Part shown: positions 1 to 64,000 of the stretch, in pieces
Layout: each line of letters begins with the position of its first letter
Numbering within the stretch: position 1 is the first letter of the stretch
Source of the DNA: Fusobacterium ulcerans
Lineage (GTDB): Bacteria; Fusobacteriota; Fusobacteriia; Fusobacteriales; Fusobacteriaceae
NCBI RefSeq assembly: GCF_003019675.1
Contig: NZ_CP028105.1
Coordinates: 1,256,282-1,320,281, forward strand
Length of the DNA stretch: 64,000 nt
Direction of reading: 5' to 3'
Made by a program: the position numbers and the translations under genes
Notes under the pieces: model-generated
Databases searched by the model: none
What the model was told of the DNA's origin: nothing
What the model saw: the letters and a program-made list of their open reading frames with translations, nothing else

Positions 1-74
1 CTATCTCTGCAAAGGGAGATCCTAAAAAATCAAAAACTCTTAAAGAAAAAATAAGTAAACTTTTTAATGATTAA
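1..74 (+). CDS. 3' end of an unidentified gene
   Basis: An open frame enters from the left edge (first full codon at base 3) and stops at the TAA at 72-74, giving only about 23 residues (ending ...KISKLFND) that are Lys/Asp rich. This is too little to identify a family. It lies 17 bases before the RidA start, with an AGGAGG site between, so it may share a transcript with that gene. Confidence 0.5.
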   Translation, partial: ISAKGDPKKSKTLKEKISKLFND

Positions 75-91
75 TATACTAGGAGGTAGTA

Positions 92-469
92 ATGAAAAAA
101 ATTATCCATACTGAAAAAGCCCCTGCTGCTTTAGGACCATATTCACAAGCTGTGGAAGTCAATGGAACTCTTTTTGTATCTGGTCAGATACCCTTTGTTC
201 CTGAAACTATGGATTTGATATCTGAAGATATCCAAGACCAGACCAAACAATCTCTTGAAAATGTGAAAGCTATCCTTGAAGCTGCTGGATACACTTTTAA
301 AAATGTGATAAAAGCTACTGTCTTTATAAAAAATATGGAAGATTTTGCTCTTATGAATGAGGTATATAATGAATACCTTGGAAATATAAAACCTGCAAGA
401 GCATGTGTAGAAGTTGCAAGACTTCCTAAAGATGTAAAAGTAGAAATAGAAGTTATTGCTGTAAAATAA
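92..469 (+). CDS. ridA: RidA family reactive intermediate (enamine/imine) deaminase
   Basis: A 125-residue protein that matches the RidA/YjgF family over its full length. Family members form trimers in the cytosol and hydrolyse 2-aminoacrylate and related imines released by PLP enzymes such as serine dehydratases. Visible landmarks are the N-terminal KAPAALGPYSQAV segment, the VSGQIP strand, and the C-terminal PARACVEVARLPKDVKVEIE block with the substrate-binding Arg and the conserved Glu. The start has an AGGAGG site 5-6 bases upstream. A serine dehydratase gene lies elsewhere in the window (25421-26632), a plausible source of its substrate, though not linked in an operon. Identification is very secure. 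Confidence 0.95.
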   Translation: MKKIIHTEKAPAALGPYSQAVEVNGTLFVSGQIPFVPETMDLISEDIQDQTKQSLENVKAILEAAGYTFKNVIKATVFIKNMEDFALMNEVYNEYLGNIKPARACVEVARLPKDVKVEIEVIAVK

Positions 470-473
470 CAAA

Positions 474-506
474 AAAAGGTCAGTAAAATTTTGGTACTGA
501 CCTTTT
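474..506. terminator. Bidirectional terminator between ridA and the HU genes
   Basis: AAAAGGTCAGTA and TACTGACCTTTT form a 12-bp hairpin around a 9-base loop. Both sides are A/T-rich, so it can end ridA on the plus strand and the HU pair on the minus strand. Confidence 0.85.
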
Positions 507-516
507 ATATTTCATA

Positions 517-789
517 TTACTTTGCTGTTTTTACTTTAGTTGGAATAAATTTTACTATTGGTAAAGGATAAATTGTCATTCTTTCTCTTGTTTTTGGATT
601 GCTGATTACTCTAGGTTTTCTTTTAAGAAGAGAAAAAGTTCCTACTCCTTTAAATTTTATACTTCCAGCTTCAACAATATTATCTTCTATTAGATTTAGA
701 AATGCTTCTACATCTTTTTTAGCATCTGCATTAGTAATTCTTTTCTCATAATTTTCTTTATATTTCTTTATAAATTGTAATTTATCCAT
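517..789 (-). CDS. HU/IHF family DNA-binding protein (second of an overlapping pair)
   Basis: A 90-residue basic protein with the HU/IHF layout: two N-terminal helices (about residues 1-45), the 'IKFKGVGTFSLLKRKPR' saddle strand, then an arm region (NPKTRERMTIYPLPIVKF) that in HU contacts the minor groove. Its ATG (787-789) lies inside the end of the upstream HU-like gene, overlapping by 8 bases, so the two are almost certainly co-translated. The canonical Pro of the arm (usually ...IPA...) is shifted to 'IYPLP'. It could form heterodimers with the upstream paralog (inference). Ordinary nucleoid protein or a more specialised HU variant cannot be told apart by sequence alone. Confidence 0.88.
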   Translation of the reverse strand: MDKLQFIKKYKENYEKRITNADAKKDVEAFLNLIEDNIVEAGSIKFKGVGTFSLLKRKPRVISNPKTRERMTIYPLPIVKFIPTKVKTAK

Positions 790-1087
790 CTATCTTCCCC
801 TCTTCAATCTTATTGTTTATAGATTTTATAAGACCTTTTCCAGAACTGAATTTCATTTTTCTGCTTCCAGGGATTGTCATGTCTCTTTTTGTTTTAAGCT
901 CTATTATTCTTCTAGGTCTAACATCTTTCATCTCAAAATTTCCCCAGTCTTTGAATTTAACTTTTTCCCCCTTTTCAAGAGACTCTTTCACAGTTTTCCA
1001 AAAAATATTAACTTTTTCTTTAGCCTCTTCTAAATTTTTTAACCCTCTTTCTTTCATATACAGTTTTAAAAACTCTTTTTCTCCCAT
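782..1087 (-). CDS. HU/IHF family DNA-binding protein (first of an overlapping pair)
   Basis: A 101-residue HU-like protein. Helical N-terminus (about 1-40), then 'KVKFKDWGNFEMKDVRPRR' and an arm 'ELKTKRDMTIPGSRKMKFSSGKGLIKSI', which keeps the HU pattern of an arm Pro (TIPG) followed by F-x-x-G-K. The C-terminal tail is extended by some 10 residues compared with typical 90-residue HU. An AAGGAG site precedes the ATG. It heads a two-gene operon with the downstream HU-like gene (8-base overlap) and has a strong promoter about 115 bases upstream. The two proteins have diverged from each other considerably, suggesting distinct partners or targets. Confidence 0.88.
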   Translation of the reverse strand: MGEKEFLKLYMKERGLKNLEEAKEKVNIFWKTVKESLEKGEKVKFKDWGNFEMKDVRPRRIIELKTKRDMTIPGSRKMKFSSGKGLIKSINNKIEEGKIDG

Positions 1088-1200
1088 TCCAGCTCCTTTT
1101 AAAACTAATTTTATTTCCCCGTGATTCTAAAAAAACTAAACTTGTCATGTGACATTTTATTAAACTCTTAAAAGCACATGTATTTAAACTGTTTATTATT

Positions 1201-1229
1201 ATTTTAGCGTTTAAATATGTTTATGTCAA
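1201..1229 (-). promoter_or_regulatory. Sigma70-type promoter for the HU gene pair
   Basis: On the minus strand TTGACA (1224-1229) is followed after exactly 17 bases by TAAAAT (1201-1206): a consensus -35 and a near-consensus -10. The predicted 5' leader to the ATG at 1087 is about 105 bases. Confidence 0.75.
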
Positions 1230-1305
1230 TATAATTTATTAATTTTATCCATATTTTAAAAAATATCGTGTATATTTTAGTATTTAACCTATTTTTTTAT
1301 ACAAA

Positions 1306-1384
1306 AAAAAGACGACTATAAATTTCAAATTAATTCCATAAATACTATTAATTTCTGAATTTTAATTTATTTTAGCCGTCTTTA
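1306..1384 (-). terminator. Terminator after the bactofilin gene
   Basis: Minus-strand AAAGACGGCTA pairs with TAGTCGTCTTT (one G-U) around a long AT-rich loop, followed by a T run (about 1301-1309). The long loop can form a secondary stem, so efficiency is uncertain. Confidence 0.55.
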
Positions 1385-1391
1385 TTATTTT

Positions 1392-1778
1392 TTATTTCAT
1401 TTCTATATATTCACTTGGCTGCTTTTTTTGATTTCTTCCCTCAAAATATGAACTCTCTTCCAAGATCAGTTTAGAACTTATTATATCTCCTACTACTTTA
1501 CTATTAGTTAATATTTCTACAATATCAGCCTCCAGTTCCCCTTTACATATACCACTTACAATTATCTTGTATGCTTTAATTTTTCCATTTACTCTTCCAC
1601 TTGTACCTATTGTCACTACAGCATTTGAAATAATATTACCTGTAATCACCCCATCTATGTGAAGATTACACTCATTAGTAATATCCCCTACTACTGTACT
1701 CCCTTTTGAGATAGCGGTCATTCCCTTTGCTGAAAAATCTATCTCTACTTCTTTATTGCTTCTGCTAAACAATCCCAT
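1392..1778 (-). CDS. Bactofilin (polymer-forming cytoskeletal protein)
   Basis: A 128-residue protein with the bactofilin core: a short charged N-terminal tail (1-20) followed by regularly spaced short strands rich in Gly/Val/Ile (GSTVVGDI, HIDGVITGNI, GTSGRVNGKI, GICKGELEADI, NSKVVGDI) that build the beta-helix of this family. Bactofilins polymerise without nucleotide and help organise envelope growth or shape. The N-terminus starts MGLFSRSN, typical of membrane-targeting tails. A G-rich ribosome site immediately precedes the ATG. It is a single-gene unit with its own promoter and terminator and no peptidase (M23) gene next door. Confidence 0.92.
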   Translation of the reverse strand: MGLFSRSNKEVEIDFSAKGMTAISKGSTVVGDITNECNLHIDGVITGNIISNAVVTIGTSGRVNGKIKAYKIIVSGICKGELEADIVEILTNSKVVGDIISSKLILEESSYFEGRNQKKQPSEYIEMK

Positions 1779-1865
1779 ACCTCCCCCCTTTTTAAATTTA
1801 TTTATTAATATTCAGTTTTATCTCTTTAGATTTTACTCTTTTATTATTTGCTCTATGTCTTATAG

Positions 1866-1892
1866 ATTATATGTTTTTTCACCTTGTGTCAA
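1866..1892 (-). promoter_or_regulatory. Possible promoter for the bactofilin gene
   Basis: Minus strand TTGACA (1887-1892) and TATAAT (1866-1871) are both consensus, but the spacer is only 15 bases. A 17-base spacer would give TAATCT as -10. The 5' leader would be about 80 bases. Confidence 0.5.
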
Positions 1893-2015
1893 ACTTTTTT
1901 TCTTTTTAAAATTTTTATCTTATCTTATATTTTATCAAAAAAATTATTTGCTTCTATAATCCTAATTATATTTTTTATTTTTTCGTTTATAAAACATTTG
2001 TTTTTAAAATTCTTC

Positions 2016-2035
2016 TCACAAGTTTTAACTTGTGA
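2016..2035. repeat. Perfect 9-bp-arm palindrome upstream of the 51-codon gene
   Basis: TCACAAGTT-TT-AACTTGTGA is a perfect inverted repeat. It ends about 20 bases before the candidate -35 (2056-2061) of the small gene at 2198, a typical place for a dimeric regulator site. No T run follows, so it is not an obvious terminator. Confidence 0.5.
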
Positions 2036-2055
2036 CAATATGTACAAAATATTGT

Positions 2056-2085
2056 TTTACTTTCTTCACAAACTTCTGTTATAAT
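2056..2085 (+). promoter_or_regulatory. Candidate promoter for the 51-codon small gene
   Basis: TTTACT (2056-2061), 18-base spacer, consensus TATAAT (2080-2085). The predicted leader to the ATG at 2198 is about 105 bases, long enough for RNA-level control, but no recognised fold is seen. Confidence 0.5.
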
Positions 2086-2197
2086 ACAAATATAAAAGAA
2101 CAAGATTGGTAATAAAACAATCAAGAGTTTTTGTGCTAATTTTGGGAACATTTATTATTTTATTTTTAACATCTTAATTGTACTGGAGGTAAATATC

Positions 2198-2353
2198 ATG
2201 AAAAAAGAATTAATGAACAAAGAAATAACAAACTTGGATATACTTGAAAAACTTTATAAACATAGCAAATCAACAGAAAATAGAGATAAACTAGCTGAAA
2301 TGAAAGATGAGCTTACTATGCTTGATGATTATTTTCTAAGATATGCTAAATAA
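2198..2353 (+). CDS. Small protein of 51 residues, unknown function
   Basis: An ATG at 2198 with a GGAGG site 8 bases upstream opens a 51-codon frame ending in TAA at 2351-2353. The product (starts MKKELMNKEITNLDIL, ends DDYFLRYAK) is highly charged and predicted to be two amphipathic helices, without Cys, signal peptide or membrane segment. Its own promoter upstream and a strong terminator directly downstream make it a complete monocistronic unit. The helical hairpin size is reminiscent of small regulators such as Spo0E-like proteins, but the signature of that family (SQxLD) is absent, so I assign no function. Confidence 0.7.
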   Translation: MKKELMNKEITNLDILEKLYKHSKSTENRDKLAEMKDELTMLDDYFLRYAK

Positions 2354-2391
2354 TTAAAATTGACCTTGAAATATTTTTGATTTTATACCCG

Positions 2392-2429
2392 AAAAAAAGA
2401 CTGTGGAAATTACTCCACAGTCTTTTTTT
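2392..2429 (+). terminator. Strong terminator after the 51-codon gene
   Basis: AAAAAAAGACTGTGGA pairs perfectly with TCCACAGTCTTTTTTT around AATTAC, with a built-in U tract. Confidence 0.9.
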
Positions 2430-2441
2430 ATCTTTCATCTC

Positions 2442-2470
2442 TTGACAAATCCTCTTTCAATTCGTATAAT
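2442..2470 (+). promoter_or_regulatory. Consensus sigma70 promoter of the riboswitch-controlled efflux gene
   Basis: Perfect TTGACA (2442-2447) and perfect TATAAT (2465-2470) with a 17-base spacer. Transcription would begin near 2477, just before the riboswitch. Confidence 0.9.
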
Positions 2471-2503
2471 AATCATAATATTGCACTGATGCATTCTCTT
2501 ATA

Positions 2504-2615
2504 GGAATACTTACAGTACAGACTGATCAGGTCATATGACTGGGCTGTTAAAAAACGGCAGCAGATGAAATCAACAGCATCTGTGGGACAAGTGTGTTCC
2601 ATAGGTGCTTTTTTT
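2504..2615 (+). promoter_or_regulatory. NiCo (czcD-type) riboswitch with overlapping terminator
   Basis: The leader of the cation-efflux gene can fold into a four-way junction: P1 GGAATACTT (from 2504) with AAGTGTGTTCC (to 2600), a stem within CAGGTCATATGACTG, a stem GCTGTT/AACGGC, and CAGATG/CATCTG. Conserved-looking junction segments include ACTGATCAGG, CTGGGC, GGCAGC and CTGTGGGACA, which fit what is known of the Ni/Co-sensing czcD RNA. The 3' arm AGCATCTGTGGGA (2576-2588) can instead pair with TCCATAGGTGCT (2598-2609), followed by T7, forming a terminator that excludes two aptamer stems. This predicts an ON switch: metal stabilises the aptamer and allows read-through. The family call is by recognition and needs a covariance-model search. 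Confidence 0.82.
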
Positions 2616-2646
2616 ATACTAAAATAATTTTTGGAGGTCAAAATTC

Positions 2647-3531
2647 ATGAAAACTTTAACAAACGAACAGACTGCTATGAAAGTTTCCTTTGTTTCAATT
2701 ATATGGAATATCATTCTATCTGTTTTTAAACTTTTTGCTGGAGTAGTTGCTCATTCAGGAGCTATGATTTCAGACGCTGTCCATTCAGCTTCTGATGTTT
2801 TAAGTACTTTTATAGTCATCATTGGAGTAAAGATTGCAAATAAAGAATCTGATAAAACACATCCTTATGGTCACGAAAGAATGGAATGTGTAGCTGCTAT
2901 ATTGTTATCTGCTATTCTTTTTGCTACTGGGTTAGGTATAGGATATAAGGGAGTTATTATTATTTCCTCAAATGATTACAGTCATTTAACAGTTCCAGGA
3001 GTTCTTGCCCTGGCTGCTGCTGTAATATCTATAGGAGTAAAAGAAGGAATGTATTGGTATACAAGAGCTGCTGCCAAAAAAATAAATTCTGGTGCACTTA
3101 TGGCTGATGCATGGCATCACCGTTCAGATGCTCTTTCATCTGTAGGAAGTTTTGCTGGTATACTTGGAGCAAGACTTGGTTATCCAATATTTGATCCTAT
3201 TGCCAGTGTTATCATTTGTATTTTTATTTTAAAAGCAGCTTTTGAAATATTTATGGATTCTATAAATAAGATGACTGACAAAGCTTGTGATGATGAGACT
3301 ATTGAAGTAATCAAATCTCTTATTTTGAAACAAAAAGGAGTTCTTGGAATAGACCAGATCAAAACCAGATTATTTGGAGATAGAATATATGTTGATGTAG
3401 AAATTCAGGCAGATGGAAATATTTCTCTTAAACAGGCACACGACATAGCTCATTATGTTCATGATTCCATTGAAAATAATATTCCTAAAATAAAGCATTG
3501 TATGGTTCATGTAAATCCAGTGAATAAATAG
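2647..3531 (+). CDS. Cation diffusion facilitator (CDF) metal efflux transporter
   Basis: A 294-residue inner-membrane protein of the CDF family, which exports divalent metals in exchange for protons. About six membrane segments fill residues 12-200. Helix II carries DAVHSASD (Asp43, Asp50) and helix V carries DAWHHRSD (around 147-154), the two halves of the transport site. The C-terminal 85 residues form the cytosolic ferredoxin-like domain with a His-containing terminus (KHCMVHVNP). An HPYGHER loop follows helix II. Because a NiCo-type riboswitch precedes it, nickel and/or cobalt are the likely substrates. Start chosen at the ATG with GGAGG 8 bases upstream. Single-gene transcript. Confidence 0.95.
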   Translation: MKTLTNEQTAMKVSFVSIIWNIILSVFKLFAGVVAHSGAMISDAVHSASDVLSTFIVIIGVKIANKESDKTHPYGHERMECVAAILLSAILFATGLGIGYKGVIIISSNDYSHLTVPGVLALAAAVISIGVKEGMYWYTRAAAKKINSGALMADAWHHRSDALSSVGSFAGILGARLGYPIFDPIASVIICIFILKAAFEIFMDSINKMTDKACDDETIEVIKSLILKQKGVLGIDQIKTRLFGDRIYVDVEIQADGNISLKQAHDIAHYVHDSIENNIPKIKHCMVHVNPVNK

Positions 3532-3536
3532 AAAGA

Positions 3537-3566
3537 AGAAGCTGACTTTCGTCAGCTTCTATTTTA
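3537..3566. terminator. Bidirectional terminator (AGAAGCTGAC stem)
   Basis: AGAAGCTGAC-TTTC-GTCAGCTTCT forms a 10-bp hairpin followed by ATTTTAATT on the plus strand. It separates the convergent efflux and methyltransferase genes. The same stem core recurs at 5380, 24199 and 42021. Confidence 0.85.
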
Positions 3567-3574
3567 ATTACATT

Positions 3575-4273
3575 CTATTTTTTTCTTATAATCATCCCAA
3601 TAGTATCGAAGTATTTTCCACCTTCTGCCTTCATCATACCAATATCATGGTGAGCATATTCATTATCACATTCCAGCCATTCTTTCCAAGCCTCATCATG
3701 ACATTTCAATGATTCACATTTTTCAATAGTAATTCCTTCATTTTTAGAAAAAAGTTCATACCACCAATATTTAGTATAAAAATTCATATTATCCTGCCAG
3801 AAAGGGCGAAGTTCCTTAGGTATCTCCCCATTTTCAAACTCTTCTTTCAATCCAGGTATAGCCATTATAAACACCCCATTTTCCTTCAATAAAGGAAGTA
3901 TATGTTCTCCAAAAAATTCCTCTGTATTTCCAAAATAATGGTAAGAATCTATTGTTACTATTACATCAAAAAATCCATGAGCAAAAGGAAGTTGATGAGC
4001 TTCAGCTTTCAAAGGAATTATCTCTTCTTCCAAATCTACTTTTTTAAATCTCTCATAATTTTCTGTAGGATCAATCCATAAATCAGCAGCAAATACGCTT
4101 GAATCATATTTTTCAGCTAAAAATATAGATGTTATCCCTTTTCCACATCCTAAATCTAGTATTCTTGATCCTGTTTCAATTTTTATTCCATTTGTAATTT
4201 CTTCGATTATTCTGAAGCTGTTAGGCCCCATCATATTCTCCATCAAAAACTTTTTGCTATATTTTATATTCAT
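3575..4273 (-). CDS. Class I SAM-dependent methyltransferase
   Basis: A 232-residue Rossmann-fold methyltransferase. Motif I is RILDLGCGKGITSIFLA (about residues 38-54), the acidic end of strand 2 is FAADLW, and 'VIVTIDSYHYFG' is the post-II/III region. The type-11/25 domain is complete and a C-terminal region of about 90 residues (GIPEELRPFW-like, with several Trp) probably shapes the acceptor site. The substrate cannot be read from sequence; relatives act on small molecules. It is 16 bases downstream of the HAD phosphatase gene and is probably co-transcribed with it from the promoter at 5103-5131. Confidence 0.85.
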   Translation of the reverse strand: MNIKYSKKFLMENMMGPNSFRIIEEITNGIKIETGSRILDLGCGKGITSIFLAEKYDSSVFAADLWIDPTENYERFKKVDLEEEIIPLKAEAHQLPFAHGFFDVIVTIDSYHYFGNTEEFFGEHILPLLKENGVFIMAIPGLKEEFENGEIPKELRPFWQDNMNFYTKYWWYELFSKNEGITIEKCESLKCHDEAWKEWLECDNEYAHHDIGMMKAEGGKYFDTIGMIIRKK

Positions 4274-4289
4274 TATTTTCTCCTGTTAT

Positions 4290-5072
4290 TTATCTTTCAA
4301 AAAATTTCTCCACAAAGACTCCTACTCCATTTTCATCATTGGTAACAGTTCTTTTGTATTCAGTTTTTTTCAATTCTTCTGCTGCATTAGCCATAATTAC
4401 AGGACAGCCAGCAGTATCCAACATAGAAAGGTCATTTTCATTATCTCCAAATGCCATTGTCTGCCCTACATCTATTCCTATATCCTCTGCTACCAGTTTC
4501 AGAGCTGTTCCCTTCCCGCATTGAATATTCACTATATCCATAACCCCATCTCCTGACCCAAAAATATTCAGTTCTTTTTCATATTTGGCAGTTACATATT
4601 TTCTAAGTTTTTTAAATCTTTCTGCATCTCCTACAAATACCATTTTTTCAAATTCTCTTCCCAATGGTTTTCCATCAGTTATATGAAAAAATTCAAGTTC
4701 TTTGTTTGTTCCATATTCTTTTACATACTCAGGATCTATTTTTGTAAAATGAACTTCTTTTCCAGCTGTAGCACTATAATTTAACCCCATTTCTACAGCT
4801 CTTTCAAGAATGTCAAGGCAGATACCTCTATCCATTGATTTAGAATAAATCAATTCTCTATTTTTATATATTTTTGCTCCATTAAAGCAGATATGATATT
4901 TAACATTTAAACATCCTGTCAAATCAACTATACTATATAAATCTCTTCCTGAAGCTATAACTAATTCTATTCCTTCATTACTTTTTCTATTTAATATATC
5001 TCTATTGAAATCTGACACTCTCTTATCTTTAGTCAGGAGAGTTCCATCCAGATCCATTGCTATTAGTTTCAT
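4290..5072 (-). CDS. Cof-type HAD-IIB phosphatase
   Basis: A 260-residue haloacid dehalogenase-like hydrolase. Motif I is MDLDGTLLT (residues 6-14, nucleophile Asp7), motif II is VIASGRD, and motif IV is GDNENDLSML near residue 210. A type IIB cap lies between residues about 80 and 185. This family dephosphorylates sugar phosphates and other small phosphometabolites in the cytosol; specificity is not predictable here. It is the first gene of a two-gene operon with the methyltransferase downstream and has a good promoter on the minus strand. Confidence 0.92.
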   Translation of the reverse strand: MKLIAMDLDGTLLTKDKRVSDFNRDILNRKSNEGIELVIASGRDLYSIVDLTGCLNVKYHICFNGAKIYKNRELIYSKSMDRGICLDILERAVEMGLNYSATAGKEVHFTKIDPEYVKEYGTNKELEFFHITDGKPLGREFEKMVFVGDAERFKKLRKYVTAKYEKELNIFGSGDGVMDIVNIQCGKGTALKLVAEDIGIDVGQTMAFGDNENDLSMLDTAGCPVIMANAAEELKKTEYKRTVTNDENGVGVFVEKFFER

Positions 5073-5102
5073 CTATTCTCCTTTACTTCTTTTTTTAAAT
5101 AA

Positions 5103-5131
5103 ACGATACCTTTTTTATTGTACTTTGTCAA
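5103..5131 (-). promoter_or_regulatory. Promoter of the HAD/methyltransferase operon
   Basis: Minus strand TTGACA (5126-5131), 17-base spacer, TATCGT (5103-5108). It lies divergently, 8 bases from the promoter of the Cys-rich gene. Confidence 0.65.
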
Positions 5132-5139
5132 TAGAGTTA

Positions 5140-5168
5140 TTTACAAATACAGAAATTGGAGATATAAT
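5140..5168 (+). promoter_or_regulatory. Promoter of the Cys-rich mini-protein gene
   Basis: TTTACA (5140-5145), 17-base spacer, consensus TATAAT (5163-5168). The leader to the ATG at 5216 is about 40 bases. Confidence 0.75.
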
Positions 5169-5215
5169 CAAATTAGGAAATGTGTGTAGAAATTAAATTT
5201 TTGAGGAGTGATTTT

Positions 5216-5365
5216 ATGGAATGTAATGTAAAATGTGGAAATACTCATGTAGCCGAGTGTACTTGTCCTAAAGATTGTCCTAATCATGGAAAATGTTGTG
5301 ATTGTGTAATGCATCATAAAAATGATATAGGAAATCTTCCTTTCTGCCTTAGACCAAAAGAATAA
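5216..5365 (+). CDS. Cys-rich mini-protein, DUF6485-like, probably metal-binding
   Basis: A 49-residue protein starting at the ATG preceded by GAGGAG at 7 bases. Nine Cys (positions 3, 7, 15, 17, 21, 27, 28, 30, 44) and four His (11, 24, 33, 34) give a CxC...CxxxxxCCxC pattern ending in LPFC. This resembles the small DUF6485 proteins seen in anaerobes, named by recollection of the pattern rather than a search. A zinc or iron-sulfur site is likely from composition; the function is unknown. A longer in-frame start at 5180 exists but would overlap the promoter region and lacks a ribosome site. It has its own promoter and terminator. Confidence 0.8.
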   Translation: MECNVKCGNTHVAECTCPKDCPNHGKCCDCVMHHKNDIGNLPFCLRPKE

Positions 5366-5379
5366 TATCTATACAAAAA

Positions 5380-5420
5380 AGAAGCTGAATATCTAACTTA
5401 CAATCAGCTTCTCTTTTTTA
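5380..5420. terminator. Bidirectional terminator (AGAAGCTGA stem)
   Basis: AGAAGCTGA (5380-5388) pairs with TCAGCTTCT (5404-5412), followed by CTTTTTTA. It lies between the Cys-rich gene and the convergent PHP gene. Confidence 0.85.
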
Positions 5421-6323
5421 TTATCTCAATTTTTTTATAAAATCTTCTGCTAATTTTTCTCTTATCCCTTCATATTTCTCAGGAATTGGATATCCTTTCA
5501 ATCTTATATGAGGTTTATTTTTTCCATGAAAATCACTTCCAAAAGTCATAAGAAGATTATTCTTTTCTGCTTTATTATAGAAATATTCTATCTGTTCTGG
5601 AGAATGATATGTACTGAATACCTCAAGCCCATCTATTCCTTCTTCTATTATATCATCTACTATTTCCAGACAATTCTTAAAATTATTTCCTGGATGAGCT
5701 AATACAGCCAACCCTCCACTTTCTTTTATCAACTTTACTATATCAACCATAGGTCTGAACTCAACAGGTACATAAGCTATTTTCCCTTGTGAGAAAAAAT
5801 CCCAATAGAAATGTACAAAAGGCATATCACTCTTTGCTCCGTTATCAAAATATTCCTTTAACAATGGATTATTTTTATTTTTCTCCTCTTCCAGTACCAC
5901 TTCTCCTATTATTTCTCCAGTAACTATATTCCCAGCAGCTATTTTAAATATTTTCTCTTCATTTACTATAAGATCTGTATTTTCTTTAAGCTTCTCTATT
6001 TTTATTTTAGCTATTGCCATTTCTTTTTCAAATATCTCATTTTCTATTTCAAGAAATTCTTTTCTTTTATGATCTATTCCATAGCCAATCATATGAAGAT
6101 TTATACCTTTATATACACAATCTATCTCCACTCCGCTTATCACTTTTATTCCTGCTTTTTTTCCATACTCTGTCATTTCATCTACTCCTTTTACTGAGTT
6201 ATGATCTGTAAGAGCCATTATTTCCATTTCCTCTTTTTTCCCTATAGCAATTATCTCTTCTGGCGAAAATTCTCCATCATCACTATATAGAGAATGCATA
6301 TGTAAATCTATATTTTTACTCAT
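5421..6323 (-). CDS. PHP domain phosphoesterase
   Basis: A 300-residue PHP-family protein. Metal-ligand motifs are visible in order: DLHMHSLYSD at residues 6-15, LTDHNS near 39-44, a catalytic GVEID near 63, LAHPG near 212, and GSDFHG near 267. The layout matches the TrpH/YciV group (nucleoside 3',5'-bisphosphate phosphatase / RNase AM type), which hydrolyses phosphate from small nucleotides or RNA 5' ends in the cytosol. An insertion of about 80 residues (roughly 85-165) is larger than in E. coli YciV, so substrate is uncertain. The gene stands alone and is convergent with the Cys-rich gene. Confidence 0.9.
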   Translation of the reverse strand: MSKNIDLHMHSLYSDDGEFSPEEIIAIGKKEEMEIMALTDHNSVKGVDEMTEYGKKAGIKVISGVEIDCVYKGINLHMIGYGIDHKRKEFLEIENEIFEKEMAIAKIKIEKLKENTDLIVNEEKIFKIAAGNIVTGEIIGEVVLEEEKNKNNPLLKEYFDNGAKSDMPFVHFYWDFFSQGKIAYVPVEFRPMVDIVKLIKESGGLAVLAHPGNNFKNCLEIVDDIIEEGIDGLEVFSTYHSPEQIEYFYNKAEKNNLLMTFGSDFHGKNKPHIRLKGYPIPEKYEGIREKLAEDFIKKLR

Positions 6324-6503
6324 ACCCTACCCCCTTATTTCTAATTATCTCTATTTTATCAGAAAAAGAAAAAGTATTCTTCTCTTTTCTATAATTTATA
6401 TTAATTTTCTTTACCCTTATTTTTTAAAGCATCAAAAATATCCATTAATTAATAATTTTGATAAATAAAAATTAATATTGTCCAAAATGTTTTTGAAAAT
6501 AAA

Positions 6504-6529
6504 AGAGAGTGATTTTTTCTGTCACTCTC
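6504..6529 (-). terminator. Terminator after the flavin reductase-like gene
   Basis: Minus strand GAGAGTGA...TCACTCTC hairpin (8-9 bp) followed by TTTTATTTT. The region 6324-6503 is AT-rich with no gene seen. Confidence 0.8.
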
Positions 6530-6540
6530 CTGAATATTTT

Positions 6541-7053
6541 TTATTCTTTTACAAATACTTTTTCTATTTCTCCCACATACATTATGTGATAATCTTTATC
6601 AGGATAACATTCTTTATCAGAGTCTTTATCTATAAAAAATTGCTCTTCTAAAGGCTGGGCATAAAGCTTTCTGCATATAATAACTGTTTCTGCCTCCTTA
6701 AATACTGGAATTCCATCTTCATGTTCCACAGTAAGTCCTGCTTTTTCTATCTTATTTTCATCTCTTCCAGAAGCTGTTCCCAAATATCCCAACTGTTTTC
6801 TATAACTTTCATTAAAGAAAGTAAGTGAAAATCTTTCAGCTTCATCTACAAATCCTTTAGTAAAACGTTGAGGACGAATAAAAATAAAAGCTACATTCTT
6901 TCTCCAGAGAACTCCAAGTCCTCCCCATGAAGCAGTCATAGTATTTACCTCTCCACTGCTTTTTTCAGCAGTTATAAGCATCCATTTCTTTCCTATCATC
7001 TCAAAAGTGTTTTCATTTATTTCTTCAGCCTTGATCTCTTTAAAATTTTTCAT
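6541..7053 (-). CDS. Flavin reductase-like / FMN-binding split-barrel protein
   Basis: A 170-residue protein of the flavin reductase (split beta-barrel) fold that binds FMN as a dimer. Typical features are TMTASWGGLGVLW (FMN phosphate-binding strand), FIFIRPQRFTKGFVDEAERFSLTFF, and the GTASGRDENKIEKAGL segment. It lies in the group whose members may shuttle electrons or simply bind flavin; a partner oxygenase is not expected in an anaerobe. The start at 7053 is chosen because AGGAGG sits 6 bases before it; an upstream extension to 7137 has no ribosome site. It is divergent from the macro-domain operon. Confidence 0.88.
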   Translation of the reverse strand: MKNFKEIKAEEINENTFEMIGKKWMLITAEKSSGEVNTMTASWGGLGVLWRKNVAFIFIRPQRFTKGFVDEAERFSLTFFNESYRKQLGYLGTASGRDENKIEKAGLTVEHEDGIPVFKEAETVIICRKLYAQPLEEQFFIDKDSDKECYPDKDYHIMYVGEIEKVFVKE

Positions 7054-7077
7054 ATGATACCTCCTGCTCTTTATTTT

Positions 7078-7106
7078 TTGCATTTTCCTCATATTTGAAT
7101 TATAAT
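7078..7106 (+). promoter_or_regulatory. Promoter of the macro-domain / sigma54 activator / radical SAM operon
   Basis: TTGCAT (7078-7083), 17-base spacer, consensus TATAAT (7101-7106); the ATG is at 7162. It is a sigma70-type promoter; no -24/-12 element is seen here. Confidence 0.6.
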
Positions 7107-7161
7107 ATAGATACTGAATAAAGTACAGAATTTTCAATAATATCCATCATAAGGAGAGGTT

Positions 7162-7629
7162 ATGAATAAAATACATTATTTAAAAGGAGATGCTGTATAT
7201 CCCCAAGCAAGAGGGAATATCATCATCACTCATATATGTAATGATATAGGAGTATGGGGAAGAGGATTTGTAATTGCTCTTTCTGCTAGATGGATGGCTC
7301 CTGAAATTGAATTTCTCATATGGCGTAAAGAAGGAAATGACTTTTCCCTTGGTAATGTCCAATTTGTAAAAGTTACTCCTACTATAACTGTTGCTAATAT
7401 GATAGCTCAACACGATATTATCTCAAAAAATGGAGTGCCCCCTATCAGATATGAAGCACTTGAAGAATGTTTAGAAAAAACAGCTCAAAAAGCTGTAGAA
7501 CTTGAAGCTTCTATACATATGCCTAGAATAGGGTGTGGATTTGCAGGAGGAAGTTGGAAAACTATTGAAGATATTATTCTTAAAACTATTATCTCAAAAA
7601 ATATTGAAGTTTATGTATACGACCTATAG
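7162..7629 (+). CDS. Macro domain protein (ADP-ribose-binding, Poa1-like)
   Basis: A 155-residue stand-alone macro domain. The opening LKGDAVYP, the ITHICNDIGVWGRGFVIALSARW block (ADP-ribose pocket, residues about 22-46) and the IHMPRIGCGFAGGSW loop (around 119-133) match the Poa1p/ADP-ribose 1''-phosphate phosphatase-like branch. These enzymes hydrolyse or bind ADP-ribose derivatives in the cytosol. An AAGGAGAGG site precedes the ATG. It is the first gene of a compact operon: 15 bases separate it from the sigma54 activator gene, an unusual partner. No ADP-ribosyltransferase gene is seen in the window. Confidence 0.9.
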   Translation: MNKIHYLKGDAVYPQARGNIIITHICNDIGVWGRGFVIALSARWMAPEIEFLIWRKEGNDFSLGNVQFVKVTPTITVANMIAQHDIISKNGVPPIRYEALEECLEKTAQKAVELEASIHMPRIGCGFAGGSWKTIEDIILKTIISKNIEVYVYDL

Positions 7630-7644
7630 GAGAAAGGGGGAGTT

Positions 7645-9411
7645 ATGGAAATATCCCTGTTAGATATAAAAGAACATGTAAAAAAGTATGCAAGTGCTAT
7701 ATCAAGTCTGATAAATGTTGATGTTGGTATAGTTGACAAAAATATGGTCAGAGTCACTGGAACTGGACTGTATAAAAATATTGAGGGAGTATATGCCTTA
7801 GGAAGTGTATATAAAAACTCTCTGGAAACTGGAAAAACTAATATAATTGAAAATCCAAGACAGCATGATCTATGCACTGAATGTTTGGATAAAAATAAAT
7901 GCAGAGAAAAACTTGAAATAGCTACTCCTATTTATTGTCGTGATGAAATAGTAGGAGTTATTGGTCTTGTCTGTTTCAGTGATGAGCAGAAAAAAAAGAT
8001 TCTTTCTGATATTGATTCTTATCTGAGTTTTACAAAACAGATAGCAGAATTTATAGGAATAAAATTTTATGAATATCAGGAAAACCTTATGCAGAAAGAC
8101 AGAGAATCTACTCTTAACACAATCATAGACAATATCAGTAAGGGTGTTATTATCAGTGACTGTAACGATGTTATCATTAACATAAATAATATTGCTTCAG
8201 CTAAATTGAAGCTAAAATCAGGTGTTTTAGGAAAAACTATGAAACTTGTGAGCCAGAATGACTATCTTATGAACGAAGAAGTATTTAATATGGTGATAGA
8301 AAATGAAGAATATAATGTAGCAGGAAAAATAATTCCACTGAAATCTTTCAATAAAACAAGAAGTAATGCTTTTGTTTTTGAAGATGTAAAAAAAATCAGC
8401 AGAAATATTCTTGAAATGACAAGCAGTGACAATATGATTACTCTGGAAAATATTTATGGAACTTCTGCTGCTACACAATCTCTCAAAGAAAATATTCAAA
8501 AAATAGCTAATACAAATTCTACTGTTTTGATTACAGGAGAAAGTGGAACTGGGAAAGAACTTGTAGCTCGTTCTCTTCATTCTCATGGCAACAGAAGAAA
8601 CAAGCCTTTTGTTGTAATAAACTGTTCTGCTATTCCTGACACTCTCCTGGAAAGTGAACTTTTCGGATATGTGAAAGGAGCTTTTACTGGTGCCAGCCAA
8701 AACGGACGTATGGGAAAATTTGAACTTGCCAATACAGGGGTTATATTCCTAGATGAAATAGGAGATATGCCTCTTTATCTTCAAGCTAAAATATTGAGAG
8801 TAATTCAAGAGAAGAAAATAGAACGTATAGGTTCTAATAAGAGTATTGATTTAGATATAAAAATAATTGCTGCTACCAATGTGGATCTTGAAAAAAAGAT
8901 AATGGAACAGAAATTCAGAGGCGATTTGTATTACAGACTGAATGTTATTCCTATTAAGCTTCTTCCATTGAGAGAAAGAAAAGAAGATATCATTCCTATT
9001 ATTAACAGTTTAATAGACAAATATAACAGACTTTCTGATAAATATGTTCACTCTATAGATGAAGATGTAAAAAAAGCTCTTATCAACTATGAATGGCCTG
9101 GAAATGTAAGAGAACTGGAAAATGTCATGGAACTTATGATAAGTATGAGTGGAAGTAATGGAATAATATCTTCAGACCTTCTTCCTGATAACATACTTCA
9201 TCATTTTGATACTGCCCCTTCTTCAGTAGAAGAATTGATACTTAATGATAAATCTGAATTGGAAGATTTTGAAAAAATAGAAAAAGTCTATATAGAAAAA
9301 TCTCTTGAAAAATATGGAGATGACACTGAAAGTAAAAAATACATAGCTGATAAAATGAGCATTGGACTTACTACTCTATATAGAAAAATGAAAAAATATA
9401 ATATAAAGTAA
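7645..9411 (+). CDS. Sigma54-dependent transcriptional activator with Cys-cluster sensor
   Basis: A 588-residue bacterial enhancer-binding protein. Residues 1-135 form a GAF-like sensor with a C-x2-C-x5-C cluster (Cys77, Cys80, Cys86), suggesting metal or redox sensing. Residues about 145-235 look like a PAS domain. The AAA+ domain (about 270-505) has Walker A GESGTGKE (near 298), the sigma54-contacting GAFTGA loop (near 345), Walker B FLDEIGDM and the arginine-finger region. A Fis-type HTH ends the protein ([21 protein letters not shown]). It would open sigma54 promoters after ATP hydrolysis. Targets are unproven; a sigma54 promoter lies at 13262-13277, and the neighbouring radical SAM gene may share its regulon. 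Confidence 0.93.
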
Positions 9412-9423
9412 TTGGAGGAATCT

Positions 9424-10536
9424 ATGAAAAACCTAAATCTTCTAATAAAGCCTGCTTCCAGCAGCTGCAATCTTAGATGCAGATACTGTTTTTACCATGA
9501 TGTAGCAGATAACAGGAAGATACCAAATTATGGAATAATGAATGACACTACCCTTGAAAATATGGTGAAAAACGCTTTTCAAACTGCTGAAAATTCTGTT
9601 AATTTTGCCTTTCAAGGAGGAGAACCAACTTGTGCAGGTGTAGATTTTTTTAAAAGATTTCATGAATTTGTAGAAAAACATAATACTAAAAATATAACTG
9701 TAAATTTTTCTCTTCAGACAAATGGTACATTAATAAATAAAGAATGGATATCACTGTTTAAAAAATATAATTATCTTGTTGGTTTATCAATAGATGGAAA
9801 CAGAGAAATTCATGATAAATTCAGACTAGATGCTGAAGGAAATGGTACTTTCAGAAAGGTATTGAAAACTGCCAAAGATTTTTCAAAAGCTGGAGTTGAA
9901 TTTAATGTGCTTTGTGTAATAAATAAGGTTGCTGCTGAAAATGGCAGACTTATCTATAATTTTTTTAAAAATAATGGATTCCGATATTTTCAGTTTATTC
10001 CATGTCTAGATAGTTTTGAAGGAGGAGAAGAGGATTTCTCTCTAACTGCTGACGACTATGGAAAATTTCTTGATGAAACTTTTGATGAATGGTACAAAGA
10101 TATTATCTCTGGTAAAAAAGTAAGTATAAGATATTTTGACAACCTTATAAGAATGGTTCTTGGACAGGAGCCAGAAGCTTGTGATATGGTAGGTCACTGT
10201 AATTTAAATGGCATCATAGAAGCAGATGGAAGTATATATCCTTGTGATTTTTACGTTTTAGATAAATATAAACTGGGAAACGTAAATGATACTTCCATCG
10301 AAGAGCTATTCAAAAGTGATGTAGAAAAAAGCTTTTTACAAAGTTCTATCAATACAAATTCTAAATGTAAAATGTGCAAGTATCTAAAATTATGCAGAAG
10401 TGGATGCAGAAGGCATAAGGAAATGAATTCAGAAGGTGTATGGGAAAATAGATTCTGTTCAAGCTATATGAGTTTCTTTGACAAGAATCTGCCTAAAATG
10501 ATTAAAATAGCAGAATTTCTTTTAAAAAATCAATAA
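9424..10536 (+). CDS. Anaerobic sulfatase maturase-type radical SAM/SPASM enzyme
   Basis: A 370-residue radical SAM enzyme, the usual length for anSME. The SAM [4Fe-4S] site is Cys15-x3-Cys19-x2-Cys22 (CNLRCRYC) preceded by KPASSS; FAFQGGEPT (GGE motif) and LQTNGT follow. The C-terminal SPASM region has a CDMVGHC pair, DGSIYPCDFYV, CKMCKYLKLC and SGC, enough Cys for two auxiliary clusters. anSMEs oxidise a sulfatase Cys or Ser to formylglycine. No sulfatase lies in the window, so the substrate may be remote or a different peptide. The ATG at 9424 has GGAGG 5 bases upstream; 12 bases separate it from the activator gene. Confidence 0.85.
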   Translation: MKNLNLLIKPASSSCNLRCRYCFYHDVADNRKIPNYGIMNDTTLENMVKNAFQTAENSVNFAFQGGEPTCAGVDFFKRFHEFVEKHNTKNITVNFSLQTNGTLINKEWISLFKKYNYLVGLSIDGNREIHDKFRLDAEGNGTFRKVLKTAKDFSKAGVEFNVLCVINKVAAENGRLIYNFFKNNGFRYFQFIPCLDSFEGGEEDFSLTADDYGKFLDETFDEWYKDIISGKKVSIRYFDNLIRMVLGQEPEACDMVGHCNLNGIIEADGSIYPCDFYVLDKYKLGNVNDTSIEELFKSDVEKSFLQSSINTNSKCKMCKYLKLCRSGCRRHKEMNSEGVWENRFCSSYMSFFDKNLPKMIKIAEFLLKNQ

Positions 10537-10604
10537 AAAATATTTGAGAAGTCTTTCAGTAGTTATTCTCTTCAAATAATTAATATTTATTTTATATCTC
10601 TCTA

Positions 10605-10633
10605 TTTATAATTTTAACATTTTGTGTTATAAT
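10605..10633 (+). promoter_or_regulatory. Promoter of the lipoprotein gene
   Basis: TTTATA (10605-10610), 17-base spacer, consensus TATAAT (10628-10633), ATG at 10668. Confidence 0.55.
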
Positions 10634-10667
10634 CTTCTATATCATTGAAATTTAAGGGGAGATTTTT

Positions 10668-11330
10668 ATGAAAAAAATTATGTCATTTTTCTTTTTATTA
10701 TTTATTTTTGGATGTTCTAATAATATAAAGATAGAAGAACAACCTAAACCAAAAATAAATTATTATTCAAATATAAAAAATAAAAACATAGAATTTTTAG
10801 GTTTAAAAAATAATTCTCGTTTTATAAACCAATATGGATATTCCTATTTTACAGAAGATATTGCTTTCGTCCTTGAAAAGCAAGGCCTCGCATTAGATAG
10901 AGCTGGTTTTATAGTTGACAATATCACTCTTGATAATTTAAACACTTATAAAACAGATAATCGTTATCTTTTATTTGGTGAAGTAAAAGACTATGATACT
11001 TTATTCATTGATAACAAAGAAGATGTTGGAACTTCATCTAAAGTAATTGTTGGTCTTTTAACCTATGGTATAGGAGCTGGATTACTTGAAGCTTATGATA
11101 ATACAAATAGAAAAACTTTTGTCAATTGTAAAATAGATATAAATTTCTATCTTTATGACAAAAAAGAAAATAAAATAATTAAAAAAATTCCTATTTCTAT
11201 TGAAGATAAAGATATAATCGAAGGCTCTTGGTCTAATACATCTGTACAAGACCAAGATAAGATATATACTTTATATTTTATTAAAATTTTTAATCAAATT
11301 GGAGATAAACTATTTTTAGAATTAAATTAA
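10668..11330 (+). CDS. Predicted lipoprotein of unknown function
   Basis: A 220-residue protein with a lipoprotein signal: a Lys-containing start, a Phe/Leu-rich core and the lipobox IFGC (Cys at 16), followed by SNN. The mature part is Lys/Asn/Asp rich. A Gly-rich hydrophobic segment in the middle (VIVGLLTYGIGAGLLEAY) is not long enough to be clearly transmembrane and may insert peripherally. The end (SVQDQDKIYTLYFIKIFNQIGDKLFLELN) is amphipathic. I do not recognise the family. It has its own promoter and terminator, so it appears to be a single-gene unit. Confidence 0.8.
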   Translation: MKKIMSFFFLLFIFGCSNNIKIEEQPKPKINYYSNIKNKNIEFLGLKNNSRFINQYGYSYFTEDIAFVLEKQGLALDRAGFIVDNITLDNLNTYKTDNRYLLFGEVKDYDTLFIDNKEDVGTSSKVIVGLLTYGIGAGLLEAYDNTNRKTFVNCKIDINFYLYDKKENKIIKKIPISIEDKDIIEGSWSNTSVQDQDKIYTLYFIKIFNQIGDKLFLELN

Positions 11331-11354
11331 TTTTTTAAAAAATTTTATAATAAA

Positions 11355-11379
11355 AGCTACCAATAGGTAGTTTTTTTTT
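11355..11379 (+). terminator. Terminator after the lipoprotein gene
   Basis: GCTACC-AATA-GGTAG hairpin followed by nine T. The 11380-11584 stretch up to the ABC-F gene is AT-rich with no clear element. Confidence 0.8.
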
Positions 11380-11584
11380 CTCTTCTATTTTTTTAAATTT
11401 ATTTTGAGCTTTTTAATTATTAGTATTATATTTTTTGAGTGAAAAAATTTTTTAATACCAATTTCTTTTCTAAAATTATAATAAATTTATATCATTTTCC
11501 TATGTCAAACATATTTTTTCTGATATACTAATAATATTGAAATAAAAAATAAAAAATTTATATATAAAGGAGAATTTAATTTTT

Positions 11585-13138
11585 ATGAGTATCTTAGATG
11601 TAAGCAATGTCAGCCATGGATTTGGATCAAGAAAAATCCTTGAAGATGCATCTTTCCGTCTTCTTAAAGGAGAGCATATTGGATTGGTAGGAGCCAATGG
11701 AGAGGGAAAAACTACCTTTTTAAATATAATAACTGGAAAACTTCTCCCTGATGAAGGAAAAATAACATGGTGCAACCATATTACTACTGGATATCTTGAT
11801 CAATACAGTACCCTTGAAAAAGGAAAAACTATTCGTGATATTCTTCGTTCAGCCTTTGCCCATATGTATGATCTGGAAAAGGAAATGATAGCTGCTTATG
11901 ATAAGATGACTGACTGTACACCTGAAGAAATGGAAGTCCTTATCGAAGATGCAGGAGAAATACAAAGTATTCTGGAAAGTGGTGATTTCTACTCACTGGA
12001 CTCTAAAATAGAAGAATATGCAAGTGGTCTTGGACTGGTTGATATAGGTCTTGATCGTGATGTTTCTGAATTATCAGGAGGACAGAGAGCAAAGATACTT
12101 CTTGCTAAAGTTCTTCTGGAAAATCCCATGATACTGATACTGGATGAGCCTACAAACTTCCTTGATGAAAACCATATTATATGGCTGAAAAATTTCCTTC
12201 AGAATTATGAAAATGCTTTTATTCTTGTTTCTCATGACATTCCATTCCTTAATGATGTTGTAAATGTCATTTATCATGTAGAAAATGCCATACTTACTCG
12301 TTATTCTGGAGATTATTATCAATTCAGAGAAATGTATGAATTGAAAAAAAGACAGATAGAGCAGGCATTTAAAAAACAACAAAAAGAAATAGCTCATCTG
12401 AAAGATTTCATTGCCCGTAATAAGGCAAGGGTAGCTACTACAAATATGGCAAAAGACCGTCAGAAAAAATTGGATAAAATGGACATAATTGAAATAGCTA
12501 AAGAAAAAATCAAGCCTTCATTTGAATTTACATCAGCTCGTACTCCAAGCCGTGAAGTTATTACTGCTGTAAATCTTGTAATAGGTTATGATGAACCTTT
12601 AACAAAACCTTTAAACTTTACATTAGAGCGTAACCAGAAGATAGCCATAAAAGGGGTTAATGGATTAGGAAAATCTACTCTGTTAAAAACACTTCTTGGT
12701 ATTATAAAACCAGTATCTGGAGAAGTTGAACATGGACAATTCCTTGAAATAGGATATTTTGAACAAGAAGAAAAATCTACTAATGTCACTGCTTTAGATG
12801 AAATTTGGAATGAATATCCAAGCATGACAAATAGAGAGGTAAGAGCAGCTCTTGCTAAGTGTGGATTGACTACTGATCATATCACAAGTCAGATGCAGGT
12901 ACTTTCTGGAGGAGAAAATGCCAAAGTACGTATATGCAAGCTTATGCTTAGAGATATAAACCTATTGGTAATGGATGAGCCTACTAATCATTTGGATATA
13001 GATGCTAAAGAGGAACTAAAAAAAGCTATAAGAGAATTTAAAGGAACTGTCCTTCTAGTTAGTCATGAACCTGATTTCTACATGGATGTAGTTACTGATG
13101 TATGGAATGTTGAAGATTGGACGACTAAGATAGTATAA
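11585..13138 (+). CDS. ABC-F family ATPase (ribosome-associated)
   Basis: A 517-residue protein of two fused ABC ATPase domains without membrane segments. Domain 1: Walker A GANGEGKT, signature LSGGQRAK, Walker B LILDEPTNFLD. Domain 2: Walker A GVNGLGKS, signature LSGGENAK, Walker B LVMDEPTNHLD. A charged linker (about 230-310, with FKKQQKEIAHLKDFIARNKARV) joins them. ABC-F proteins act at the ribosomal E/P site, as translation factors or antibiotic protection factors. The short linker suggests a housekeeping YbiT/YdiF-like role rather than resistance, but this is not decidable from sequence. AAGGAG lies 12 bases before the ATG, slightly long. Confidence 0.93.
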   Translation: MSILDVSNVSHGFGSRKILEDASFRLLKGEHIGLVGANGEGKTTFLNIITGKLLPDEGKITWCNHITTGYLDQYSTLEKGKTIRDILRSAFAHMYDLEKEMIAAYDKMTDCTPEEMEVLIEDAGEIQSILESGDFYSLDSKIEEYASGLGLVDIGLDRDVSELSGGQRAKILLAKVLLENPMILILDEPTNFLDENHIIWLKNFLQNYENAFILVSHDIPFLNDVVNVIYHVENAILTRYSGDYYQFREMYELKKRQIEQAFKKQQKEIAHLKDFIARNKARVATTNMAKDRQKKLDKMDIIEIAKEKIKPSFEFTSARTPSREVITAVNLVIGYDEPLTKPLNFTLERNQKIAIKGVNGLGKSTLLKTLLGIIKPVSGEVEHGQFLEIGYFEQEEKSTNVTALDEIWNEYPSMTNREVRAALAKCGLTTDHITSQMQVLSGGENAKVRICKLMLRDINLLVMDEPTNHLDIDAKEELKKAIREFKGTVLLVSHEPDFYMDVVTDVWNVEDWTTKIV

Positions 13139-13145
13139 TTATAAA

Positions 13146-13208
13146 TTTTCATTTTGAAAAAAATACAAATAAATTATTTTCATTTTGAAAATTTTTTCAT
13201 TTTGAAAA
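13146..13208 (+). repeat. Three copies of the palindrome TTTTCATTTTGAAAA (candidate activator sites)
   Basis: Identical 15-base copies at 13146-13160, 13177-13191 and 13194-13208, each an inverted repeat TTTTCA-N3-TGAAAA. Centres are about 136, 105 and 88 bases upstream of the start predicted from the -24/-12 promoter at 13262-13277, the usual place of upstream activating sequences for sigma54 activators. They also fall in the 3' flank of the ABC-F gene. Confidence 0.65.
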
Positions 13209-13215
13209 AAATATA

Positions 13216-13259
13216 AATCTCTCATATTGTAGTTATACTACTGATTGAGAGATTTTTTT
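13216..13259 (+). terminator. Terminator after the ABC-F gene
   Basis: AATCTCTCA (13216-13224) pairs with TGAGAGATT (13246-13254), followed by T5; a small inner stem TAGT/ACTA is possible. It lies between the palindromes and the sigma54 promoter. Confidence 0.85.
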
Positions 13260-13261
13260 AT

Positions 13262-13277
13262 TGGCATAATTCTTGCT
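13262..13277 (+). promoter_or_regulatory. Sigma54 (-24/-12) promoter for the cysteine desulfidase gene
   Basis: TGGCATAATTCTTGCT has the invariant GG and GC at the correct spacing (TGGCA-N6-TTGCT, preceded by T), close to the consensus TGGCAC-N5-TTGCW. Predicted start near 13289 leaves a leader of about 109 bases. Three upstream palindromes make an enhancer-type architecture. Confidence 0.8.
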
Positions 13278-13397
13278 TATTATTACAGTGAGAAAAGTCT
13301 GTCTAAAGTAATCAGATAGATAAATTAAAATGTAAATTTAAAATTGGGAAATATAACTTTAAACAAATTTAAAATTATCATGGGAGGAAAAAATATT

Positions 13398-14687
13398 ATG
13401 GAAAAAACAATTGAAAAAATAATGAGTATCTTGGCTGAGGAAATAGTACCTGCTGAAGGATGTACTGAACCAATAGCAATAGCCTATGCTGCAAGTAAAC
13501 TTACAAGTGTATTAGGAAACGTACCTGAAAAAATAGATGCTTACCTTTCTGGAAATATAATCAAAAACGTTAAAAGCGTGAAAATACCTAATTCAAATGG
13601 AATGGTAGGAATAGAAGCTTCTGTAGCTATGGGAGCTATCTTAGGAGAATGTGAAAGAGAACTTATGGTAATCTCTCATGTTGATACTAGCCGTCTTCCT
13701 GAAGTTCAAAAATTTCTTGATGATAACAGAATAAATGTTTTCCTTAATGACAGTGATGTGAAACTTTATATCAGATTAGAAGGAACTTGTGGAAATGATA
13801 CAGCTTCTGTTGAAATTCAAAATTACCATACTAATATCACTAAAATTACAAAAAATGGAGAAGAGGTTAAAGGATGTCTTTGTGATGACTGTACATCAGC
13901 AGACGTTATGACTGACAGAACATTTCTTACTGTAGAACTTATCCATGATTTAGCTAAAAATATAGATTTATCTCTTATAGAACCTGTTTTCAAACAAGTT
14001 ATTGATTATAATACTGCAATAGCAAAAGAAGGTCTTTCTAACTACTATGGTCTTTCTATTGGAAAACTAATGAAAGAAGGTATGGAAGAAGGAGTTTATG
14101 GAAATGATGTAAGAAATAATATGGCAAGCTTTGCAAGTGCTGGAAGTGACGCAAGAATGAATGGATGCTCTCTTCCTGTAATGACTACAAGTGGAAGTGG
14201 AAACCAAGGAATGACTTGTTCTCTTCCTGTAATCAAATTCTGTGAAATGAAAAATATTCCATATGAGCAATTAATCAGAGGGCTTTTCTTCTCTCATATG
14301 ACAACTATACATATCAAAAGCAATATAGGAAGATTATCAGCTTATTGTGGAGCTGTATGTGCAAGTGGAGGAGTAGCAGGAGCTATATCTTTCCTTTCTG
14401 GATTCTCTCCAGCCCAAATAGATTCAGCTATTGAAACAACTCTTGCAACTCTTTCTGGAGTAGTATGTGATGGAGCAAAGAGTTCATGTGCTACAAAAAT
14501 AGCAAGTGGAGTAGCTGCTGCATTTGATGGTTACTATGCTGCAAGTAAAAATAGAAAATTTGAATTTGGTGAAGGAATAGTTGGAAGAAATATTGAATCT
14601 ACTATTAAAAATGTAGGAACTCTTGGACAGGTTGGAATGAAAATAACTGACGATGTTATCCTTGATATCATGATAAAAAATAAATAG
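13398..14687 (+). CDS. cyuA: L-cysteine desulfidase / UPF0597 family (CyuA-like)
   Basis: A 429-residue protein matching the CyuA/YhaM (UPF0597) family, iron-sulfur enzymes related to the serine dehydratase alpha chain that convert L-cysteine to pyruvate, ammonia and sulfide in the cytosol. Landmarks: VPAEGCTEPIAIA near the N-terminus (cluster-binding Cys), GNDTASVEI, ASAGSDARMNGCSLPVMTTSGSGNQG, SAYCGAVCASGG and CDGAKSSCATK. The ATG at 13398 has GGGAGG 10 bases upstream; an in-frame extension to 13344 lacks a ribosome site. A sigma54 promoter upstream suggests substrate- or nitrogen/sulfur-dependent induction. A true serine substrate cannot be excluded. Confidence 0.88.
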   Translation: MEKTIEKIMSILAEEIVPAEGCTEPIAIAYAASKLTSVLGNVPEKIDAYLSGNIIKNVKSVKIPNSNGMVGIEASVAMGAILGECERELMVISHVDTSRLPEVQKFLDDNRINVFLNDSDVKLYIRLEGTCGNDTASVEIQNYHTNITKITKNGEEVKGCLCDDCTSADVMTDRTFLTVELIHDLAKNIDLSLIEPVFKQVIDYNTAIAKEGLSNYYGLSIGKLMKEGMEEGVYGNDVRNNMASFASAGSDARMNGCSLPVMTTSGSGNQGMTCSLPVIKFCEMKNIPYEQLIRGLFFSHMTTIHIKSNIGRLSAYCGAVCASGGVAGAISFLSGFSPAQIDSAIETTLATLSGVVCDGAKSSCATKIASGVAAAFDGYYAASKNRKFEFGEGIVGRNIESTIKNVGTLGQVGMKITDDVILDIMIKNK

Positions 14688-14703
14688 ATAAAAGTTAAAA
14701 ATT

Positions 14704-14732
14704 AAATGCCTCATATTTTTGAGGCATTTTTT
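14704..14732 (+). terminator. Terminator after the cysteine desulfidase gene
   Basis: AAATGCCTCA-TATTTT-TGAGGCATTT hairpin with a T run (14727-14732). Confidence 0.9.
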
Positions 14733-14752
14733 ATTTGTTTTATAAAAATAAA

Positions 14753-14781
14753 TTGTAAAATACTTTTATCCAGTATATACT
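14753..14781 (+). promoter_or_regulatory. Promoter with palindromic AGTATATACT at the -10
   Basis: TTGTAA (14753-14758), 17-base spacer, TATACT (14776-14781). The -10 lies inside the perfect palindrome AGTATATACT (14772-14781), and the spacer starts AATACT. An almost identical promoter occurs at 43177-43205. Confidence 0.65.
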
Positions 14782-14823
14782 TTAATAGATGATTATTAAT
14801 GTTAATAGACAAAGGAGAAGAAC

Positions 14824-15369
14824 ATGAAAACAAAGCTATTTTTTTTACTACTTTTTTTATCTGCTTTTACAAATATTTTAGCCGAAAATCTTCAAACAAA
14901 AAAAGTTCATATCTCCTTTAAGTATGAAAAGCAGTTTAAACTATCTTCAAATCAATTTGCTGTATGGATAGAAAATGAAAATAATGAACTAATAAAAAAT
15001 ATATTTGTTACAAGATTTACAGCCACCAATGGTTATTCAACGAGAAAAGAAGCTCTTCCCATCTGGGTAAAACATTCAAATATTAAAAATTATTCAAAAG
15101 AAAGAGTAGATGCTATATCTGGAGCTACTCCAAAAAGCAGTCATCTTTCATATATTTGGGATTGTACTGATCAAAATGGAAACCCTGTTCCAGCAGGCAC
15201 ATATATTTTTTTTATTGAAGGAAGCACTCACTGGAAAGATGGAATTCTTTTTGAAGGAACTATAACTTTAGGTGATCATCCCTATATTGTAGGTCCGTTT
15301 ATAAAAGATTTTACCAGAGAAGCTCTGAATAGTAAAATGATAACAGATGTAAATGCTGAAATAAAATAA
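14824..15369 (+). CDS. Secreted DUF2271 domain protein
   Basis: A 181-residue protein with a Sec signal peptide (residues 1-20, ending NILA-EN) followed by a DUF2271 domain. Recognisable segments are QFAVWIENENNELIKNIFVTRFTATNGY, LPIWVKHSN, and DAISGATPKSSHLSYIWDCTDQNGNPVPAGTY, the latter like the FlgD/immunoglobulin-type fold used for periplasmic proteins. The family is often found near flavinylated or redox envelope systems (recollection of family context). The DxxSGATP motif resembles the flavin-attachment signal of FMN_bind proteins, but no ApbE gene is nearby. It is 12 bases upstream of the VOC gene and so probably co-transcribed. Confidence 0.85.
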   Translation: MKTKLFFLLLFLSAFTNILAENLQTKKVHISFKYEKQFKLSSNQFAVWIENENNELIKNIFVTRFTATNGYSTRKEALPIWVKHSNIKNYSKERVDAISGATPKSSHLSYIWDCTDQNGNPVPAGTYIFFIEGSTHWKDGILFEGTITLGDHPYIVGPFIKDFTREALNSKMITDVNAEIK

Positions 15370-15381
15370 GGAGATAATCTT

Positions 15382-16044
15382 ATGGAAGTAGATCATATTT
15401 ATATATGCACTGATTATAAAGCTCCCGTTGGAGACTTGTTGAAAGAATTTGGACTTATTGAAGGAACATCAAATATTCATCCTGGCCAGGGAACTGCTAA
15501 TAGAAGATTTTTCTTTCATAACTTCATGCTTGAACTGTTGTGGATAGAAAACTTAAAAGAAGTAAAAAGTGATTTAACTAAACCTATGAGACTTTTTGAA
15601 AGATGCAGTAAAAAAGATAAAAACATCTCTCCTTTCGGGATAGGATTTAGGTCAACAACTGAAAAAAATGAGAAAGCTCTTTTTCCTGTTTGGGATTATT
15701 ATCCTATTTATCTTCCTGATTTTTTAAAAATACAAGTAGCTGATAGTACTCCTCTTAATGAGCCTATGTTTTTCTATCTCTCTTTTGCAGGAAGACAGGA
15801 CAAGTATCCATTAGAAAAATTGGAGAATATGAAACATAAACTACCTCTAAAAGAGGTTACTGAAGTAAAAATGCATATAAATAAAAAAGAAAATTTTTCT
15901 GAAGCTGCTGAAATAATAAATAAAACGAATAGCCTTATATTAATAAAAGATAATGAAAACTATCTTGAACTTACTTTTGATAATCATATCTTAAAAAAAG
16001 AAAAAGATTTCAGACCTAATATTCCATTGATAATAAGGTGGTAA
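15382..16044 (+). CDS. VOC/glyoxalase-like protein
   Basis: A 220-residue protein beginning MEVDHIYICTD, the typical first strand of a vicinal oxygen chelate (glyoxalase-like) domain, with the following helix (PVGDLLKEFGLIEGTSNIHPGQGTANRRFFF) and strand (FMLELLWIENL) fitting the Glyoxalase_3-type pattern. A candidate metal ligand set (His4, Glu near 53) is present; the second half is less similar, with a Glu in YLELTF near the end. The substrate is unknown. A GGAGA site lies 6-8 bases upstream. It is the second gene after DUF2271; the next promoter is at 16053. Confidence 0.7.
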   Translation: MEVDHIYICTDYKAPVGDLLKEFGLIEGTSNIHPGQGTANRRFFFHNFMLELLWIENLKEVKSDLTKPMRLFERCSKKDKNISPFGIGFRSTTEKNEKALFPVWDYYPIYLPDFLKIQVADSTPLNEPMFFYLSFAGRQDKYPLEKLENMKHKLPLKEVTEVKMHINKKENFSEAAEIINKTNSLILIKDNENYLELTFDNHILKKEKDFRPNIPLIIRW

Positions 16045-16052
16045 TAAATACT

Positions 16053-16081
16053 TTGCCCAAATTCAGTATACATGATATACT
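16053..16081 (+). promoter_or_regulatory. Promoter of the SUFU-domain gene with AGTATA/TATACT repeat
   Basis: TTGCCC (16053-16058), 17-base spacer, TATACT (16076-16081). AGTATA (16065-16070) and TATACT form an inverted repeat with a 5-base centre. Confidence 0.55.
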
Positions 16082-16147
16082 TTAATAGAATAACTAAAAA
16101 ACATTTAAAATAACTATTTAATATATACTTTTTACAGGAGGGAAAAA

Positions 16148-16768
16148 ATGAAAACAGAATATATAGAGACTGCTGGATGGGATGCTATTACAAGAGCTTT
16201 TGAAAAACTATATCCTGAACAGACTGATCCTATTCACTATGCCCCTATAATATCTTGGCGTTTAGGTGGAGAAGATCCTTTAGATGGCATTAGTGTCTAT
16301 GATGGAGGAGACTACTATCATTTTGTCACTTATGGTCTTTCTGAACTGTATGATAAGGAATCTGAAGATTTTGACTACAGTGGATATGGATTTGAACTTA
16401 CATTAAAATTAAAAAAATCTTCTTTAAAAAACGATGAAGAAGAATTAAATTGTATATGTGGAATTTTACAAACACTTGGAAGAATAACTTTTGAAAATGG
16501 AGATATATTCCAACCTTTCGAATACATCTACACTGGTCAAAAAACTGGTATGGATTCTAAATCAGTATCTAATATTACAGGTTTTGTAACTGTTCCTGAT
16601 GAAGCTGGAGAAATAAATACTCCAAATGGACTATTACAATTTGTACAACTTGTAGGTATGACTGATGCAGAATTAAAAGCTGTTGCAGATAAAAAAAATA
16701 CTGTTGAAGAAATGGTGGAAAAACTTGGTCACACTTTGACTGATTTTAAAAGAAAAAGTTTAGTGTAA
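16148..16768 (+). CDS. Suppressor-of-fused (SUFU) domain protein
   Basis: A 206-residue protein made essentially of one SUFU-like domain: GWDAITRAFEKLYPEQTDPIHYAP at the start, GGEDPLDGISVYDGGDYYHFVTYGLSELY, SGYGFELTLKLKK, and LQTLGRITFENG. In bacteria such domains occur as immunity proteins of polymorphic toxin systems or as free-standing proteins of unknown role. No toxin gene is recognisable beside it, so an immunity role is only a possibility. GGAGGG lies 6 bases before the ATG. The GNAT gene follows 41 bases downstream and may be co-transcribed. Confidence 0.85.
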   Translation: MKTEYIETAGWDAITRAFEKLYPEQTDPIHYAPIISWRLGGEDPLDGISVYDGGDYYHFVTYGLSELYDKESEDFDYSGYGFELTLKLKKSSLKNDEEELNCICGILQTLGRITFENGDIFQPFEYIYTGQKTGMDSKSVSNITGFVTVPDEAGEINTPNGLLQFVQLVGMTDAELKAVADKKNTVEEMVEKLGHTLTDFKRKSLV

Positions 16769-16809
16769 TATGTATATAGTCAATAATAATTTTTTCTCAG
16801 GTGATATAT

Positions 16810-17256
16810 ATGATCCAATTAAAGAAAATAACAGGAAATAAAAAAATCTATCTTGATTTATTACTCTTAGCCGACCCAGAAGAGAAAGCTATTGATAAAT
16901 ACATCAATAATAGTGAAGTTTTTTCTCTTATTGAAAATGAAAAAGTTTTAGGACAGTGTGCTGTCACTGAAATAGACAAACATAAATGTGAAATAAAGAA
17001 TATAGCTATTAATGAAGATATTCACAAGAAAGGCTATGGAAGAAAATTCATCAATCTCATATGTGATTACTATAAAGATAAATATACTTCTATATTAGTA
17101 GGAACTGCTGATGCTGGAGTAGAATTCTATGAAAAGTGCGGATTTAAAATTTCTCACAGAATAAAGAATTTCTTTATAGATAATTATGATGAAGAAATTT
17201 TTGATAATGGAATTCAATGTGTAGATATGATTTATTTAGAGAAGAAGATAAAATAA
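16810..17256 (+). CDS. GNAT family N-acetyltransferase
   Basis: A 148-residue GNAT protein. The acetyl-CoA-binding motif A is visible as IKNIAINEDIHKKGYGRKFINLI (residues about 60-82, with the Q/RxxGxG/A-like KKGYGR loop), followed by VGTADAGVEFYEKCGFKISHRIKNFF (motif B, typical of single-domain GNATs). The acceptor is unknown. The ATG at 16810 is preferred because AGGTGA (16799-16804) sits before it; a GTG at 16801 overlaps that site. Confidence 0.88.
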   Translation: MIQLKKITGNKKIYLDLLLLADPEEKAIDKYINNSEVFSLIENEKVLGQCAVTEIDKHKCEIKNIAINEDIHKKGYGRKFINLICDYYKDKYTSILVGTADAGVEFYEKCGFKISHRIKNFFIDNYDEEIFDNGIQCVDMIYLEKKIK

Positions 17257-17280
17257 GGGTGGCATAGCCACCCTTATTTT
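17255..17280. terminator. Bidirectional terminator between GNAT and aldolase genes
   Basis: AAGGGTGGC-ATA-GCCACCCTT hairpin followed by ATTTTTAT; it overlaps the GNAT stop codon and is shared with the end of the convergent aldolase operon. Confidence 0.85.
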
Positions 17281-18176
17281 TATAGAAGTCCTGCGTCCTT
17301 CATAACTGCTTTTATTTGTTCAGTTTGTTCTTCAGTTGCTGGTAAGAAAGGTTTTGTACAATACTCTTTCATTTCTACTCCATGAAGTATCATAGCTTTT
17401 TTCATAATAGGGATAAATGGAGTTCCTATTGGATAAAGATCCATTAATTTATCTACTATTTTTTGAATTCTAGCAACTTCATCCATATTTTTTGCATTTA
17501 TTGCTTTTACCCAGTCAGCAAAAAGTTCTGGACATAAGTTTGAAAGTCCTCCAATACATCCACTTCCTCCACATAAAATATTATGAACAAAGTTTTCGTC
17601 AAATCCTGATAATACTATAAAATCAGGAAATTCTTTCAATACTGTAGTCATAAGTTTTCTAGTATGTCCCATTTCACTTACAGTATCTTTAAACCCGACT
17701 ATATTTTTATGTTTTCTAAGAAGATTTAATGTAACTTCTGGAGTTAAATCATGTCCTGTTCTGTCAGGGAAGTTATATAAATAGATATCTCCTTTTACAG
17801 CTTCTGCTACTTTATCATAGAAAAATTCTACACTTTCATTAGAAAGAGCAAAGTAATATGGACTGATTATCATTACAGCATCTGCTCCAGTTTCTATTGC
17901 AAAATTTGAAAGTTCAACTGTATCTTCTACTGTCATGCAGCTAGTTCCAATATATACTTTTGTTCTTTTATTTACATGTTCTACTACTAATTTAATAAGT
18001 TCTTTCTTTTGCTCAGTAGTCATAGAGAAAAATTCTCCAGTACTTCCCATAATTACAAGTCCATCTACTCCACCTTTAATAAGGTGATCCCATACATTTT
18101 TATTACCTTGAATATCCAGATTTCCATTTTCATCAAATGCAGTTACTACTGGAGTCAAAAAATTTGCTTTTTTCAT
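17280..18176 (-). CDS. DapA/NAL-family aldolase (2-keto-3-deoxy acid aldolase-like)
   Basis: A 298-residue class I TIM-barrel aldolase/dehydratase of the dihydrodipicolinate synthase/N-acetylneuraminate lyase family. Landmarks: GSTGEFFSMTTEQK (carboxylate-binding GSTGE, near residue 45), YLYNFPDRTGHDL with the proton-relay Tyr (near 137), and VGFKDT with the Schiff-base Lys (near 165). It is the last gene of the kdgT-led operon, so it most likely splits a 2-keto-3-deoxy sugar acid made by the upstream dehydratase into pyruvate and an aldehyde. Lysine biosynthesis is unlikely given the context. Exact substrate is inference. Confidence 0.88.
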   Translation of the reverse strand: MKKANFLTPVVTAFDENGNLDIQGNKNVWDHLIKGGVDGLVIMGSTGEFFSMTTEQKKELIKLVVEHVNKRTKVYIGTSCMTVEDTVELSNFAIETGADAVMIISPYYFALSNESVEFFYDKVAEAVKGDIYLYNFPDRTGHDLTPEVTLNLLRKHKNIVGFKDTVSEMGHTRKLMTTVLKEFPDFIVLSGFDENFVHNILCGGSGCIGGLSNLCPELFADWVKAINAKNMDEVARIQKIVDKLMDLYPIGTPFIPIMKKAMILHGVEMKEYCTKPFLPATEEQTEQIKAVMKDAGLL

Positions 18177-18213
18177 AATTATTCTCCTTTTATATATTTT
18201 AAATAGTTGCTCT

Positions 18214-19107
18214 TTATTCTATAATGTTGACAAGTTTTCCTATTTCTGGAATTTCACAAGTCACTGTATCTCCCTTTTTCATAAATCCTTGAGGTTTCAT
18301 TCCCATTCCTACCCCAGAAGGTGTTCCAGTTATTATTATATCTCCAGGTTCAAGAGTTATTCCCGCTGATATTTCAGATATTATCTGAGGAATATCCGCT
18401 AAAAATAATTTTGTGTTTGAAGACTGTCTCAATTCATCATTAACATAACTTTTCACATCTACCTCTAACGGAAATGGAAGTGCTGTTTTATATAGTATAC
18501 ATGGTCCCATAGATGAATAAGTATCCAGACTTTTTCCTCTGTACCACTGAAGATGTGACTGCTGTAATATTCTAGCAGATACATCATTGAATACTGAATA
18601 CCCAAAAATATACTCCTCAACATCTTCTTTTGCTATATCTGATCCTTTTTTACCTATAATAACTGCCAGCTCTACCTCGTAGTCTAAATGTGTATCCAGG
18701 TCCATTCTACTTTTTACTGCATCCCCTGATCCTATTATTTCACAAGCTCTTTTGGAAAAATATACTGTTTTTGCAGGTTCAGTGAAATCTTCTTTAAAAC
18801 TTTCTTTAGTTTCTTCCAGATGATCTTTATAATTTACCCCTACACAGATGATATCATGGATAGGCCTTTTAATTGGTGAGCATATTTTGACTTTTGAAAC
18901 ATCATGTTGAACATAGCCAGAAATCTTTCCCCCAAAAGTTTTCTGAAGCTGTTCAAGTTCCTCTTCAGTGATATTTTCTATAAGATCAATCATTGAAGAA
19001 AACTTTCTGCCATTTAACACAGAAGATATCTCAATGATTTTTGATTCATCATTATTGAAAATACCCAATTTCTCATTGTTTTCACTTTTAAATCTTATAA
19101 ATTTCAT
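18214..19107 (-). CDS. Fumarylacetoacetate hydrolase (FAH) family protein
   Basis: A 297-residue FAH-family enzyme: an N-terminal region of about 90 residues, then PIHDIICVGVNYKDHLEE, DTHLDYEVELAVIIGKKG (metal-binding Glu residues), GYSVFNDVSARILQQSHLQWYRGKSLDTYSSMGP, and ITGTPSGVGMGMKP. These enzymes hydrolyse C-C bonds of acylpyruvates or act on 2,4-diketo-3-deoxy or 2-keto-3-deoxy acids. Within this operon a role on a keto-deoxy sugar acid is plausible. It lies 37 bases upstream of the aldolase gene and 92 bases downstream of the dehydratase large subunit, with an RNA hairpin in that larger gap. Confidence 0.9.
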   Translation of the reverse strand: MKFIRFKSENNEKLGIFNNDESKIIEISSVLNGRKFSSMIDLIENITEEELEQLQKTFGGKISGYVQHDVSKVKICSPIKRPIHDIICVGVNYKDHLEETKESFKEDFTEPAKTVYFSKRACEIIGSGDAVKSRMDLDTHLDYEVELAVIIGKKGSDIAKEDVEEYIFGYSVFNDVSARILQQSHLQWYRGKSLDTYSSMGPCILYKTALPFPLEVDVKSYVNDELRQSSNTKLFLADIPQIISEISAGITLEPGDIIITGTPSGVGMGMKPQGFMKKGDTVTCEIPEIGKLVNIIE

Positions 19108-19142
19108 TTTTCACCTTCTGAGTTTTAGGCTTATATAAAGTT

Positions 19143-19176
19143 AGTAAGCAGAGAAAGAGCTTTTTCTCCGCTTACT
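19143..19176. other. Intercistronic hairpin inside the sugar-acid operon
   Basis: AGTAAGCAGAGAAA can pair with TTTCTCCGCTTACT; the minus-strand transcript has a G-U where the plus strand has a mismatch. No U tract follows on the minus strand, so it resembles an mRNA-processing or stability hairpin between the dehydratase and FAH genes more than a terminator. Confidence 0.5.
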
Positions 19177-19199
19177 ATGATAACCTTTATATCTACATT

Positions 19200-20360
19200 T
19201 TATACATAGTTACATAATCTTGCAATAGCCATTTCTGTATACCCTAAAGTTTCTGCTTTAGTTTGTTTTCCATTAGCTACTTCTATTACTTCTTGTAAGA
19301 ACTCTTCTCCAAGTTCTTTAAGTGTTTGTGGTCCATAAATAACTGGGCTTGCATCTATATCAATATTATCTGACATATTAGCAAATGTTATTTTATTTCC
19401 AGTAATTTTAATTACTGGTGAAATAGGGTTTCCTGTAGGAGTTCCTCTACCTGTAGAGAATACTATAACTTGAGCTCCTCCTGCTACCATTCCTGCTACT
19501 GATGAAGGGTCATTTCCTGGAGTATCCATTACTACAAGTCCTTTTTCTTCTACTTGTTTTCCATAATCATATACTGCTGTAACTTCTGTATGTCCACCTT
19601 TATGAATACATCCAAGAGATTTTTCTTCAAGAGTTGTAATTCCTCCTGCTATATTTCCTGGTGATGGATTTCCGTCTCTTACTTCCTCTCCAACTAATTG
19701 AAGAGCTTTTTCATATCTATGTACAATTTCATATATTCTTTCTTTTATTTCTGGAGTTTTAGCACGAGCTGCAAGGATATGCTCTGCTCCTATAAATTCT
19801 GTAGTTTCAGAAAGAATAGAAGTAGATCCAAGTGCTACTAAACGATCACTTAGTTCTCCTATAAGTACGTTTGATGCAAGACCACTTGTAGGGTCTGATC
19901 CTCCGCATTCAGTTCCAACTATAAGTTCAGATATTGGGAATTCTTCTCTTTGAAGTTTTGAAGCTTCCTGTGCCATTTTTCTTCCAGCACGAACTGCTCT
20001 CTCTATTGTTGTTATAGTTCCACCATTTTCTTGAATAATGAATGTTTCCATTGGTTTGTTTGTTCTTTCTCTTATTGCATCTACAACTAGATCCATTTGA
20101 CAGTTTTCACATCCAAGAGAAACAACTATTATTCCATATACATTTGGGTTAGCTGCCATTCCAGCCATAACATCCATAGTAAGCTGTTGGTCTCCTGCTA
20201 CTTGTGAACATCCATTCTGATTATTAAATGTTACTGCTCCTTCTATTTGAGAAGCTATTATTCTAGTAGTATCTGATGCACAAACACTTGCTGGTAAAAT
20301 AAATATTTTGTTTCTTACTCCAACTCTTCCATCTGGTCTTCTATATCCTAAAAAATTCAT
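19200..20360 (-). CDS. UxaA-family dehydratase, large (C-terminal) subunit
   Basis: A 386-residue protein matching the C-terminal catalytic part of altronate/galactarate dehydratases (UxaA, GarD) and of the two-chain sulfolactate sulfo-lyase. Visible are GYRRPDGRVGVRNK at the start, NNQNGCSQVAGDQ, VSLGCENCQ, VGTECGGSDPTSGLASNV and VFSTGRGTPTGNPISPVIKITGN. Family members use Fe2+ to eliminate water alpha/beta to the carboxylate, giving a 2-keto-3-deoxy acid. Here the SAF domain is a separate gene 19 bases upstream, so this is the split two-subunit form. The neighbouring KdgT permease and aldolase favour a hexonate or similar sugar acid over sulfolactate. Confidence 0.9.
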   Translation of the reverse strand: MNFLGYRRPDGRVGVRNKIFILPASVCASDTTRIIASQIEGAVTFNNQNGCSQVAGDQQLTMDVMAGMAANPNVYGIIVVSLGCENCQMDLVVDAIRERTNKPMETFIIQENGGTITTIERAVRAGRKMAQEASKLQREEFPISELIVGTECGGSDPTSGLASNVLIGELSDRLVALGSTSILSETTEFIGAEHILAARAKTPEIKERIYEIVHRYEKALQLVGEEVRDGNPSPGNIAGGITTLEEKSLGCIHKGGHTEVTAVYDYGKQVEEKGLVVMDTPGNDPSSVAGMVAGGAQVIVFSTGRGTPTGNPISPVIKITGNKITFANMSDNIDIDASPVIYGPQTLKELGEEFLQEVIEVANGKQTKAETLGYTEMAIARLCNYV

Positions 20361-20379
20361 ATTACATTCCCTCCCTATT

Positions 20380-20658
20380 CTATAAGTTCTCTCTGTGACT
20401 TTCTACATTATGAGTATGTACATGTGCTCCAGCTTTTATATCCTCAGATGCAATTCCTATATGCTCTCCATATTTAACTACTGGTTCACCTTTAGCTATA
20501 TCTCTAGTTGCAAATTTATGATATATTTGAATATCTCCAAGAGCTGTAAGTGTTAAAACTTTATCTCCAGCTTTATAGCTTATCTCTGTTCCTTTAGCAA
20601 TTTGTTCAATAGCTACTCCCACACTGTCTTTCACATCAATTATTAAAGCATTGATCAT
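20380..20658 (-). CDS. UxaA-family dehydratase, small SAF-domain subunit
   Basis: A 92-residue SAF domain protein corresponding to the N-terminal part of UxaA. Features: VKDSVGVAIEQIAKGTEI at the start, YHKFATRDIAKGEPVVKYGEHIG, and the C-terminal AGAHVHTHNVES where the His residues are typical of this subunit (metal/substrate interface). It pairs with the large subunit encoded directly downstream (19-base gap) to form the complete dehydratase. It lies 44 bases after the permease gene in the same operon. Confidence 0.9.
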   Translation of the reverse strand: MINALIIDVKDSVGVAIEQIAKGTEISYKAGDKVLTLTALGDIQIYHKFATRDIAKGEPVVKYGEHIGIASEDIKAGAHVHTHNVESHRENL

Positions 20659-20702
20659 AACATTCCTCCTTAAAGATTTTAGTATTCTGTATTTTAAAAG
20701 TT

Positions 20703-21686
20703 TTATTTTGCTGTTTTCAATTCTGCTTGTGCTGCTTGTAAAGCTTCAGATTGTGGACATCCATATTTTTTAGCCCACCAGTTAGTTATTAATGGAACTA
20801 AGATAGCTGTAACTACTACTGATGCTGCTACTTGAGTAGTTGCTTCTCCTACATATGGAGCCCAAGCTGGGTCAATAAGTCCTACTGCTGCTGGTACTGC
20901 AACTGCATTTCCTGCTGTTGTTGCAACTGCCCATCCTGCATATCCAGGTCTTCTTCCTATGATTTTATCACAGAAAACTATGAAACATCCTCCTACAAAT
21001 ACTGTTATAAGTCCTAAAATTATTCCTGGAACTCCTCCTTTTACAACGTTGCTTAGGTTGATTCCTGCTCCAAGAGTAAGTCCAACAAAAGGAATCATAA
21101 TGTTTCCTGCTGGTTCTAGGAAAGTCTGCATCTCTTTATCTATATTTCCAATTATCATCCCAACTATGATAGGGATAACTGTTGCTACAAGTGCCATGAA
21201 TGGAACATTTGCAAGTCCAGAAGCACCAAGAGCTATAAGTGTAAATAATGGTCCGTCATTAAGAGCCAAAAGAGCCATAGCTGCACAGTCAGTTGTATCT
21301 CCATAAGTTTTCATAAGAGCAAGATATACACTTCCATTACTATTAGTAACTGCACTAATAATCGCTAATGTTGTAAGACCGCATACCCCTGCAAGACCAA
21401 ACATTTTTCCAATAACTATTCCAATAGTTGCTCCAATTATAAATTTAGAAATAAGTAGAATTCCTCCACGTTTTACTACTTTAGGCATGTCTCTCAACTG
21501 TAAAGTAGTACCAAGACAGAATAACTGTATCCCCATTGCTGTTGCTGCCCCTGCACTAGAAAATGTTGCTGTTGTAAATGATCCTATTTTCAATGCTGCT
21601 GGGAAAAATGTATTCATAAAAGCTCCTATAAGTAAAGGAACAATCATCATACCAGCAGGTACTCTTTTCAAAAATCTCATAATCAT
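20703..21686 (-). CDS. kdgT: 2-keto-3-deoxygluconate permease (KdgT family)
   Basis: A 327-residue inner-membrane protein of the KdgT family, proton symporters for 2-keto-3-deoxygluconate and similar acids. It begins FLKRVPAGMMIVPLLIGAFMNTFFP, continues with FSSAGAATAMGIQLFCLGTTLQLRD, NSNGSVYLALMKTYGD and FVGLTLGAGINLSNVVKGGVPGIILG, and shows about 10 hydrophobic segments. It is the first gene of the catabolic operon under a strong promoter with an operator-like repeat just downstream of the start. The first ATG (21686) has AGGAGG 9 bases away; an ATG six bases later is possible. Confidence 0.9.
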   Translation of the reverse strand: MIMRFLKRVPAGMMIVPLLIGAFMNTFFPAALKIGSFTTATFSSAGAATAMGIQLFCLGTTLQLRDMPKVVKRGGILLISKFIIGATIGIVIGKMFGLAGVCGLTTLAIISAVTNSNGSVYLALMKTYGDTTDCAAMALLALNDGPLFTLIALGASGLANVPFMALVATVIPIIVGMIIGNIDKEMQTFLEPAGNIMIPFVGLTLGAGINLSNVVKGGVPGIILGLITVFVGGCFIVFCDKIIGRRPGYAGWAVATTAGNAVAVPAAVGLIDPAWAPYVGEATTQVAASVVVTAILVPLITNWWAKKYGCPQSEALQAAQAELKTAK

Positions 21687-21756
21687 AATTCTTTTCCTCC
21701 TGACATCTTATTTTCTGCTATATTTGGTGGCCTTCAAATTCAGCTTTTTTATTTTT

Positions 21757-21791
21757 ATTCGTATATGCGAATCAAGTTTTCATATACGAAT
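21757..21791. promoter_or_regulatory. Operator-like inverted repeat downstream of the kdgT promoter
   Basis: Perfect 11-bp arms ATTCGTATATG (21757-21767) and CATATACGAAT (21781-21791) with a 13-base spacer. The left half extends to ATTCGTATATGCGAAT, itself a near-palindrome. It lies some 6-40 bases after the predicted kdgT start, so binding of a regulator (likely the divergent IclR protein) would block transcription. Confidence 0.65.
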
Positions 21792-21803
21792 TATTATAAA
21801 TCA

Positions 21804-21832
21804 ATAATAGCATTCTTTTATATATAAGTCAA
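21804..21832 (-). promoter_or_regulatory. Promoter of the kdgT-led sugar-acid operon
   Basis: Minus strand TTGACT (21827-21832), 17-base spacer, TATTAT (21804-21809). Leader to the ATG of about 110 bases. The rest of the 324-base divergent region 21833-21940 is AT-rich with no further element seen. Confidence 0.75.
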
Positions 21833-21940
21833 TATGTTCTATTAAAAAATTTTTATCATTATTTTCAATCACCATTTTAAGAAGATTTCATAATAAAAAA
21901 ATTTTTTCTAGGCTTTATTATTCTTTATTCATCTGTATTC

Positions 21941-21979
21941 TTTGTATGTATATACAAACTGTTGAAAATCTGGTATAAT
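21941..21979 (+). promoter_or_regulatory. Promoter of the IclR-regulator operon with overlapping palindrome
   Basis: TATACA (21951-21956), 17-base spacer, consensus TATAAT (21974-21979). TTTGTAT-GT-ATATACAAA (21941-21958) overlaps the -35, is similar to the ATTCGTATATG arms beside kdgT, and suggests autoregulation. Confidence 0.55.
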
Positions 21980-22010
21980 CAAGTTATTAATATTTAGGAG
22001 GTGCCTCTTC

Positions 22011-22799
22011 ATGGCAAAAACTGAGCATAGACCTACATCCCGTGTACTCGATATTCTTGAGTTGCTGGCTAATAATCAGGAAGGTCTGAGTTTAACAGAA
22101 ATTGCTGAGGCTATTGACGCACCTAAAAGCAGCATTCTGCCTTTGATGCATACTATGGCTCAGCGTAAATTTATATTTTTTAATGCACATACTTATAAGT
22201 ATAGTATAGGTATAGGTTCTTTTTGTGTTGGTTCCGCTTACACAAGTAATATGAATGCTCTTCAGTTTATAAAATCTGAAATGAAATATATTGTAAAAAA
22301 GACTAATGAAATCTGCCAAATGGGAATATTTGACAGAGGGCAGGTACTATATGTAGCAAAAGTAGATTCTGATGATCCTATCCGTATCATTTCATATGTA
22401 GGAAAAAGGCTTCCCGCTTATTGTACTGCTCTGGGAAAAGCTCTTCTTTGTCAAAAGAATATTGATGATTTAAGAGAACTTTACCCTGATGGACTTAAAG
22501 AATATACTCCAAATACAATAACTGATTTTGAAGTGCTTGCTGAACAACTTAAAGTAGTAAGAAAAACTATGGTAGCAACTGAAAATGGCGAAGCAAATGA
22601 ACAATCTTATTGCTTGAGTGTTCCACTCTTTAAAGGAGATGATATTCTAGCTGCTATAAGTGTTAGCATCCCTTCATTTAGAATGACTGATGAAAAAACT
22701 GAACTTATAAAATCACTGCTTTTGGAAACTAAAGTTAAAATAGAAACTTTCTTCCGTGAACATGATATAGATAGTACTCAGCTTACACTTTCTAGCTAG
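22011..22799 (+). CDS. IclR family transcriptional regulator
   Basis: A 262-residue IclR-type regulator: winged HTH in residues 8-70 (RVLDILELLANNQEGLSLTEIAEAIDAPKSSILPLMHTM) and an effector-binding GAF-like domain (about 80-250; RIISYVGKRLPAYCTALGKALL, GEANEQSYCLSVPLF). IclR proteins commonly repress sugar-acid or aromatic catabolic operons and respond to a pathway intermediate. It is transcribed divergently from the kdgT operon, with related palindromes at both promoters. AGGAGG is 8 bases before the ATG. MBL and LUD genes follow at 25 and 11 bases and are probably co-transcribed. Confidence 0.93.
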   Translation: MAKTEHRPTSRVLDILELLANNQEGLSLTEIAEAIDAPKSSILPLMHTMAQRKFIFFNAHTYKYSIGIGSFCVGSAYTSNMNALQFIKSEMKYIVKKTNEICQMGIFDRGQVLYVAKVDSDDPIRIISYVGKRLPAYCTALGKALLCQKNIDDLRELYPDGLKEYTPNTITDFEVLAEQLKVVRKTMVATENGEANEQSYCLSVPLFKGDDILAAISVSIPSFRMTDEKTELIKSLLLETKVKIETFFREHDIDSTQLTLSS

Positions 22800-22824
22800 A
22801 AACAAATATATTTCAAGGAGAATT

Positions 22825-23553
22825 ATGAATAAACTGATAGTTTTAAATATAGATTTTGCTTCAAAAACTGGTGATAAAAATTTTATTCATCCTGTAATTA
22901 TTCAAAGTGATAAAGAAAATATTCTCATTGATTGTGGAAATCTTGGTTTTCTTCCTTTGTTAGAAAAAGAAGCTAAAAAATATAATTTTGATTTTTCTCA
23001 ACTTACAAAGATAATCATAACTCATCATGACCATGATCATATAGGAGCTCTTTATGAAATAAAGGAAAAATATCCACATATACAAGTTGCTTCTTCACTT
23101 GTGGAAAAACCATATATTGAGGGAAAGAAAAAATCTCTAAGACTGGAACAGGCAGAAAGAATATATTCTACTCTTTCTGAAGAAGAAAAAGTAAATACAG
23201 AGTACTTTCATAATATGCTGAAAGCTATAAAGCATGTGCCCATAGATATAACTATAGATGAGAATACTAAAATAGATTGGTGTGAAGAATTGAAAATAAT
23301 TGCCACTCCTGGACATATGCCAGGACATATTTCTATTTATTTAGAAAAATTTAAAACACTTATAACTGGAGATGCCATGGTAGCTGAAAATGGAAATCTC
23401 CTTTTAGCTAATCCTCAATTTACTCTTGATATGAATGAGGCTATTAATTCTATAAGAAAATTTCTAAATTATGATATTCAGCAAGTTGTCTGTTATCATG
23501 GTGGTGTAATAACAGGAGATGTTACTTCCATCTTAAAAAATCTCTTAAAATAA
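22825..23553 (+). CDS. MBL-fold metallohydrolase
   Basis: A 242-residue metallo-beta-lactamase fold protein. The dinuclear metal site is seen as THHDHDHIG (HxHxDH motif, about residues 69-77), TPGHMPGHISIYLE (third His), GDA (bridging Asp) and a late YHGG. LIDCGN provides the strand-2 Asp. There is no signal peptide, so it acts in the cytosol. Such proteins hydrolyse thioesters, lactones or phosphodiesters; a lactonase acting on an aldonolactone would suit this sugar-acid locus, but that is inference from context only. Confidence 0.9.
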   Translation: MNKLIVLNIDFASKTGDKNFIHPVIIQSDKENILIDCGNLGFLPLLEKEAKKYNFDFSQLTKIIITHHDHDHIGALYEIKEKYPHIQVASSLVEKPYIEGKKKSLRLEQAERIYSTLSEEEKVNTEYFHNMLKAIKHVPIDITIDENTKIDWCEELKIIATPGHMPGHISIYLEKFKTLITGDAMVAENGNLLLANPQFTLDMNEAINSIRKFLNYDIQQVVCYHGGVITGDVTSILKNLLK

Positions 23554-23564
23554 CAGGAGGTATT

Positions 23565-24191
23565 ATGAATATTTCTCAAAATATGCTTAATAATATACTT
23601 TTAAATTTTGAAAAAAGAAATATGAAGGGATATTTTGTTGAAGATATACCTCAACTGATAAAGTTAATAAAAGAACTGGTTCCTGAAAACTCAATTGTTG
23701 GCTGTGGTGATTCAATAACTCTTGAAGAAGCTGGAATATATAGTATCTTTAGAAATGGTAATTTTATTTTTCTGGATAAATATAAAAAAAGTTTAACAAA
23801 AAAGGAGAAAAGAGAAATCTATATTAAAAATTTTTCTGCTGATACTTTTATCAGTGGTGCTAATGCAATAACAGAAGATGGTAAAATATTTAATATCGAT
23901 GGAAATGGAAGCAGAGTAGCTCCTATTATATATGGCCCTGAACAAGTAATAATTGTAGCTGGAATAAATAAAATAGTTCCTGACATGGACCATGCTGTTC
24001 ACAGAGCCAGACAGACTGCTGCTCCTCTTGATGCTGTACGTCTTGGAAAAACTACACCTTGTGCAAAACTTGGGTATTGTATAGATTGCCGTCATCCTGA
24101 AAGAATATGTAATTCTTTTGTTGCTATTGAAGGACAGTTTATAAAAGATAGAATAAAAATTATTATTGTTGATATGAATATGGGATTTTAA
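23565..24191 (+). CDS. LUD domain protein (LutC/YkgG-like)
   Basis: A 208-residue LUD (DUF162) domain protein. Features are VGCGDSITLEEAGIY near residue 45-60, ISGANAITEDGKIFNIDGNGSRVAP, YGPEQVIIVAGINKIVPD, and a Cys-bearing C-terminal segment TTPCAKLGYCIDCRHPERICNS. LUD proteins occur in the LutABC lactate oxidation complex, but this free-standing form occurs alone in many anaerobes and its reaction is unknown. The four Cys near the C-terminus could bind a metal. It ends the IclR-MBL-LUD operon, followed by a terminator. Confidence 0.88.
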   Translation: MNISQNMLNNILLNFEKRNMKGYFVEDIPQLIKLIKELVPENSIVGCGDSITLEEAGIYSIFRNGNFIFLDKYKKSLTKKEKREIYIKNFSADTFISGANAITEDGKIFNIDGNGSRVAPIIYGPEQVIIVAGINKIVPDMDHAVHRARQTAAPLDAVRLGKTTPCAKLGYCIDCRHPERICNSFVAIEGQFIKDRIKIIIVDMNMGF

Positions 24192-24198
24192 TATAAAA

Positions 24199-24239
24199 AG
24201 AAGCTGACTGAAAAAATATTGAGACAGCTTCTCTTTTTT
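24199..24239 (+). terminator. Terminator after the LUD gene (AGAAGCTG stem)
   Basis: AGAAGCTG (24199-24206) pairs with CAGCTTCT (24225-24232), then CTTTTTTA. Confidence 0.85.
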
Positions 24240-24387
24240 ATTTAAAATTTTTCTTAAAATATTGTTGCTAAAAATAGTTTAGAGATTTATAAAATTTTTG
24301 ATTATCTGTTTTTTACTATTTCCATAGTCTAACTATAAAATACTGACTTAGCAATTAAAAAAATATTATTATCCATATACATATAAA
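24240..24387. other. Gene-free AT-rich stretch
   Basis: No open frame with a ribosome site. A TTGCTA-17-TATAAA pair (from about 24265) could be a weak promoter that would give a roughly 110-base RNA ending at the hairpin at 24388-24410, but the hairpin is explained by the aquaporin gene. Nothing else is seen. Confidence 0.35.
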
Positions 24388-24419
24388 AAACCAGCAGAAT
24401 CTGCTGGTTTCTTTTTATT
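24388..24419. terminator. Terminator hairpin downstream of the aquaporin gene
   Basis: AAACCAGCAG-AAT-CTGCTGGTTT, a perfect 10-bp stem. The minus-strand transcript continues into T6, the plus strand into CTTTTTATTTT, so it can work both ways. It is about 93 bases after the aquaporin stop. Confidence 0.8.
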
Positions 24420-24502
24420 TTATTGTTTATTTTAGCTGCCTGCCTTCTTTAGAGTAGATTTTCTTTTCTTGATATATAAGTTGATTTGTCAAAGCTGTTT
24501 TT

Positions 24503-25189
24503 TTATTTTTTAGCAAAAACTACTCTATAAATAATTCCACCCAGTATTGCTCCTATAATTGGTGCCACCCAAAACAGCCACAATTGTGACATTGCTCCTG
24601 TTTCAGCAAAAATTGCTGCTGCTGTACTTCTTGCAGGATTTACAGAAGTATTTGTTATTGGTATACTTATCAAATGTATAAGTGTTAATCCCAATCCTAT
24701 AGCTAGTGGAGCAAAACCTTTAGGTGCTCTTTCATCTGTTGATCCTATTATAATAAGTAAAAACATCATTGTCATTACAATCTCTGAAACAAATGCTGCT
24801 GTTAATGAATATCCTCCTGGTGATAGTAATCCATATCCATTACTTGCAAATCCTCCAACAACAAATCCCTCTGTTCCTGTTGCTATTACATATAGAACTG
24901 CTGCTCCTGCTATTCCTCCCAATACCTGACTTACAATATAAGGAATAAGTTCTTTTTTATTAAAACGACCTGCTGCATATAACCCTATTGAAACTGCCGG
25001 ATTTAAATGACATCCTGATATATGCCCTATTGCATATGCCATAGTTAATACTGTTAATCCAAAAGCAAATGCTACCCCTACAAATTTTATTCCTAAATCT
25101 GGAAATCCAGCTGCTAAAACTGCACTTCCACATCCTCCTAGTACCAACCAAAAAGTCCCTATAAATTCTGCTGTTAACTTTTTAAACAT
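24503..25189 (-). CDS. aqpZ: Aquaporin Z-like water channel
   Basis: A 228-residue MIP-family channel with six membrane segments and both pore half-helices: [14 protein letters not shown] (first NPA, around residue 62) and [15 protein letters not shown] (second NPA, around 183). The small His/Arg-type selectivity filter context and the [21 protein letters not shown] ending match AqpZ rather than the glycerol facilitator GlpF, which has longer loops and NPARD. It mediates rapid water flux across the inner membrane. AAGGAGG lies 5-7 bases before the ATG. Single-gene unit with its own promoter. Confidence 0.93.
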
Positions 25190-25232
25190 TTTTCCTCCTT
25201 AAATATCTGTAAATTGTATATCTACAACCGTA

Positions 25233-25260
25233 ATTATACCTCTTTAATTAAAAAAGTCAA
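25233..25260 (-). promoter_or_regulatory. Promoter of the aquaporin gene
   Basis: Minus strand TTGACT (25255-25260), 16-base spacer, consensus TATAAT (25233-25238). Confidence 0.7.
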
Positions 25261-25355
25261 TTATTTTTATCAACAAATATTTATATAGTTTCAAATTAAT
25301 TAAATTCATTTAATTACAAAGAAAAAAATCAACTACATATAAACAGTATACATAT

Positions 25356-25389
25356 AGAGAAAAGCCTCTGATTACTCAGAGACTTCTCT
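25356..25389 (-). terminator. Hairpin after the serine dehydratase gene
   Basis: AGAGAAGTCTCTGA and TCAGAGGCTTTTCTCT (minus strand) form a long stem with a small asymmetry around GTAA. The following U tract is poor, so its strength is uncertain. Confidence 0.6.
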
Positions 25390-25420
25390 AAAATATATAT
25401 TAAATTAAAGGGTCGACCTA

Positions 25421-26632
25421 TTAGTCTTTTAAAAATTTATCATAATATTTTGCAAGACCACCTGTTGAAGTCTCTTTATATGAAGAACACATATCACTTC
25501 CTGTTTCTTTCATAGTTATAACTACTTGATCAAAACTTATTGTATGTTCTCCATTTGTTGAAAGTGCATAATCTGCTGTATTCAATGCTCTTACTGCTAC
25601 TATTGCATTTCTTTCTATACAAGGTATTTGTACATATCCACCAACAGGATCACAAGTCATCCCTAAGTGATGTTCCATTCCCATTTCTGCTGCATATTCT
25701 ATTTGATCAATAGTTCCACCTAGTATATATACTGCCATACCTGCTGCCATAGAACAAGCTGAACCTATTTCTGCCTGACATCCTGCTTCTGCACCAGATA
25801 TTGTTGCGTTTTCTTTAATAAGGTTCCCTATAAGCCCTGCTACTGCAAGAGCTCTAAGTGATGTAGTTTCATCTAATTCATATTCTTCTATCAATGCTCT
25901 TAGAAGTCCTGGAATAACTCCTGCGGCACCACATGTAGGAGCTGTAACAATAGTTCCTGCACTGCTGTTTTCTTCTGATACTGCTAATGCATAAGCAAAT
26001 ATTTTCTTAGTTATTACTAGATAATTTTTCTTTTTATCTATTTTATCATATATCTCTTTAGCTTTTCTTGGATATCTTAATTTTCCTGGAAGGACACCAT
26101 CTTTTTTGATTCCTCTGCTTACAGCATCATTCATAGTATCAAGAATATCTTTTAAATGATTCCATATTTCTTTTCCTTCACAGTGTTCTACATATTCCCA
26201 AAGCTCTTTATTATTTTCTTTACACCATTTTATAATATCATCCATTTTAGAAAGAGTATAAGTTCTTCCTGATCCATTTCTCTTATCAGAAAGTTCCTTT
26301 ATTGTTCCTCCACCTACTGAAAATACAAGCCAGTCCTTAATTAGATTTCCATTTTCATCAAGAGCTTCAAACTTCATTCCATTAGTATGATACTCATGGA
26401 TAAATTCAGGCATCCATACTATCTCTGTTTTTTTGGGTTTAAGAGTCTCTTCTATTATCCAGTCTGTAAGATGTCCTTTTCCAGTAGCTGCAAGACTTCC
26501 ATAAAGTTCTACTCTATATGAATGTGCATTTTCTGTTTCTGTTTTAAATCTTTTGGCTGCTCTCTCAGGCCCCATTGTATGTGAACTAGATGGACCACAA
26601 CCTATTTTAAACAATTCTTTTAAACTATCCAA
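25421..26632 (-). CDS. sdaA: L-serine dehydratase (single-chain, iron-sulfur)
   Basis: A 403-residue L-serine ammonia-lyase of the oxygen-sensitive [4Fe-4S] type, forming pyruvate and ammonia. The beta-type part comes first (KIGCGPSSSHTMGPERAAKRF, YGSLAATGKGHLTD, FSVGGGTIKE), then the catalytic alpha part (AGTIVTAPTCGAAGVIPG, SGAEAGCQAEIGSACSMA, MGMEHHLGMTCDPVGGYVQIPCIERN) with the conserved Cys residues. At 403 residues it is shorter than E. coli SdaA (about 454), mainly in the beta part. Start is a TTG with GGAGGG 8 bases upstream. It follows the EIIC-type permease by 20 bases, so the pair probably imports and deaminates serine. Confidence 0.93.
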   Translation of the reverse strand: MDSLKELFKIGCGPSSSHTMGPERAAKRFKTETENAHSYRVELYGSLAATGKGHLTDWIIEETLKPKKTEIVWMPEFIHEYHTNGMKFEALDENGNLIKDWLVFSVGGGTIKELSDKRNGSGRTYTLSKMDDIIKWCKENNKELWEYVEHCEGKEIWNHLKDILDTMNDAVSRGIKKDGVLPGKLRYPRKAKEIYDKIDKKKNYLVITKKIFAYALAVSEENSSAGTIVTAPTCGAAGVIPGLLRALIEEYELDETTSLRALAVAGLIGNLIKENATISGAEAGCQAEIGSACSMAAGMAVYILGGTIDQIEYAAEMGMEHHLGMTCDPVGGYVQIPCIERNAIVAVRALNTADYALSTNGEHTISFDQVVITMKETGSDMCSSYKETSTGGLAKYYDKFLKD

Positions 26633-26652
26633 AACTGCTTCCCTCCAATTAC

Positions 26653-27669
26653 TTAGTTTCCTCTTATCTCATCAACTGTTTTAATTTTATAATTTTTAAA
26701 TATTATTGAGCCTAAATATCCTGCTGCCGCTCCTGCTAATGCACACATAAGTGCAACTTTTGTAACTACTATTGCATCATTAAATCCATACATTACCATA
26801 AGACCTGCTATTGGTGTTGCTGTTCCAGTTGCATTATTTACCAGTCCAAACAGTGATACTATAACTCCTGCTGCTGCTCCTCCAATAAAATTAGTAACAT
26901 ATACAGGAATAGGGTTTGCAGATATAATATCTGCCTGAGTTAAAGGTTCTACTGCTACTGCTATTGTCGTTTTTCTATCTCCAAATCCCATTCTGTGGAA
27001 GAAAACTCCATTCATAAATGATGATCCCATTACTGCAAGAGCTCCAATAGCCATTGGAATTCCAGTTAAACCTAACATAGCTGTAAGTGCCATTGATGAA
27101 AGAGGTGCTGTAGCTACTACAGTTATTATTCCACCAAGAACAATTCCCATTAGTATAGGATTAGAGTGAGAAGCACTTTCCAGTATTCCTCCTATATTTA
27201 AAAGAGTTGAGTTAACAACTGGATTTGATACAGTTGCTATAAATCTCGCCAATGGAGCAATTAAACATATTATTACTATAAGGTCTACTCCTTGAGGTAT
27301 TTTTTGCTCTAACTTAGGTACTACAAATGAAAGTATATACCCTGCTAAGAATCCTGGCAGAATTCCATATCCTGCTACAGATACTCCAATCAGTATAGCA
27401 TAAGTAGGATTTACTCCAAGAGCTATTGGTACTAATGCTCCTGCTGCTACTCCACCCATAGATCCAGCTGCCTGACCTACACCTTTTAAGAATTCAAAAC
27501 CTAGCAAATCTCCACCTACATAAAGTTGAAAAGCTTCTACAAGAAAACTAGCTGTTGCTGCTCCTGCTAATGCTCCCATCGCTTTCATACCTTTAGGCAT
27601 TTTTAAACTAAATAGAGAAAAGCCTGCCAAAACCACAAGTAATAATGCTATTCCTTTAATCATTTCCAT
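26653..27669 (-). CDS. Orphan PTS EIIC-type membrane transporter, probable serine permease
   Basis: A 338-residue membrane protein with about 9-10 hydrophobic segments. It matches the PTS_EIIC_2 group (PF13303 type), which lacks associated EIIA/EIIB domains: GVAAGALVPIALGVNPTYAILIGVSVAGYGILPGFLAGYILSF and SSFMNGVFFHRMGFGDRKTTIAVAVEPLTQADIISANPIPVYVTNFIGG are characteristic. No phosphocarrier genes are nearby, so phosphorylating transport is doubtful. Its tight linkage to serine dehydratase and an XRE-cupin regulator suggests amino-acid (serine) uptake. Substrate assignment is inference. GGAG precedes the first ATG by about 9 bases. Confidence 0.8.
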   Translation of the reverse strand: MEMIKGIALLLVVLAGFSLFSLKMPKGMKAMGALAGAATASFLVEAFQLYVGGDLLGFEFLKGVGQAAGSMGGVAAGALVPIALGVNPTYAILIGVSVAGYGILPGFLAGYILSFVVPKLEQKIPQGVDLIVIICLIAPLARFIATVSNPVVNSTLLNIGGILESASHSNPILMGIVLGGIITVVATAPLSSMALTAMLGLTGIPMAIGALAVMGSSFMNGVFFHRMGFGDRKTTIAVAVEPLTQADIISANPIPVYVTNFIGGAAAGVIVSLFGLVNNATGTATPIAGLMVMYGFNDAIVVTKVALMCALAGAAAGYLGSIIFKNYKIKTVDEIRGN

Positions 27670-27822
27670 TTTAAAGATCTCCTTCTTTCTTTGTACATTT
27701 TAATTTTACGTTTTGTTTGATATAATTTAACAATAGTTTTCGTTCTTTTTACGAATATTATTGTTTTTTTACATACATGAAAAAAGTATAACACATGAGT
27801 TGAATTATTTCAACAATTTTTT

Positions 27823-27840
27823 CCACTATTTTGAAATATA
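27823..27840. promoter_or_regulatory. Weaker copy of the XRE-cupin-associated motif (inverted)
   Basis: CCACTATTTTGAAATATA matches the reverse complement of the 18-base motif at about 13 of 18 positions. Its location between the divergent genes suits control of the permease operon. Confidence 0.35.
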
Positions 27841-27947
27841 ATCTGAATTTTTTCGATTGTATACGTTTTTATTTAGTAATTTTTTCTATCTTTTCTTAAA
27901 TTAAGCTTGTTTTTTCAGTATTTTTTTAATATAATTTTTAAAAAACT

Positions 27948-27965
27948 GAAATTCCAGCATAGTGA
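27948..27965. promoter_or_regulatory. Candidate operator GAAATTCCAGCATAGTGA
   Basis: Identical at 16 of 18 positions to 28581-28598, the next intergenic region downstream of the regulator gene. It lies about 30 bases upstream of the regulator's -10. Confidence 0.55.
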
Positions 27966-28032
27966 TATTATTTTAATTTTTTTAGTTAATGTGGTATAAT
28001 ATATAAAATTAACAGTGTGGAGGCTATAACTA

Positions 28033-28566
28033 ATGACACTAGGGGAGAAAATAAAAATAATTAGAAAAAGAAAAAATTACACTTTAAAAGATCTGTCAGA
28101 TATGACTAAACTTTCTATAGGTTTTTTAAGTAATATAGAAAGAGATCTTAATAGTCCGTCTATCAGTAATCTACAGCAGATATGTCAGGCTCTTGCTGTA
28201 AACTTAATGGAAATATTAGATCCTACTGATACTCATTCACCAGTTACTAGAAAAGAGGAAAGAGAGGAGATTCTTGAAAATCCTGAAGTTCATGTAAAAA
28301 TAGAAAGTCTTCTCAATGGAAAATCAAATCTTAATGGTATTGCTATCACTATTGAAAAAGGGGATAACTTTAGTGATATGTCATGGGGACATCTATATGA
28401 TGAAATAGGAATTGTTATAAAAGGAGAGCTGGAAATTGAAATAGATAAAGAACTTTTCTATCTTCATGAAGGTGATTCAATAGTAATAAAACATGGTTCT
28501 GCTCACAGATATAAAAATCCTAAAAATAGTCCATCTGTAGTTTATTGGTTTTCTGCAAAAAAATAA
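28033..28566 (+). CDS. XRE-cupin transcriptional regulator
   Basis: A 177-residue two-domain regulator: HTH_3 in residues 3-60 (LGEKIKIIRKRKNYTLKDLSDMTKLSIGFLSNIERDLNSPSISNLQQICQAL) and a C-terminal cupin (about 100-175; WGHLYDEIGIVIKGELEIEIDKELFYLHEGDSIVIKHGSAHRYKNP) that likely binds a small ligand. Such proteins often control amino-acid or polyamine operons. It is divergent from the serine permease/dehydratase operon and upstream of MBL and DUF3795 genes. Start has GTGGAGG about 8 bases upstream. Repeated 18-base motifs on both sides of the gene are candidate binding sites. Confidence 0.93.
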   Translation: MTLGEKIKIIRKRKNYTLKDLSDMTKLSIGFLSNIERDLNSPSISNLQQICQALAVNLMEILDPTDTHSPVTRKEEREEILENPEVHVKIESLLNGKSNLNGIAITIEKGDNFSDMSWGHLYDEIGIVIKGELEIEIDKELFYLHEGDSIVIKHGSAHRYKNPKNSPSVVYWFSAKK

Positions 28567-28570
28567 TCTT

Positions 28571-28598
28571 CCACTATAATGAAATTCCAATATAGTGA
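28571..28598. promoter_or_regulatory. Candidate operator with GAAATTCCAATATAGTGA and CACTATA/TATAGTG arms
   Basis: GAAATTCCAATATAGTGA (28581-28598) repeats the motif at 27948. Here it is part of an inverted repeat: CACTATA (28572-28578) and TATAGTG (28591-28597). It is located between the regulator stop and the MBL gene. Confidence 0.55.
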
Positions 28599-28627
28599 AT
28601 TCTTAATTATAAAGGTATGGTGCAAAC

Positions 28628-29455
28628 TTGAAAATAACTACTTTAATAGAAAATGAAGCTAACTCTAACCCTGAATTAAAATATGAATTTGGTCTGTCTT
28701 TATTTATTGAAGATGAGGACATATCTGTACTTTTTGACACTGGTAAAAGTGGAGATTTCACTAAGAATGCACAAAAACTTCAAGTACCATTAAGCAATAT
28801 CAAACATGTGGTATTAAGTCACAGTCATTTTGATCATACAGGAGGAATAAGAGAACTTTTAGATAATTTTAATAATTCTTTTACTCTTCATATCAGTAAA
28901 ACATTTTTTGAGGAAAAGCATAGAATAACTGGAATTATTCATGAATTTCTAGGAAACAACTTCAATGAAAAATATATATTGGATAAAGGAGTAAAAATAA
29001 ATTATATAAACAGCAGCGAATACAAGCTTTCTAAAAATATAACTCTCTTTACAGATTTTAAACCTGTAAATGACTTTGAAACTCCTACCAGATATTATTT
29101 TAGAAAAATATATGATAACTATATCCTTGATAATATGGAGGATGAAATCGTTCTTGGAATTGATACCTCTAAAGGACTTCTTGTAGTTTGTGGTTGCTCA
29201 CACATAGGAATAGCTAATATAATCAAAAATATAAAAAGACGTACCGGAAAGAAAATATATGGTATTATGGGAGGGCTTCATCTGTCAAAAGCCAGTGATG
29301 ACAGAATAGAGAAAGTTCTCAAGTATTTCGATGAATGTAATATAGAATTTTTTGGAGTTTCTCATTGTACAGGAGAAAAGGTTACTAAAATATTGAAAGA
29401 AACTAAAAAGGATTTTGTTTATAACAATACTGGGAATATAATTACTATAGATTAA
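28628..29455 (+). CDS. MBL-fold metallohydrolase (RFA-P synthase-like group)
   Basis: A 275-residue metallo-beta-lactamase fold protein. The metal motif is LSHSHFDHTGG (near residue 64-74); FDTGKSGDF supplies the strand-2 Asp, VVCGCSHIGIANIIKN the third ligand, and GGLHLSKASDDRIEK and SHCTGEK the C-terminal ligands. The 'CGCSH' and 'GGLHL' pattern is typical of the group annotated as 7,8-dihydropterin-6-methyl-4-(beta-D-ribofuranosyl)aminobenzene-phosphate synthase-like, whose bacterial role is unknown. The gene starts with TTG: the only nearby ATG (28617) is out of frame and stops at once. Confidence 0.85.
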   Translation: MKITTLIENEANSNPELKYEFGLSLFIEDEDISVLFDTGKSGDFTKNAQKLQVPLSNIKHVVLSHSHFDHTGGIRELLDNFNNSFTLHISKTFFEEKHRITGIIHEFLGNNFNEKYILDKGVKINYINSSEYKLSKNITLFTDFKPVNDFETPTRYYFRKIYDNYILDNMEDEIVLGIDTSKGLLVVCGCSHIGIANIIKNIKRRTGKKIYGIMGGLHLSKASDDRIEKVLKYFDECNIEFFGVSHCTGEKVTKILKETKKDFVYNNTGNIITID

Positions 29456-29471
29456 TATCAGGGAGGGCACT

Positions 29472-29729
29472 ATGATTCAATCAAGATGTGGTATACTTTG
29501 TGAAAAATGTCACTATAAAGAAGAATTAGGCTGCAACGGTTGTGTTAATATCAATAAACCTTTTTGGGGAGAAAGCTGCCCTGTAAAATCATGCTGTGAA
29601 AATAAAAATCTTGCTCATTGTGGACAATGTGATATATTCCCATGTGAACTTCTTATGCAATTTGCATATGATAAAGAACAGGGAGATGAAGGAAAACGTA
29701 TAGAGCAATGCAGATGTTGGCAGAGTTAA
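29472..29729 (+). CDS. Cys-rich DUF3795-like protein
   Basis: An 85-residue protein with 14 Cys, in the pattern CGILCEKC...GCNGC...CPVKSCCENKNLAHCGQCDIFPCELL...QCRCW. This is the DUF3795 signature, a small probably metal- or cluster-binding domain common in anaerobes with no assigned reaction. GGGAGGG lies 5-6 bases before the ATG, and the gene is 16 bases after the MBL gene, so they are co-transcribed. Confidence 0.85.
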   Translation: MIQSRCGILCEKCHYKEELGCNGCVNINKPFWGESCPVKSCCENKNLAHCGQCDIFPCELLMQFAYDKEQGDEGKRIEQCRCWQS

Positions 29730-29740
29730 TCAAAATAAAG

Positions 29741-29786
29741 AAAAGAGTAGTTCAAATTTTTTAATAAGAACTGCTCTTTTTTATTC
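29741..29786 (+). terminator. Terminator after the DUF3795 gene
   Basis: AAAAGAGTAGTTC (29741-29753) pairs with GAACTGCTCTTTT (29768-29780; one G-U), followed by T's. The following 29787-29908 holds nothing recognised. Confidence 0.8.
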
Positions 29787-29908
29787 TTTGTTTCTTTATT
29801 TTTTCTAAAAATTATATTATATTTCTAAATTTTAGAAATATGAGAATGACTTGTAATTAAATATATAATTTAGTTTTTTAGTCACTCTCATTTTCTTAAT
29901 TGATATTT

Positions 29909-32900
29909 TTAGAATCTATACATTAGATTTACTCCATATCTAGTTGCATCTATGCTTCCTTCCTGTCTTGTTACTTCAAATCCTATACTGTGTCCTTCTC
30001 TTGTCTCATATTTAAGTTCTGCACCTATTTTTATTATCTCTTTTACTTTCTTTGGTTTTTCTAAGTCATAGTATCCTGCATCTGTATTTTTGATTTTCGC
30101 CTTGTTTGCTCCATCATATACTTTTCCCAGTTCATACTCTGCTGTTGCTTTTCCTATCAGACTATATTTTCCTGACTGTGCATATTTATTGAAAGCTATA
30201 TCTGCTCCTACTCCTGGTCTTACTATGTACATATCTCTTGACTCTATATCCAGTTCTATTCCATCTCCACTTTCTTTGAAATCTTCAAACTTTCCATATC
30301 CTAAGTTGAATGTTCCAAATACTCCAAGATTTATTTTTTCACTATCCAATGGGATGTCATATCTTAATTTATTTTTCCATTCCACTGTTCCTGACCAGAA
30401 TTTTCCTGTATTCTCATATGTTCCACTGCTCAAATGTATCTTTCTGTCTGTCTCATGATGATTTACACTTATCTCTCCTCTTGTGTAGTATTTCAAATTT
30501 TTACTATCTTTTATATAGTCTTCAAATCCTACTCCTGCATTTAGTGAGTAAACTGTTTCTTTTGATCCAGGGTCAAAATCAAATTTAGTCTGTGTAAATC
30601 CTACACTCCAGTTAGATATTCTTCCATATTTCATATGATCATACTCTTTTAATATCATTGTTCCAAGAGATTTAGATTCATAATCTTCCACTCCTGCTCT
30701 TTTGCTCTTTGTTTCTCCTCCAGTCATGATAGCTCCTATCTTCAGAGTTTCTCTTGAATAAAGTCTGTTATTTTTTAAATTTTCATATGATGTAGTGAAT
30801 ACTTCGTTAATATCCAACATTCTAGTTTGGATGTTTGCATATACATTTCCTCTAAGTTCATTATCAAATGTTGCTCCAAGTTCATCTTTATCTGATATCA
30901 TATCCAGCGCATCAAACATTTCAAGTTCTTTATTTGCTGCTCCAGCATATATTTCATCCAATCCTTTTCCAAACTCTATAGCTTCTGTTCCTGAAAGAAG
31001 TTTCTTATATGGTATCTTTACCATTACTATTCTTATTAGATTAGGATCAGTATCATCTTTTTGTACATCTGCTATAAATGAAACTGAATGAGATATTGCT
31101 GTTATAGATCCATGATTTGGTACATTTGTAATTCCATTTAGATATTGTACTGTATACATATCATGATTGCTTCCTTGAGTTACATTTGGAAGAACTATGA
31201 ACTGCCCTTTATTAAATGATTCAGCATTTATTGTTCCTATATGTCCTGCTGTACTTCCTAAAGTTATAGTTCCAAAATCAAGCGCTCCATTTACTGTTAT
31301 TGTTCCTGTATTTGTAATAGTTACTCCATCTATTGAAGCTGTTGGTCCATTGATAGTTATATCTCCAACATTTGTCAGACTTCCACTACCTTCTACTACT
31401 CCTTCTCCTCCTGATATGTTTATAGTTCCTTTATTAAGAAGAACTCCATCAGTACCTAAATATATTCCTGTTCTTCCTGCTCCATTTACATTTATTGTTC
31501 CATAGTTTTCAACTGTTGCTTTATAGTCTGCATAGATTCCTTCACTGTCTGCTCCATTTACTGTAATAGTTCCTGTAGTATGGTTTCTTACTATTGAATT
31601 ATCAGTAGCTGCCATTCCTCTTGAATTTGCTCCATCTACTGTAATTAATCCATAGTTTTCCAATGTTGAATACTTAGTTGCCTGCATTCCATAAGCAAGT
31701 TTTCCATCTACTTGAATAGTTCCTCTATTTATTCCATGGCCTCCATCATTTGCTACCATTCCTACTCCATGGTCATCAGGTACATATATATATCCCAAAG
31801 AAGAATTTTCTACAATTCCTGTTTCTGTTGCCATTCCTACAGAAATTTTTGGAGGCAGTCCTGATACTACAGTTGATTTTCCTACTGTTATATTAGCATT
31901 ATTTATCATAGTTCCTGACTTTGTATACATCCCTATACTATGATCGCTTAATGACAGATTAGTATTATTTGTTCCTGTTCCTGAAGCAGAATAGATATAT
32001 GATGAATCTGTTCCTACATTGATAACAGCGCCATTTGCTACTGTTATATTTCCATTTTCTGTAGCTATTCCAACAGATTCTTTTCCAGCAGTTATTGTTC
32101 CACTGTTATGATTTACTGAAGTAGTTCCTGCTCCATAGATTCCAGCTGAATTAGTATTTCCCACTGTTATATTTCCTGTATTTGTTATCAGAGTTCCATT
32201 CTTTACAAATATACCATTAGAACTATCTCCTAATACTATACTTCCAGTATTTGATGCACTTCCCTGAAGTCCATAGATTCCTGTACTCTTTGCTCCTGTA
32301 CTTTGAATAAAATTGCTGTTTGTTACAACAGTATTTTCTCCAAATATACCTACTGCATCTTTTCCTATTTCTATATTTCCAGTGTTTGATACAGAAGTTA
32401 CATTTTTACCATACATAGCCACTGCTGAATTAAGTACCAGTCCTGTATAAGCTCCATTTCCTACTTCTATTGATGAGTTGTTTATCATAGTTCCATTTTC
32501 GCTATACATACCTATACTTGAATCTCCCATAAGCTTCATAGTTCCACTATTTACAGTAGTTCCTGTACCTGTATTAATTATTCCTTTATTTTTTACAGTT
32601 GATGAGTCTATATTTCCAGAATAGTTTATATTTCCATTATTTGTAGTAAATACTCCTATAGCTTCTGTTCCTGTAAGGTCTATCTTTATTCCTGTATTCA
32701 ATGCTACATTATTGTCCATAAATATTCCAGTTGATTTATTTGATACATTTAATTTATCAAGGTTTGTCACTTTAGAAATATCTCCTGTTCCTGTAAGAAA
32801 TATTCCTGTTCCCTCTGTCCCAGTTGTCACTTCTCTGTTGTTGAAATCTACCAAAGAAGCTGAATCTGAAAGTGTAAGAGCTATACTTTTATTGCTCATA

Positions 32901-35900
32901 ACTATATCAGCACCTGTGTAGTTGATTGTTCCTCCAGCGCCAAATAGTAAAGTTGAGTCTTCTCCAACTGAAGCTGTTCCGCTTATATTCATAGTTCCAT
33001 CAGTTCCAACATAGTATGCTGCTGATTTATCTCCTACTGATACATGTCCTGTTGATGTTCCAACAGCAAAATTTTCAGTATACATTCCTATTGATGTATT
33101 CCCAGTAAGATTTATTGTTCCAGCATTTGTAAGAGTAGTTCCCACTCCTGTTCCTACCATAGCTTTTGCATTTATTACATTTCCATTGATAGTTCCAAGG
33201 TTAGAGTTAGTTATTGTTGCTCCGCTGTCTCCTTGCAGTCCACTTGTTCCTACAGTTATAGCAGTGTCATTAAGTATATTTCCTAGTGCCCCTGATACTA
33301 TTACATTGGCAAAATTAATATTTACAGGAGTTCCTGATGTAAAATGAAGATTTCCATTATCCAAATATGCAAAGATACCTGCTGCTGTATTTGTTACTGT
33401 TCCTCCTGCTACATTAAGATTAGCTCCATTTTTAACATAGAATCCCATGTTATTTGTTCCGCCTATATCTACTTTTCCGCCAGCACCTAAAGTAAATGTG
33501 CTTCCCTGTTCAAGTAAAGCTCCTATTCCTTTGTTTGCTGTACTTGAAGATGTAATATTAAGTTCTCCATTGTATGTTATATTTGCTGCTACTCCTAGGT
33601 TTTCAGCAAGATATATACCTAATGCATCTTCTCCTGTCACATTTATTTTTGCTCCAAGAGTTCCAGTAATAGATGGATCTACATATATCCCTATTGTTCT
33701 GTTTGCTGCTGTAGAATCTCCTGTTACTGACATAGTTCCTGTATAGCTTACAGCATTATTTTTCAGATAGATTCCTATTCCTCCATCAATATCAAAGTTA
33801 TATGCTGTATTTCCTGTTATATCTCCACTATTTACATAAACTCCTATCTTATTTCCTACAATTGATGGAGTTCCTGTTATAGTTCCCATATTTGTTACTG
33901 TAGAACTTGCTCCATCTAAATAGATACCTATTGTATCATCTCCAGATAAAGCCAATGTTCCTTGATTAGAAACTGCTGCTCCATTGTCTCCATATATTCC
34001 TATTCCATCAGTATTGATAGTTTGAGCTGCTGTATTTGTAAGAGATATTCCATCAGTAAATATACTTACAAGATTATCTCCTGTATGGTTTACTGTTATA
34101 TTATTTGTTACTGGATTTGTTCCTGCGTAGTAAATTCCTACTCCCTTGGCAGTATTAGTATAGTTTACATTTAATGTTCCAGAAGACAGTGCTGAATCCT
34201 TAGAGTACATAGCTATTCCCTGATTTCCCATAGCAATAGTTCCACTGTATCCTGCTAGATTTACTAAACTGTTTTCTGCATATACACCTGTTCCACCTGC
34301 TCCTACAGATATATTTCCACTTGTTAATGTTGAACTTCCACTATCTAATACTATACCTACTGTTCCAGAACCAGTCTGAGATATATTTGTTCCATTTAGA
34401 TCTACTATACCAGTATTTTTTCCAACTACTGATGTAGTAATATTAGCAGTTCCTGTTATAGTTCCTCCATTAAGATTAACTACTGAACTTCCTCCATCAG
34501 CAAGTATTCCTACACCGCTATTGACAGTCAGTGTTCCAGATGTATAGTTGATAGTTGAAGCATCTTTTCCATATAGTCCAAGATAATGAGAACCTATTGT
34601 TCCTGTATTCTCTATTGTAGATCCTTTAGCAAAGGCTCCTATACTTCCTCCTGCAAGAGTAGAATTCAGAGTTCCTGCATTTGTAAATGTAGCTCCATTT
34701 TCTGCATACACCCCAATTGATGATGAACCTCCAGAATTTATTATTCCTCCTGTACTATTTGTAAATGAAGAACCTGCCTTAGTTACAATAACCCCTACAG
34801 AATTATTTCCTGTTGATGTTATAGTACCTGTTGATGAAGAGTCTCCTCCTTTGAAGTACATTCCATATCCATCAGCTATATTTACTGTTACATTTCCACT
34901 ATTTGCTACATCTGTATCTATGAAGTACGCTCCTATTCCTTTAGCATTTAATGTTATATTTCCGCTGTTAGTAAACGGCGCCAAAGTTGAACCATACATT
35001 CCTATGATTTCATCACTTCCTGATACAATTTCTATATCAGTTTTATTTTGTGCAGAACCTGTTCCATAGTATAGCCCAATAGGTCTTACTGGATCTGATC
35101 CACTTAGCGCTGTAGACGTGCTGCTTAGTTTCATTGTTCCTGTATCTGCAAAAGCGCCGCCTTTATAGTAAGCTCCTATCCCCATTTTACCACCTGTATC
35201 AGATGAAAGAGAAAGATTCATAAGCCCACTTGTTTTTGAAGTATTATCTCCATCCATATATATTCCAACAGCATTAGGAGCTGCTGTTATATTGCTTGGA
35301 GCTATTGAAGATACTGTTATATTATTTCCTGATGCATATATTCCTAATGGAATATTTCCATCAGCAAGACTTGCTGCTGTTACAACTATAGTTCCTCCAT
35401 TTAATTCAATCATCCCCTGATGAGCTCCTGTTGTTTTAGCAGAGATACCTATATTTGATACTCCATTTACATTTATCGTTCCAGAGTTACTAAATGTAAA
35501 GTTTCCATTATCTGTTACATTGTGAACTCCTATATTTTCTGTTCCAGCTTCATTATGTACAACATTTATTGTTCCACTGTTTTTAAGTATAGAATCTTTA
35601 CTGTAAATACCTATATTATTTTTCCCTACATTTACTATTCCACTTGTTTCATTCAATGTATTTTTAGTATTTGTCATAAATATTCCAAATCTTCTGTCTG
35701 CTGTTGATAAAGAATCTCCCAAAGTTATATTTGATGAGTTATTCAATCTTAAAGCTGTTCCAATAGTATCCTCTACATATATTCCTATTCCAGCTTTTCC
35801 TGCAACACTCATTGGAGCAGACCCATTAGTAACTTTTATCTCTCTATTTCCTGCAATACTGCTCTTTGCATATATTCCAATAGGATGTACACTTGTTGAA

Positions 35901-38900
35901 CTGTCTCCATTTCCCTCTATTACAATATCTTTTCCAACAGTATCTACAGATGCATCCTTAGCATAAATACCTATTGCTCCACTTACTGGGGCTAAGCTGT
36001 CTCCTACTGTTACAACTCCAGTATTTACTACATTTACACCTTCAGAAATTATTCCATAAGATCCTGTAGATTTGGCTGTTATATCTCCAGAGTTTGTAAG
36101 TGTTCCTGCTCCTGTTCCGTAGATACCTACTATTGTTTCTGCACCACTAGTATTTAATACTTCCATATTCATATTATTATTAAAAGTATTTCCTGTTGTT
36201 CCTTTGAAAGCTATTCCTATAGCTGTATTCCCTGCTCCTGAAGTTCCAGCATAGTCCACTGTAAGTTTATCTGCTGCATTAGTATGAGATATGATTGTAT
36301 TCCCTTCTGATTGAAGAGCTACTCCTCCCTCTTGGATTTCTATTCCATAATTTCCATTCATTTTTACATCAGAACCTTGAGCATATATTCCAACACCATT
36401 TTTACCTACTTTGATATCTCTTCCACTTCCAGAATCTTTAAGAGTAAGAGTTCCTCCAGCTCCAGTGGTATTAGTGCTTCTTATTACAATACCTTTTCCA
36501 TCATCTCCAAGTGTAATAGGAGCTTCATTATGCATAGTCATCTGACTTTTAGCAGCACTATTATGATTATTTTCCATATAGATACCTATTCCATGAGTTC
36601 CAGTTATACCAATAGTTCCCTTATTGATAACCTCTCCCCATAGTCCAGCTTTTCCTGCATTTTTTCCATAAGTATCTGGTGTTCCAGACTTATTAGTAGC
36701 AAGTGATAAAATTCCAATAGATTGATTTGTTGAATCTGAATCTGCCAGTTCTATTTTTCCACCAGCTTTATTTTCTATCTTAGTTCCATTGATTCCATAT
36801 GCTCCTACTCCTTTTGATACTTTTACAACTCCACCACTATCCACATTTATATGTCCATAACTTGTATAAATTCCAACAGCCTCATTTATGCCATCTGATA
36901 TATCTACTGTTCCTTTAATAGTATATCCAGACTCATTATTAGATATTGCAGTAGTATTTGAACCAAGATATAGACCTCTTCCTGCTACAGAACTTACATT
37001 TTTTCCAGCGTTTAAAGTAACAGCTTTTCTTTCCATTACTATATCGTTAAATCCATCTCCAACTGTTCCACCCACTGATATATTATCTCTATTAACATCA
37101 GTATTTATATCAAGTGTTCCTCCATCCAGACTACTTTTATACCAATGTCCATTAGGATCAATAGCTGCTGCTTTAGGGATATTTACTAATCCATTTGTTG
37201 GATTATTTAAATAATTTGGTGTTCCATCCCATATAGCATTTATATTTTTAAATACTCCTAGATTCACTCCATTTCCTGTTAAATTAACTGTTAAATTTCC
37301 CATTCCATTGTATAATGAAGTTCCAGCTCCAGAAGTAAAATTAGAAGATTCTCCGTAGAAAACTACTCCCTTACTTATATTTAAAATTGTAGCTCCTGTA
37401 AAAGTAAGCTTTGAATTTCCTGTTGCTGATGAATAAAAGGCCAATTGATCATCTACTCCATGAGTTATAGTTCCACCTTTAAATTCAAGCTGTCCTCCAT
37501 TTAAAGCTACTAAAGCTCCATCTGCTCCAGATGTAAGAGTACTCCCTGCCCCATTTATTGCTATTTTTGACTTTGCTCCATCTACATAAACTCCAAGACC
37601 CTCTACATTTAGCTTTCCTGTTACAGTTATTTGGGCTCCATCTCCTGTTGCTCCACTCATGGCAACAACACCTTTATTCTTATCTCCATTTACAAGAACT
37701 ATATCTCCAGCAATATTGATAACTGAAGGAGCTGCTGTTCCTCCACCATGAGCTATTGAACTCTCTAAGTTTTCTGTAGCCCATATTTTATGTCCAGAAG
37801 CAAAAGCTCCAGTAGATTCAGCCCCATAAATAGTTATACTTTTTGTTTCTATCTTTGCCCCATCTTTAGCAAATACTGCTACAGCTTTTTTACTTCCTAA
37901 AGCTATATTCTGTGAAATAAGAACTGAAGAACCATATTGTGGCACATATTTTTGCCCAGCTCTTCCATCAGTCACCACTGGCTGCCCAGGAGCTGTTATT
38001 AACCCTCCATTATTGGCTCCAATTACAGCTGGTCTTGGATTGAACCATACCCCTTCTGCAAAAGCAATTATTGTCCCTTCTGCTCTATCTGCATCTGGTG
38101 TAGCTGAAGTTTGTCCATCTGTTATTATTGAAGCTGTAGATAATTCGACAACACTTCCATTTCTTGCCACAATTGCTATATTATTTTTAGAATACTTTCC
38201 AAACACTGCACTGTAGTTATCTATTTTAAGATTTTGTATAGCATGAGCTGCTGCAGTTAACTCTGGATACCCTACCTGTGTTCCTGCTGAAGTTCCAATT
38301 CCTGTTCCATATTTATTTGTATTGTTATAAGCTTTTAAATTAGTAGTTGCTGGAAAATATCCATTGGCTACAGTTAATTCTTTTCTCTGTCCAGAAGCAA
38401 CATAAAGAGCCACATTTCCACTTGATTTTGTTACATCCCCATCTTTATTTCCAGCAGTTATTTGAGAAGTTCCACTAGCTCCATTTAATGAAGTTCCTAT
38501 TTTAAAATCTATAGGTAACGTTCCCTGAAATATTCCATAATAATCAGGTCTATTCCTAGCTTGGTGTTCTGCTAGATAAATTCCAACATTCCCATCTCCT
38601 GTCATGTATACTTCACCTAAATCTATAATAGGGGCTTCAGTTCCAGGTAAGCCATATCCATATTTAGTTCTGTCTGGAACATATTTTTGCACCCATGTTC
38701 CTACATTCCCTGATCCATTAAAGTAGAATGTTCCTTTATTTCCACCAGAATCTTTATTTTCATATCTTACTCTTCCCATAAGTGGAGTATATACCAACAA
38801 AGCCTCTGGATTAGCTATATGGCTGTGTATTGCTGTAGTTCCATCTGATAAAACTGTATTTCCTCCATTATATCCATTCCATCTGTATGAACTACTGGCT

Positions 38901-40780
38901 GAAATATAATAAATAGTATTAGTACTTGTATCTATTCCCATTGTAGTTTTTCCAAATACTCCCTGTTTTCCTAACCCATTATCTTGTCTAGGTCTTCCCC
39001 AATCTACAACTTTAGAATTTATATCAACAGTAGACCATGTCCCTTGATCTGAATAAGGTACATTATTAAAAAGAGTATTTTGATCTCCAGTTATCTTTAT
39101 AGTAACATTTTCTAATTCTAAAGATGTCAGATAATTTGCTCCCCAATGAAGAATATCTGTACTTATTGTAGATTTTCCCATAAGTTCTATTGTTGAATCT
39201 TTTATTTTCATACTGCTATCATTTCTTATCAGCAGAACTCCAGCTTCTCCATACTTTGCTGCATCTCCTGGCTGCATTCCCACAGTTCCAGGTACTCCAT
39301 CTGCTCCACCTATTTTAAAATCTATGTTTTGTACCACTGTTCCTGCCCAATGATTATGCATTATCCATCTGTTTTTCTGTCCTATTATTTCTCCATTTAG
39401 AACTGTTCCAGAAGTATATCCAGGTCTTTGAGCACTTCCAGATATTGCCAAAAATGATCCGCCATGTGTTGCACTATAATAATATGGAGTATATGCAGCA
39501 ACAGCTGTTGTACTTGTTATATTTTTATAACCAGTTTTTGCACCGCTTGCATCTCTATAAGCATATATTTCTCCTCTTACTGCTCCATTACCATTTAAGT
39601 TCATTCCTCCAAAAAGTGGCATAGAAGTATCTGTTAATCTTCTAACTTGTCCTATTCCAAGATTTCCTGCTGTTCCATTTGATTGTAAAGCTGTAGTAGA
39701 AGCTGCCAAAACATTTGAATTAAAATTATTATATCCCCTTAATCCATGTCCTACTGGTCCTCCTTCTCCACTCATATTCAGCCAAGTTCCTCCTGGAGCT
39801 ACATATGAAGTAAAAGTAGGAGCTGAAGGTGCTATTGGTGTAGACACGCTTGGTGATGGCGGTATAATTGAAGGTGGTGCCACAGGGTTCAAAGAAATCA
39901 CTATATTAGGCGTAACTAAATTAGGTATATTTAATACCCCTGGTCCAGCTACATTTATTGTCCCTATATTTACATTTATATTTGGTTCATTTACTGTTAC
40001 TATTATATCCCCTGGTGCTGTTGGTGTTGTTGGCAGTGTCACAGTTGGAGTTACAACTGTTGGAGCTGTTATATTTACCGCTCCTACTGTTATTGAAGCT
40101 ATTGCTGGTGATGTCACTGGTATCACTGTTGGAGCTGTGGGCACTGTAAACGCTACATTTGGCACTGTTGGTTCTATTACTACTGGTGCTTTTACCACTG
40201 GCAGAATGAATAACTTTGCCTCTGCATCATATACATTTGTATTTGAATGATAATTTCCACTCATATTTATCCAACCGCTTGAAGCATATCCACTTGCTTT
40301 ATTATTATGTGTATATTGTGCTGCTCCCAGAAGTGTTCCCTTCTCTCCTGTTTCTGCTGATGTTCCATGTACTTCGTTAAATCTTTTTCTTAATTTATCC
40401 ATAGAAGTGTCTCCTCTTACACTTCCTTTCCAGTCTTTACTTACACTATCAGCTTTTTTAAAGCCTCCTATCATTGAAAATCCATATGCTGGTGCTGTTG
40501 GTTTAGAATAAAAATCAGCTTCTTTCAAAAGAATCCTTGAATCCAAATTTAGTGTTTTCATCTTACTTTGATTTTCTAATAATTTTTGCTTTATGGCTTC
40601 TCTTTCTTCTTGAATCTTAATTAATAAATCCCCTTTTGTTTCATGAATCTCTTCTGCTGTTATTCCTGCTCCCAAGGCTATTCCACCTGTTATCATAAAA
40701 GCTATCAAAAGTGAAAAGGAATAACTGACTCTTCTCTTTAAAAATCTCTTCAGAGATTTTTCAATATCATTCTTTCTCAT
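29909..40780 (-). CDS. Giant type V autotransporter adhesin (Fusobacterium type)
   Basis: A 3,623-residue type Va autotransporter. Residues 1-37 form an extended signal peptide (charged start MRKNDIEKSLKRFLKRR, hydrophobic core, cleavage near ALGA); 40-75 is a helical charged segment. A Pro/Thr/Val-rich region follows at about 195-330 (DNA 39.8-40.2 kb). The passenger, about 330-3350, is a beta-helix of short repeats whose common core is G-(V/I)-G-I-Y and TNxGTI. The last 270 residues are the outer-membrane barrel (from about GGETKSKRAGVEDY, ending GVNLMYRF). The layout follows Fusobacterium adhesins such as RadD, Fap2 and CmpA, though the ligand cannot be inferred. It lies 13 bases after a small helical-protein gene and is probably the second gene of that operon. 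No frameshift is seen. Confidence 0.93.
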   Translation of the reverse strand: MRKNDIEKSLKRFLKRRVSYSFSLLIAFMITGGIALGAGITAEEIHETKGDLLIKIQEEREAIKQKLLENQSKMKTLNLDSRILLKEADFYSKPTAPAYGFSMIGGFKKADSVSKDWKGSVRGDTSMDKLRKRFNEVHGTSAETGEKGTLLGAAQYTHNNKASGYASSGWINMSGNYHSNTNVYDAEAKLFILPVVKAPVVIEPTVPNVAFTVPTAPTVIPVTSPAIASITVGAVNITAPTVVTPTVTLPTTPTAPGDIIVTVNEPNINVNIGTINVAGPGVLNIPNLVTPNIVISLNPVAPPSIIPPSPSVSTPIAPSAPTFTSYVAPGGTWLNMSGEGGPVGHGLRGYNNFNSNVLAASTTALQSNGTAGNLGIGQVRRLTDTSMPLFGGMNLNGNGAVRGEIYAYRDASGAKTGYKNITSTTAVAAYTPYYYSATHGGSFLAISGSAQRPGYTSGTVLNGEIIGQKNRWIMHNHWAGTVVQNIDFKIGGADGVPGTVGMQPGDAAKYGEAGVLLIRNDSSMKIKDSTIELMGKSTISTDILHWGANYLTSLELENVTIKITGDQNTLFNNVPYSDQGTWSTVDINSKVVDWGRPRQDNGLGKQGVFGKTTMGIDTSTNTIYYISASSSYRWNGYNGGNTVLSDGTTAIHSHIANPEALLVYTPLMGRVRYENKDSGGNKGTFYFNGSGNVGTWVQKYVPDRTKYGYGLPGTEAPIIDLGEVYMTGDGNVGIYLAEHQARNRPDYYGIFQGTLPIDFKIGTSLNGASGTSQITAGNKDGDVTKSSGNVALYVASGQRKELTVANGYFPATTNLKAYNNTNKYGTGIGTSAGTQVGYPELTAAAHAIQNLKIDNYSAVFGKYSKNNIAIVARNGSVVELSTASIITDGQTSATPDADRAEGTIIAFAEGVWFNPRPAVIGANNGGLITAPGQPVVTDGRAGQKYVPQYGSSVLISQNIALGSKKAVAVFAKDGAKIETKSITIYGAESTGAFASGHKIWATENLESSIAHGGGTAAPSVINIAGDIVLVNGDKNKGVVAMSGATGDGAQITVTGKLNVEGLGVYVDGAKSKIAINGAGSTLTSGADGALVALNGGQLEFKGGTITHGVDDQLAFYSSATGNSKLTFTGATILNISKGVVFYGESSNFTSGAGTSLYNGMGNLTVNLTGNGVNLGVFKNINAIWDGTPNYLNNPTNGLVNIPKAAAIDPNGHWYKSSLDGGTLDINTDVNRDNISVGGTVGDGFNDIVMERKAVTLNAGKNVSSVAGRGLYLGSNTTAISNNESGYTIKGTVDISDGINEAVGIYTSYGHINVDSGGVVKVSKGVGAYGINGTKIENKAGGKIELADSDSTNQSIGILSLATNKSGTPDTYGKNAGKAGLWGEVINKGTIGITGTHGIGIYMENNHNSAAKSQMTMHNEAPITLGDDGKGIVIRSTNTTGAGGTLTLKDSGSGRDIKVGKNGVGIYAQGSDVKMNGNYGIEIQEGGVALQSEGNTIISHTNAADKLTVDYAGTSGAGNTAIGIAFKGTTGNTFNNNMNMEVLNTSGAETIVGIYGTGAGTLTNSGDITAKSTGSYGIISEGVNVVNTGVVTVGDSLAPVSGAIGIYAKDASVDTVGKDIVIEGNGDSSTSVHPIGIYAKSSIAGNREIKVTNGSAPMSVAGKAGIGIYVEDTIGTALRLNNSSNITLGDSLSTADRRFGIFMTNTKNTLNETSGIVNVGKNNIGIYSKDSILKNSGTINVVHNEAGTENIGVHNVTDNGNFTFSNSGTINVNGVSNIGISAKTTGAHQGMIELNGGTIVVTAASLADGNIPLGIYASGNNITVSSIAPSNITAAPNAVGIYMDGDNTSKTSGLMNLSLSSDTGGKMGIGAYYKGGAFADTGTMKLSSTSTALSGSDPVRPIGLYYGTGSAQNKTDIEIVSGSDEIIGMYGSTLAPFTNSGNITLNAKGIGAYFIDTDVANSGNVTVNIADGYGMYFKGGDSSSTGTITSTGNNSVGVIVTKAGSSFTNSTGGIINSGGSSSIGVYAENGATFTNAGTLNSTLAGGSIGAFAKGSTIENTGTIGSHYLGLYGKDASTINYTSGTLTVNSGVGILADGGSSVVNLNGGTITGTANITTSVVGKNTGIVDLNGTNISQTGSGTVGIVLDSGSSTLTSGNISVGAGGTGVYAENSLVNLAGYSGTIAMGNQGIAMYSKDSALSSGTLNVNYTNTAKGVGIYYAGTNPVTNNITVNHTGDNLVSIFTDGISLTNTAAQTINTDGIGIYGDNGAAVSNQGTLALSGDDTIGIYLDGASSTVTNMGTITGTPSIVGNKIGVYVNSGDITGNTAYNFDIDGGIGIYLKNNAVSYTGTMSVTGDSTAANRTIGIYVDPSITGTLGAKINVTGEDALGIYLAENLGVAANITYNGELNITSSSTANKGIGALLEQGSTFTLGAGGKVDIGGTNNMGFYVKNGANLNVAGGTVTNTAAGIFAYLDNGNLHFTSGTPVNINFANVIVSGALGNILNDTAITVGTSGLQGDSGATITNSNLGTINGNVINAKAMVGTGVGTTLTNAGTINLTGNTSIGMYTENFAVGTSTGHVSVGDKSAAYYVGTDGTMNISGTASVGEDSTLLFGAGGTINYTGADIVMSNKSIALTLSDSASLVDFNNREVTTGTEGTGIFLTGTGDISKVTNLDKLNVSNKSTGIFMDNNVALNTGIKIDLTGTEAIGVFTTNNGNINYSGNIDSSTVKNKGIINTGTGTTVNSGTMKLMGDSSIGMYSENGTMINNSSIEVGNGAYTGLVLNSAVAMYGKNVTSVSNTGNIEIGKDAVGIFGENTVVTNSNFIQSTGAKSTGIYGLQGSASNTGSIVLGDSSNGIFVKNGTLITNTGNITVGNTNSAGIYGAGTTSVNHNSGTITAGKESVGIATENGNITVANGAVINVGTDSSYIYSASGTGTNNTNLSLSDHSIGMYTKSGTMINNANITVGKSTVVSGLPPKISVGMATETGIVENSSLGYIYVPDDHGVGMVANDGGHGINRGTIQVDGKLAYGMQATKYSTLENYGLITVDGANSRGMAATDNSIVRNHTTGTITVNGADSEGIYADYKATVENYGTINVNGAGRTGIYLGTDGVLLNKGTINISGGEGVVEGSGSLTNVGDITINGPTASIDGVTITNTGTITVNGALDFGTITLGSTAGHIGTINAESFNKGQFIVLPNVTQGSNHDMYTVQYLNGITNVPNHGSITAISHSVSFIADVQKDDTDPNLIRIVMVKIPYKKLLSGTEAIEFGKGLDEIYAGAANKELEMFDALDMISDKDELGATFDNELRGNVYANIQTRMLDINEVFTTSYENLKNNRLYSRETLKIGAIMTGGETKSKRAGVEDYESKSLGTMILKEYDHMKYGRISNWSVGFTQTKFDFDPGSKETVYSLNAGVGFEDYIKDSKNLKYYTRGEISVNHHETDRKIHLSSGTYENTGKFWSGTVEWKNKLRYDIPLDSEKINLGVFGTFNLGYGKFEDFKESGDGIELDIESRDMYIVRPGVGADIAFNKYAQSGKYSLIGKATAEYELGKVYDGANKAKIKNTDAGYYDLEKPKKVKEIIKIGAELKYETREGHSIGFEVTRQEGSIDATRYGVNLMYRF

Positions 40781-40793
40781 AAAATCTCCCCCC

Positions 40794-41234
40794 TTAATTT
40801 CCAGTTCTTATCTTCTGTTCAATGTTATTAAGTTTACTCAAGTATTCATTTAGTTTCTTATTTTCAATTGAAATAGATTCAATCTCATTTTTATTGAAAT
40901 TGAACTCCTTGTGTATTTCATCAAATTTTTGACTTAAAAATACTCTGTTTTCATTTGCTTCCATCCCCAAAATTTCTTCAAATTCCATAATTTCTTTTTC
41001 TTCCATTTTTAAAAATGCCATTCTTTCTTTTCCTGTTTCAAAAGCTGCTTCCCCTGATGCTGTTCTAGTTTCAATAGTATTTTTGCTTCTAAATACTTTT
41101 TCTTCAAGGGATTCATTGAGATCTCTTCTTATGTCCTCAATTACTTTTTTTCCCTCTTTTTCACTTATTTCTTGTGATAAAAGAATTGTGCTCAAACAAG
41201 ATAAAAAAAGAAGTACCCAAAGTACTTTTTTCAT
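40794..41234 (-). CDS. Small secreted coiled-coil protein, autotransporter operon partner
   Basis: A 146-residue protein with a Sec signal (about residues 1-20, ILLS-QE) and a mature part that is almost entirely charged helix (KEGKKVIEDIRRDLNESLEEKVFR; EEKEIMEFEEILGMEANENRVFLSQKF), predicted coiled coil. It is immediately upstream of the giant autotransporter with a 13-base gap. In Fusobacterium, similar small genes (radA-C type) precede radD, and FadA is a comparable helical secreted protein, so a role in autotransporter function or adhesion is likely but unproven. An unusual LFLSC sequence could be read as a lipobox, but the hydrophobic core continues past it. Confidence 0.82.
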   Translation of the reverse strand: MKKVLWVLLFLSCLSTILLSQEISEKEGKKVIEDIRRDLNESLEEKVFRSKNTIETRTASGEAAFETGKERMAFLKMEEKEIMEFEEILGMEANENRVFLSQKFDEIHKEFNFNKNEIESISIENKKLNEYLSKLNNIEQKIRTGN

Positions 41235-41567
41235 ATTTCCTCCTTGATGTTTTAAAATTCAACTTATATATATTCTGTATACTTTTTTAAATTTGACAAA
41301 CAATTATTTTTAAAGTATGGCATTATACACTTTAATAATTGCTATTTTATAGAATTTTTATATACTGTATAAGTTTATATTTAAATTATAACATATTAAT
41401 TTTCAGTACACAAACTAAAAAAACCTCTTATTATAGTTCTGTTTTTTCATTATGACATCTTAATTAGATTTATAGATTTCATTCATTAAAAAAATACTTT
41501 AAAACTTGTATTGTTATTTTTATAATGATATGTTTTTTTATAAAAAGTTCTATAAAATAAGATAAAA
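41235..41567. other. AT-rich promoter region of the autotransporter operon
   Basis: No gene. A TATAAT on the minus strand (in GTGTATAATGCC, about 41322-41327) and a TTGTCA (about 41295) are possible promoter pieces, but no pair has both good boxes and good spacing. Short dyads such as ATATACTGTATA (about 41360) occur. I cannot place the promoter firmly. Confidence 0.35.
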
Positions 41568-41614
41568 GAACAGTAACACATGTTACCGTTCTCTATAAAA
41601 ATCTGTAGTATAAT
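41568..41614 (+). promoter_or_regulatory. Operator-like palindrome over the cupin-gene promoter
   Basis: GAACAGTAACA (41568-41578) and TGTTACCGTTC (41581-41591) form an inverted repeat with 10 of 11 matches around CA. A consensus TATAAT lies at 41609-41614, so the repeat covers the -35 position, which otherwise lacks a good hexamer. This is typical of a site for a regulator that must bind there. Confidence 0.55.
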
Positions 41615-41663
41615 ATTTATATAATTTAGAAAAGAAAATTTTATATTAATTAGGAGGGAAAAA

Positions 41664-42011
41664 ATGGAACTAAATATCTTAAAAAATATTCCTCACGAAG
41701 AAGTTACACTTTTAAAAGATCTTGTTAAAATACAAGATGGGCAGGTAGTGAGTAAAACTCTTGCTCAAAATAGTGCAGTAAGTATAACTGTATTTGCATT
41801 TGATAAAAATGAAGAAATAGGAACACATGATTCTTCTGGAGATGCTATGGTTACAGTTTTAGAAGGAATAGGAGCTTTTATGGTAGATGGAAAAGAATAT
41901 ATTCTAAATCAAGGTGAAACTCTTGTAATGCCTGCAAATAAACCACATTCAGTTTTTGCAAAAGAGGCTTTTAAAATGCTGCTTATAGTTGTATTTCCAC
42001 AAAATAAATAA
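41664..42011 (+). CDS. Single-domain cupin protein
   Basis: A 115-residue cupin. The first motif is 'IGTHDSSGDAMVTVLEGIGAFMVDG' (G-x2-H near residue 56, Glu near 68) and the second is 'GETLVMPANKPHSVFA' with the metal-binding His; the ending MLLIVVFP is typical of small stand-alone cupins (about 105-115 residues). These bind a divalent metal; specific function is unknown, with a role in stress response or small-molecule processing possible. GGAGGG is 6 bases before the ATG. It is a single gene with a palindromic operator upstream. Confidence 0.9.
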   Translation: MELNILKNIPHEEVTLLKDLVKIQDGQVVSKTLAQNSAVSITVFAFDKNEEIGTHDSSGDAMVTVLEGIGAFMVDGKEYILNQGETLVMPANKPHSVFAKEAFKMLLIVVFPQNK

Positions 42012-42020
42012 AATAATTAA

Positions 42021-42107
42021 AAAAAGCTGATATCATTGAGATAAAAATAGTTTTAAAAATCTAAAAAGATTTTAAAATATATTTATTCTATGAGTCAGCT
42101 TTTTATT
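42021..42107. terminator. Bidirectional terminator between cupin and AEC genes
   Basis: AAAAAGCTGA (42021-42030) pairs with TCAGCTTTTT (42095-42104) around a 64-base insert that has its own AAAATC/GATTTT stem. It shares the AGCTGA core with three other terminators in the window. Confidence 0.7.
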
Positions 42108-43027
42108 TATATTCCTATTCCCATTGATACCAAAAGGAAAGTAATTATTGTTATACTTATGATTATCGATGCTGAACTTGTAAATCCAGCTATTCCCACA
42201 TCTCCATCACATTTTTCAGTAAATACTGCTGATAATGCTGAAACTGGAGCAAAGACTGCTATTACTAATACCTGACGAATCTCCAGTGGAAAAGGCATGA
42301 ATTTATAAAATATAAATGCCAGTATTCCAGAAGCTAGATATCTAACTGCAAGTATAAATCCAGCTTTTGAAAGGTAATCATACCTGAATTTTATCTCAAA
42401 CATCATTCCTATCATCAACATAGAAACAAATCCATTAGCTGCCCCTATCACAGATGTAAGAGAAATTATTTCTTTAGGTATGTGTATATTCAGCAATGCT
42501 AATATTAACATTCCAGTATAAGTGACAAAAGGCACAGAAGAAAAAAGTTTTTTAATAGATTGAGCAAAAGAAGCCTTTTCTCCACTTCCTATTACTGCTG
42601 ATGTCACTGCATAAGAACCTCCAGTACAACTTATAGAATTTCCTATATCAAACATACATACTGCCACCACTCCAAAAGCTCCTAAAAAATTTTGTACAAA
42701 CGGCAATGTAAAAGCCCCTATATTATATCCTGATAAATTAAGCATATACAAAGCCCTTAACTTATCTCCCTTTTTATCTGAAAGAATATATCCTATGAGT
42801 ATCATTACCATATTACATCCTAATCCAAGAAGAACAAGAATAAAAAGCGAATCATCTTTTTGAAAACTTCCAAAGCTATTTATTATAGCTGCTGGAAGGG
42901 TTATATTTATAACTATTTTCGTCACTATCCTATAATCATCTGGTGCAAAAAAACCTCTTTTTTTCAGTACATATCCCATTATTATAATAAAAACAAAAGC
43001 TGATGCTTTCATCAAGACCTGCTCCAT
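42107..43027 (-). CDS. AEC family transporter (auxin efflux carrier type)
   Basis: A 306-residue membrane protein with about 10 hydrophobic segments in the AEC/membrane-transport-protein layout: five helices, a polar centre (KKGDKLRAL), five helices. Typical segments are VLKKRGFFAPDDYRIVTKIVINITLPAAIINSFG and FDIGNSISCTGGSYAVTSAVIG, containing the Gly/Asn-rich crossover. Bacterial AEC proteins export or take up small carboxylates such as malate. The substrate is unknown. GGGGG lies about 7 bases before the ATG. It stands alone and converges with the cupin gene. Confidence 0.9.
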   Translation of the reverse strand: MEQVLMKASAFVFIIIMGYVLKKRGFFAPDDYRIVTKIVINITLPAAIINSFGSFQKDDSLFILVLLGLGCNMVMILIGYILSDKKGDKLRALYMLNLSGYNIGAFTLPFVQNFLGAFGVVAVCMFDIGNSISCTGGSYAVTSAVIGSGEKASFAQSIKKLFSSVPFVTYTGMLILALLNIHIPKEIISLTSVIGAANGFVSMLMIGMMFEIKFRYDYLSKAGFILAVRYLASGILAFIFYKFMPFPLEIRQVLVIAVFAPVSALSAVFTEKCDGDVGIAGFTSSASIIISITIITFLLVSMGIGI

Positions 43028-43176
43028 AAAACTTTCCCCCTGTTATCTGATTTTTAATATTTGATATTATATACCTTTTTTCTTCATTTAACTATACTTA
43101 TGTAAAAAACTACTTCAAAGCTTTTTTAGAAATATAAAATATATACTTTCTGTTTTTTTATGAATCATTCTTTTAA

Positions 43177-43205
43177 TTGTAAAATACTAAAATTAAGTAT
43201 ATACT
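43177..43205 (+). promoter_or_regulatory. Promoter of the MBL gene with AGTATATACT at the -10
   Basis: TTGTAA (43177-43182), 17-base spacer beginning AATACT, TATACT (43200-43205), with the palindrome AGTATATACT at 43196-43205. It matches the promoter at 14753-14781 in both hexamers, in the AATACT element and in the trailing TTT. Confidence 0.65.
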
Positions 43206-43259
43206 TTTAAGTAAAGGTGGTTATATAACATATTAAATTATAAGTGAGGTTGATAAAAT

Positions 43260-44255
43260 ATGCTAGAGTTACTTTACGAAAAGCCAGAAATATATAGAAT
43301 GTTAATTCCATTACCAGAAAATCCATTAAAAACTTTAAATTCTTACTTGATAAAATTAGAAAATAGAAATCTATTAATTGATACTGGTTTTAATCGTCCT
43401 GAATGTCATGAAGCACTTATAGAAAATTTAAAGGAACTTAATGTGGATATGGAAAAAACAGATATTTTTCTAACTCATCTCCACTCTGATCATACTGGAC
43501 TGATAAATAAAATTGCTCATAAAAGTAGTAAAGTCTACATTGGAAAAATTGATTATGAGTATATGTTTGAAAATTTAGAAGGTTTTAATTGGGAAGAATC
43601 AGAAAAGAGATTTGCTTCAGAAGGTTTTCCTTATGAAATCATCGAGAGATTAAGAGATACCAATCAAGCAAAAATCTTTGCTCCTGATGGAATGTTTGAA
43701 TCAATTTTAGTTGAAGATGGATATAAATTTAATGTGGATAAACTGGAATTTACAGTTATTCTTACTTCAGGGCATACTCCTGGACACACATGCCTTTACC
43801 TTGAAAAAGAAAAACTTTTATTTTCTGGAGATCATATACTTTTTGATATAACTCCTAATATAACTTCTTGGCTTAGGGTAAAAGATTCTCTAAGAAACTA
43901 TATTGAAAGCCTTGAAAAAATAAAAAAACTTGAAATAACAAAAACATTTCCAGGGCATAGAGCAACTTCTGATGATGTTTATAGCAGAATAGATGAAATA
44001 ATAGAGCATCATAAATCAAGATTAACAGATACTCTTGAAGTAATCAAAGAAAAATCTGCTAAAGAAGGACTGACAGCATATGAAATAGCATCATTTATGA
44101 AATGGAATATGAGAGGAAAATCATGGACAGAATTTCCAGATAACCAAAAATGGTTTGCTGTTGGAGAAACATTATCTCATTTAGATTATCTGTTTAATGA
44201 AAATAAAATTGAAAAGTTTAAAGATAATGATATGTATAAATATAAACTAACATAA
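43260..44255 (+). CDS. MBL-fold metallohydrolase with C-terminal helical extension
   Basis: A 331-residue MBL protein. Metal site: LTHLHSDHTG (near residue 76-85), LTSGHTPGHTCLYLE (third His, near 170), FSGDHILF (bridging Asp), FPGHRA (C-terminal His). A C-terminal region of about 80 residues (from KSRLTDTLEVIKEKSAKEGLTAYEIASFM) is helical, typical of the beta-lactamase/hydroxyacylglutathione hydrolase-related group that carries a winged-helix-like tail (as in LACTB2-type proteins). Start is the ATG with GAGG about 8 bases upstream. It is the third MBL enzyme in the window and forms a single-gene unit. Confidence 0.9.
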   Translation: MLELLYEKPEIYRMLIPLPENPLKTLNSYLIKLENRNLLIDTGFNRPECHEALIENLKELNVDMEKTDIFLTHLHSDHTGLINKIAHKSSKVYIGKIDYEYMFENLEGFNWEESEKRFASEGFPYEIIERLRDTNQAKIFAPDGMFESILVEDGYKFNVDKLEFTVILTSGHTPGHTCLYLEKEKLLFSGDHILFDITPNITSWLRVKDSLRNYIESLEKIKKLEITKTFPGHRATSDDVYSRIDEIIEHHKSRLTDTLEVIKEKSAKEGLTAYEIASFMKWNMRGKSWTEFPDNQKWFAVGETLSHLDYLFNENKIEKFKDNDMYKYKLT

Positions 44256-44270
44256 AATTAAATGTTCTAA

Positions 44271-44318
44271 AAAAACTAGTTGTAAAGTATATTTTTATAC
44301 TATTTTCAACTAGTTTTT
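44271..44318. terminator. Bidirectional terminator between MBL and TIM-barrel genes
   Basis: AAAAACTAGTTG (44271-44282) pairs with CAACTAGTTTTT (44307-44318); an inner AGTATA/TATACT stem can extend it. Confidence 0.85.
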
Positions 44319-44342
44319 TCTTTATTTATGTTATTTTTGATT

Positions 44343-45101
44343 TTACTTAAAATTATTTATCAGTTTTAAATCTTCAAGGAGTTCATTTTTAGAGGTCACA
44401 GCAGAATATTCCAATACAAGATTTGCATCTGGTGTTTTTTCATGAACATATTTCAGTATTTTTTTTAAATCAAATTTACCATTAAAGACAGATTGATGCA
44501 TGTCCCTTTCTCCATCATTATTATGAAGATGATATCCTATTATCTCATCTTTCAATGCTCCTATTAAATTTTCCACATTCCAGTTATTTAATAAAGCATG
44601 CCCTATATCAATAAGAGAATAAAATTTATATTTTTTTATAAATTCAATATATTCTTCTTGATTATACAGCATATTTTTACTGATTCCCACATTTTCTACT
44701 GCTATTTTTACCGATTTTTCCTTAGCTTTTTTTACTATTTCTTCTATTCTTCTTTCTATTATATTTTTATTAACTTTCTCTTCCAAAACTTCATTAGTAT
44801 GGAGAACTAAAAATTCTCCTCTATATTTTCGAGTTATATCAATAGCCTTTTCAAAGTCTTCAAGTGCCTCTTTCCATTTTTCTTCTGGCACTGTAAGTTT
44901 AAAATATCTGTATGGTCCATGAAATGAAAGATTTTCTATTGAATAATTTTCAAGAATTTTATTCAGCTTCTTGCTATGCTTTTCATCATATGGCTCTATA
45001 AAAAATTCTATGTTTTTTATTTTATTTTCTTCTAAAAAATTTATTGTTTCTTCATAACTATCACTTGCACATATGAGATCACTTATATATATTCTATTCA
45101 T
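44343..45101 (-). CDS. Sugar phosphate isomerase/epimerase-like TIM barrel
   Basis: A 252-residue AP-endonuclease-2 (xylose isomerase-like) TIM barrel: SFHGPYRYF on an early strand, LVLHTNEV, IAVENVGISKNMLY (metal-binding Glu), YSLIDIGHALLN (Asp, His), IIGYHLHNNDGERDMHQSVFNGKFD and LVLEYSAV (final Glu). These give the metal site of isomerases/epimerases such as hydroxypyruvate isomerase-like enzymes, and of endonuclease IV. The ABC importer upstream in the same operon (gap 20 bases) suggests it processes the imported sugar or polyol phosphate. Specific reaction not determined. Confidence 0.85.
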   Translation of the reverse strand: MNRIYISDLICASDSYEETINFLEENKIKNIEFFIEPYDEKHSKKLNKILENYSIENLSFHGPYRYFKLTVPEEKWKEALEDFEKAIDITRKYRGEFLVLHTNEVLEEKVNKNIIERRIEEIVKKAKEKSVKIAVENVGISKNMLYNQEEYIEFIKKYKFYSLIDIGHALLNNWNVENLIGALKDEIIGYHLHNNDGERDMHQSVFNGKFDLKKILKYVHEKTPDANLVLEYSAVTSKNELLEDLKLINNFK

Positions 45102-45121
45102 ATTTTTTCCATTCTCCTTAA

Positions 45122-46426
45122 TTACTTCATAAGTTTCAGAATTTCATTTTGTGCATCTTCAAGAGCTTTATCCGCAGGTTTTTCTCCACTTAATATAATA
45201 TCTCTTGCATCTATAAGTATCTGCTCAGCCTTTAATCCATTGCTTCCTGAAAAACTTGCCCATTGTCCCATATCAGGCATTTGACTTGCAGCTACACTCA
45301 TCAATTTATTTTCAGTAAGAAATTTATCTATTCCTGTTCCCTTTTCTACTATTGTAGGTGGAAGATATCCTGTTCCTTTAGTCCATTTTTCAGTAGAATT
45401 AGAACTTAAAAGAAACTTCATAAATCTCCATGCTGCTTTTTGGTCCTCTGGAGATTTTGCCATTATCATAAGCATATTTCCTCCAGCAGGAAGCTTTCTC
45501 TCTTTTCCTTCAAATAATGGAAATTTTACTCCTCTCAAATCAAATTTAGCACTTGATTCAAAATTTTCTCTTTTTCCAATTGTTGTAACTACCATTCCCA
45601 ATTTTCCATTAAGAAAAGTCTGAAATCCTTCATCATTGCTTGCATGTATTGCTGATTTGTTCTTTATCATATCTGCTGTTAGTTGATAAGCCTCTGCTGA
45701 TTCTTTTGATGAAAATGTAGGTATTGTAATTCCATTTTCTACTTTTAGCATCTGCCCCCCATTTCCTTCTAACAAAGCTTGTTGAGCCCAGTTATCAGCA
45801 TATTCCTGCATAAAGAACCCTGGATTTCCTGTCTTCATTTTTATTGTCATTGCTGCTTCTGCTACCTCTTTCCAAGTTTTTGGAGGATTTGCTGAATCAA
45901 GTCCTGCTTCTTTAAATAAATCAGCATTAATATACATAATAGGATTACTTATAGAGTAAGGTATTCCTACCTGTTCACCATCTACCTGCCCTAGTTCAAG
46001 AATATTAGGAAGAAAATTCTCAGTAAGAAATTCTTTATCCTCTGGAAAATATTCATTTATAACTTCTTGAGCTGTTGTATACTCAAAATTATCCTTTGCA
46101 TAATTAAGATAAGAATACCCCATTTGAACTATTGCAGGATATTTATTTGAAGCTATTGATACCTGAAGATTTTGAGTAAGCCCTTTATACATATCTGGAT
46201 TAAATTTTTCAATTACCTGTATATCTTGATTCTGATTATTAAATTCTTTAATTAATTCTTTTATAGCTCCTCCACCAAAAGTTTCTGAAGCTACATGCCA
46301 GTATTCTATTTGAACTGGCTTTTTCTCCTGTACTGTACTTCCTGCTGCTTCCTTTTCTCCTTGTGAACATGCAGCTGTAAATAACATTGTTCCTACTATT
46401 AACCCATTTTTTAAATTTACTTTCAA
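45122..46426 (-). CDS. ABC transporter substrate-binding lipoprotein (UgpB-like)
   Basis: A 434-residue extracellular solute-binding protein of family 1. The N-terminus (MKVNLKNGLIVGTMLFTAAC) has a lipobox ending in Cys at residue 20, followed by a spacer and IEYWHVASETFGGGAIKELIKEFN. Segments such as PIMYINADLFKEAGL, PPKTWKEVAEAAM and GLAEQILIDARD-like ends are typical of the UgpB/MalE group for glycerol-3-phosphate, glycerophosphodiesters or oligosaccharides. It starts with TTG, with AGGAGG 7 bases before. It follows the ATPase gene in the operon by 36 bases. Substrate choice among polyol-phosphates and sugars is open. Confidence 0.9.
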   Translation of the reverse strand: MKVNLKNGLIVGTMLFTAACSQGEKEAAGSTVQEKKPVQIEYWHVASETFGGGAIKELIKEFNNQNQDIQVIEKFNPDMYKGLTQNLQVSIASNKYPAIVQMGYSYLNYAKDNFEYTTAQEVINEYFPEDKEFLTENFLPNILELGQVDGEQVGIPYSISNPIMYINADLFKEAGLDSANPPKTWKEVAEAAMTIKMKTGNPGFFMQEYADNWAQQALLEGNGGQMLKVENGITIPTFSSKESAEAYQLTADMIKNKSAIHASNDEGFQTFLNGKLGMVVTTIGKRENFESSAKFDLRGVKFPLFEGKERKLPAGGNMLMIMAKSPEDQKAAWRFMKFLLSSNSTEKWTKGTGYLPPTIVEKGTGIDKFLTENKLMSVAASQMPDMGQWASFSGSNGLKAEQILIDARDIILSGEKPADKALEDAQNEILKLMK

Positions 46427-46462
46427 ATTTTTCCTCCTATTAAATATTTATTTAAATTTTTA

Positions 46463-47542
46463 TTATTCCATCTCTATATTCTGTTCTGTAGCTATATCAA
46501 AGAAAAGCATATTTTTCTTTGATAATGTTATATACACATCTTCATATCTTTTAAAATCACTGTCATTTGGTACAGATGCCATTATTTTTTCTTCACCGTT
46601 TATTGTTATTAAGAGACATTTCTGGCTTCCATAATTTTCTATTTTTGATATATTTCCCTTTATATTATTTTCAGATTTTTCTCTACCAACTTTTACATAC
46701 TCTGGTCTAATACCTAAATATACCTCTCTTCTTTTTTCAATAAATTTCCTTTTTTCATCAGATATTTTTATTCTATTATTTTTCAATAATAGCTCTCCTT
46801 CATTTATATTTACTCTTATTATATTTATTTGAGGTATTCCTATAAATTTAGCAACAAATACATTTACTGGATTATTGTATATTTTTTCTGGAGTGTCTAT
46901 CTGCTGCAAATATCCTTTATTTAAAACTGCTATTCTATGTCCAATAGTCATAGCTTCTATCTGATCATGTGTTACATATACAAACGTAGGTCTATAGAGG
47001 TTATGTAATTTTACAAGTTCTTCTCTTGAAGTATTTCTCAGCTGTACATCAAGATTTGATAGAGGCTCATCTAGGAGAAAGAACGGAGATTGCTTTACTA
47101 CAGCTCTGCATAGTGCCACTCTCTGCCTTTGCCCTCCTGAAAGTTCCTTGGAATATCTTTTCTCTAGCCCTTCAAGATTTAATATTTTCAAAGCTTCTCT
47201 AGCTCTTTTTTCTATCTCTTCTCTTTCCACTTTATTCATTCTAAGTCCAAATGTTATATTATCCCAGACAGTCATATGAGGATAAAGAGCATAATTTTGA
47301 AATACCATTGCTACATTTCTATCTCCAGATTCTATATCATTCATCACTTTATCTCCAAAGTACAATTCTCCTGATGTTATTTTTTCAAGTCCTGCTATCA
47401 TTCTCAATGTAGTACTTTTTCCACATCCTGATGGTCCCAGCAGAACAAGTCTTTCCCCTGGATTAATTTCTAAATTAAGATTTTTTACTACTTGTGTATT
47501 CCCATAATTCTTACATACATTTTTAAATACTATACTGCTCAT
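46463..47542 (-). CDS. ABC transporter ATPase (UgpC/MalK type)
   Basis: A 359-residue ATPase of the carbohydrate-uptake CUT1 group. Walker A GPSGCGKST (residues 36-44), Q-loop FQNYALYPHM, signature LSGGQRQR (near 134), Walker B FLLDEPLSNLD and the switch HDQ are complete. The C-terminal 120 residues form the OB-like regulatory domain (NRIKISDEKR..., YLGIRPEYVKV). It energises the two permeases encoded directly upstream (16-base gap) in the same operon. CUT1 ATPases are sometimes shared by several importers. Identification secure; substrate not given by this subunit. Confidence 0.93.
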   Translation of the reverse strand: MSSIVFKNVCKNYGNTQVVKNLNLEINPGERLVLLGPSGCGKSTTLRMIAGLEKITSGELYFGDKVMNDIESGDRNVAMVFQNYALYPHMTVWDNITFGLRMNKVEREEIEKRAREALKILNLEGLEKRYSKELSGGQRQRVALCRAVVKQSPFFLLDEPLSNLDVQLRNTSREELVKLHNLYRPTFVYVTHDQIEAMTIGHRIAVLNKGYLQQIDTPEKIYNNPVNVFVAKFIGIPQINIIRVNINEGELLLKNNRIKISDEKRKFIEKRREVYLGIRPEYVKVGREKSENNIKGNISKIENYGSQKCLLITINGEEKIMASVPNDSDFKRYEDVYITLSKKNMLFFDIATEQNIEME

Positions 47543-47557
47543 TTTTTCTCCTTTTAG

Positions 47558-48376
47558 TTATCCTTTTATTCCCGATTTAACAAAACTTGTCATTATCATT
47601 CTCTGGCAAAATATATAGAGAATTATTGGAAAAATTATTGTCATTCCTGCTATTGCCATAGTTATTCCCCAGTTATTCCCCCCTTCTGAACTTATGAACA
47701 TCTGTAAAGCAAGAGATAACGTATAGTTTTCTTTACTGCTTAATATTATCAAAGGCCAGAAATATTCATTCCATGAGTTGATAAAAAATAATATTCCCAT
47801 TGCTATTATAGAATTTTTTATCATAGGTATTATAAGATGTATTAAAGTTCTTGTTTCAGATATATTATCTATTTTTGCCACTTCTAAAAGTGATTTTGGT
47901 ATTCCTCTCATATTCTGCATCATAAGAAGTATTCCCAAAGCATCTCCTAATTGTGGAAGAATCACTCCAAAACTTGTATCCAGTATTCCTAACTTTGACA
48001 CTGTTAAATAGTTTGGAATCATTGTTACTGTAAAAGGGATAAATAAAGTAACTAATATCATTGAATATATTATTTTCTTTCCCTTAAAGTCCTTGTATGT
48101 CATTACATAAGCTGCCATAATGCTTGTAATTATTTTTCCAAAAGTGACCATTGCAGAAATAAAGAAAGTATTCCATATATATTTGATTATTGGAACGTTC
48201 TTCCAGATATGCTTATAGTTTTCAAATGTAATTACTGATGGAATAAGTTTCAAAGGTTCAGAAAATACCTGATCCATGCTCTTTAATGATATAGAAAGCA
48301 TATATATCAATGGAAATATCTGTAACAAAATTATTATAAAAAATAGTATATGCCATTTTCTTTCTTTAGTTTTCAT
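47558..48376 (-). CDS. ABC transporter permease (UgpE/MalG-like)
   Basis: A 272-residue permease with six hydrophobic segments. The EAA coupling loop is 'EVAKIDNISETRTLIHLIIPMIKNS' (near 165-190) and the start PLIYMLSISLKSMDQVFSEPLKLIP is typical of MalG/UgpE proteins. It is the second permease of the importer; its ATG lies within the 3' end of the upstream permease gene (11-base overlap), which points to translational coupling. Confidence 0.92.
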   Translation of the reverse strand: MKTKERKWHILFFIIILLQIFPLIYMLSISLKSMDQVFSEPLKLIPSVITFENYKHIWKNVPIIKYIWNTFFISAMVTFGKIITSIMAAYVMTYKDFKGKKIIYSMILVTLFIPFTVTMIPNYLTVSKLGILDTSFGVILPQLGDALGILLMMQNMRGIPKSLLEVAKIDNISETRTLIHLIIPMIKNSIIAMGILFFINSWNEYFWPLIILSSKENYTLSLALQMFISSEGGNNWGITMAIAGMTIIFPIILYIFCQRMIMTSFVKSGIKG

Positions 48377-49247
48377 AATAAACTCCCTTTTCCAATATTT
48401 TTATTTTCAGACTTATTAATATAAAGAAAAACAGAGTTGTAATTATAGCAAGTGCTGAAGCTCTTCCTGTCTGAAAGAAAGTAAAAGCATATTGATATAT
48501 ACTATATACCAGATTGGTACTTCCATTATTCGGTCCTCCCTGAGTAAGAACATTTATGGGAACAAAGACCTGCTGAAGTCCATATACCACTGTCATTATT
48601 GACACATATAAAGCTGTAGAAGATGTCATAGGAAGTACTATATATATAAATATCTGAAAGTTAGAAAGTTTATCTATTTTTGCACTTTCTATCAGCTCAG
48701 CAGGAACTTCAAGTATCCCTGCTAAAAGAAGTATCAGATTGTACCCAAATATCTTCCATGCTGTTATTATACTTACCAAAAGAATTACTAACCCATTAGT
48801 TTTCAACCAAAATGGAGATTCTATTCCAAATATCTCATAGACCTTTGATATAGGTCCTGACATAGGATTAAAAAGCCATAAAAATATTAAAGATGCTACC
48901 ACCAGAGAAATTATACTTGGAAAAAATATCATTGCTCGATAAAAACTTTTCAATTTGCTGATAAGTAAGGCTAGGGCATAGGCAAATATATAAGGTAATA
49001 TAAAATTAAATATCCCTAAAAATATTATGTATAAAAATGTATTTCCCAGTGATTTATATATAACTGGATCAGTCAATATACCTGTATAGTTATCCAGCAT
49101 CACAAATTTTTTATTCCTGCTTATCATATTCCAATCAAAGAAACTAAGATAGATAGTTCTCAATATGGGCCAGAAAACAAATACAGTAAAAATACTCATA
49201 GCTGGAACTAAAAGTATAATCATATAATTATCTTTTTTTATTTTCAA
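48366..49247 (-). CDS. ABC transporter permease (UgpA/MalF-like)
   Basis: A 293-residue permease with six membrane segments. Features are TIYLSFFDWNMISRNKKFVMLDNYTGILTDPVIYKSL (periplasmic loop typical of CUT1 permeases), the EAA loop ELIESAKIDKLSNFQIFIYIVLPMTSS, and the ending ALAIITTLFFFILISLKIKILEKG. It is the first gene of the importer operon, which runs permease, permease, ATPase, binding protein, TIM-barrel protein. Start is TTG with GGGGAG 6 bases upstream. The upstream region 49248-49380 is AT-rich with no certain promoter. Confidence 0.92.
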   Translation of the reverse strand: MKIKKDNYMIILLVPAMSIFTVFVFWPILRTIYLSFFDWNMISRNKKFVMLDNYTGILTDPVIYKSLGNTFLYIIFLGIFNFILPYIFAYALALLISKLKSFYRAMIFFPSIISLVVASLIFLWLFNPMSGPISKVYEIFGIESPFWLKTNGLVILLVSIITAWKIFGYNLILLLAGILEVPAELIESAKIDKLSNFQIFIYIVLPMTSSTALYVSIMTVVYGLQQVFVPINVLTQGGPNNGSTNLVYSIYQYAFTFFQTGRASALAIITTLFFFILISLKIKILEKGVYYEN

Positions 49248-49380
49248 CTAAATCTCCCCTTATATTTAATATTTATTATTTTTATATTGAAATTTTAGCA
49301 ACCATATGTAAATAGAATATAAAATTAATGTATAATAAGAGTAAAAACTTTAGTTACATTTAAATTAGTCTTTGAAATAA

Positions 49381-49412
49381 AAAAGAGACTGAAGTATTCA
49401 TCAATCTCTTTT
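49381..49412 (-). terminator. Terminator after the secreted GH/AC-motif gene
   Basis: Minus strand AAAAGAGATTGA pairs with TCAGTCTCTTTT (G-U in the middle), followed by a T run. Confidence 0.75.
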
Positions 49413-49456
49413 TTCATATATTTTTTATCAGTTGATATCTGGTATTAAATTTTCTC

Positions 49457-50239
49457 CTACCACCCAGTTACCAATAAATTATTAGCTGCTTTCTTACTGC
49501 ATTTTTGATATTTTGAGTAAGCTAATGCACCTCTTTCTCTTATCTTTTCATTATCCTCATTATTTAAATATCCATTTATTGCATCATGTATAGTATAAGC
49601 TTCTGGAGCCATTCGCCCTGTTGTCCACAATAAGGGATTAACATTTGCTGACTTTAAATGTTTAGGAAAATAAAGTTTGCTGTAACATGCAAGTGTAATA
49701 ACATCTCTTTTTTTCTTATCTTTATTTATATACTTATTTCTAATATTAAAATCCATAAGTCCATTATGACCAATATATGATATTAACTCTGCATTTCCAT
49801 CTGTTCCAATAGTTTTATCATTTATTTTGATTTTACTTTTGGTTATTCCAGAACTGGCACTTAAAAAATCTTTTGTACATTCTTTTATATATTTTCCATC
49901 ATAGGCATCTGCAATTATATAGTAATTTTTTGTTTTATGTTTAAATATAACCCTTTCTAAAATCACTGAGTCTGATTTTTCTGTTTTTAGAAGTTTCCAT
50001 TCTTTGCTTCTTTTAAAATATGTTTTTATTCCATAAGCACAGCCCCAGTAAAGATTATTTTCTGGATCCTGTCCATTTCCTATTTTCTCTGGAACTTTTA
50101 CTATCCCCTGATTTTTATTATCACAAAGAGCTACAAATATATGTATTGTTTTAACTTCTTTATCTATTTCCTGACTGTTTATTTTTAAATTAAAGCTGCA
50201 AAATATCAGAAAAATAAAGAGTATTTTAATCTTTTTCAT
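49457..50239 (-). CDS. Secreted protein with caspase-like (clan CD) GH...AC motifs
   Basis: A 260-residue protein with a Sec signal (residues 1-22, KINS-QE). I recognise the sequence as a conserved bacterial hypothetical family rather than a named enzyme. Two motifs stand out: LISYIGHNGLMDF, a hydrophobic strand ending in Gly-His, and KRDVITLACYSKLYF, a strand ending in Ala-Cys. This spacing and context recall the His-Gly and Cys catalytic motifs of caspase/gingipain-type (clan CD) peptidases. PLLWTTGRMAPEAYTIHDAI follows, and the end is KKAANNLLVTGW. No experimental function is known to me. The start at 50239 has GAGGAA 5 bases before; a TTG at 50266 is less likely. It is the third gene of the ada/ogt operon. 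Confidence 0.65.
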   Translation of the reverse strand: MKKIKILFIFLIFCSFNLKINSQEIDKEVKTIHIFVALCDNKNQGIVKVPEKIGNGQDPENNLYWGCAYGIKTYFKRSKEWKLLKTEKSDSVILERVIFKHKTKNYYIIADAYDGKYIKECTKDFLSASSGITKSKIKINDKTIGTDGNAELISYIGHNGLMDFNIRNKYINKDKKKRDVITLACYSKLYFPKHLKSANVNPLLWTTGRMAPEAYTIHDAINGYLNNEDNEKIRERGALAYSKYQKCSKKAANNLLVTGW

Positions 50240-50262
50240 AGTTTCCTCATTTCTTGATATTT

Positions 50263-50802
50263 TCAAAGTGCTGTCCCTTTAGTAGGAACAAAAAAGTGTG
50301 ATGTATCAACCTTTTCAAGTTCTAATAATTTAATCTTTTTATCAATCCCACCAGCATATCCTGTTAAACTTCCATTTTTACCTACAACACGATGACATGG
50401 TATAATGATAGAAATAGGATTATGCCCCACTGCCCCTCCAACTGCCTGACTGGACATTCTTTCTTTTCCCATTTTCTTAGTTGCCTTCTCTGCTATTTCT
50501 CCATAAGTTATAGTTTTTCCATAAGGAATTTCAGATAAAATATCCCATATAATTTTTCTGAATTCTCCTCCTTTAGGAGATAAGGGAATTTCCGAAATAT
50601 TTGGTTCTTCTCCATTGAAATATCTATCCAACCACTTCTTTGTAATATTAAATACTGGAAGTTGTGAATTATCTGCTATATTTTCTTTGATAGTAGCAGC
50701 ATAATATTTTTGTTCCTCAAACCATAATCCAATAAGATTATTCCCATCACTTGCTAATAAAATTTTTCCTAAAGGCGATATATAATTCGTTGAATAGTAC
50801 AT
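50263..50802 (-). CDS. ogt: Methylated-DNA-protein cysteine methyltransferase
   Basis: A 179-residue O6-alkylguanine-DNA alkyltransferase. The N-terminal domain starts MYYSTNYISPLGKILLASDG; the catalytic domain carries IPYGKTITYGEIA, the HTH-like segment MSSQAVGGAVGHNP, and the active-site IPCHRVVGKNGSLTGYAGG (Cys of PCHR accepts the alkyl group), with the Glu and Tyr of the family. The suicide repair is in the cytosol. It is 17 bases downstream of the Ada/AlkA fusion gene, so the two form an alkylation-damage operon. Very secure. Confidence 0.95.
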   Translation of the reverse strand: MYYSTNYISPLGKILLASDGNNLIGLWFEEQKYYAATIKENIADNSQLPVFNITKKWLDRYFNGEEPNISEIPLSPKGGEFRKIIWDILSEIPYGKTITYGEIAEKATKKMGKERMSSQAVGGAVGHNPISIIIPCHRVVGKNGSLTGYAGGIDKKIKLLELEKVDTSHFFVPTKGTAL

Positions 50803-50819
50803 TTTTCCTCCTCATTCCC

Positions 50820-52280
50820 TCATAATGAATTCCATAAATTAACCACTGCATAACTTCTCCAAGGACGCCATGCTTCTGCTAAAGTCAATATTTCTTTTGG
50901 AGTATATGATGGCAGTGCTTTTTTTACTCCATAATCTGTCTCTAAAAATGCATCAGTCAATCCCATAGCACGCATAGCAATATATTGTGCTGTCCAGTTT
51001 CCTATTCCTGAAATCTTCATCAATTTTTTTATTTCCTCTTCTGGATGAATACAAAAATTAAAATCTATCTCCTTATTTACAAATGCTGAAGCAAGTTCTA
51101 AAATTGTTTTTGCTCTTGTTTTAATTATTCCTAATTCTCCAAGAGAATCAGTAATTTTATCTTTCAACTTATAAATATCCTCTGGTTCTGGAAAAATATG
51201 AGTCAATCCTTCTATTCCAGTTTCAATAGTTACACCAAATTTTTCTGTAATTCTTGCTGCCAGTGTTTTTGCTGCCTTTATAGTAATTTGCTGCCCTAAA
51301 ACTGCTCTCACTGACATTTCAAAAGGATCGAAACATCCAGGAACACGAATGCCTAAGGTACAGATATTAGGCTGTATATTATTCATTTTCATCAGTCCTT
51401 CATATACTGCATATGGATCACAGGATAAATCAAATAAATTCCTAACTTTAGCTAGTACTTGTGACAGCACAGGTAGAAGTTCAGCTGGCATTGTAACTGC
51501 TATAGTATTTTTCTCTGGTTGATTTTCTGCCTGTATCCAGCTGTATATATGTTTTTCTCCATTTAGAAAATGTACAGTGCGATAATATTTTCCCTCTTTT
51601 ACTGTTTCAACTCCAGGAATAGCACGTAAAGCAAGAAAATTTAATATATGTTCCCATTGATAAGGAGGGCGATATCCTAATGCTAAAGTTATTTCATCTG
51701 TTTGTTTCTTTTTATTTCCTCCTTGTTTTCGTAAGGCTGTAGGCACAAGCTTATATTGTTTTTTAAAGACATCATTAAAACGTCTTAAACTACCGAAGCC
51801 AGAAGATATTGCAACTTCAAGAACCGACAAATTTGTATCAGTAAGCAGACTTTTTGCAAGAAGCAGCCTACAGGTTTGTAAATATTGTGTTGGTGTCACA
51901 TTATATTCTGTTGCAAATGCCCTCCGAAGATGACGAGATGTACATCCAAGATGACTGGCAGTTTCCTCTATACTGTCTCCATTTCCACATTCTTTTTCTA
52001 ATGTTTTTACTGCTCGCTGTAAAAGAGAAGCTGTTGCATCTGTAACAGAAGTTCCTGGTGCAAGCTCAGGTCTGCATATCAGACATGGACGATATCCCGC
52101 CTGTTCTGCTTCTGCTGCTGTTGAATAAAAAGTACAATTTTCAAACTTTGGCATTTTTGCTCTACATACTGGACGGCAATATACCTTTGTAGATGATACG
52201 CCTACAAAAAAACGTCCATCAAACCTGACATCTTTTGCTTTAAATGCCATATACCATGCATATTTTTTATCTTTCAGCAT
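50820..52280 (-). CDS. Ada (regulator)-AlkA (3-methyladenine DNA glycosylase) fusion protein
   Basis: A 486-residue fusion. Residues 1-80 form the Ada zinc/methyl-acceptor domain with four Cys in YCRPVC and RPCLIC. Residues 85-190 are an AraC-type HTH (ETASHLGCTSRHLRRAFATEYNVTPTQYLQTCRLLLAKSLL). Residues 205-486 form an AlkA-type glycosylase: an N-terminal domain (ALGYRPPYQWEHILNFLALRAIPGVE), FDPFEMSVRAVLGQQITIKAA, HhH motif MKISGIGNWTAQYIAMRAMG and catalytic Asp in ETDYGVKKAL. Thus it senses methyl phosphotriesters, activates transcription and excises alkylated bases. The Ada C-terminal methyltransferase is absent and is supplied by the separate ogt gene. The start is ATG at 52280 with GGAGG 7 bases upstream. 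Confidence 0.95.
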   Translation of the reverse strand: MLKDKKYAWYMAFKAKDVRFDGRFFVGVSSTKVYCRPVCRAKMPKFENCTFYSTAAEAEQAGYRPCLICRPELAPGTSVTDATASLLQRAVKTLEKECGNGDSIEETASHLGCTSRHLRRAFATEYNVTPTQYLQTCRLLLAKSLLTDTNLSVLEVAISSGFGSLRRFNDVFKKQYKLVPTALRKQGGNKKKQTDEITLALGYRPPYQWEHILNFLALRAIPGVETVKEGKYYRTVHFLNGEKHIYSWIQAENQPEKNTIAVTMPAELLPVLSQVLAKVRNLFDLSCDPYAVYEGLMKMNNIQPNICTLGIRVPGCFDPFEMSVRAVLGQQITIKAAKTLAARITEKFGVTIETGIEGLTHIFPEPEDIYKLKDKITDSLGELGIIKTRAKTILELASAFVNKEIDFNFCIHPEEEIKKLMKISGIGNWTAQYIAMRAMGLTDAFLETDYGVKKALPSYTPKEILTLAEAWRPWRSYAVVNLWNSL

Positions 52281-52503
52281 CACTTCACCTCCTTTTTTAT
52301 AATTATATCATTCTTTCCTAAAAAAAATCAGCTGTTTTCGGACATGAATTTTTTATACTTTAAATTTTATTTAGTTATTTCTAGTAATAAAGATATATTA
52401 TAATTTTTTTTATTCTTAGTTTTAAAATAAGCTCTGACATATTCAAGTCATAATTATCTGTTATTATTACTGCATAAAGAAAAAACTTATAGGAGTGATA
52501 AAT

Positions 52504-52863
52504 ATGAAAAAATTAGCTGTTGTTGGAGTTATGTTATTGGCTTTAGGAGCTACTTCATTTGCAAGAGGACATAAAAATTGGAATGATTCTGATGGAAGAA
52601 TGCATAATTTTGGAAATAGTTCTTGTCAAACATCTTCAAATCATATGAATTTTAAAAGAAGTCCTGAATTTGAAAAAAGCAGTATTCTTATTGAAGAAAA
52701 AAGATTAGAAATAAAAAAAGAACTGCTTAAAGACAGTCCTGACTGGAATAAAGTTGAAAAACTTAACACAGAAATAAGTACTGAAAGAGGAAAAATGAGA
52801 ACTGCTGGAATGAAAGCCAGATTTGAATATAATAAAACTCTTCCTAATCAAAATCAATTATAA
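52504..52863 (+). CDS. Small secreted Spy/CpxP-like protein
   Basis: A 119-residue exported protein with a clean Sec signal (residues 1-21, cut near TSFA-RG). The mature part is His/Asn/Ser-rich (GHKNWNDSDGRMHNFGNSSCQTSSNHMN) and then one long charged helix (EKSSILIEEKRLEIKKELLKDSPDWNKVEKLNTEISTERGKMRTAGMKARFEYNK), resembling periplasmic Spy/CpxP-type helix segments, with the D-W-x-K-V-E spacing of those proteins. A chaperone or metal-stress role is possible; one Cys is present. The ATG at 52504 is preferred (AGGAG 8 bases upstream) over a GTG at 52495. Confidence 0.75.
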   Translation: MKKLAVVGVMLLALGATSFARGHKNWNDSDGRMHNFGNSSCQTSSNHMNFKRSPEFEKSSILIEEKRLEIKKELLKDSPDWNKVEKLNTEISTERGKMRTAGMKARFEYNKTLPNQNQL

Positions 52864-52869
52864 AAATAT

Positions 52870-52910
52870 AAAAGCAGAAATTTCGTACTATACACAAAAT
52901 TTCTGCTTTT
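52870..52910 (+). terminator. Terminator after the Spy/CpxP-like gene
   Basis: AAAAGCAGAAATTT and AAATTTCTGCTTTT pair perfectly (14 bp) with a 13-base loop, followed by T's. Confidence 0.9.
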
Positions 52911-53028
52911 TATTAATTTTTTATTCAATATTTCTATTTTAAACTTTATATTAATATATTTTTAAAATTTTAATTTTTTCAATAAAATACTACTTCTTTA
53001 ATGTAAAATTTATTAGTCCAGAAAATAT

Positions 53029-53499
53029 TTAATTAACTATTTTATTAATAAAATCAATTTCAGTTCTAACTTCTGCATGAGGGTCATTCCATAATCCTTT
53101 TGTTAAAGAAATACGCAATAAACATGTATTTGAATCTTCATCATTATTTGCTTCATTATACCAAGCAGCAAATATTTCTCTCAGCTTTGTCATCATTTCT
53201 ACATTTTTTTCATCACATACCCAGCCTAAGTTTTCTCCAATACCATCAGCTGTAAAGTTTTCTACAATGACACAAATGGCTACTTCAGGATTTTTTAATA
53301 ATTCCAACATCTTATTTGAAGTTGCATAAGTAACAATATAAAAAGCTCCATCTTCATAGTATGCATCTACAATACGAGAAGCAGGTTTACTTCTTCCATC
53401 AATTCCTGTTTCTAACGAAATAGTAGAAAGAGTTATTAATCCATCTTTATTCCCTACTTGCTTCTCTAATAATTTCATAGCTTCCTCATATTTATTCAT
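53029..53499 (-). CDS. Pyridoxamine 5'-phosphate oxidase-like (PPOX) flavin-binding protein
   Basis: A 156-residue FMN-binding split-barrel protein of the PPOX superfamily: GLITLSTISLETGIDGRSKPASRIVDAYYEDGAFYIVTYATSNKMLELLKNPEVAICV carries the flavin-binding strands. It could be a general-stress or flavin-binding protein, or heme-utilisation HutZ-like given the nearby hutX, but HutZ is a longer protein and the two are separated by terminator and promoter. AGGAGGGGG lies before the ATG at 53499; a longer frame to 53562 begins in the first bases of the transcript and has no ribosome site. Confidence 0.85.
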   Translation of the reverse strand: MNKYEEAMKLLEKQVGNKDGLITLSTISLETGIDGRSKPASRIVDAYYEDGAFYIVTYATSNKMLELLKNPEVAICVIVENFTADGIGENLGWVCDEKNVEMMTKLREIFAAWYNEANNDEDSNTCLLRISLTKGLWNDPHAEVRTEIDFINKIVN

Positions 53500-53584
53500 T
53501 TTTCCCCCTCCTAAAATTGATTTATAATTTACTTTGTCTTGATTGTTCTTTACCACCTCCATCTAATTATATATAATTATAATT

Positions 53585-53613
53585 AGAATAACACGTTTTT
53601 TTTATTTTTACAA
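53585..53613 (-). promoter_or_regulatory. Promoter of the PPOX gene
   Basis: Minus strand TTGTAA (53608-53613), 17-base spacer, TATTCT (53585-53590). AT-rich dyads TTATATATAA lie just downstream. Confidence 0.6.
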
Positions 53614-53721
53614 CTATTACTTTTTAATTCAAACACATTTTTCAAAAATATTATACTTTATTAGTTATAAAAAAACAAATAAAGGCAATAACCATTAAAT
53701 AACTATTCTTGATTATTATAT

Positions 53722-53769
53722 AAAAAAATGAATCTGAACTACCATATTTCATCCAATAGTTTAGATTCA
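53722..53769 (-). terminator. Terminator after the FMN_bind-like gene
   Basis: Minus strand TGAATCTAAACTA pairs with TAGTTCAGATTCA (one A-C mismatch), followed by seven T. Confidence 0.8.
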
Positions 53770-53785
53770 TTTCAATTAATTTATT

Positions 53786-54178
53786 TTAATCAGGTTTATA
53801 TACTCCACTATTTACAGCATTCTGCATTGCAGCCCTTATTTTAGTACCTCTTACAGAAGCTCCTGCCACTTCTATCTCCTCTGGTTTATAAAGTTTTTCT
53901 AAAACCTCTTTCAGTTTTTTTCCTTCTGTAAATTTTAGAATATTTTCATATTTTTCTTTTTGATCAGCTACTGATTTTTCCTTCAAATAATCTGTTCCTT
54001 TATATGCAAGTGTTCTATACTTAGGATTCTTCACAGTATCATCTTTTAAATTAAACTGCACTTCAACCTGTGTTTCCTGTCCTGATACAAATACTCCTCT
54101 ATAAAGTCCATCTCTAAATTCTGCACTATATGAAATAATACTGCTCATTATTGTAAGTATTAATAAACTTTTTCTCAT
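53786..54178 (-). CDS. Secreted FMN_bind-like protein
   Basis: A 130-residue exported protein (Sec signal to about residue 19, SYSA-EF). The mature part opens FRDGLYRGVFVSGQETQVEVQFNLKDDTVKN, the start of an FMN-binding domain, and closes EVAGASVRGTKIRAAMQNAVNSG, where FMN_bind proteins have S-G-A-T for covalent FMN. Here that reads A-G-A-S, so attachment to Ser is possible but the site may be inactive. It lies 27 bases after hutX in the same operon. A link between heme handling and extracellular flavin is inference. Confidence 0.75.
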   Translation of the reverse strand: MRKSLLILTIMSSIISYSAEFRDGLYRGVFVSGQETQVEVQFNLKDDTVKNPKYRTLAYKGTDYLKEKSVADQKEKYENILKFTEGKKLKEVLEKLYKPEEIEVAGASVRGTKIRAAMQNAVNSGVYKPD

Positions 54179-54205
54179 TATGCCACCTCCAAGTTGTTTT
54201 ATTAA

Positions 54206-54682
54206 TTATAGTTTATTAAAGCTTTCTAAACATTCTTTTATAAGCTCTTTCTTTTCATCTCTAGGAACATAAATGGCAAATATCTCTTTCTCATCTTCTC
54301 CATAAAATTTAATTGAACAGCTTTTTCTTCCATACATCATATCTTCTACAACAAATATTTCTTTTATCTTAGAAGCTGATAAATGTCCACCTATTGAAGA
54401 GGTTTCATCATGAAAATTTAAAAATCCATGAGAATAGAACCCCTTTGGAAATTTATCTTTTATTTCTAAAACAAAACTAGGTGTTACAACTAATAAAAAT
54501 ACTTTTTCCCAACTTCTTAATATATCAAAAAGTTCATCTAGTTTTGATACATCATATTTTCTTACAGTTGGTGCTGGTGCCTGTCTCAATACTTCTATAA
54601 ATGATATCCCCAAGTCTTTAGAAATTTTGGCTAAAGATACTCCTTCTTCAGTTTTCAATATTTCTTCAATTTTTTCTCTCAT
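54206..54682 (-). CDS. hutX: Heme utilisation carrier HutX-like protein
   Basis: A 158-residue protein matching HutX/HuvX (PF06228): N-terminal helix-turn (MREKIEEILKTEEGVSLAKISKDLGISFIEVLRQAPAP), a central strand set (WEKVFLLVVTPSFVLEIKDKFPKGFYSHGFLNFHD), and GGHLSASKIKEIFVVEDMMYGRKSCSIKFY. HutX is the cytosolic heme-binding partner of the heme-degrading flavoprotein HutZ, transferring heme to it. Here hutX is in an operon with an FMN_bind-like exported protein, and a PPOX-fold protein is encoded further downstream under its own promoter. AGGAGG lies 5 bases before the ATG. Confidence 0.9.
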   Translation of the reverse strand: MREKIEEILKTEEGVSLAKISKDLGISFIEVLRQAPAPTVRKYDVSKLDELFDILRSWEKVFLLVVTPSFVLEIKDKFPKGFYSHGFLNFHDETSSIGGHLSASKIKEIFVVEDMMYGRKSCSIKFYGEDEKEIFAIYVPRDEKKELIKECLESFNKL

Positions 54683-54717
54683 AAATTCCTCCTAGTATAA
54701 TTTGATTATAGAAATAT

Positions 54718-54746
54718 ATTATAATACAAATATCTTTATAATCCAA
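54718..54746 (-). promoter_or_regulatory. Promoter of the hutX operon
   Basis: Minus strand TTGGAT (54741-54746), 17-base spacer, consensus TATAAT (54718-54723). No Fur-box is evident; AT-rich dyads between the -10 and the ATG are not classifiable. Confidence 0.65.
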
Positions 54747-54767
54747 TCTTTTTTTGAAAATTTACGA

Positions 54768-55565
54768 TTAATTATTTTTAATATTAAAAAGCTGCATCTG
54801 TTCATCTTTCTCTATTTCTTTAAGTATTATTGAAGACTTCTTTCCTCTATAATTTAATCCTGATTTTTCTGCCTGTTCCTTTTGTAATTTTTTAGGTATA
54901 TGATATTTTTTTCCATTTTTTATAAAATATTCTCCTGTTTCAAAAAAATTAAAAGTTGTATCATATAAGCTACACTGTTCATAAAGATTTTTTATCCAAT
55001 CATAGTCACAAGACCTGGCTCCAGCATAATTTTCTCCACTAGCACTTACATCATTTATTATCCCAGTTTTTAGATATTTTTCTATATTTATACTTCCTAA
55101 AATAGGAGCTGCTACCACTCCTTTATATTTAAAAGGAAGTTCCAAAAGAATAGGTATCCTCTCATCTGCTCTTTTTTGATTTTCCACTGTAACATTGATA
55201 CATACATTGTCCCACCCCTCTCCCCAGTCAGATGGAAGGGCCTCTTCTATTCGTTCAGGTCTTTTTGTAAGTATCCAGAAAATCACATCAGTTCGGATCC
55301 TAATCATATCCCATATCTCTTTTCTCCATTCATCAGCTTCCTCAAGAAAAAAATCTGAAGTCATACATGTATAGAGAAGAGTTCCTTTCTTTATCTTATA
55401 GTTTCCTTTTCTATCTTTTTTCAAGGGAAAGTTAAAATTATTTTTTACTTTATATATTACATCGCTCCTCTGTCCTCTCTGAGCATCCAGATAGTACATA
55501 TAGCAGTTTAAGCAACCTTCACTTTTCTTATAACAGCCATGCCAGGGATTCCATATTTCACTCAT
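54768..55565 (-). CDS. DUF5131 (phage Gp37/Gp68-like) protein
   Basis: A 265-residue protein of the DUF5131/Gp37Gp68 family, which is related to radical SAM-type folds. The N-terminal motif WNPWHGCYKKSEGCLNCYMY gives three Cys (C-x7-C-x2-C) that could hold a cluster. KGTLLYTCMTSDFFLEEADEWRKEIW, IFWILTKRPER and NVTVENQKRADERI follow, all conserved in this family, then PILGSI and SGENYAGARSCDYDWI. The reaction is unknown. Members are found in phages as well as in chromosomes. It is a single gene with a GGAG 6 bases before the ATG. Confidence 0.88.
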   Translation of the reverse strand: MSEIWNPWHGCYKKSEGCLNCYMYYLDAQRGQRSDVIYKVKNNFNFPLKKDRKGNYKIKKGTLLYTCMTSDFFLEEADEWRKEIWDMIRIRTDVIFWILTKRPERIEEALPSDWGEGWDNVCINVTVENQKRADERIPILLELPFKYKGVVAAPILGSINIEKYLKTGIINDVSASGENYAGARSCDYDWIKNLYEQCSLYDTTFNFFETGEYFIKNGKKYHIPKKLQKEQAEKSGLNYRGKKSSIILKEIEKDEQMQLFNIKNN

Positions 55566-55810
55566 TTTTTCTCCTGTATAAAATTTTTCTCTTCTTTATC
55601 TGCATAATAACATTTTTATTCTTTGATTTCAAATTTATATCTTTGAACTTCACATTTTAGTTATAAATCTAATCTATGTTAAAAAGATAAAAATTTAAAT
55701 TATTGCAAAAATAGCATATTATTTAATTGATAAAAAAGTTTTATAAAGAGAAAAGTTTCTATTATCTTTAAACTGATGTAGCTGATATTGAAAAAAATCT
55801 TCATTTTTTA

Positions 55811-56845
55811 TTACATACTTCTACAGTATTGTAAATATAGTTCTTTAATTTTGTCAACAACATAGTCTGGCTTAATTAACGAATAACAATCTTTATAACT
55901 TAGAAGATGACACTCTGGATAAATGTCTCTAGGTTCTACACCTTGATGTTTTTTACTTGGATTAGCCAGCCACTCTTTTTTACTGCTTTTAGAACTAAAG
56001 ATAGCAAAACTTGGAATATCTAAACTTTGGGCTATATGTCTTGGCCCACCTTCGTTTCCAAAAAATATGTCACAATTTGAGATAAGCATTGCTAGTTCTC
56101 TTATTGAAGCAGTTTCTATATTTGAAAAGATATTTTTGCTGTCAGCTAATCTAGAATGAAAGTTTTTGGCAAACTCTTTCTCTGATGGAGAATAAAATAA
56201 TATAATTTGTGGATTCAGTTCTTCTATTACTTTTTTAATAACACATTCCATTTTATTAAGAGGATAAACTTTTTCTGAACGCCTTGAATTTATAGCACAT
56301 ATAAAGATTGGATTAGAAAAATTTATTCCTGATTCTTCCATTTTTTTTCTCATATATTCCTTTTCTTTTTCCTCTATCTGGATTACATAATTATTATCAT
56401 ATAAAATTTTATAATTTTCTGCTAATGGATCCAGCATTTTTAAAAATTTATCAACTTTATCTTTTGAATCAATAGGTTCAGAAATTTTATGAGTATATGT
56501 AAAACCTCTATACATTTTTCTTCTCCCTATTCTATATTTACTTTTTAAAGAAAACAAAGTAAAAAATTCACTTTTGGGAGTAGACATTATATCTATTATT
56601 ATGTCATATTTTTTTCTTGTTACTTTCCATACTTTGATTATATATTTAAAAAAGTTTTTCTGTTCTTCTTTAGTTATTGAAATAACATTATCAATATATG
56701 GATGATTTTTAAATAAAGGAGCAATATGCTCATATACTACATAATCAATTTCAGCATCAGGAAAACTCTTTTTAAGGGTGTTACATATAACTGAACTTAA
56801 AACAGCATCTCCTATTTGTTTAAAACGTATTATAAGTATTTTCAT
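55811..56845 (-). CDS. Glycosyltransferase family 9 (LPS heptosyltransferase-like)
   Basis: A 344-residue GT-B glycosyltransferase of family 9. The N-terminus MKILIIRFKQIGDAVLSSVICNTLKK has the GD-(A/V)-L motif, followed by FPDAEIDYVVYEHIAPLFKNHPYIDNVI. The C-terminal NDP-sugar site has SNCDIFFGNEGGPRHIAQSLDIPSFAIF (with the GPRHIA motif). Such enzymes add heptose or related sugars to lipid A-core in the inner leaflet. It overlaps the end of the VirK/YbjX-like gene by 26 bases, with its ribosome site inside that gene. Operon: barrel, VirK-like, GT9. The sugar is not predictable. Confidence 0.9.
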   Translation of the reverse strand: MKILIIRFKQIGDAVLSSVICNTLKKSFPDAEIDYVVYEHIAPLFKNHPYIDNVISITKEEQKNFFKYIIKVWKVTRKKYDIIIDIMSTPKSEFFTLFSLKSKYRIGRRKMYRGFTYTHKISEPIDSKDKVDKFLKMLDPLAENYKILYDNNYVIQIEEKEKEYMRKKMEESGINFSNPIFICAINSRRSEKVYPLNKMECVIKKVIEELNPQIILFYSPSEKEFAKNFHSRLADSKNIFSNIETASIRELAMLISNCDIFFGNEGGPRHIAQSLDIPSFAIFSSKSSKKEWLANPSKKHQGVEPRDIYPECHLLSYKDCYSLIKPDYVVDKIKELYLQYCRSM

Positions 56846-57773
56846 TATCTTCTCCTTTAAATTTATTCAAAATATCTCTTTCAATATTGTCAAGAAGCCT
56901 ATATCTTTTTTGATATTGATTTCTTTTTTTACTTGGTATTTCTTCCAGAGATTTTCTTTTTATAGATTCAGTAAAATACCACAGTTTATTTTTTTCTTGA
57001 AAAGCATTTAATGATTTCCAAAACGAATCATAATCAGAGAGAATTTTTCTTCTTGAAGTATATCTTTCAGATGTATATATATGAGTAAAATTACCTGTTG
57101 CTGCTTTCATAAAATTAGTTTTTAGAGTTTTCTCTAAAAAACAAAGAACTTCAAATAAAAGCTTTTTAGGAAATAAACCATACATATTTTTAGTACAGTT
57201 TTTTATATATTCTTCATTCAGTTCTTTTGAAGCTCCTTGTAATCCCCCAATCAAGATTGTCTTTTTCTCTTTCTGTTTTATAATACCAAAAGTTAGAGTT
57301 CCAATTATATTTTCATATGAATCTGCTAATTTTATATTAATTTCTCCTTCTTTATCAAAATTGGTATATATACAAAGGTATATTTTAAAGAAAGAGTCAT
57401 CTTTGACAGAAAAACTACTTAACAAAAGTTTTCCTTTTTCATATAATTCATGGCTCAATTTAGCAGGAAAAAAATCATCTATAAAATTATAACTTTCTAT
57501 AATACTCTCTGCTTTTTCATGTGAATTTAGACCTTTAATCAAATATGGGCGATGCACCTTACTAACCAACATTGGATAATTAAAAATATTATCTTTTAAT
57601 TCTTTATGCTTTAGTATAAATTCTCCTACTTTCAAAGAAGAAGGAAGATAAACTATTGTCCTAAAAATAAATTTTATTTGCTTTTTTAATGTATTTATCT
57701 CCCCCTTACCTTTTCCATTTTTTATAATATTAAAATATAGCTGTAATATTTGTATAGTAAAACTAAGCTGCAA
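56820..57773 (-). CDS. VirK/YbjX family protein (DUF535)
   Basis: A 317-residue protein matching DUF535 (VirK/YbjX): HRPYLIKGLNSHEKAESIIESYNFI, GTLTFGIIKQKEKKTILIGGLQGA, LFGLFPKKLLFEVLCFLEK-like segment, FTHIYTSERYTSRRKILSDYDSFW. Family members are linked to envelope integrity and to virulence, including peptide resistance, but their reaction is unknown. The start is TTG with GGAGGAG 5 bases upstream. It sits between the barrel gene (31-base gap) and the GT9 gene (26-base overlap), suggesting a joint role in outer-surface glycan or lipid A modification. Confidence 0.85.
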   Translation of the reverse strand: MQLSFTIQILQLYFNIIKNGKGKGEINTLKKQIKFIFRTIVYLPSSLKVGEFILKHKELKDNIFNYPMLVSKVHRPYLIKGLNSHEKAESIIESYNFIDDFFPAKLSHELYEKGKLLLSSFSVKDDSFFKIYLCIYTNFDKEGEINIKLADSYENIIGTLTFGIIKQKEKKTILIGGLQGASKELNEEYIKNCTKNMYGLFPKKLLFEVLCFLEKTLKTNFMKAATGNFTHIYTSERYTSRRKILSDYDSFWKSLNAFQEKNKLWYFTESIKRKSLEEIPSKKRNQYQKRYRLLDNIERDILNKFKGEDNENTYNTF

Positions 57774-57804
57774 CTCTTCTCCTCCATCTATTTATTTATA
57801 AAAG

Positions 57805-58482
57805 TTAAAAATTAAATCTATATCCTATTGATAATGTAATTCTTTGTGAATCATAATCTCTTTTATCTGATTCTCCATCTATTTTTATCTTGAATTTATT
57901 TATTTCATACATTAAATCTATTAGAAAATTTTTATATTCTACTCCTCCTCCCATTCCTAAATAAACTCCATTATCTGCTTTTACTTTATGTGAGTAATCT
58001 TTTTTTAATCCTGTATTTATATCTGTCATTTTTCCTTTGAAATCATCTTTAAATTTATTGAAAGAGTACCCAATATTCCATTTTAAATATGGTCTCCAGT
58101 TTCCAATTCTATCAAAATTATATTTTGTCACTAAATAAATTGGTACTGATTTATAATCTGGCATTTGTTGTTCTAGGGACACTTTGTTTCCAGAATAACG
58201 TCTTGTATCTGTCAGTGACTTATCAAAATACTGTGCTCCTATCCCTATTCCTATTTCAAATTCTTCTGAAATTTCCTTTGTGACTTCTACTGCAAAACTT
58301 ACTACAGCAGCTTCAGCATTTTTATCTCCTATTTGATATCCTTTGTCATTATAAGTTTTATATTTTTCATATACACTTCCTCCTAATCTTAAATATACAT
58401 TAGTATCATCTTTTTCTGCAAAAACTTGACTGCTTATAAACATAATTCCTGTTACCCCTAATAAAGTTTTACTGATTTTCAT
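57805..58482 (-). CDS. Outer-membrane beta-barrel protein
   Basis: A 225-residue exported protein with Sec signal (1-22, VFA-EK) and alternating amphipathic strands: NVYLRLGGSVYEKYK, AEAAVVSFAVEVTKEISEEFEIGIGIGAQYF, RPYLKWNIGYSFNKF, VYLGMGGGVEYKNFLIDLMYEINKFK, and the terminal strand SQRITLSIGYRFNF ending in Phe, the C-terminal signal for the BAM machinery. About eight strands are predicted, OmpA/OmpW-like in size. It heads the VirK/GT9 operon, with GGAGGAA before the ATG. Small-molecule channel or sensor role cannot be told. Confidence 0.85.
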   Translation of the reverse strand: MKISKTLLGVTGIMFISSQVFAEKDDTNVYLRLGGSVYEKYKTYNDKGYQIGDKNAEAAVVSFAVEVTKEISEEFEIGIGIGAQYFDKSLTDTRRYSGNKVSLEQQMPDYKSVPIYLVTKYNFDRIGNWRPYLKWNIGYSFNKFKDDFKGKMTDINTGLKKDYSHKVKADNGVYLGMGGGVEYKNFLIDLMYEINKFKIKIDGESDKRDYDSQRITLSIGYRFNF

Positions 58483-58765
58483 TATTTTTCCTCCTCGATA
58501 TTTAATTTAATAATTTTTATTTTTATAAATCACATATTTTAATCCTAATATTATAAAAATTATATTTATGCTTACTTTACTATTTTTGTATTTATATGTT
58601 TTAAAATACTTTTTCTAATTATAACTCAATATGAAGCCAAATTTCCTTTCAACACACAAACTTATCACTTTTTCGCACAAAAAACATTGTACAAAAATAA
58701 AAAAAGTATTTTAATTTTCAATATATACCTTTAAGATGAAATATTTTAAAGATATCGTCATTTAT
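58483..58765. other. AT-rich divergent intergenic region
   Basis: Upstream half of a 377-base region between the barrel operon and the LytTR module. Several TATAAT-like boxes occur on the minus strand (e.g. TTTTTATAATATTA near 58540) without a convincing -35. No gene or structured RNA is seen. Confidence 0.4.
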
Positions 58766-58817
58766 ACAGTTAACATTTCAAAAAAAACTTTACTTATTTA
58801 TAATAAGTTGATATAAC
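58766..58817 (+). promoter_or_regulatory. Promoter of the receptor/LytTR operon with LytTR-like box
   Basis: TTTACT (58789-58794), 17-base spacer, TATAAC (58812-58817). ACAGTTAAC (58766-58774) matches the AgrA/LytTR half-site ACNGTTNA; about 21 bases further, ACTTTACTT overlaps the -35 as a weak second half-site. The arrangement resembles LytTR-activated promoters, suggesting autoregulation. Confidence 0.5.
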
Positions 58818-58859
58818 TAATTAAGATTATTAATTATTCCATGTTAAAGGAGAATTAAG

Positions 58860-60419
58860 ATGTATAAAAAAATATTGGTATTCATAATTATTTTGGTTGC
58901 TTCTCTAAGCATATTTTTAAAATTTATTTCTCACAATGAAAAAGACTTTATATATGTAGTCCCTAAGATAAAATATATTGAAGTTTTAGATAGAAATATT
59001 GGTGAATATTCTATTCTTTCTCCTGATGGCGAGAAGATGAATTTTGAAATGAGAAATTTTTTAAATGGAAAAATTTTTTTCAATGTTCCTAATGGAGAAT
59101 ACATATTAGAAATCAATTATGACAATCAAGAAAAATATGTATCTTTTATAAAAGATGATAATTGGAAAAAAATAATAATAACTCTTCAAGGAGATACCTT
59201 TTCAAAGAAACAGAAAATAGCATTAAATCTTATCACTCTGACACTTATAATTTTAAATATTTTTATTTATATAAAAACAAATAAAGAAATAAAAAAAGAT
59301 AAAATACTTAATTCAGCTTTTTTTATCTTGATTTTAAAAATATTATTTAGTTTCAGAGGTAATTTTCAAACTGATTTTATAAAATTCCTGGAGTTTTTTA
59401 TATCTGCTGCATTAGGTTTTTTAATAATTTTTTATATTTTAAATAACCGCATGAATAAAAAATATAAAAAAATAAAATACCTTGTTTATGTATTAACTGC
59501 TCTTTCTTTTGTTTATTATACGCTTATAGCAATAAACTTATTATCTCCACAAATTTATACATATATATTAAGTACTCATGAAATTTTATTAACTTTTCTA
59601 AGAAAGATGTATCAGTTTATTAATTTGAGAAGAATTATTCTATTGGTTATTATGCTTAATTTATTAATAAATAAAAGATTTACTGTTTCCCCATATAAAT
59701 TTTATTATTTTTCAGTTATATTTTTATATTTATTTATGGAATTTTTTTATATTGCTTTTCCTAAATTTATTAATCTGTACTCTTTTATTAAATTAATAGA
59801 ATATATGTGTATATACTGGGGGTTGGTATTTGTAAGCTTAAAAATATACACTCCTAATATAAGTAGAGTTGTTCGATATCTTTTGGGATTTACAATCGCC
59901 TATATAACCCTATTTTATTTCAAAACTTTATTGGAACCTGGAATTATTTTAATAACCATATTTATTCTGGATTTCTATACAATGACATTTGAAAAAATAC
60001 TCTTTGTAAAGACTGAAATACTTGAAAAATCTTACACCAAATTATGTCTGGTACAAAATAGATCCGAATTTGAAGAAGAACTTGAAAAAGAACTTAAAAA
60101 AAATTTGAAAGTCAAATCAGTGCTGGTTAAAATTTTTATCGATGAAAAAGAAATTCTTGAATATTTAACTAGTTTAGATCTTTGTGAAAATAATTTATTT
60201 ATAAAAAAGGAAAATATAAGAAAAGAAAATTATTCTACTGGAATAAGATTAGCTTTTAATGGAAATCCTTATGTTGGTGCTATATTTATTGAAGAATATG
60301 AATATGAAATGGATATTGAAAATATAAAATATCTAATAGGAATATCTGAAAAAGTTGCAGGTATAGCCAATAATATAAAACTTAATTCCATTTACAAGGA
60401 GTTGAGTTTTGATGATTAA
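58860..60419 (+). CDS. Multi-transmembrane receptor-like protein lacking a kinase domain
   Basis: A 519-residue membrane protein. Residues 5-23 form a membrane anchor/signal; 24-118 is an extracytoplasmic domain of beta type (KYIEVLDRNIGEYSILSPDGEKMNF, NVPNGEYILEINYDNQ). From about 122 to 390 there are 7-9 hydrophobic segments, giving an extracytoplasmic-domain plus 7TM-DISM-like layout. Residues 395-519 are cytosolic, with a charged helix then a GAF-like alpha/beta part (LVKIFIDEKEILEYL, IRLAFNGNPYVGAIFIEEY). No His-phosphorylation box or HATPase motifs are present. It is overlapped 8 bases by the LytTR gene, implying a receptor-regulator pair. Family not recognised. Confidence 0.75.
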   Translation: MYKKILVFIIILVASLSIFLKFISHNEKDFIYVVPKIKYIEVLDRNIGEYSILSPDGEKMNFEMRNFLNGKIFFNVPNGEYILEINYDNQEKYVSFIKDDNWKKIIITLQGDTFSKKQKIALNLITLTLIILNIFIYIKTNKEIKKDKILNSAFFILILKILFSFRGNFQTDFIKFLEFFISAALGFLIIFYILNNRMNKKYKKIKYLVYVLTALSFVYYTLIAINLLSPQIYTYILSTHEILLTFLRKMYQFINLRRIILLVIMLNLLINKRFTVSPYKFYYFSVIFLYLFMEFFYIAFPKFINLYSFIKLIEYMCIYWGLVFVSLKIYTPNISRVVRYLLGFTIAYITLFYFKTLLEPGIILITIFILDFYTMTFEKILFVKTEILEKSYTKLCLVQNRSEFEEELEKELKKNLKVKSVLVKIFIDEKEILEYLTSLDLCENNLFIKKENIRKENYSTGIRLAFNGNPYVGAIFIEEYEYEMDIENIKYLIGISEKVAGIANNIKLNSIYKELSFDD

Positions 60420-61080
60420 AATAGGGGTAGATATAGATGAAAAGCTTATTATTCTTTTAAAGGAGATGCTGGATTATGAATTTATAAATACTAAACGTGA
60501 AAGTAGCAGCTTTGAAATATTTATAATAGATATCGACACCGAAAATATTACAGATAAAATAAAAGCTAATTATAAAAAGGGAATTCCTGTTATAGTTGTT
60601 TTAGGAAAAAATAATATTAAAGAAATGAGAACTTTATTCTTATCAAATTATGTTGCAGATTGTATTTTAAAACATGAGATCTATGAAATTGAAAAATCTA
60701 TTGAAAAATTAATTTATTCCAAACAAAAATATACTCAATTCTATCTAAATGATAATCAGAAAAAAGGAATCATTGACTTTTCAGAAGTAACATATATAAG
60801 TTATTGCAGAACAACACGAAGAATTCAATTTCACTTAACTAATAAAGAAGTCTTTACCTTGAAAGAAAATTTTTCTATCATTGAAGAAAAACTAGAAACA
60901 ATAAATAGTTTTTATAAAATTGAAAGAGGGACCATAATTAACACAAGCTTAATTAGATACATAGATTATAAAGAGGAAACTATAATTTTTAGAGATTTCT
61001 CTATATTATATGTGAGCAAAATAAAATTAAAAAAAATAGAAGAAGATCTAAATTTAACTAAAAATAGATTATATTTATAG
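60412..61080 (+). CDS. LytTR DNA-binding response regulator with partly degenerate receiver
   Basis: A 222-residue protein. Residues 1-115 resemble a receiver: IKIGVDID (acidic first strand), FEIFIIDID (phospho-acceptor strand, Asp candidates), PVIVVLG where the usual Thr/Ser of strand 4 is missing, and CILKHE with the conserved Lys position. Residues 120-222 form the LytTR DNA-binding domain (VTYISYCRTTRRIQFHLTNKEVFTLKENFSIIEEKL, FYKIERGTIINTSLIRYID). The start at 60412 (AAGGAG 10 bases before) is favoured over a TTG one codon upstream. It overlaps the receptor gene by 8 bases; no histidine kinase is adjacent. Confidence 0.88.
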   Translation: MIKIGVDIDEKLIILLKEMLDYEFINTKRESSSFEIFIIDIDTENITDKIKANYKKGIPVIVVLGKNNIKEMRTLFLSNYVADCILKHEIYEIEKSIEKLIYSKQKYTQFYLNDNQKKGIIDFSEVTYISYCRTTRRIQFHLTNKEVFTLKENFSIIEEKLETINSFYKIERGTIINTSLIRYIDYKEETIIFRDFSILYVSKIKLKKIEEDLNLTKNRLYL

Positions 61081-61085
61081 ATAAA

Positions 61086-61124
61086 AAATGGTTGAAAGAT
61101 GCTTTCTTTCAACCATTTGACTTT
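61086..61124. terminator. Bidirectional terminator after the LytTR gene
   Basis: AAATGGTTGAAAGA-TGCTT-TCTTTCAACCATTT forms a perfect 14-bp hairpin, followed by CTTTTTTATTTT on the plus strand. Confidence 0.9.
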
Positions 61125-61126
61125 TT

Positions 61127-62524
61127 TTATTTTATTAATGCCCCAAGTTTTAATATAGCTCTTGCATATATTTCCATTCCCTGTTTCAACATATCCAAGT
61201 CCATGCATTCATCAAAGCTGTGAGGTTTTCCATTATATTCTTTGAAATTAGGTCCAAATGCTACTGTATTTGGCATCAGCTTAGCATAAGTCCCTCCTCC
61301 TAATGCAGCAGGTTCCTCATCCCTTCCTGTTACATTTACATATATCTCTTGTAATTCTTTTACTAATGGATGAGTTTTCTCAAAATAAAGAGGTGCATTA
61401 TGATTTTCTTTAAAAAATACAATACCTCCCTTTTTTCCTGCTGTTTTCAATCTTAAATCAAGAGTTTTTTCATCTATAGATGCTGGATATCTTATATTAA
61501 ATTTTACAAACAATTCATCATTTAGAATATTTGTTATTCCTGCACTTATAGTGAGATTTCCTACTTCTTCATTGACAGTTTTAATCCCTAGTTTTTCTCC
61601 ATCTGAACTTTCACCAATATAACCTGAAATAAATGATATAAATCCTTTTGCTGCATCCTCTTTCCCAATGATCAGATTAAGGAATTTATACATTCCCAAA
61701 AGAGCATTAACTCCTTTATGAGGTGAACTAGCATGAGCAGAGACTCCTGTACAGATAATTTCTGTAGTATCTCCTTCATAGTTCACAGTATATTCAGCTT
61801 TAGTTAAAGATCTCATCTTTTTAAGAGCTGTTTCTACAGTCTCTTTAGATATATTTCTTACCTTAGCTATACACTTTTCTGGTACTATATTTGATCTTGT
61901 TCCTGCTTTTATTTCTACAATCTTTGAATCTTTCCATTGAATTTTTTTTCTAAATGAAAATGTATATATCCCCTTTTCAGAAAATATCACTGGAAATCTT
62001 CCATCTGGTGTAAAAGCATATTTTGGTTCTTTTTCTCTTGCAAGATAATATTTGATATCCTCATCTCCGCTCTCTTCGTTAGTTCCAAATATTATTCTTA
62101 CTCTTTTATTAAATTCTGGATGAGTATCTACTACCGCTTTCAAAGAATACAAAGCTGATATGATAGGAGCTTTATTATCAATAGCTCCTCTTGCTGTTAG
62201 CTGATTATTCACTACACATCCTTCATATGGAGGTACACTCCAACTAGCTTCATCCCCTTCAGGAACTACGTCTATATGACCTAATATGGCAATGTATTCT
62301 TCTCCCTCTCCATATTCTGCATAACCAATATAGTTATCCAGATTTTTTACTTTAAAACCAAGCCCTTGAGCAATTTCCAACACCTTGTTAAGTCCTTTTT
62401 TTAGTTCCTCTCCATAAGGTGCATCTCCTGCTCTATCTGCTTTTACTGTTTTTATTCTTATAATTTCAATGATACTTTTCAATACTTCATCAAAATGTGT
62501 ATCGATATATTTTTTTATATCCAT
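61127..62524 (-). CDS. pepV: PepV-like dipeptidase (M20 family, Sapep type)
   Basis: A 465-residue zinc metallopeptidase of family M20 in the PepV/Sapep group. Metal/catalytic motifs: LGHIDVVPEG (His, Asp), ARGAIDNKAP (bridging Asp), FGTNEESGDED (catalytic Glu, metal Glu), FTPDGRFPVIFSEKG, and the C-terminal LGGGTYAKLMPNTVAFGP and KPHSFDECMDLDML (His). The dimer/lid domain insertion (about 180-370) is present. PepV releases N-terminal amino acids from dipeptides in the cytosol. It follows the PTS IIB gene by 20 bases, suggesting co-transcription with a sugar or glycopeptide uptake system. Confidence 0.93.
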   Translation of the reverse strand: MDIKKYIDTHFDEVLKSIIEIIRIKTVKADRAGDAPYGEELKKGLNKVLEIAQGLGFKVKNLDNYIGYAEYGEGEEYIAILGHIDVVPEGDEASWSVPPYEGCVVNNQLTARGAIDNKAPIISALYSLKAVVDTHPEFNKRVRIIFGTNEESGDEDIKYYLAREKEPKYAFTPDGRFPVIFSEKGIYTFSFRKKIQWKDSKIVEIKAGTRSNIVPEKCIAKVRNISKETVETALKKMRSLTKAEYTVNYEGDTTEIICTGVSAHASSPHKGVNALLGMYKFLNLIIGKEDAAKGFISFISGYIGESSDGEKLGIKTVNEEVGNLTISAGITNILNDELFVKFNIRYPASIDEKTLDLRLKTAGKKGGIVFFKENHNAPLYFEKTHPLVKELQEIYVNVTGRDEEPAALGGGTYAKLMPNTVAFGPNFKEYNGKPHSFDECMDLDMLKQGMEIYARAILKLGALIK

Positions 62525-62544
62525 AGTTTTCTCCTGTAATGGAA

Positions 62545-62850
62545 TTAGTCAATTAAAGAAAGAGCAAGGTCTAAAACTTTATCCCCTTTCATCATACCAT
62601 AATCCATAGTATTAATGATCTCTACTTTTTTTCCTACTGTTTCAGCTACTGCTGCTAATTCAGCTTTTTTATATTTTACTTGTGGTCCTAATAGAAATAC
62701 ATCATAGTTACCAAGATTTTCTTGAAACTTTGCTATACTTAAAGCATTAATTTCAACTTCTATTCCTTTTTTTACAGCTGCTTCTTTCATTTTTTTAACC
62801 ATAAGACTTGTTGACATTCCTGCATCACATAATAATAATATTTTTTTCAT
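62545..62850 (-). CDS. PTS lactose/cellobiose-type EIIB
   Basis: A 101-residue phosphocarrier of the lactose/cellobiose (Lac) PTS family. The N-terminal active site CDAGMSTSLMVKKM has the phosphorylated Cys (residue 8) in the KILLLCDAGMSTS strand-loop; LGPQVKYKKAEL and NTMDYGMMKGDKVLDLAL complete the fold. It passes phosphate from an EIIA to the sugar as it crosses the EIIC encoded upstream (35-base gap). No EIIA gene is visible in this window. Substrate is probably a beta-glucoside or N,N'-diacetylchitobiose-like disaccharide. Confidence 0.93.
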   Translation of the reverse strand: MKKILLLCDAGMSTSLMVKKMKEAAVKKGIEVEINALSIAKFQENLGNYDVFLLGPQVKYKKAELAAVAETVGKKVEIINTMDYGMMKGDKVLDLALSLID

Positions 62851-62885
62851 AGTTTTCCTCCTGAATATTTACTTTAAATTTTTAA

Positions 62886-64000
62886 TTATTTTCCTTCATT
62901 TTCCATTTGTTCTAATCTTTCCATTTCATCTTCCTCTTTTTTACTTGCCTTATCTATTATTCTAAGGAATGGAAGATAAATCATTGCTCCAATGATAAGA
63001 TTTACTATTTGAATAAGTGCTCCTGAAATATCCCCTACTGTAATAAATCCACTGATTATTGCTGGTGTAGGCCATGGGAAAGCTATCCCTAAAGGTTTTG
63101 ATACAATTCCAAGATTCATTGTTATATATTGAGTAGTTACCATTACCATAGCTACCAGATTAAATGGTATAAGCATAATAGGGTTAAGGATTATTGGAAG
63201 TCCAAACAGGATTGGTTCATTGATATTGAATATTCCTGGAATAGTTCCAATAGCTCCAACACTTCTTATATGTTTACTTTTTGCAAAGATTAATATAGCT
63301 ATAAGCAGAGAAAGAGTAACTCCTGCTCCTCCCATCCATACCATGTCAAAGAACTGTTCAGTTATTACATGAGGAAGAGGCTGTCCAGCTTGTAATGCAG
63401 CTATATTTTCTACCTGATTTTCCAACCAGAAAGGTCTTACAAATCCATTTACCATTGAACCACTGTTTATTCCAACAGACCAAAGAATTGATATAGCAAA
63501 AACTGTAAATATAGAACCTATATATGAAGTTCCAAGAGATTTTAACGGCAAAGCCAGCATTTTATATACAAAGTCATGTATTGTTCCATAGTCTGTCTGC
63601 ATCATAAGAAGTCTTAGAAGAAGAGCTGCTCCAAGGATAACTGTTCCTGGAATAAGAGCCTCAAATGATTTTATAACTTCAGGTGGTACACCATCAGGCA
63701 TTTTTACAAGAATATTTCTATTAACGAAAAACTGAAATATTTTTACTGTTAATACTCCAATAACCATAGCCACAAACATTCCCTTACTTCCAAGCCAGTC
63801 AAATGTAATAACTGCTCCATGTTCAGTAGAATGTCCCAATGGAGTAAGTATCAAGAATGAAGCTAGAGACAGAAGTCCTACTGCAATACTGTCAAGTTCA
63901 AATTGTTTAGCAAGCTGCTGAGCTACTAAGAAAGCTACATACAGAGCTATAAGTGAAAATGTAGCACTTACAGGGATATCAAGAATATCCTTCCATCCTT
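62886..64000 (-). CDS. PTS lactose/cellobiose-type EIIC, 5' part beyond window
   Basis: At least 370 residues are visible and the frame stays open through the right edge (codons before a TTG at 63854 continue as ...SIAVGLLSLASFLILTPLG), so the true start is outside. It is a membrane permease of the cellobiose EIIC type with many hydrophobic segments. FWLENQVENIAALQAGQPLPHVITEQFFDMVWMGGAGVTLSLL, GTIPGIFNINEPILFGLPIILNPIMLIPF (with the NINEP glutamate motif) and AFPWPTPAIISGFITVGDISGALIQ are typical. It forms the translocation channel with EIIB downstream. Confidence 0.92.
   Translation of the reverse strand, partial: GWKDILDIPVSATFSLIALYVAFLVAQQLAKQFELDSIAVGLLSLASFLILTPLGHSTEHGAVITFDWLGSKGMFVAMVIGVLTVKIFQFFVNRNILVKMPDGVPPEVIKSFEALIPGTVILGAALLLRLLMMQTDYGTIHDFVYKMLALPLKSLGTSYIGSIFTVFAISILWSVGINSGSMVNGFVRPFWLENQVENIAALQAGQPLPHVITEQFFDMVWMGGAGVTLSLLIAILIFAKSKHIRSVGAIGTIPGIFNINEPILFGLPIILNPIMLIPFNLVAMVMVTTQYITMNLGIVSKPLGIAFPWPTPAIISGFITVGDISGALIQIVNLIIGAMIYLPFLRIIDKASKKEEDEMERLEQMENEGK

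Follow-up and report, generated by a model that had tools for sequence, protein, structure and literature searches.

A kinase-less membrane receptor paired with a pseudo-receiver LytTR regulator, a putative envelope-to-DNA switch of Fusobacterium ulcerans

A gene pair of Fusobacterium ulcerans was analysed in a stretch of 64,000 nucleotides (the window), which is part of a complete genome of 3.54 Mb. The pair probably constitutes an envelope-to-DNA switch, in which a receptor devoid of a kinase controls a pseudo-receiver LytTR regulator by contact, activating an adjacent outer-membrane or surface gene. The features of the locus are detailed in Table 1. The initial annotation had described a two-gene module with an 8-base overlap, and both open reading frames were recovered with that overlap in the window; the same length of overlap recurs in several paralogues, and the rest abut or overlap by other lengths.

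Table 1. Features of the receptor/regulator locus and its predicted target operon (window coordinates).
Feature	Position	Strand	Details
Probable third target-operon gene, family-9 glycosyltransferase (heptosyltransferase)	55811..56845	-	PF01075 E=2.6e-18
Probable second target-operon gene, DUF535 (VirK/YbjX family)	56820..57773	-	PF04393 E=2.6e-75; start codon uncertain
Predicted target, outer-membrane beta-barrel protein	57805..58482	-	225 aa; PF13505 E=2.5e-9
-10 box TATAAT of the divergent gene	58618..58623	-	29 bp after the operator; without a good -35
Predicted operator TTTTGTGCG-N12-GTTTGTGTG	58653..58682	-	9-bp direct repeat, 12-bp spacer; period-21 peak
Receptor's own promoter TTTACT-17-TATAAC	58789..58817	+	kept in orthologues
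Receptor gene	58860..60419	+	ATG start, 519 aa; domain profiles without match
Predicted periplasmic segment, small beta-sandwich	58938..59204	+	aa ~27-115; AF2 strands 49-98, low confidence there
Nine predicted membrane helices	59205..60002	+	aa 116-381; AF2 helices, family hydropathy
GAF-like cytoplasmic tail	60012..60404	+	aa 385-515; AF2 pLDDT mostly 70-90
Regulator gene	60412..61080	+	ATG start, 222 aa
Receiver-like N-domain	60412..60726	+	aa 1-105, without helix 2; degenerate pocket; AF2 pLDDT ~85
D40 codon, phospho-acceptor Asp position	60529..60531	+	28/30 D, 2/30 E
LytTR DNA-binding domain	60736..61050	+	Pfam PF04397 E=2.9e-7; AgrA LytTR 4g4k match
Terminator, perfect 14-bp hairpin, then T-run	61086..61118	.	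sequence; common to the convergent peptidase gene

The window receptor matched no Pfam or NCBIfam family at E ≤ 1, and the HisKA, HATPase, GAF and 7TMR profiles matched none of its 24 relatives. The initial annotation had seen no histidine kinase in the receptor and had named a hidden kinase domain as an observation that would speak against its reading; profile searches detected none in the window receptor or in the 24 relatives, and no kinase-like sequence lies C-terminal of the receptor tail. Searching the PDB by sequence returned chance matches only.

The receptor was predicted to have 1+9 membrane helices with a positive-inside pattern, on the basis of AF2 helices, family hydropathy and alternating K+R loops. 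The multi-helix character proposed at first (7-9 membrane segments) was thus maintained, the count being slightly higher. The AF2 model was of low confidence (pLDDT 64). The periplasmic segment gave weak, Ig-like Foldseek matches, and the tail matched the GAF structures 3ci6 and 3k2n with a probability of 0.99-1.00 but E values of 0.08-0.16, so the tail may be described as GAF-like, a resemblance of low significance. The receptor would therefore consist of one anchor helix, a periplasmic beta-domain, nine helices and a cytoplasmic GAF-like tail; the model is weak, and helices and loops agree. The 7TMR-DISM receptors likewise combine a periplasmic beta-domain, a membrane bundle and a cytoplasmic module; however, nine helices, and not seven, follow the periplasmic domain here, and the Pfam models of that group matched 0/24 receptors.

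In the LytS/LytT two-component systems (BtsSR, LytSR) a multi-helix receptor, a GAF-like tail and a LytTR regulator are also encoded together, but in the pair described here there is no 5TMR-LYT, DHp or ATPase domain, the pocket residues are lost and profile similarity was not found. The pair falls outright outside the definition of a two-component system. An origin from a LytS stripped of its kinase was also considered and not retained, as profile-profile comparison of the tail, the membrane part and the N-domain with alignments built from about 15 fusobacterial LytS and LytR proteins yielded nothing significant.

All 30 regulator relatives matched the LytTR profile, in agreement with the LytTR assignment made initially, and none (0/30) matched Pfam Response_reg. 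Structure prediction, which had been recommended with the initial annotation, was weak for the receptor, as indicated above, and good for the whole regulator (pLDDT 83.6), showing a receiver-like fold minus helix 2, followed by LytTR. The top Foldseek match of the regulator in the PDB was full-length ComE (E=3.7e-11), and many receivers matched too. AgrA and ComE are therefore alike in the fold of the whole regulator; they differ from the protein studied here, which has a degenerate phospho-pocket, a different half-site (TTTTGTGTA) and no AgrC/ComD-type kinase.

In the pocket, the first Mg-binding acid was absent in 30/30 regulators and the second was D or E in 24/30. The Thr of beta-strand 4, already reported as missing from the window copy, was absent in 28 of the 30. 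At the basic position of strand 5, 25/30 had R and 5/30, the window copy among them, had K. Only the acceptor Asp of the receiver set (DD, D, T, K) is broadly kept. Since a pseudo-receiver is defined as a receiver in which any of five residues is missing (PMC12632262), the regulator is a pseudo-receiver, and to judge from its residues this degenerate domain is unlikely to work as a standard phospho-switch.

Phosphorylation retains some probability because 28/30 regulators keep D40 and because Lys occupies the Lys/Arg position in the window copy. The regulator might still be phospho-regulated at D40 by an unlinked kinase, e.g. the LytS of this genome, or by small-molecule donors, the receptor only modulating the regulator or that kinase. 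The basic residue of strand 5 (R or K in 30/30) is compatible with this explanation, as is the ordinary LytS/LytR system of the genome, which is encoded by separate genes. Nevertheless, it is considered improbable: the first Mg-binding acid, most strand-4 Thr residues and receiver helix 2 are missing, no histidine kinase occurs in any of the pairs found in the family, and the match of the N-domain to LytR receivers by profile was not significant. A link other than phosphorelay, as first suggested, is the most likely reading of the sequences because the kinase-less pair is conserved and the receiver is degenerate.

To assess the distribution of the pair, the search in other Fusobacteriota advised in the initial annotation was carried out. 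The receptor profile matched 22 of 98 Fusobacteriota genomes, all within four genera of the Fusobacteriaceae; at every locus examined a LytTR gene directly adjoins the receptor gene, and the receptor gene is first in all loci. The regulator profile revealed further distant pairs in more genera, including pairs whose receptors, 490-586 aa long, had escaped the receptor profile, as well as a few regulators without a receptor, three of them with a full N-domain (L145, L146 and L149). The receptor-less regulators of L145 and L146 overlap a flavodoxin-like gene and are near ExbD/TolR-like genes. Outside the Fusobacteriota, one collection scan and a plasmid search were covered, and spread of the pair beyond this phylum is possible. 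The receptor is still annotated as a hypothetical protein in a Cetobacterium somerae plasmid record of RefSeq.

The same genome carries, at approximately 880-882.6 kb (L016:3326-5565), a second and distant receptor/LytTR pair, with proteins of 526 and 219 aa and genes overlapping by 1 base. It lies directly upstream of cystathionine/methionine gamma-lyase-like and transporter-like genes, an arrangement kept in related genomes, and close to a stand-alone protein of 134 aa resembling a Hint/intein-type domain (L016:6433-6837), which is kept in L076 and L077. Downstream of the window pair, genes for PTS-type EIIB and EIIC-like proteins (window 62545-63854) adjoin a PepV-like dipeptidase gene convergent with the pair. 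Locus decay was observed at L020, L017 and L024: in genome G009 both genes of the pair are damaged and only a remnant of the divergent outer-membrane protein gene is left, the operator remaining; in G010 the outer-membrane protein gene has an internal stop; and in G001 the receptor is frameshifted, with regulator and autotransporter intact.

In a Cetobacterium subfamily (L067-L073) the pair is flanked by 2-oxoacid:ferredoxin oxidoreductase-like genes on one side and by an amino-acid ABC transporter operon on the other, which suggests a nutrient-related branch. The association of one subfamily with such an operon would also suit an explanation of low probability, namely that the receptor acts through a small molecule (a GAF ligand) produced, transported or bound in the cell, the regulator answering to this molecule or to its own dose and not to contact. 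The GAF-like tail and the many-helix membrane domain could indeed bind or carry a ligand; however, an enzyme domain was not found, and a stoichiometric complex accounts better for the gene overlap and the strict pairing. Control of the regulator by contact with the receptor is preferred here.

The operator was sought as a 9-bp element used twice in upstream regions, with every period from 10 to 45 scanned without bias. One clear peak was obtained, at 21 bp; a slight rise was seen at 42 bp as well. Over ten loci, which are not all independent and represent about six lineages, period 21 scored 194.5, compared with 124.9 ± 8.5 for other periods and at most 116 for shuffles, and the peak persisted in a reduced set of eight loci (133 versus at most 113). 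On the strand of the divergent gene, a TATAAT-like box follows the end of the second repeat at a distance of 28-29 bp in 10/10 loci. The repeats of the window face the divergent gene and not the module's own promoter; an own-operon form was found in the relatives L057 and L166, and possibly in L147.

The model built from the ten loci was fixed before being applied to untrained loci totalling 372 kb, where 11 operator sites were found against 0.17 expected. Nearly all of them precede surface genes or DUF535 beside the pair; one (L157) is inside a gene and is probably due to chance. The window operator is the sole zero-mismatch site in the 3.5-Mb genome, and its repeats are largely kept in both orthologues; the predicted operator is thus supported by conservation. 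A wider regulon in this genome was considered and discarded: two one-mismatch sites lack a suitable -10, and the weak two-mismatch hits, among those tested, are intragenic. The operator is not universal, because the period-21 peak is absent upstream of the Cetobacterium amino-acid-transporter branch and of the second pair of this genome.

The AgrA-like box ACAGTTAAC (58766..58774, +), proposed initially as a control site, did not hold. It is a lone half-site and, unlike the operator repeats, is not kept in the two orthologues; ten matches within one mismatch were counted, fewer than the 15 expected, and ACNGTTNA-N12-ACNGTTNA had no match within the window. A perfect inverted repeat, ACTTATT-N3-AATAAGT, spans the -35 and spacer of the receptor promoter (window 58792-58808); its arms are kept in both orthologues and it may represent a second control site.

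Envelope and surface proteins recur among the products of the genes adjacent to the pair. An S8 subtilase autotransporter of the lipoprotein type is encoded divergently in L022, L023, L024, L052, L053, L055 and L056 (calls for which Pfam was run on four of the seven loci), and these autotransporters share the layout of fusolisin (PMC4214739). In L051 the divergent gene is a TraT lipoprotein, assigned by similarity to the scanned L057 gene, and in the TraT operons of Cetobacterium the operator is TTTTATGTA-N13-ATTCATGTA, with a 13-bp spacer and the same 29-bp distance. The operator also precedes a 199-aa gene and a 3320-aa autotransporter in L166 and L167, in an operon ending with the pair; an outer-membrane-protein-like gene in L152; a secreted-protein gene in L156; a divergent secreted protein and DUF535 in L150 and L151; and DUF535 in L153. 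In L163 it is placed before a porin-like gene of 314 aa, where three repeats in phase at 21 bp were observed (L021/L163). In addition to the window, DUF535-like genes are beside the pair in L055, L056, L150, L151 and L153. DUF535 is the VirK/YbjX family, one member of which has been investigated alongside IcsA, a surface protein of Shigella, and the recurring link between DUF535 and surface proteins across loci is notable.

The comparison with streptococcal LytTR/membrane-inhibitor pairs (LRS), drawn in the initial annotation together with the remark that the receptor architecture is different, proved apt on both counts. The LRS HdrRM and BrsRM also consist of two genes, for a LytTR regulator and a kinase-less multi-helix membrane protein; their 9-bp direct repeats are spaced at 21-22 bp and lie immediately before the -35 region, and some of their operons are tied to transporters (PMC6193735). 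Direct repeats of about 9 bp with a spacer of 11-13 bp near the -35, as in LRS, were found here in the form of the period-21 repeats 28-29 bp before the -10. On the other hand, in LRS the regulator gene is upstream of the membrane gene, whereas the receptor gene is first here, although reversed gene order has been reported for Bacteroides LRS-like operons (PMC6193735). LRS regulators have no receiver, in contrast to the degenerate receiver-like domain of this family; the receptor is built differently, from 1+9 helices together with a periplasmic domain and a GAF-like tail; and LRS repeats are at the module's own promoter, conferring positive autoregulation, while those of the window are at the divergent target. 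Because its working is LRS-like and some defining features are lacking, the pair is regarded as an LRS variant and not as a member. It also resembles the atypical response regulators with pseudo-receivers in that control is probably not by phosphorelay (PMC12632262), and differs from them in its LytTR output domain and in the accompanying membrane receptor gene, suggestive of a partner.

According to the mechanism proposed, the receptor beta-domain and nine-helix bundle would sense a periplasmic or membrane cue, the state of the receptor would be relayed to the GAF-like tail, and the tail would most likely control the degenerate-receiver regulator through direct contact. The free regulator would bind the two 9-bp repeats, 21 bp apart, as a head-to-tail pair and activate a promoter with a poor -35, here that of the divergent outer-membrane protein-DUF535-glycosyltransferase operon and elsewhere those of subtilase autotransporters, TraT, porin-like proteins or DUF535. 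Activation is suggested because the operator abuts a weak -35.

Restraint of the regulator until the signal arrives is slightly favoured over its activation by the receptor, on few loci, because the receptor-less regulators of L145, L146 and L149 persist and because in L024 a broken receptor coexists with an intact regulator and autotransporter. The opposite sign, in which the ligand-bound tail would promote dimerisation or membrane recruitment of the regulator, appears rather unlikely, although less so than the phosphorylation and small-molecule explanations. Anatomy and operator evidence are equally compatible with it, as the sign is not fixed by sequence; against it are the persistence of regulators without a receptor and the inhibitory nature of the characterised LRS membrane partners (PMC6193735). 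The pair may tentatively be proposed to represent a dedicated, phosphorylation-free signalling class of the Fusobacteriota: direct contact through its GAF-like tail would allow a ten-helix receptor to gate a LytTR regulator with a pseudo-receiver, and the expression of single outer-membrane and autotransporter operons would thereby depend on envelope or extracellular cues.

How pseudo-receivers are switched has been described as an open question (PMC12632262). With a candidate partner from gene linkage and a DNA target predicted to the base, the pair makes this question directly testable. No paper that links LytTR with Fusobacterium and autotransporters was retrieved in a literature search. 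The module predicts control of surface proteins in the Fusobacteriaceae, e.g. of fusolisin-type subtilase autotransporters and TraT.
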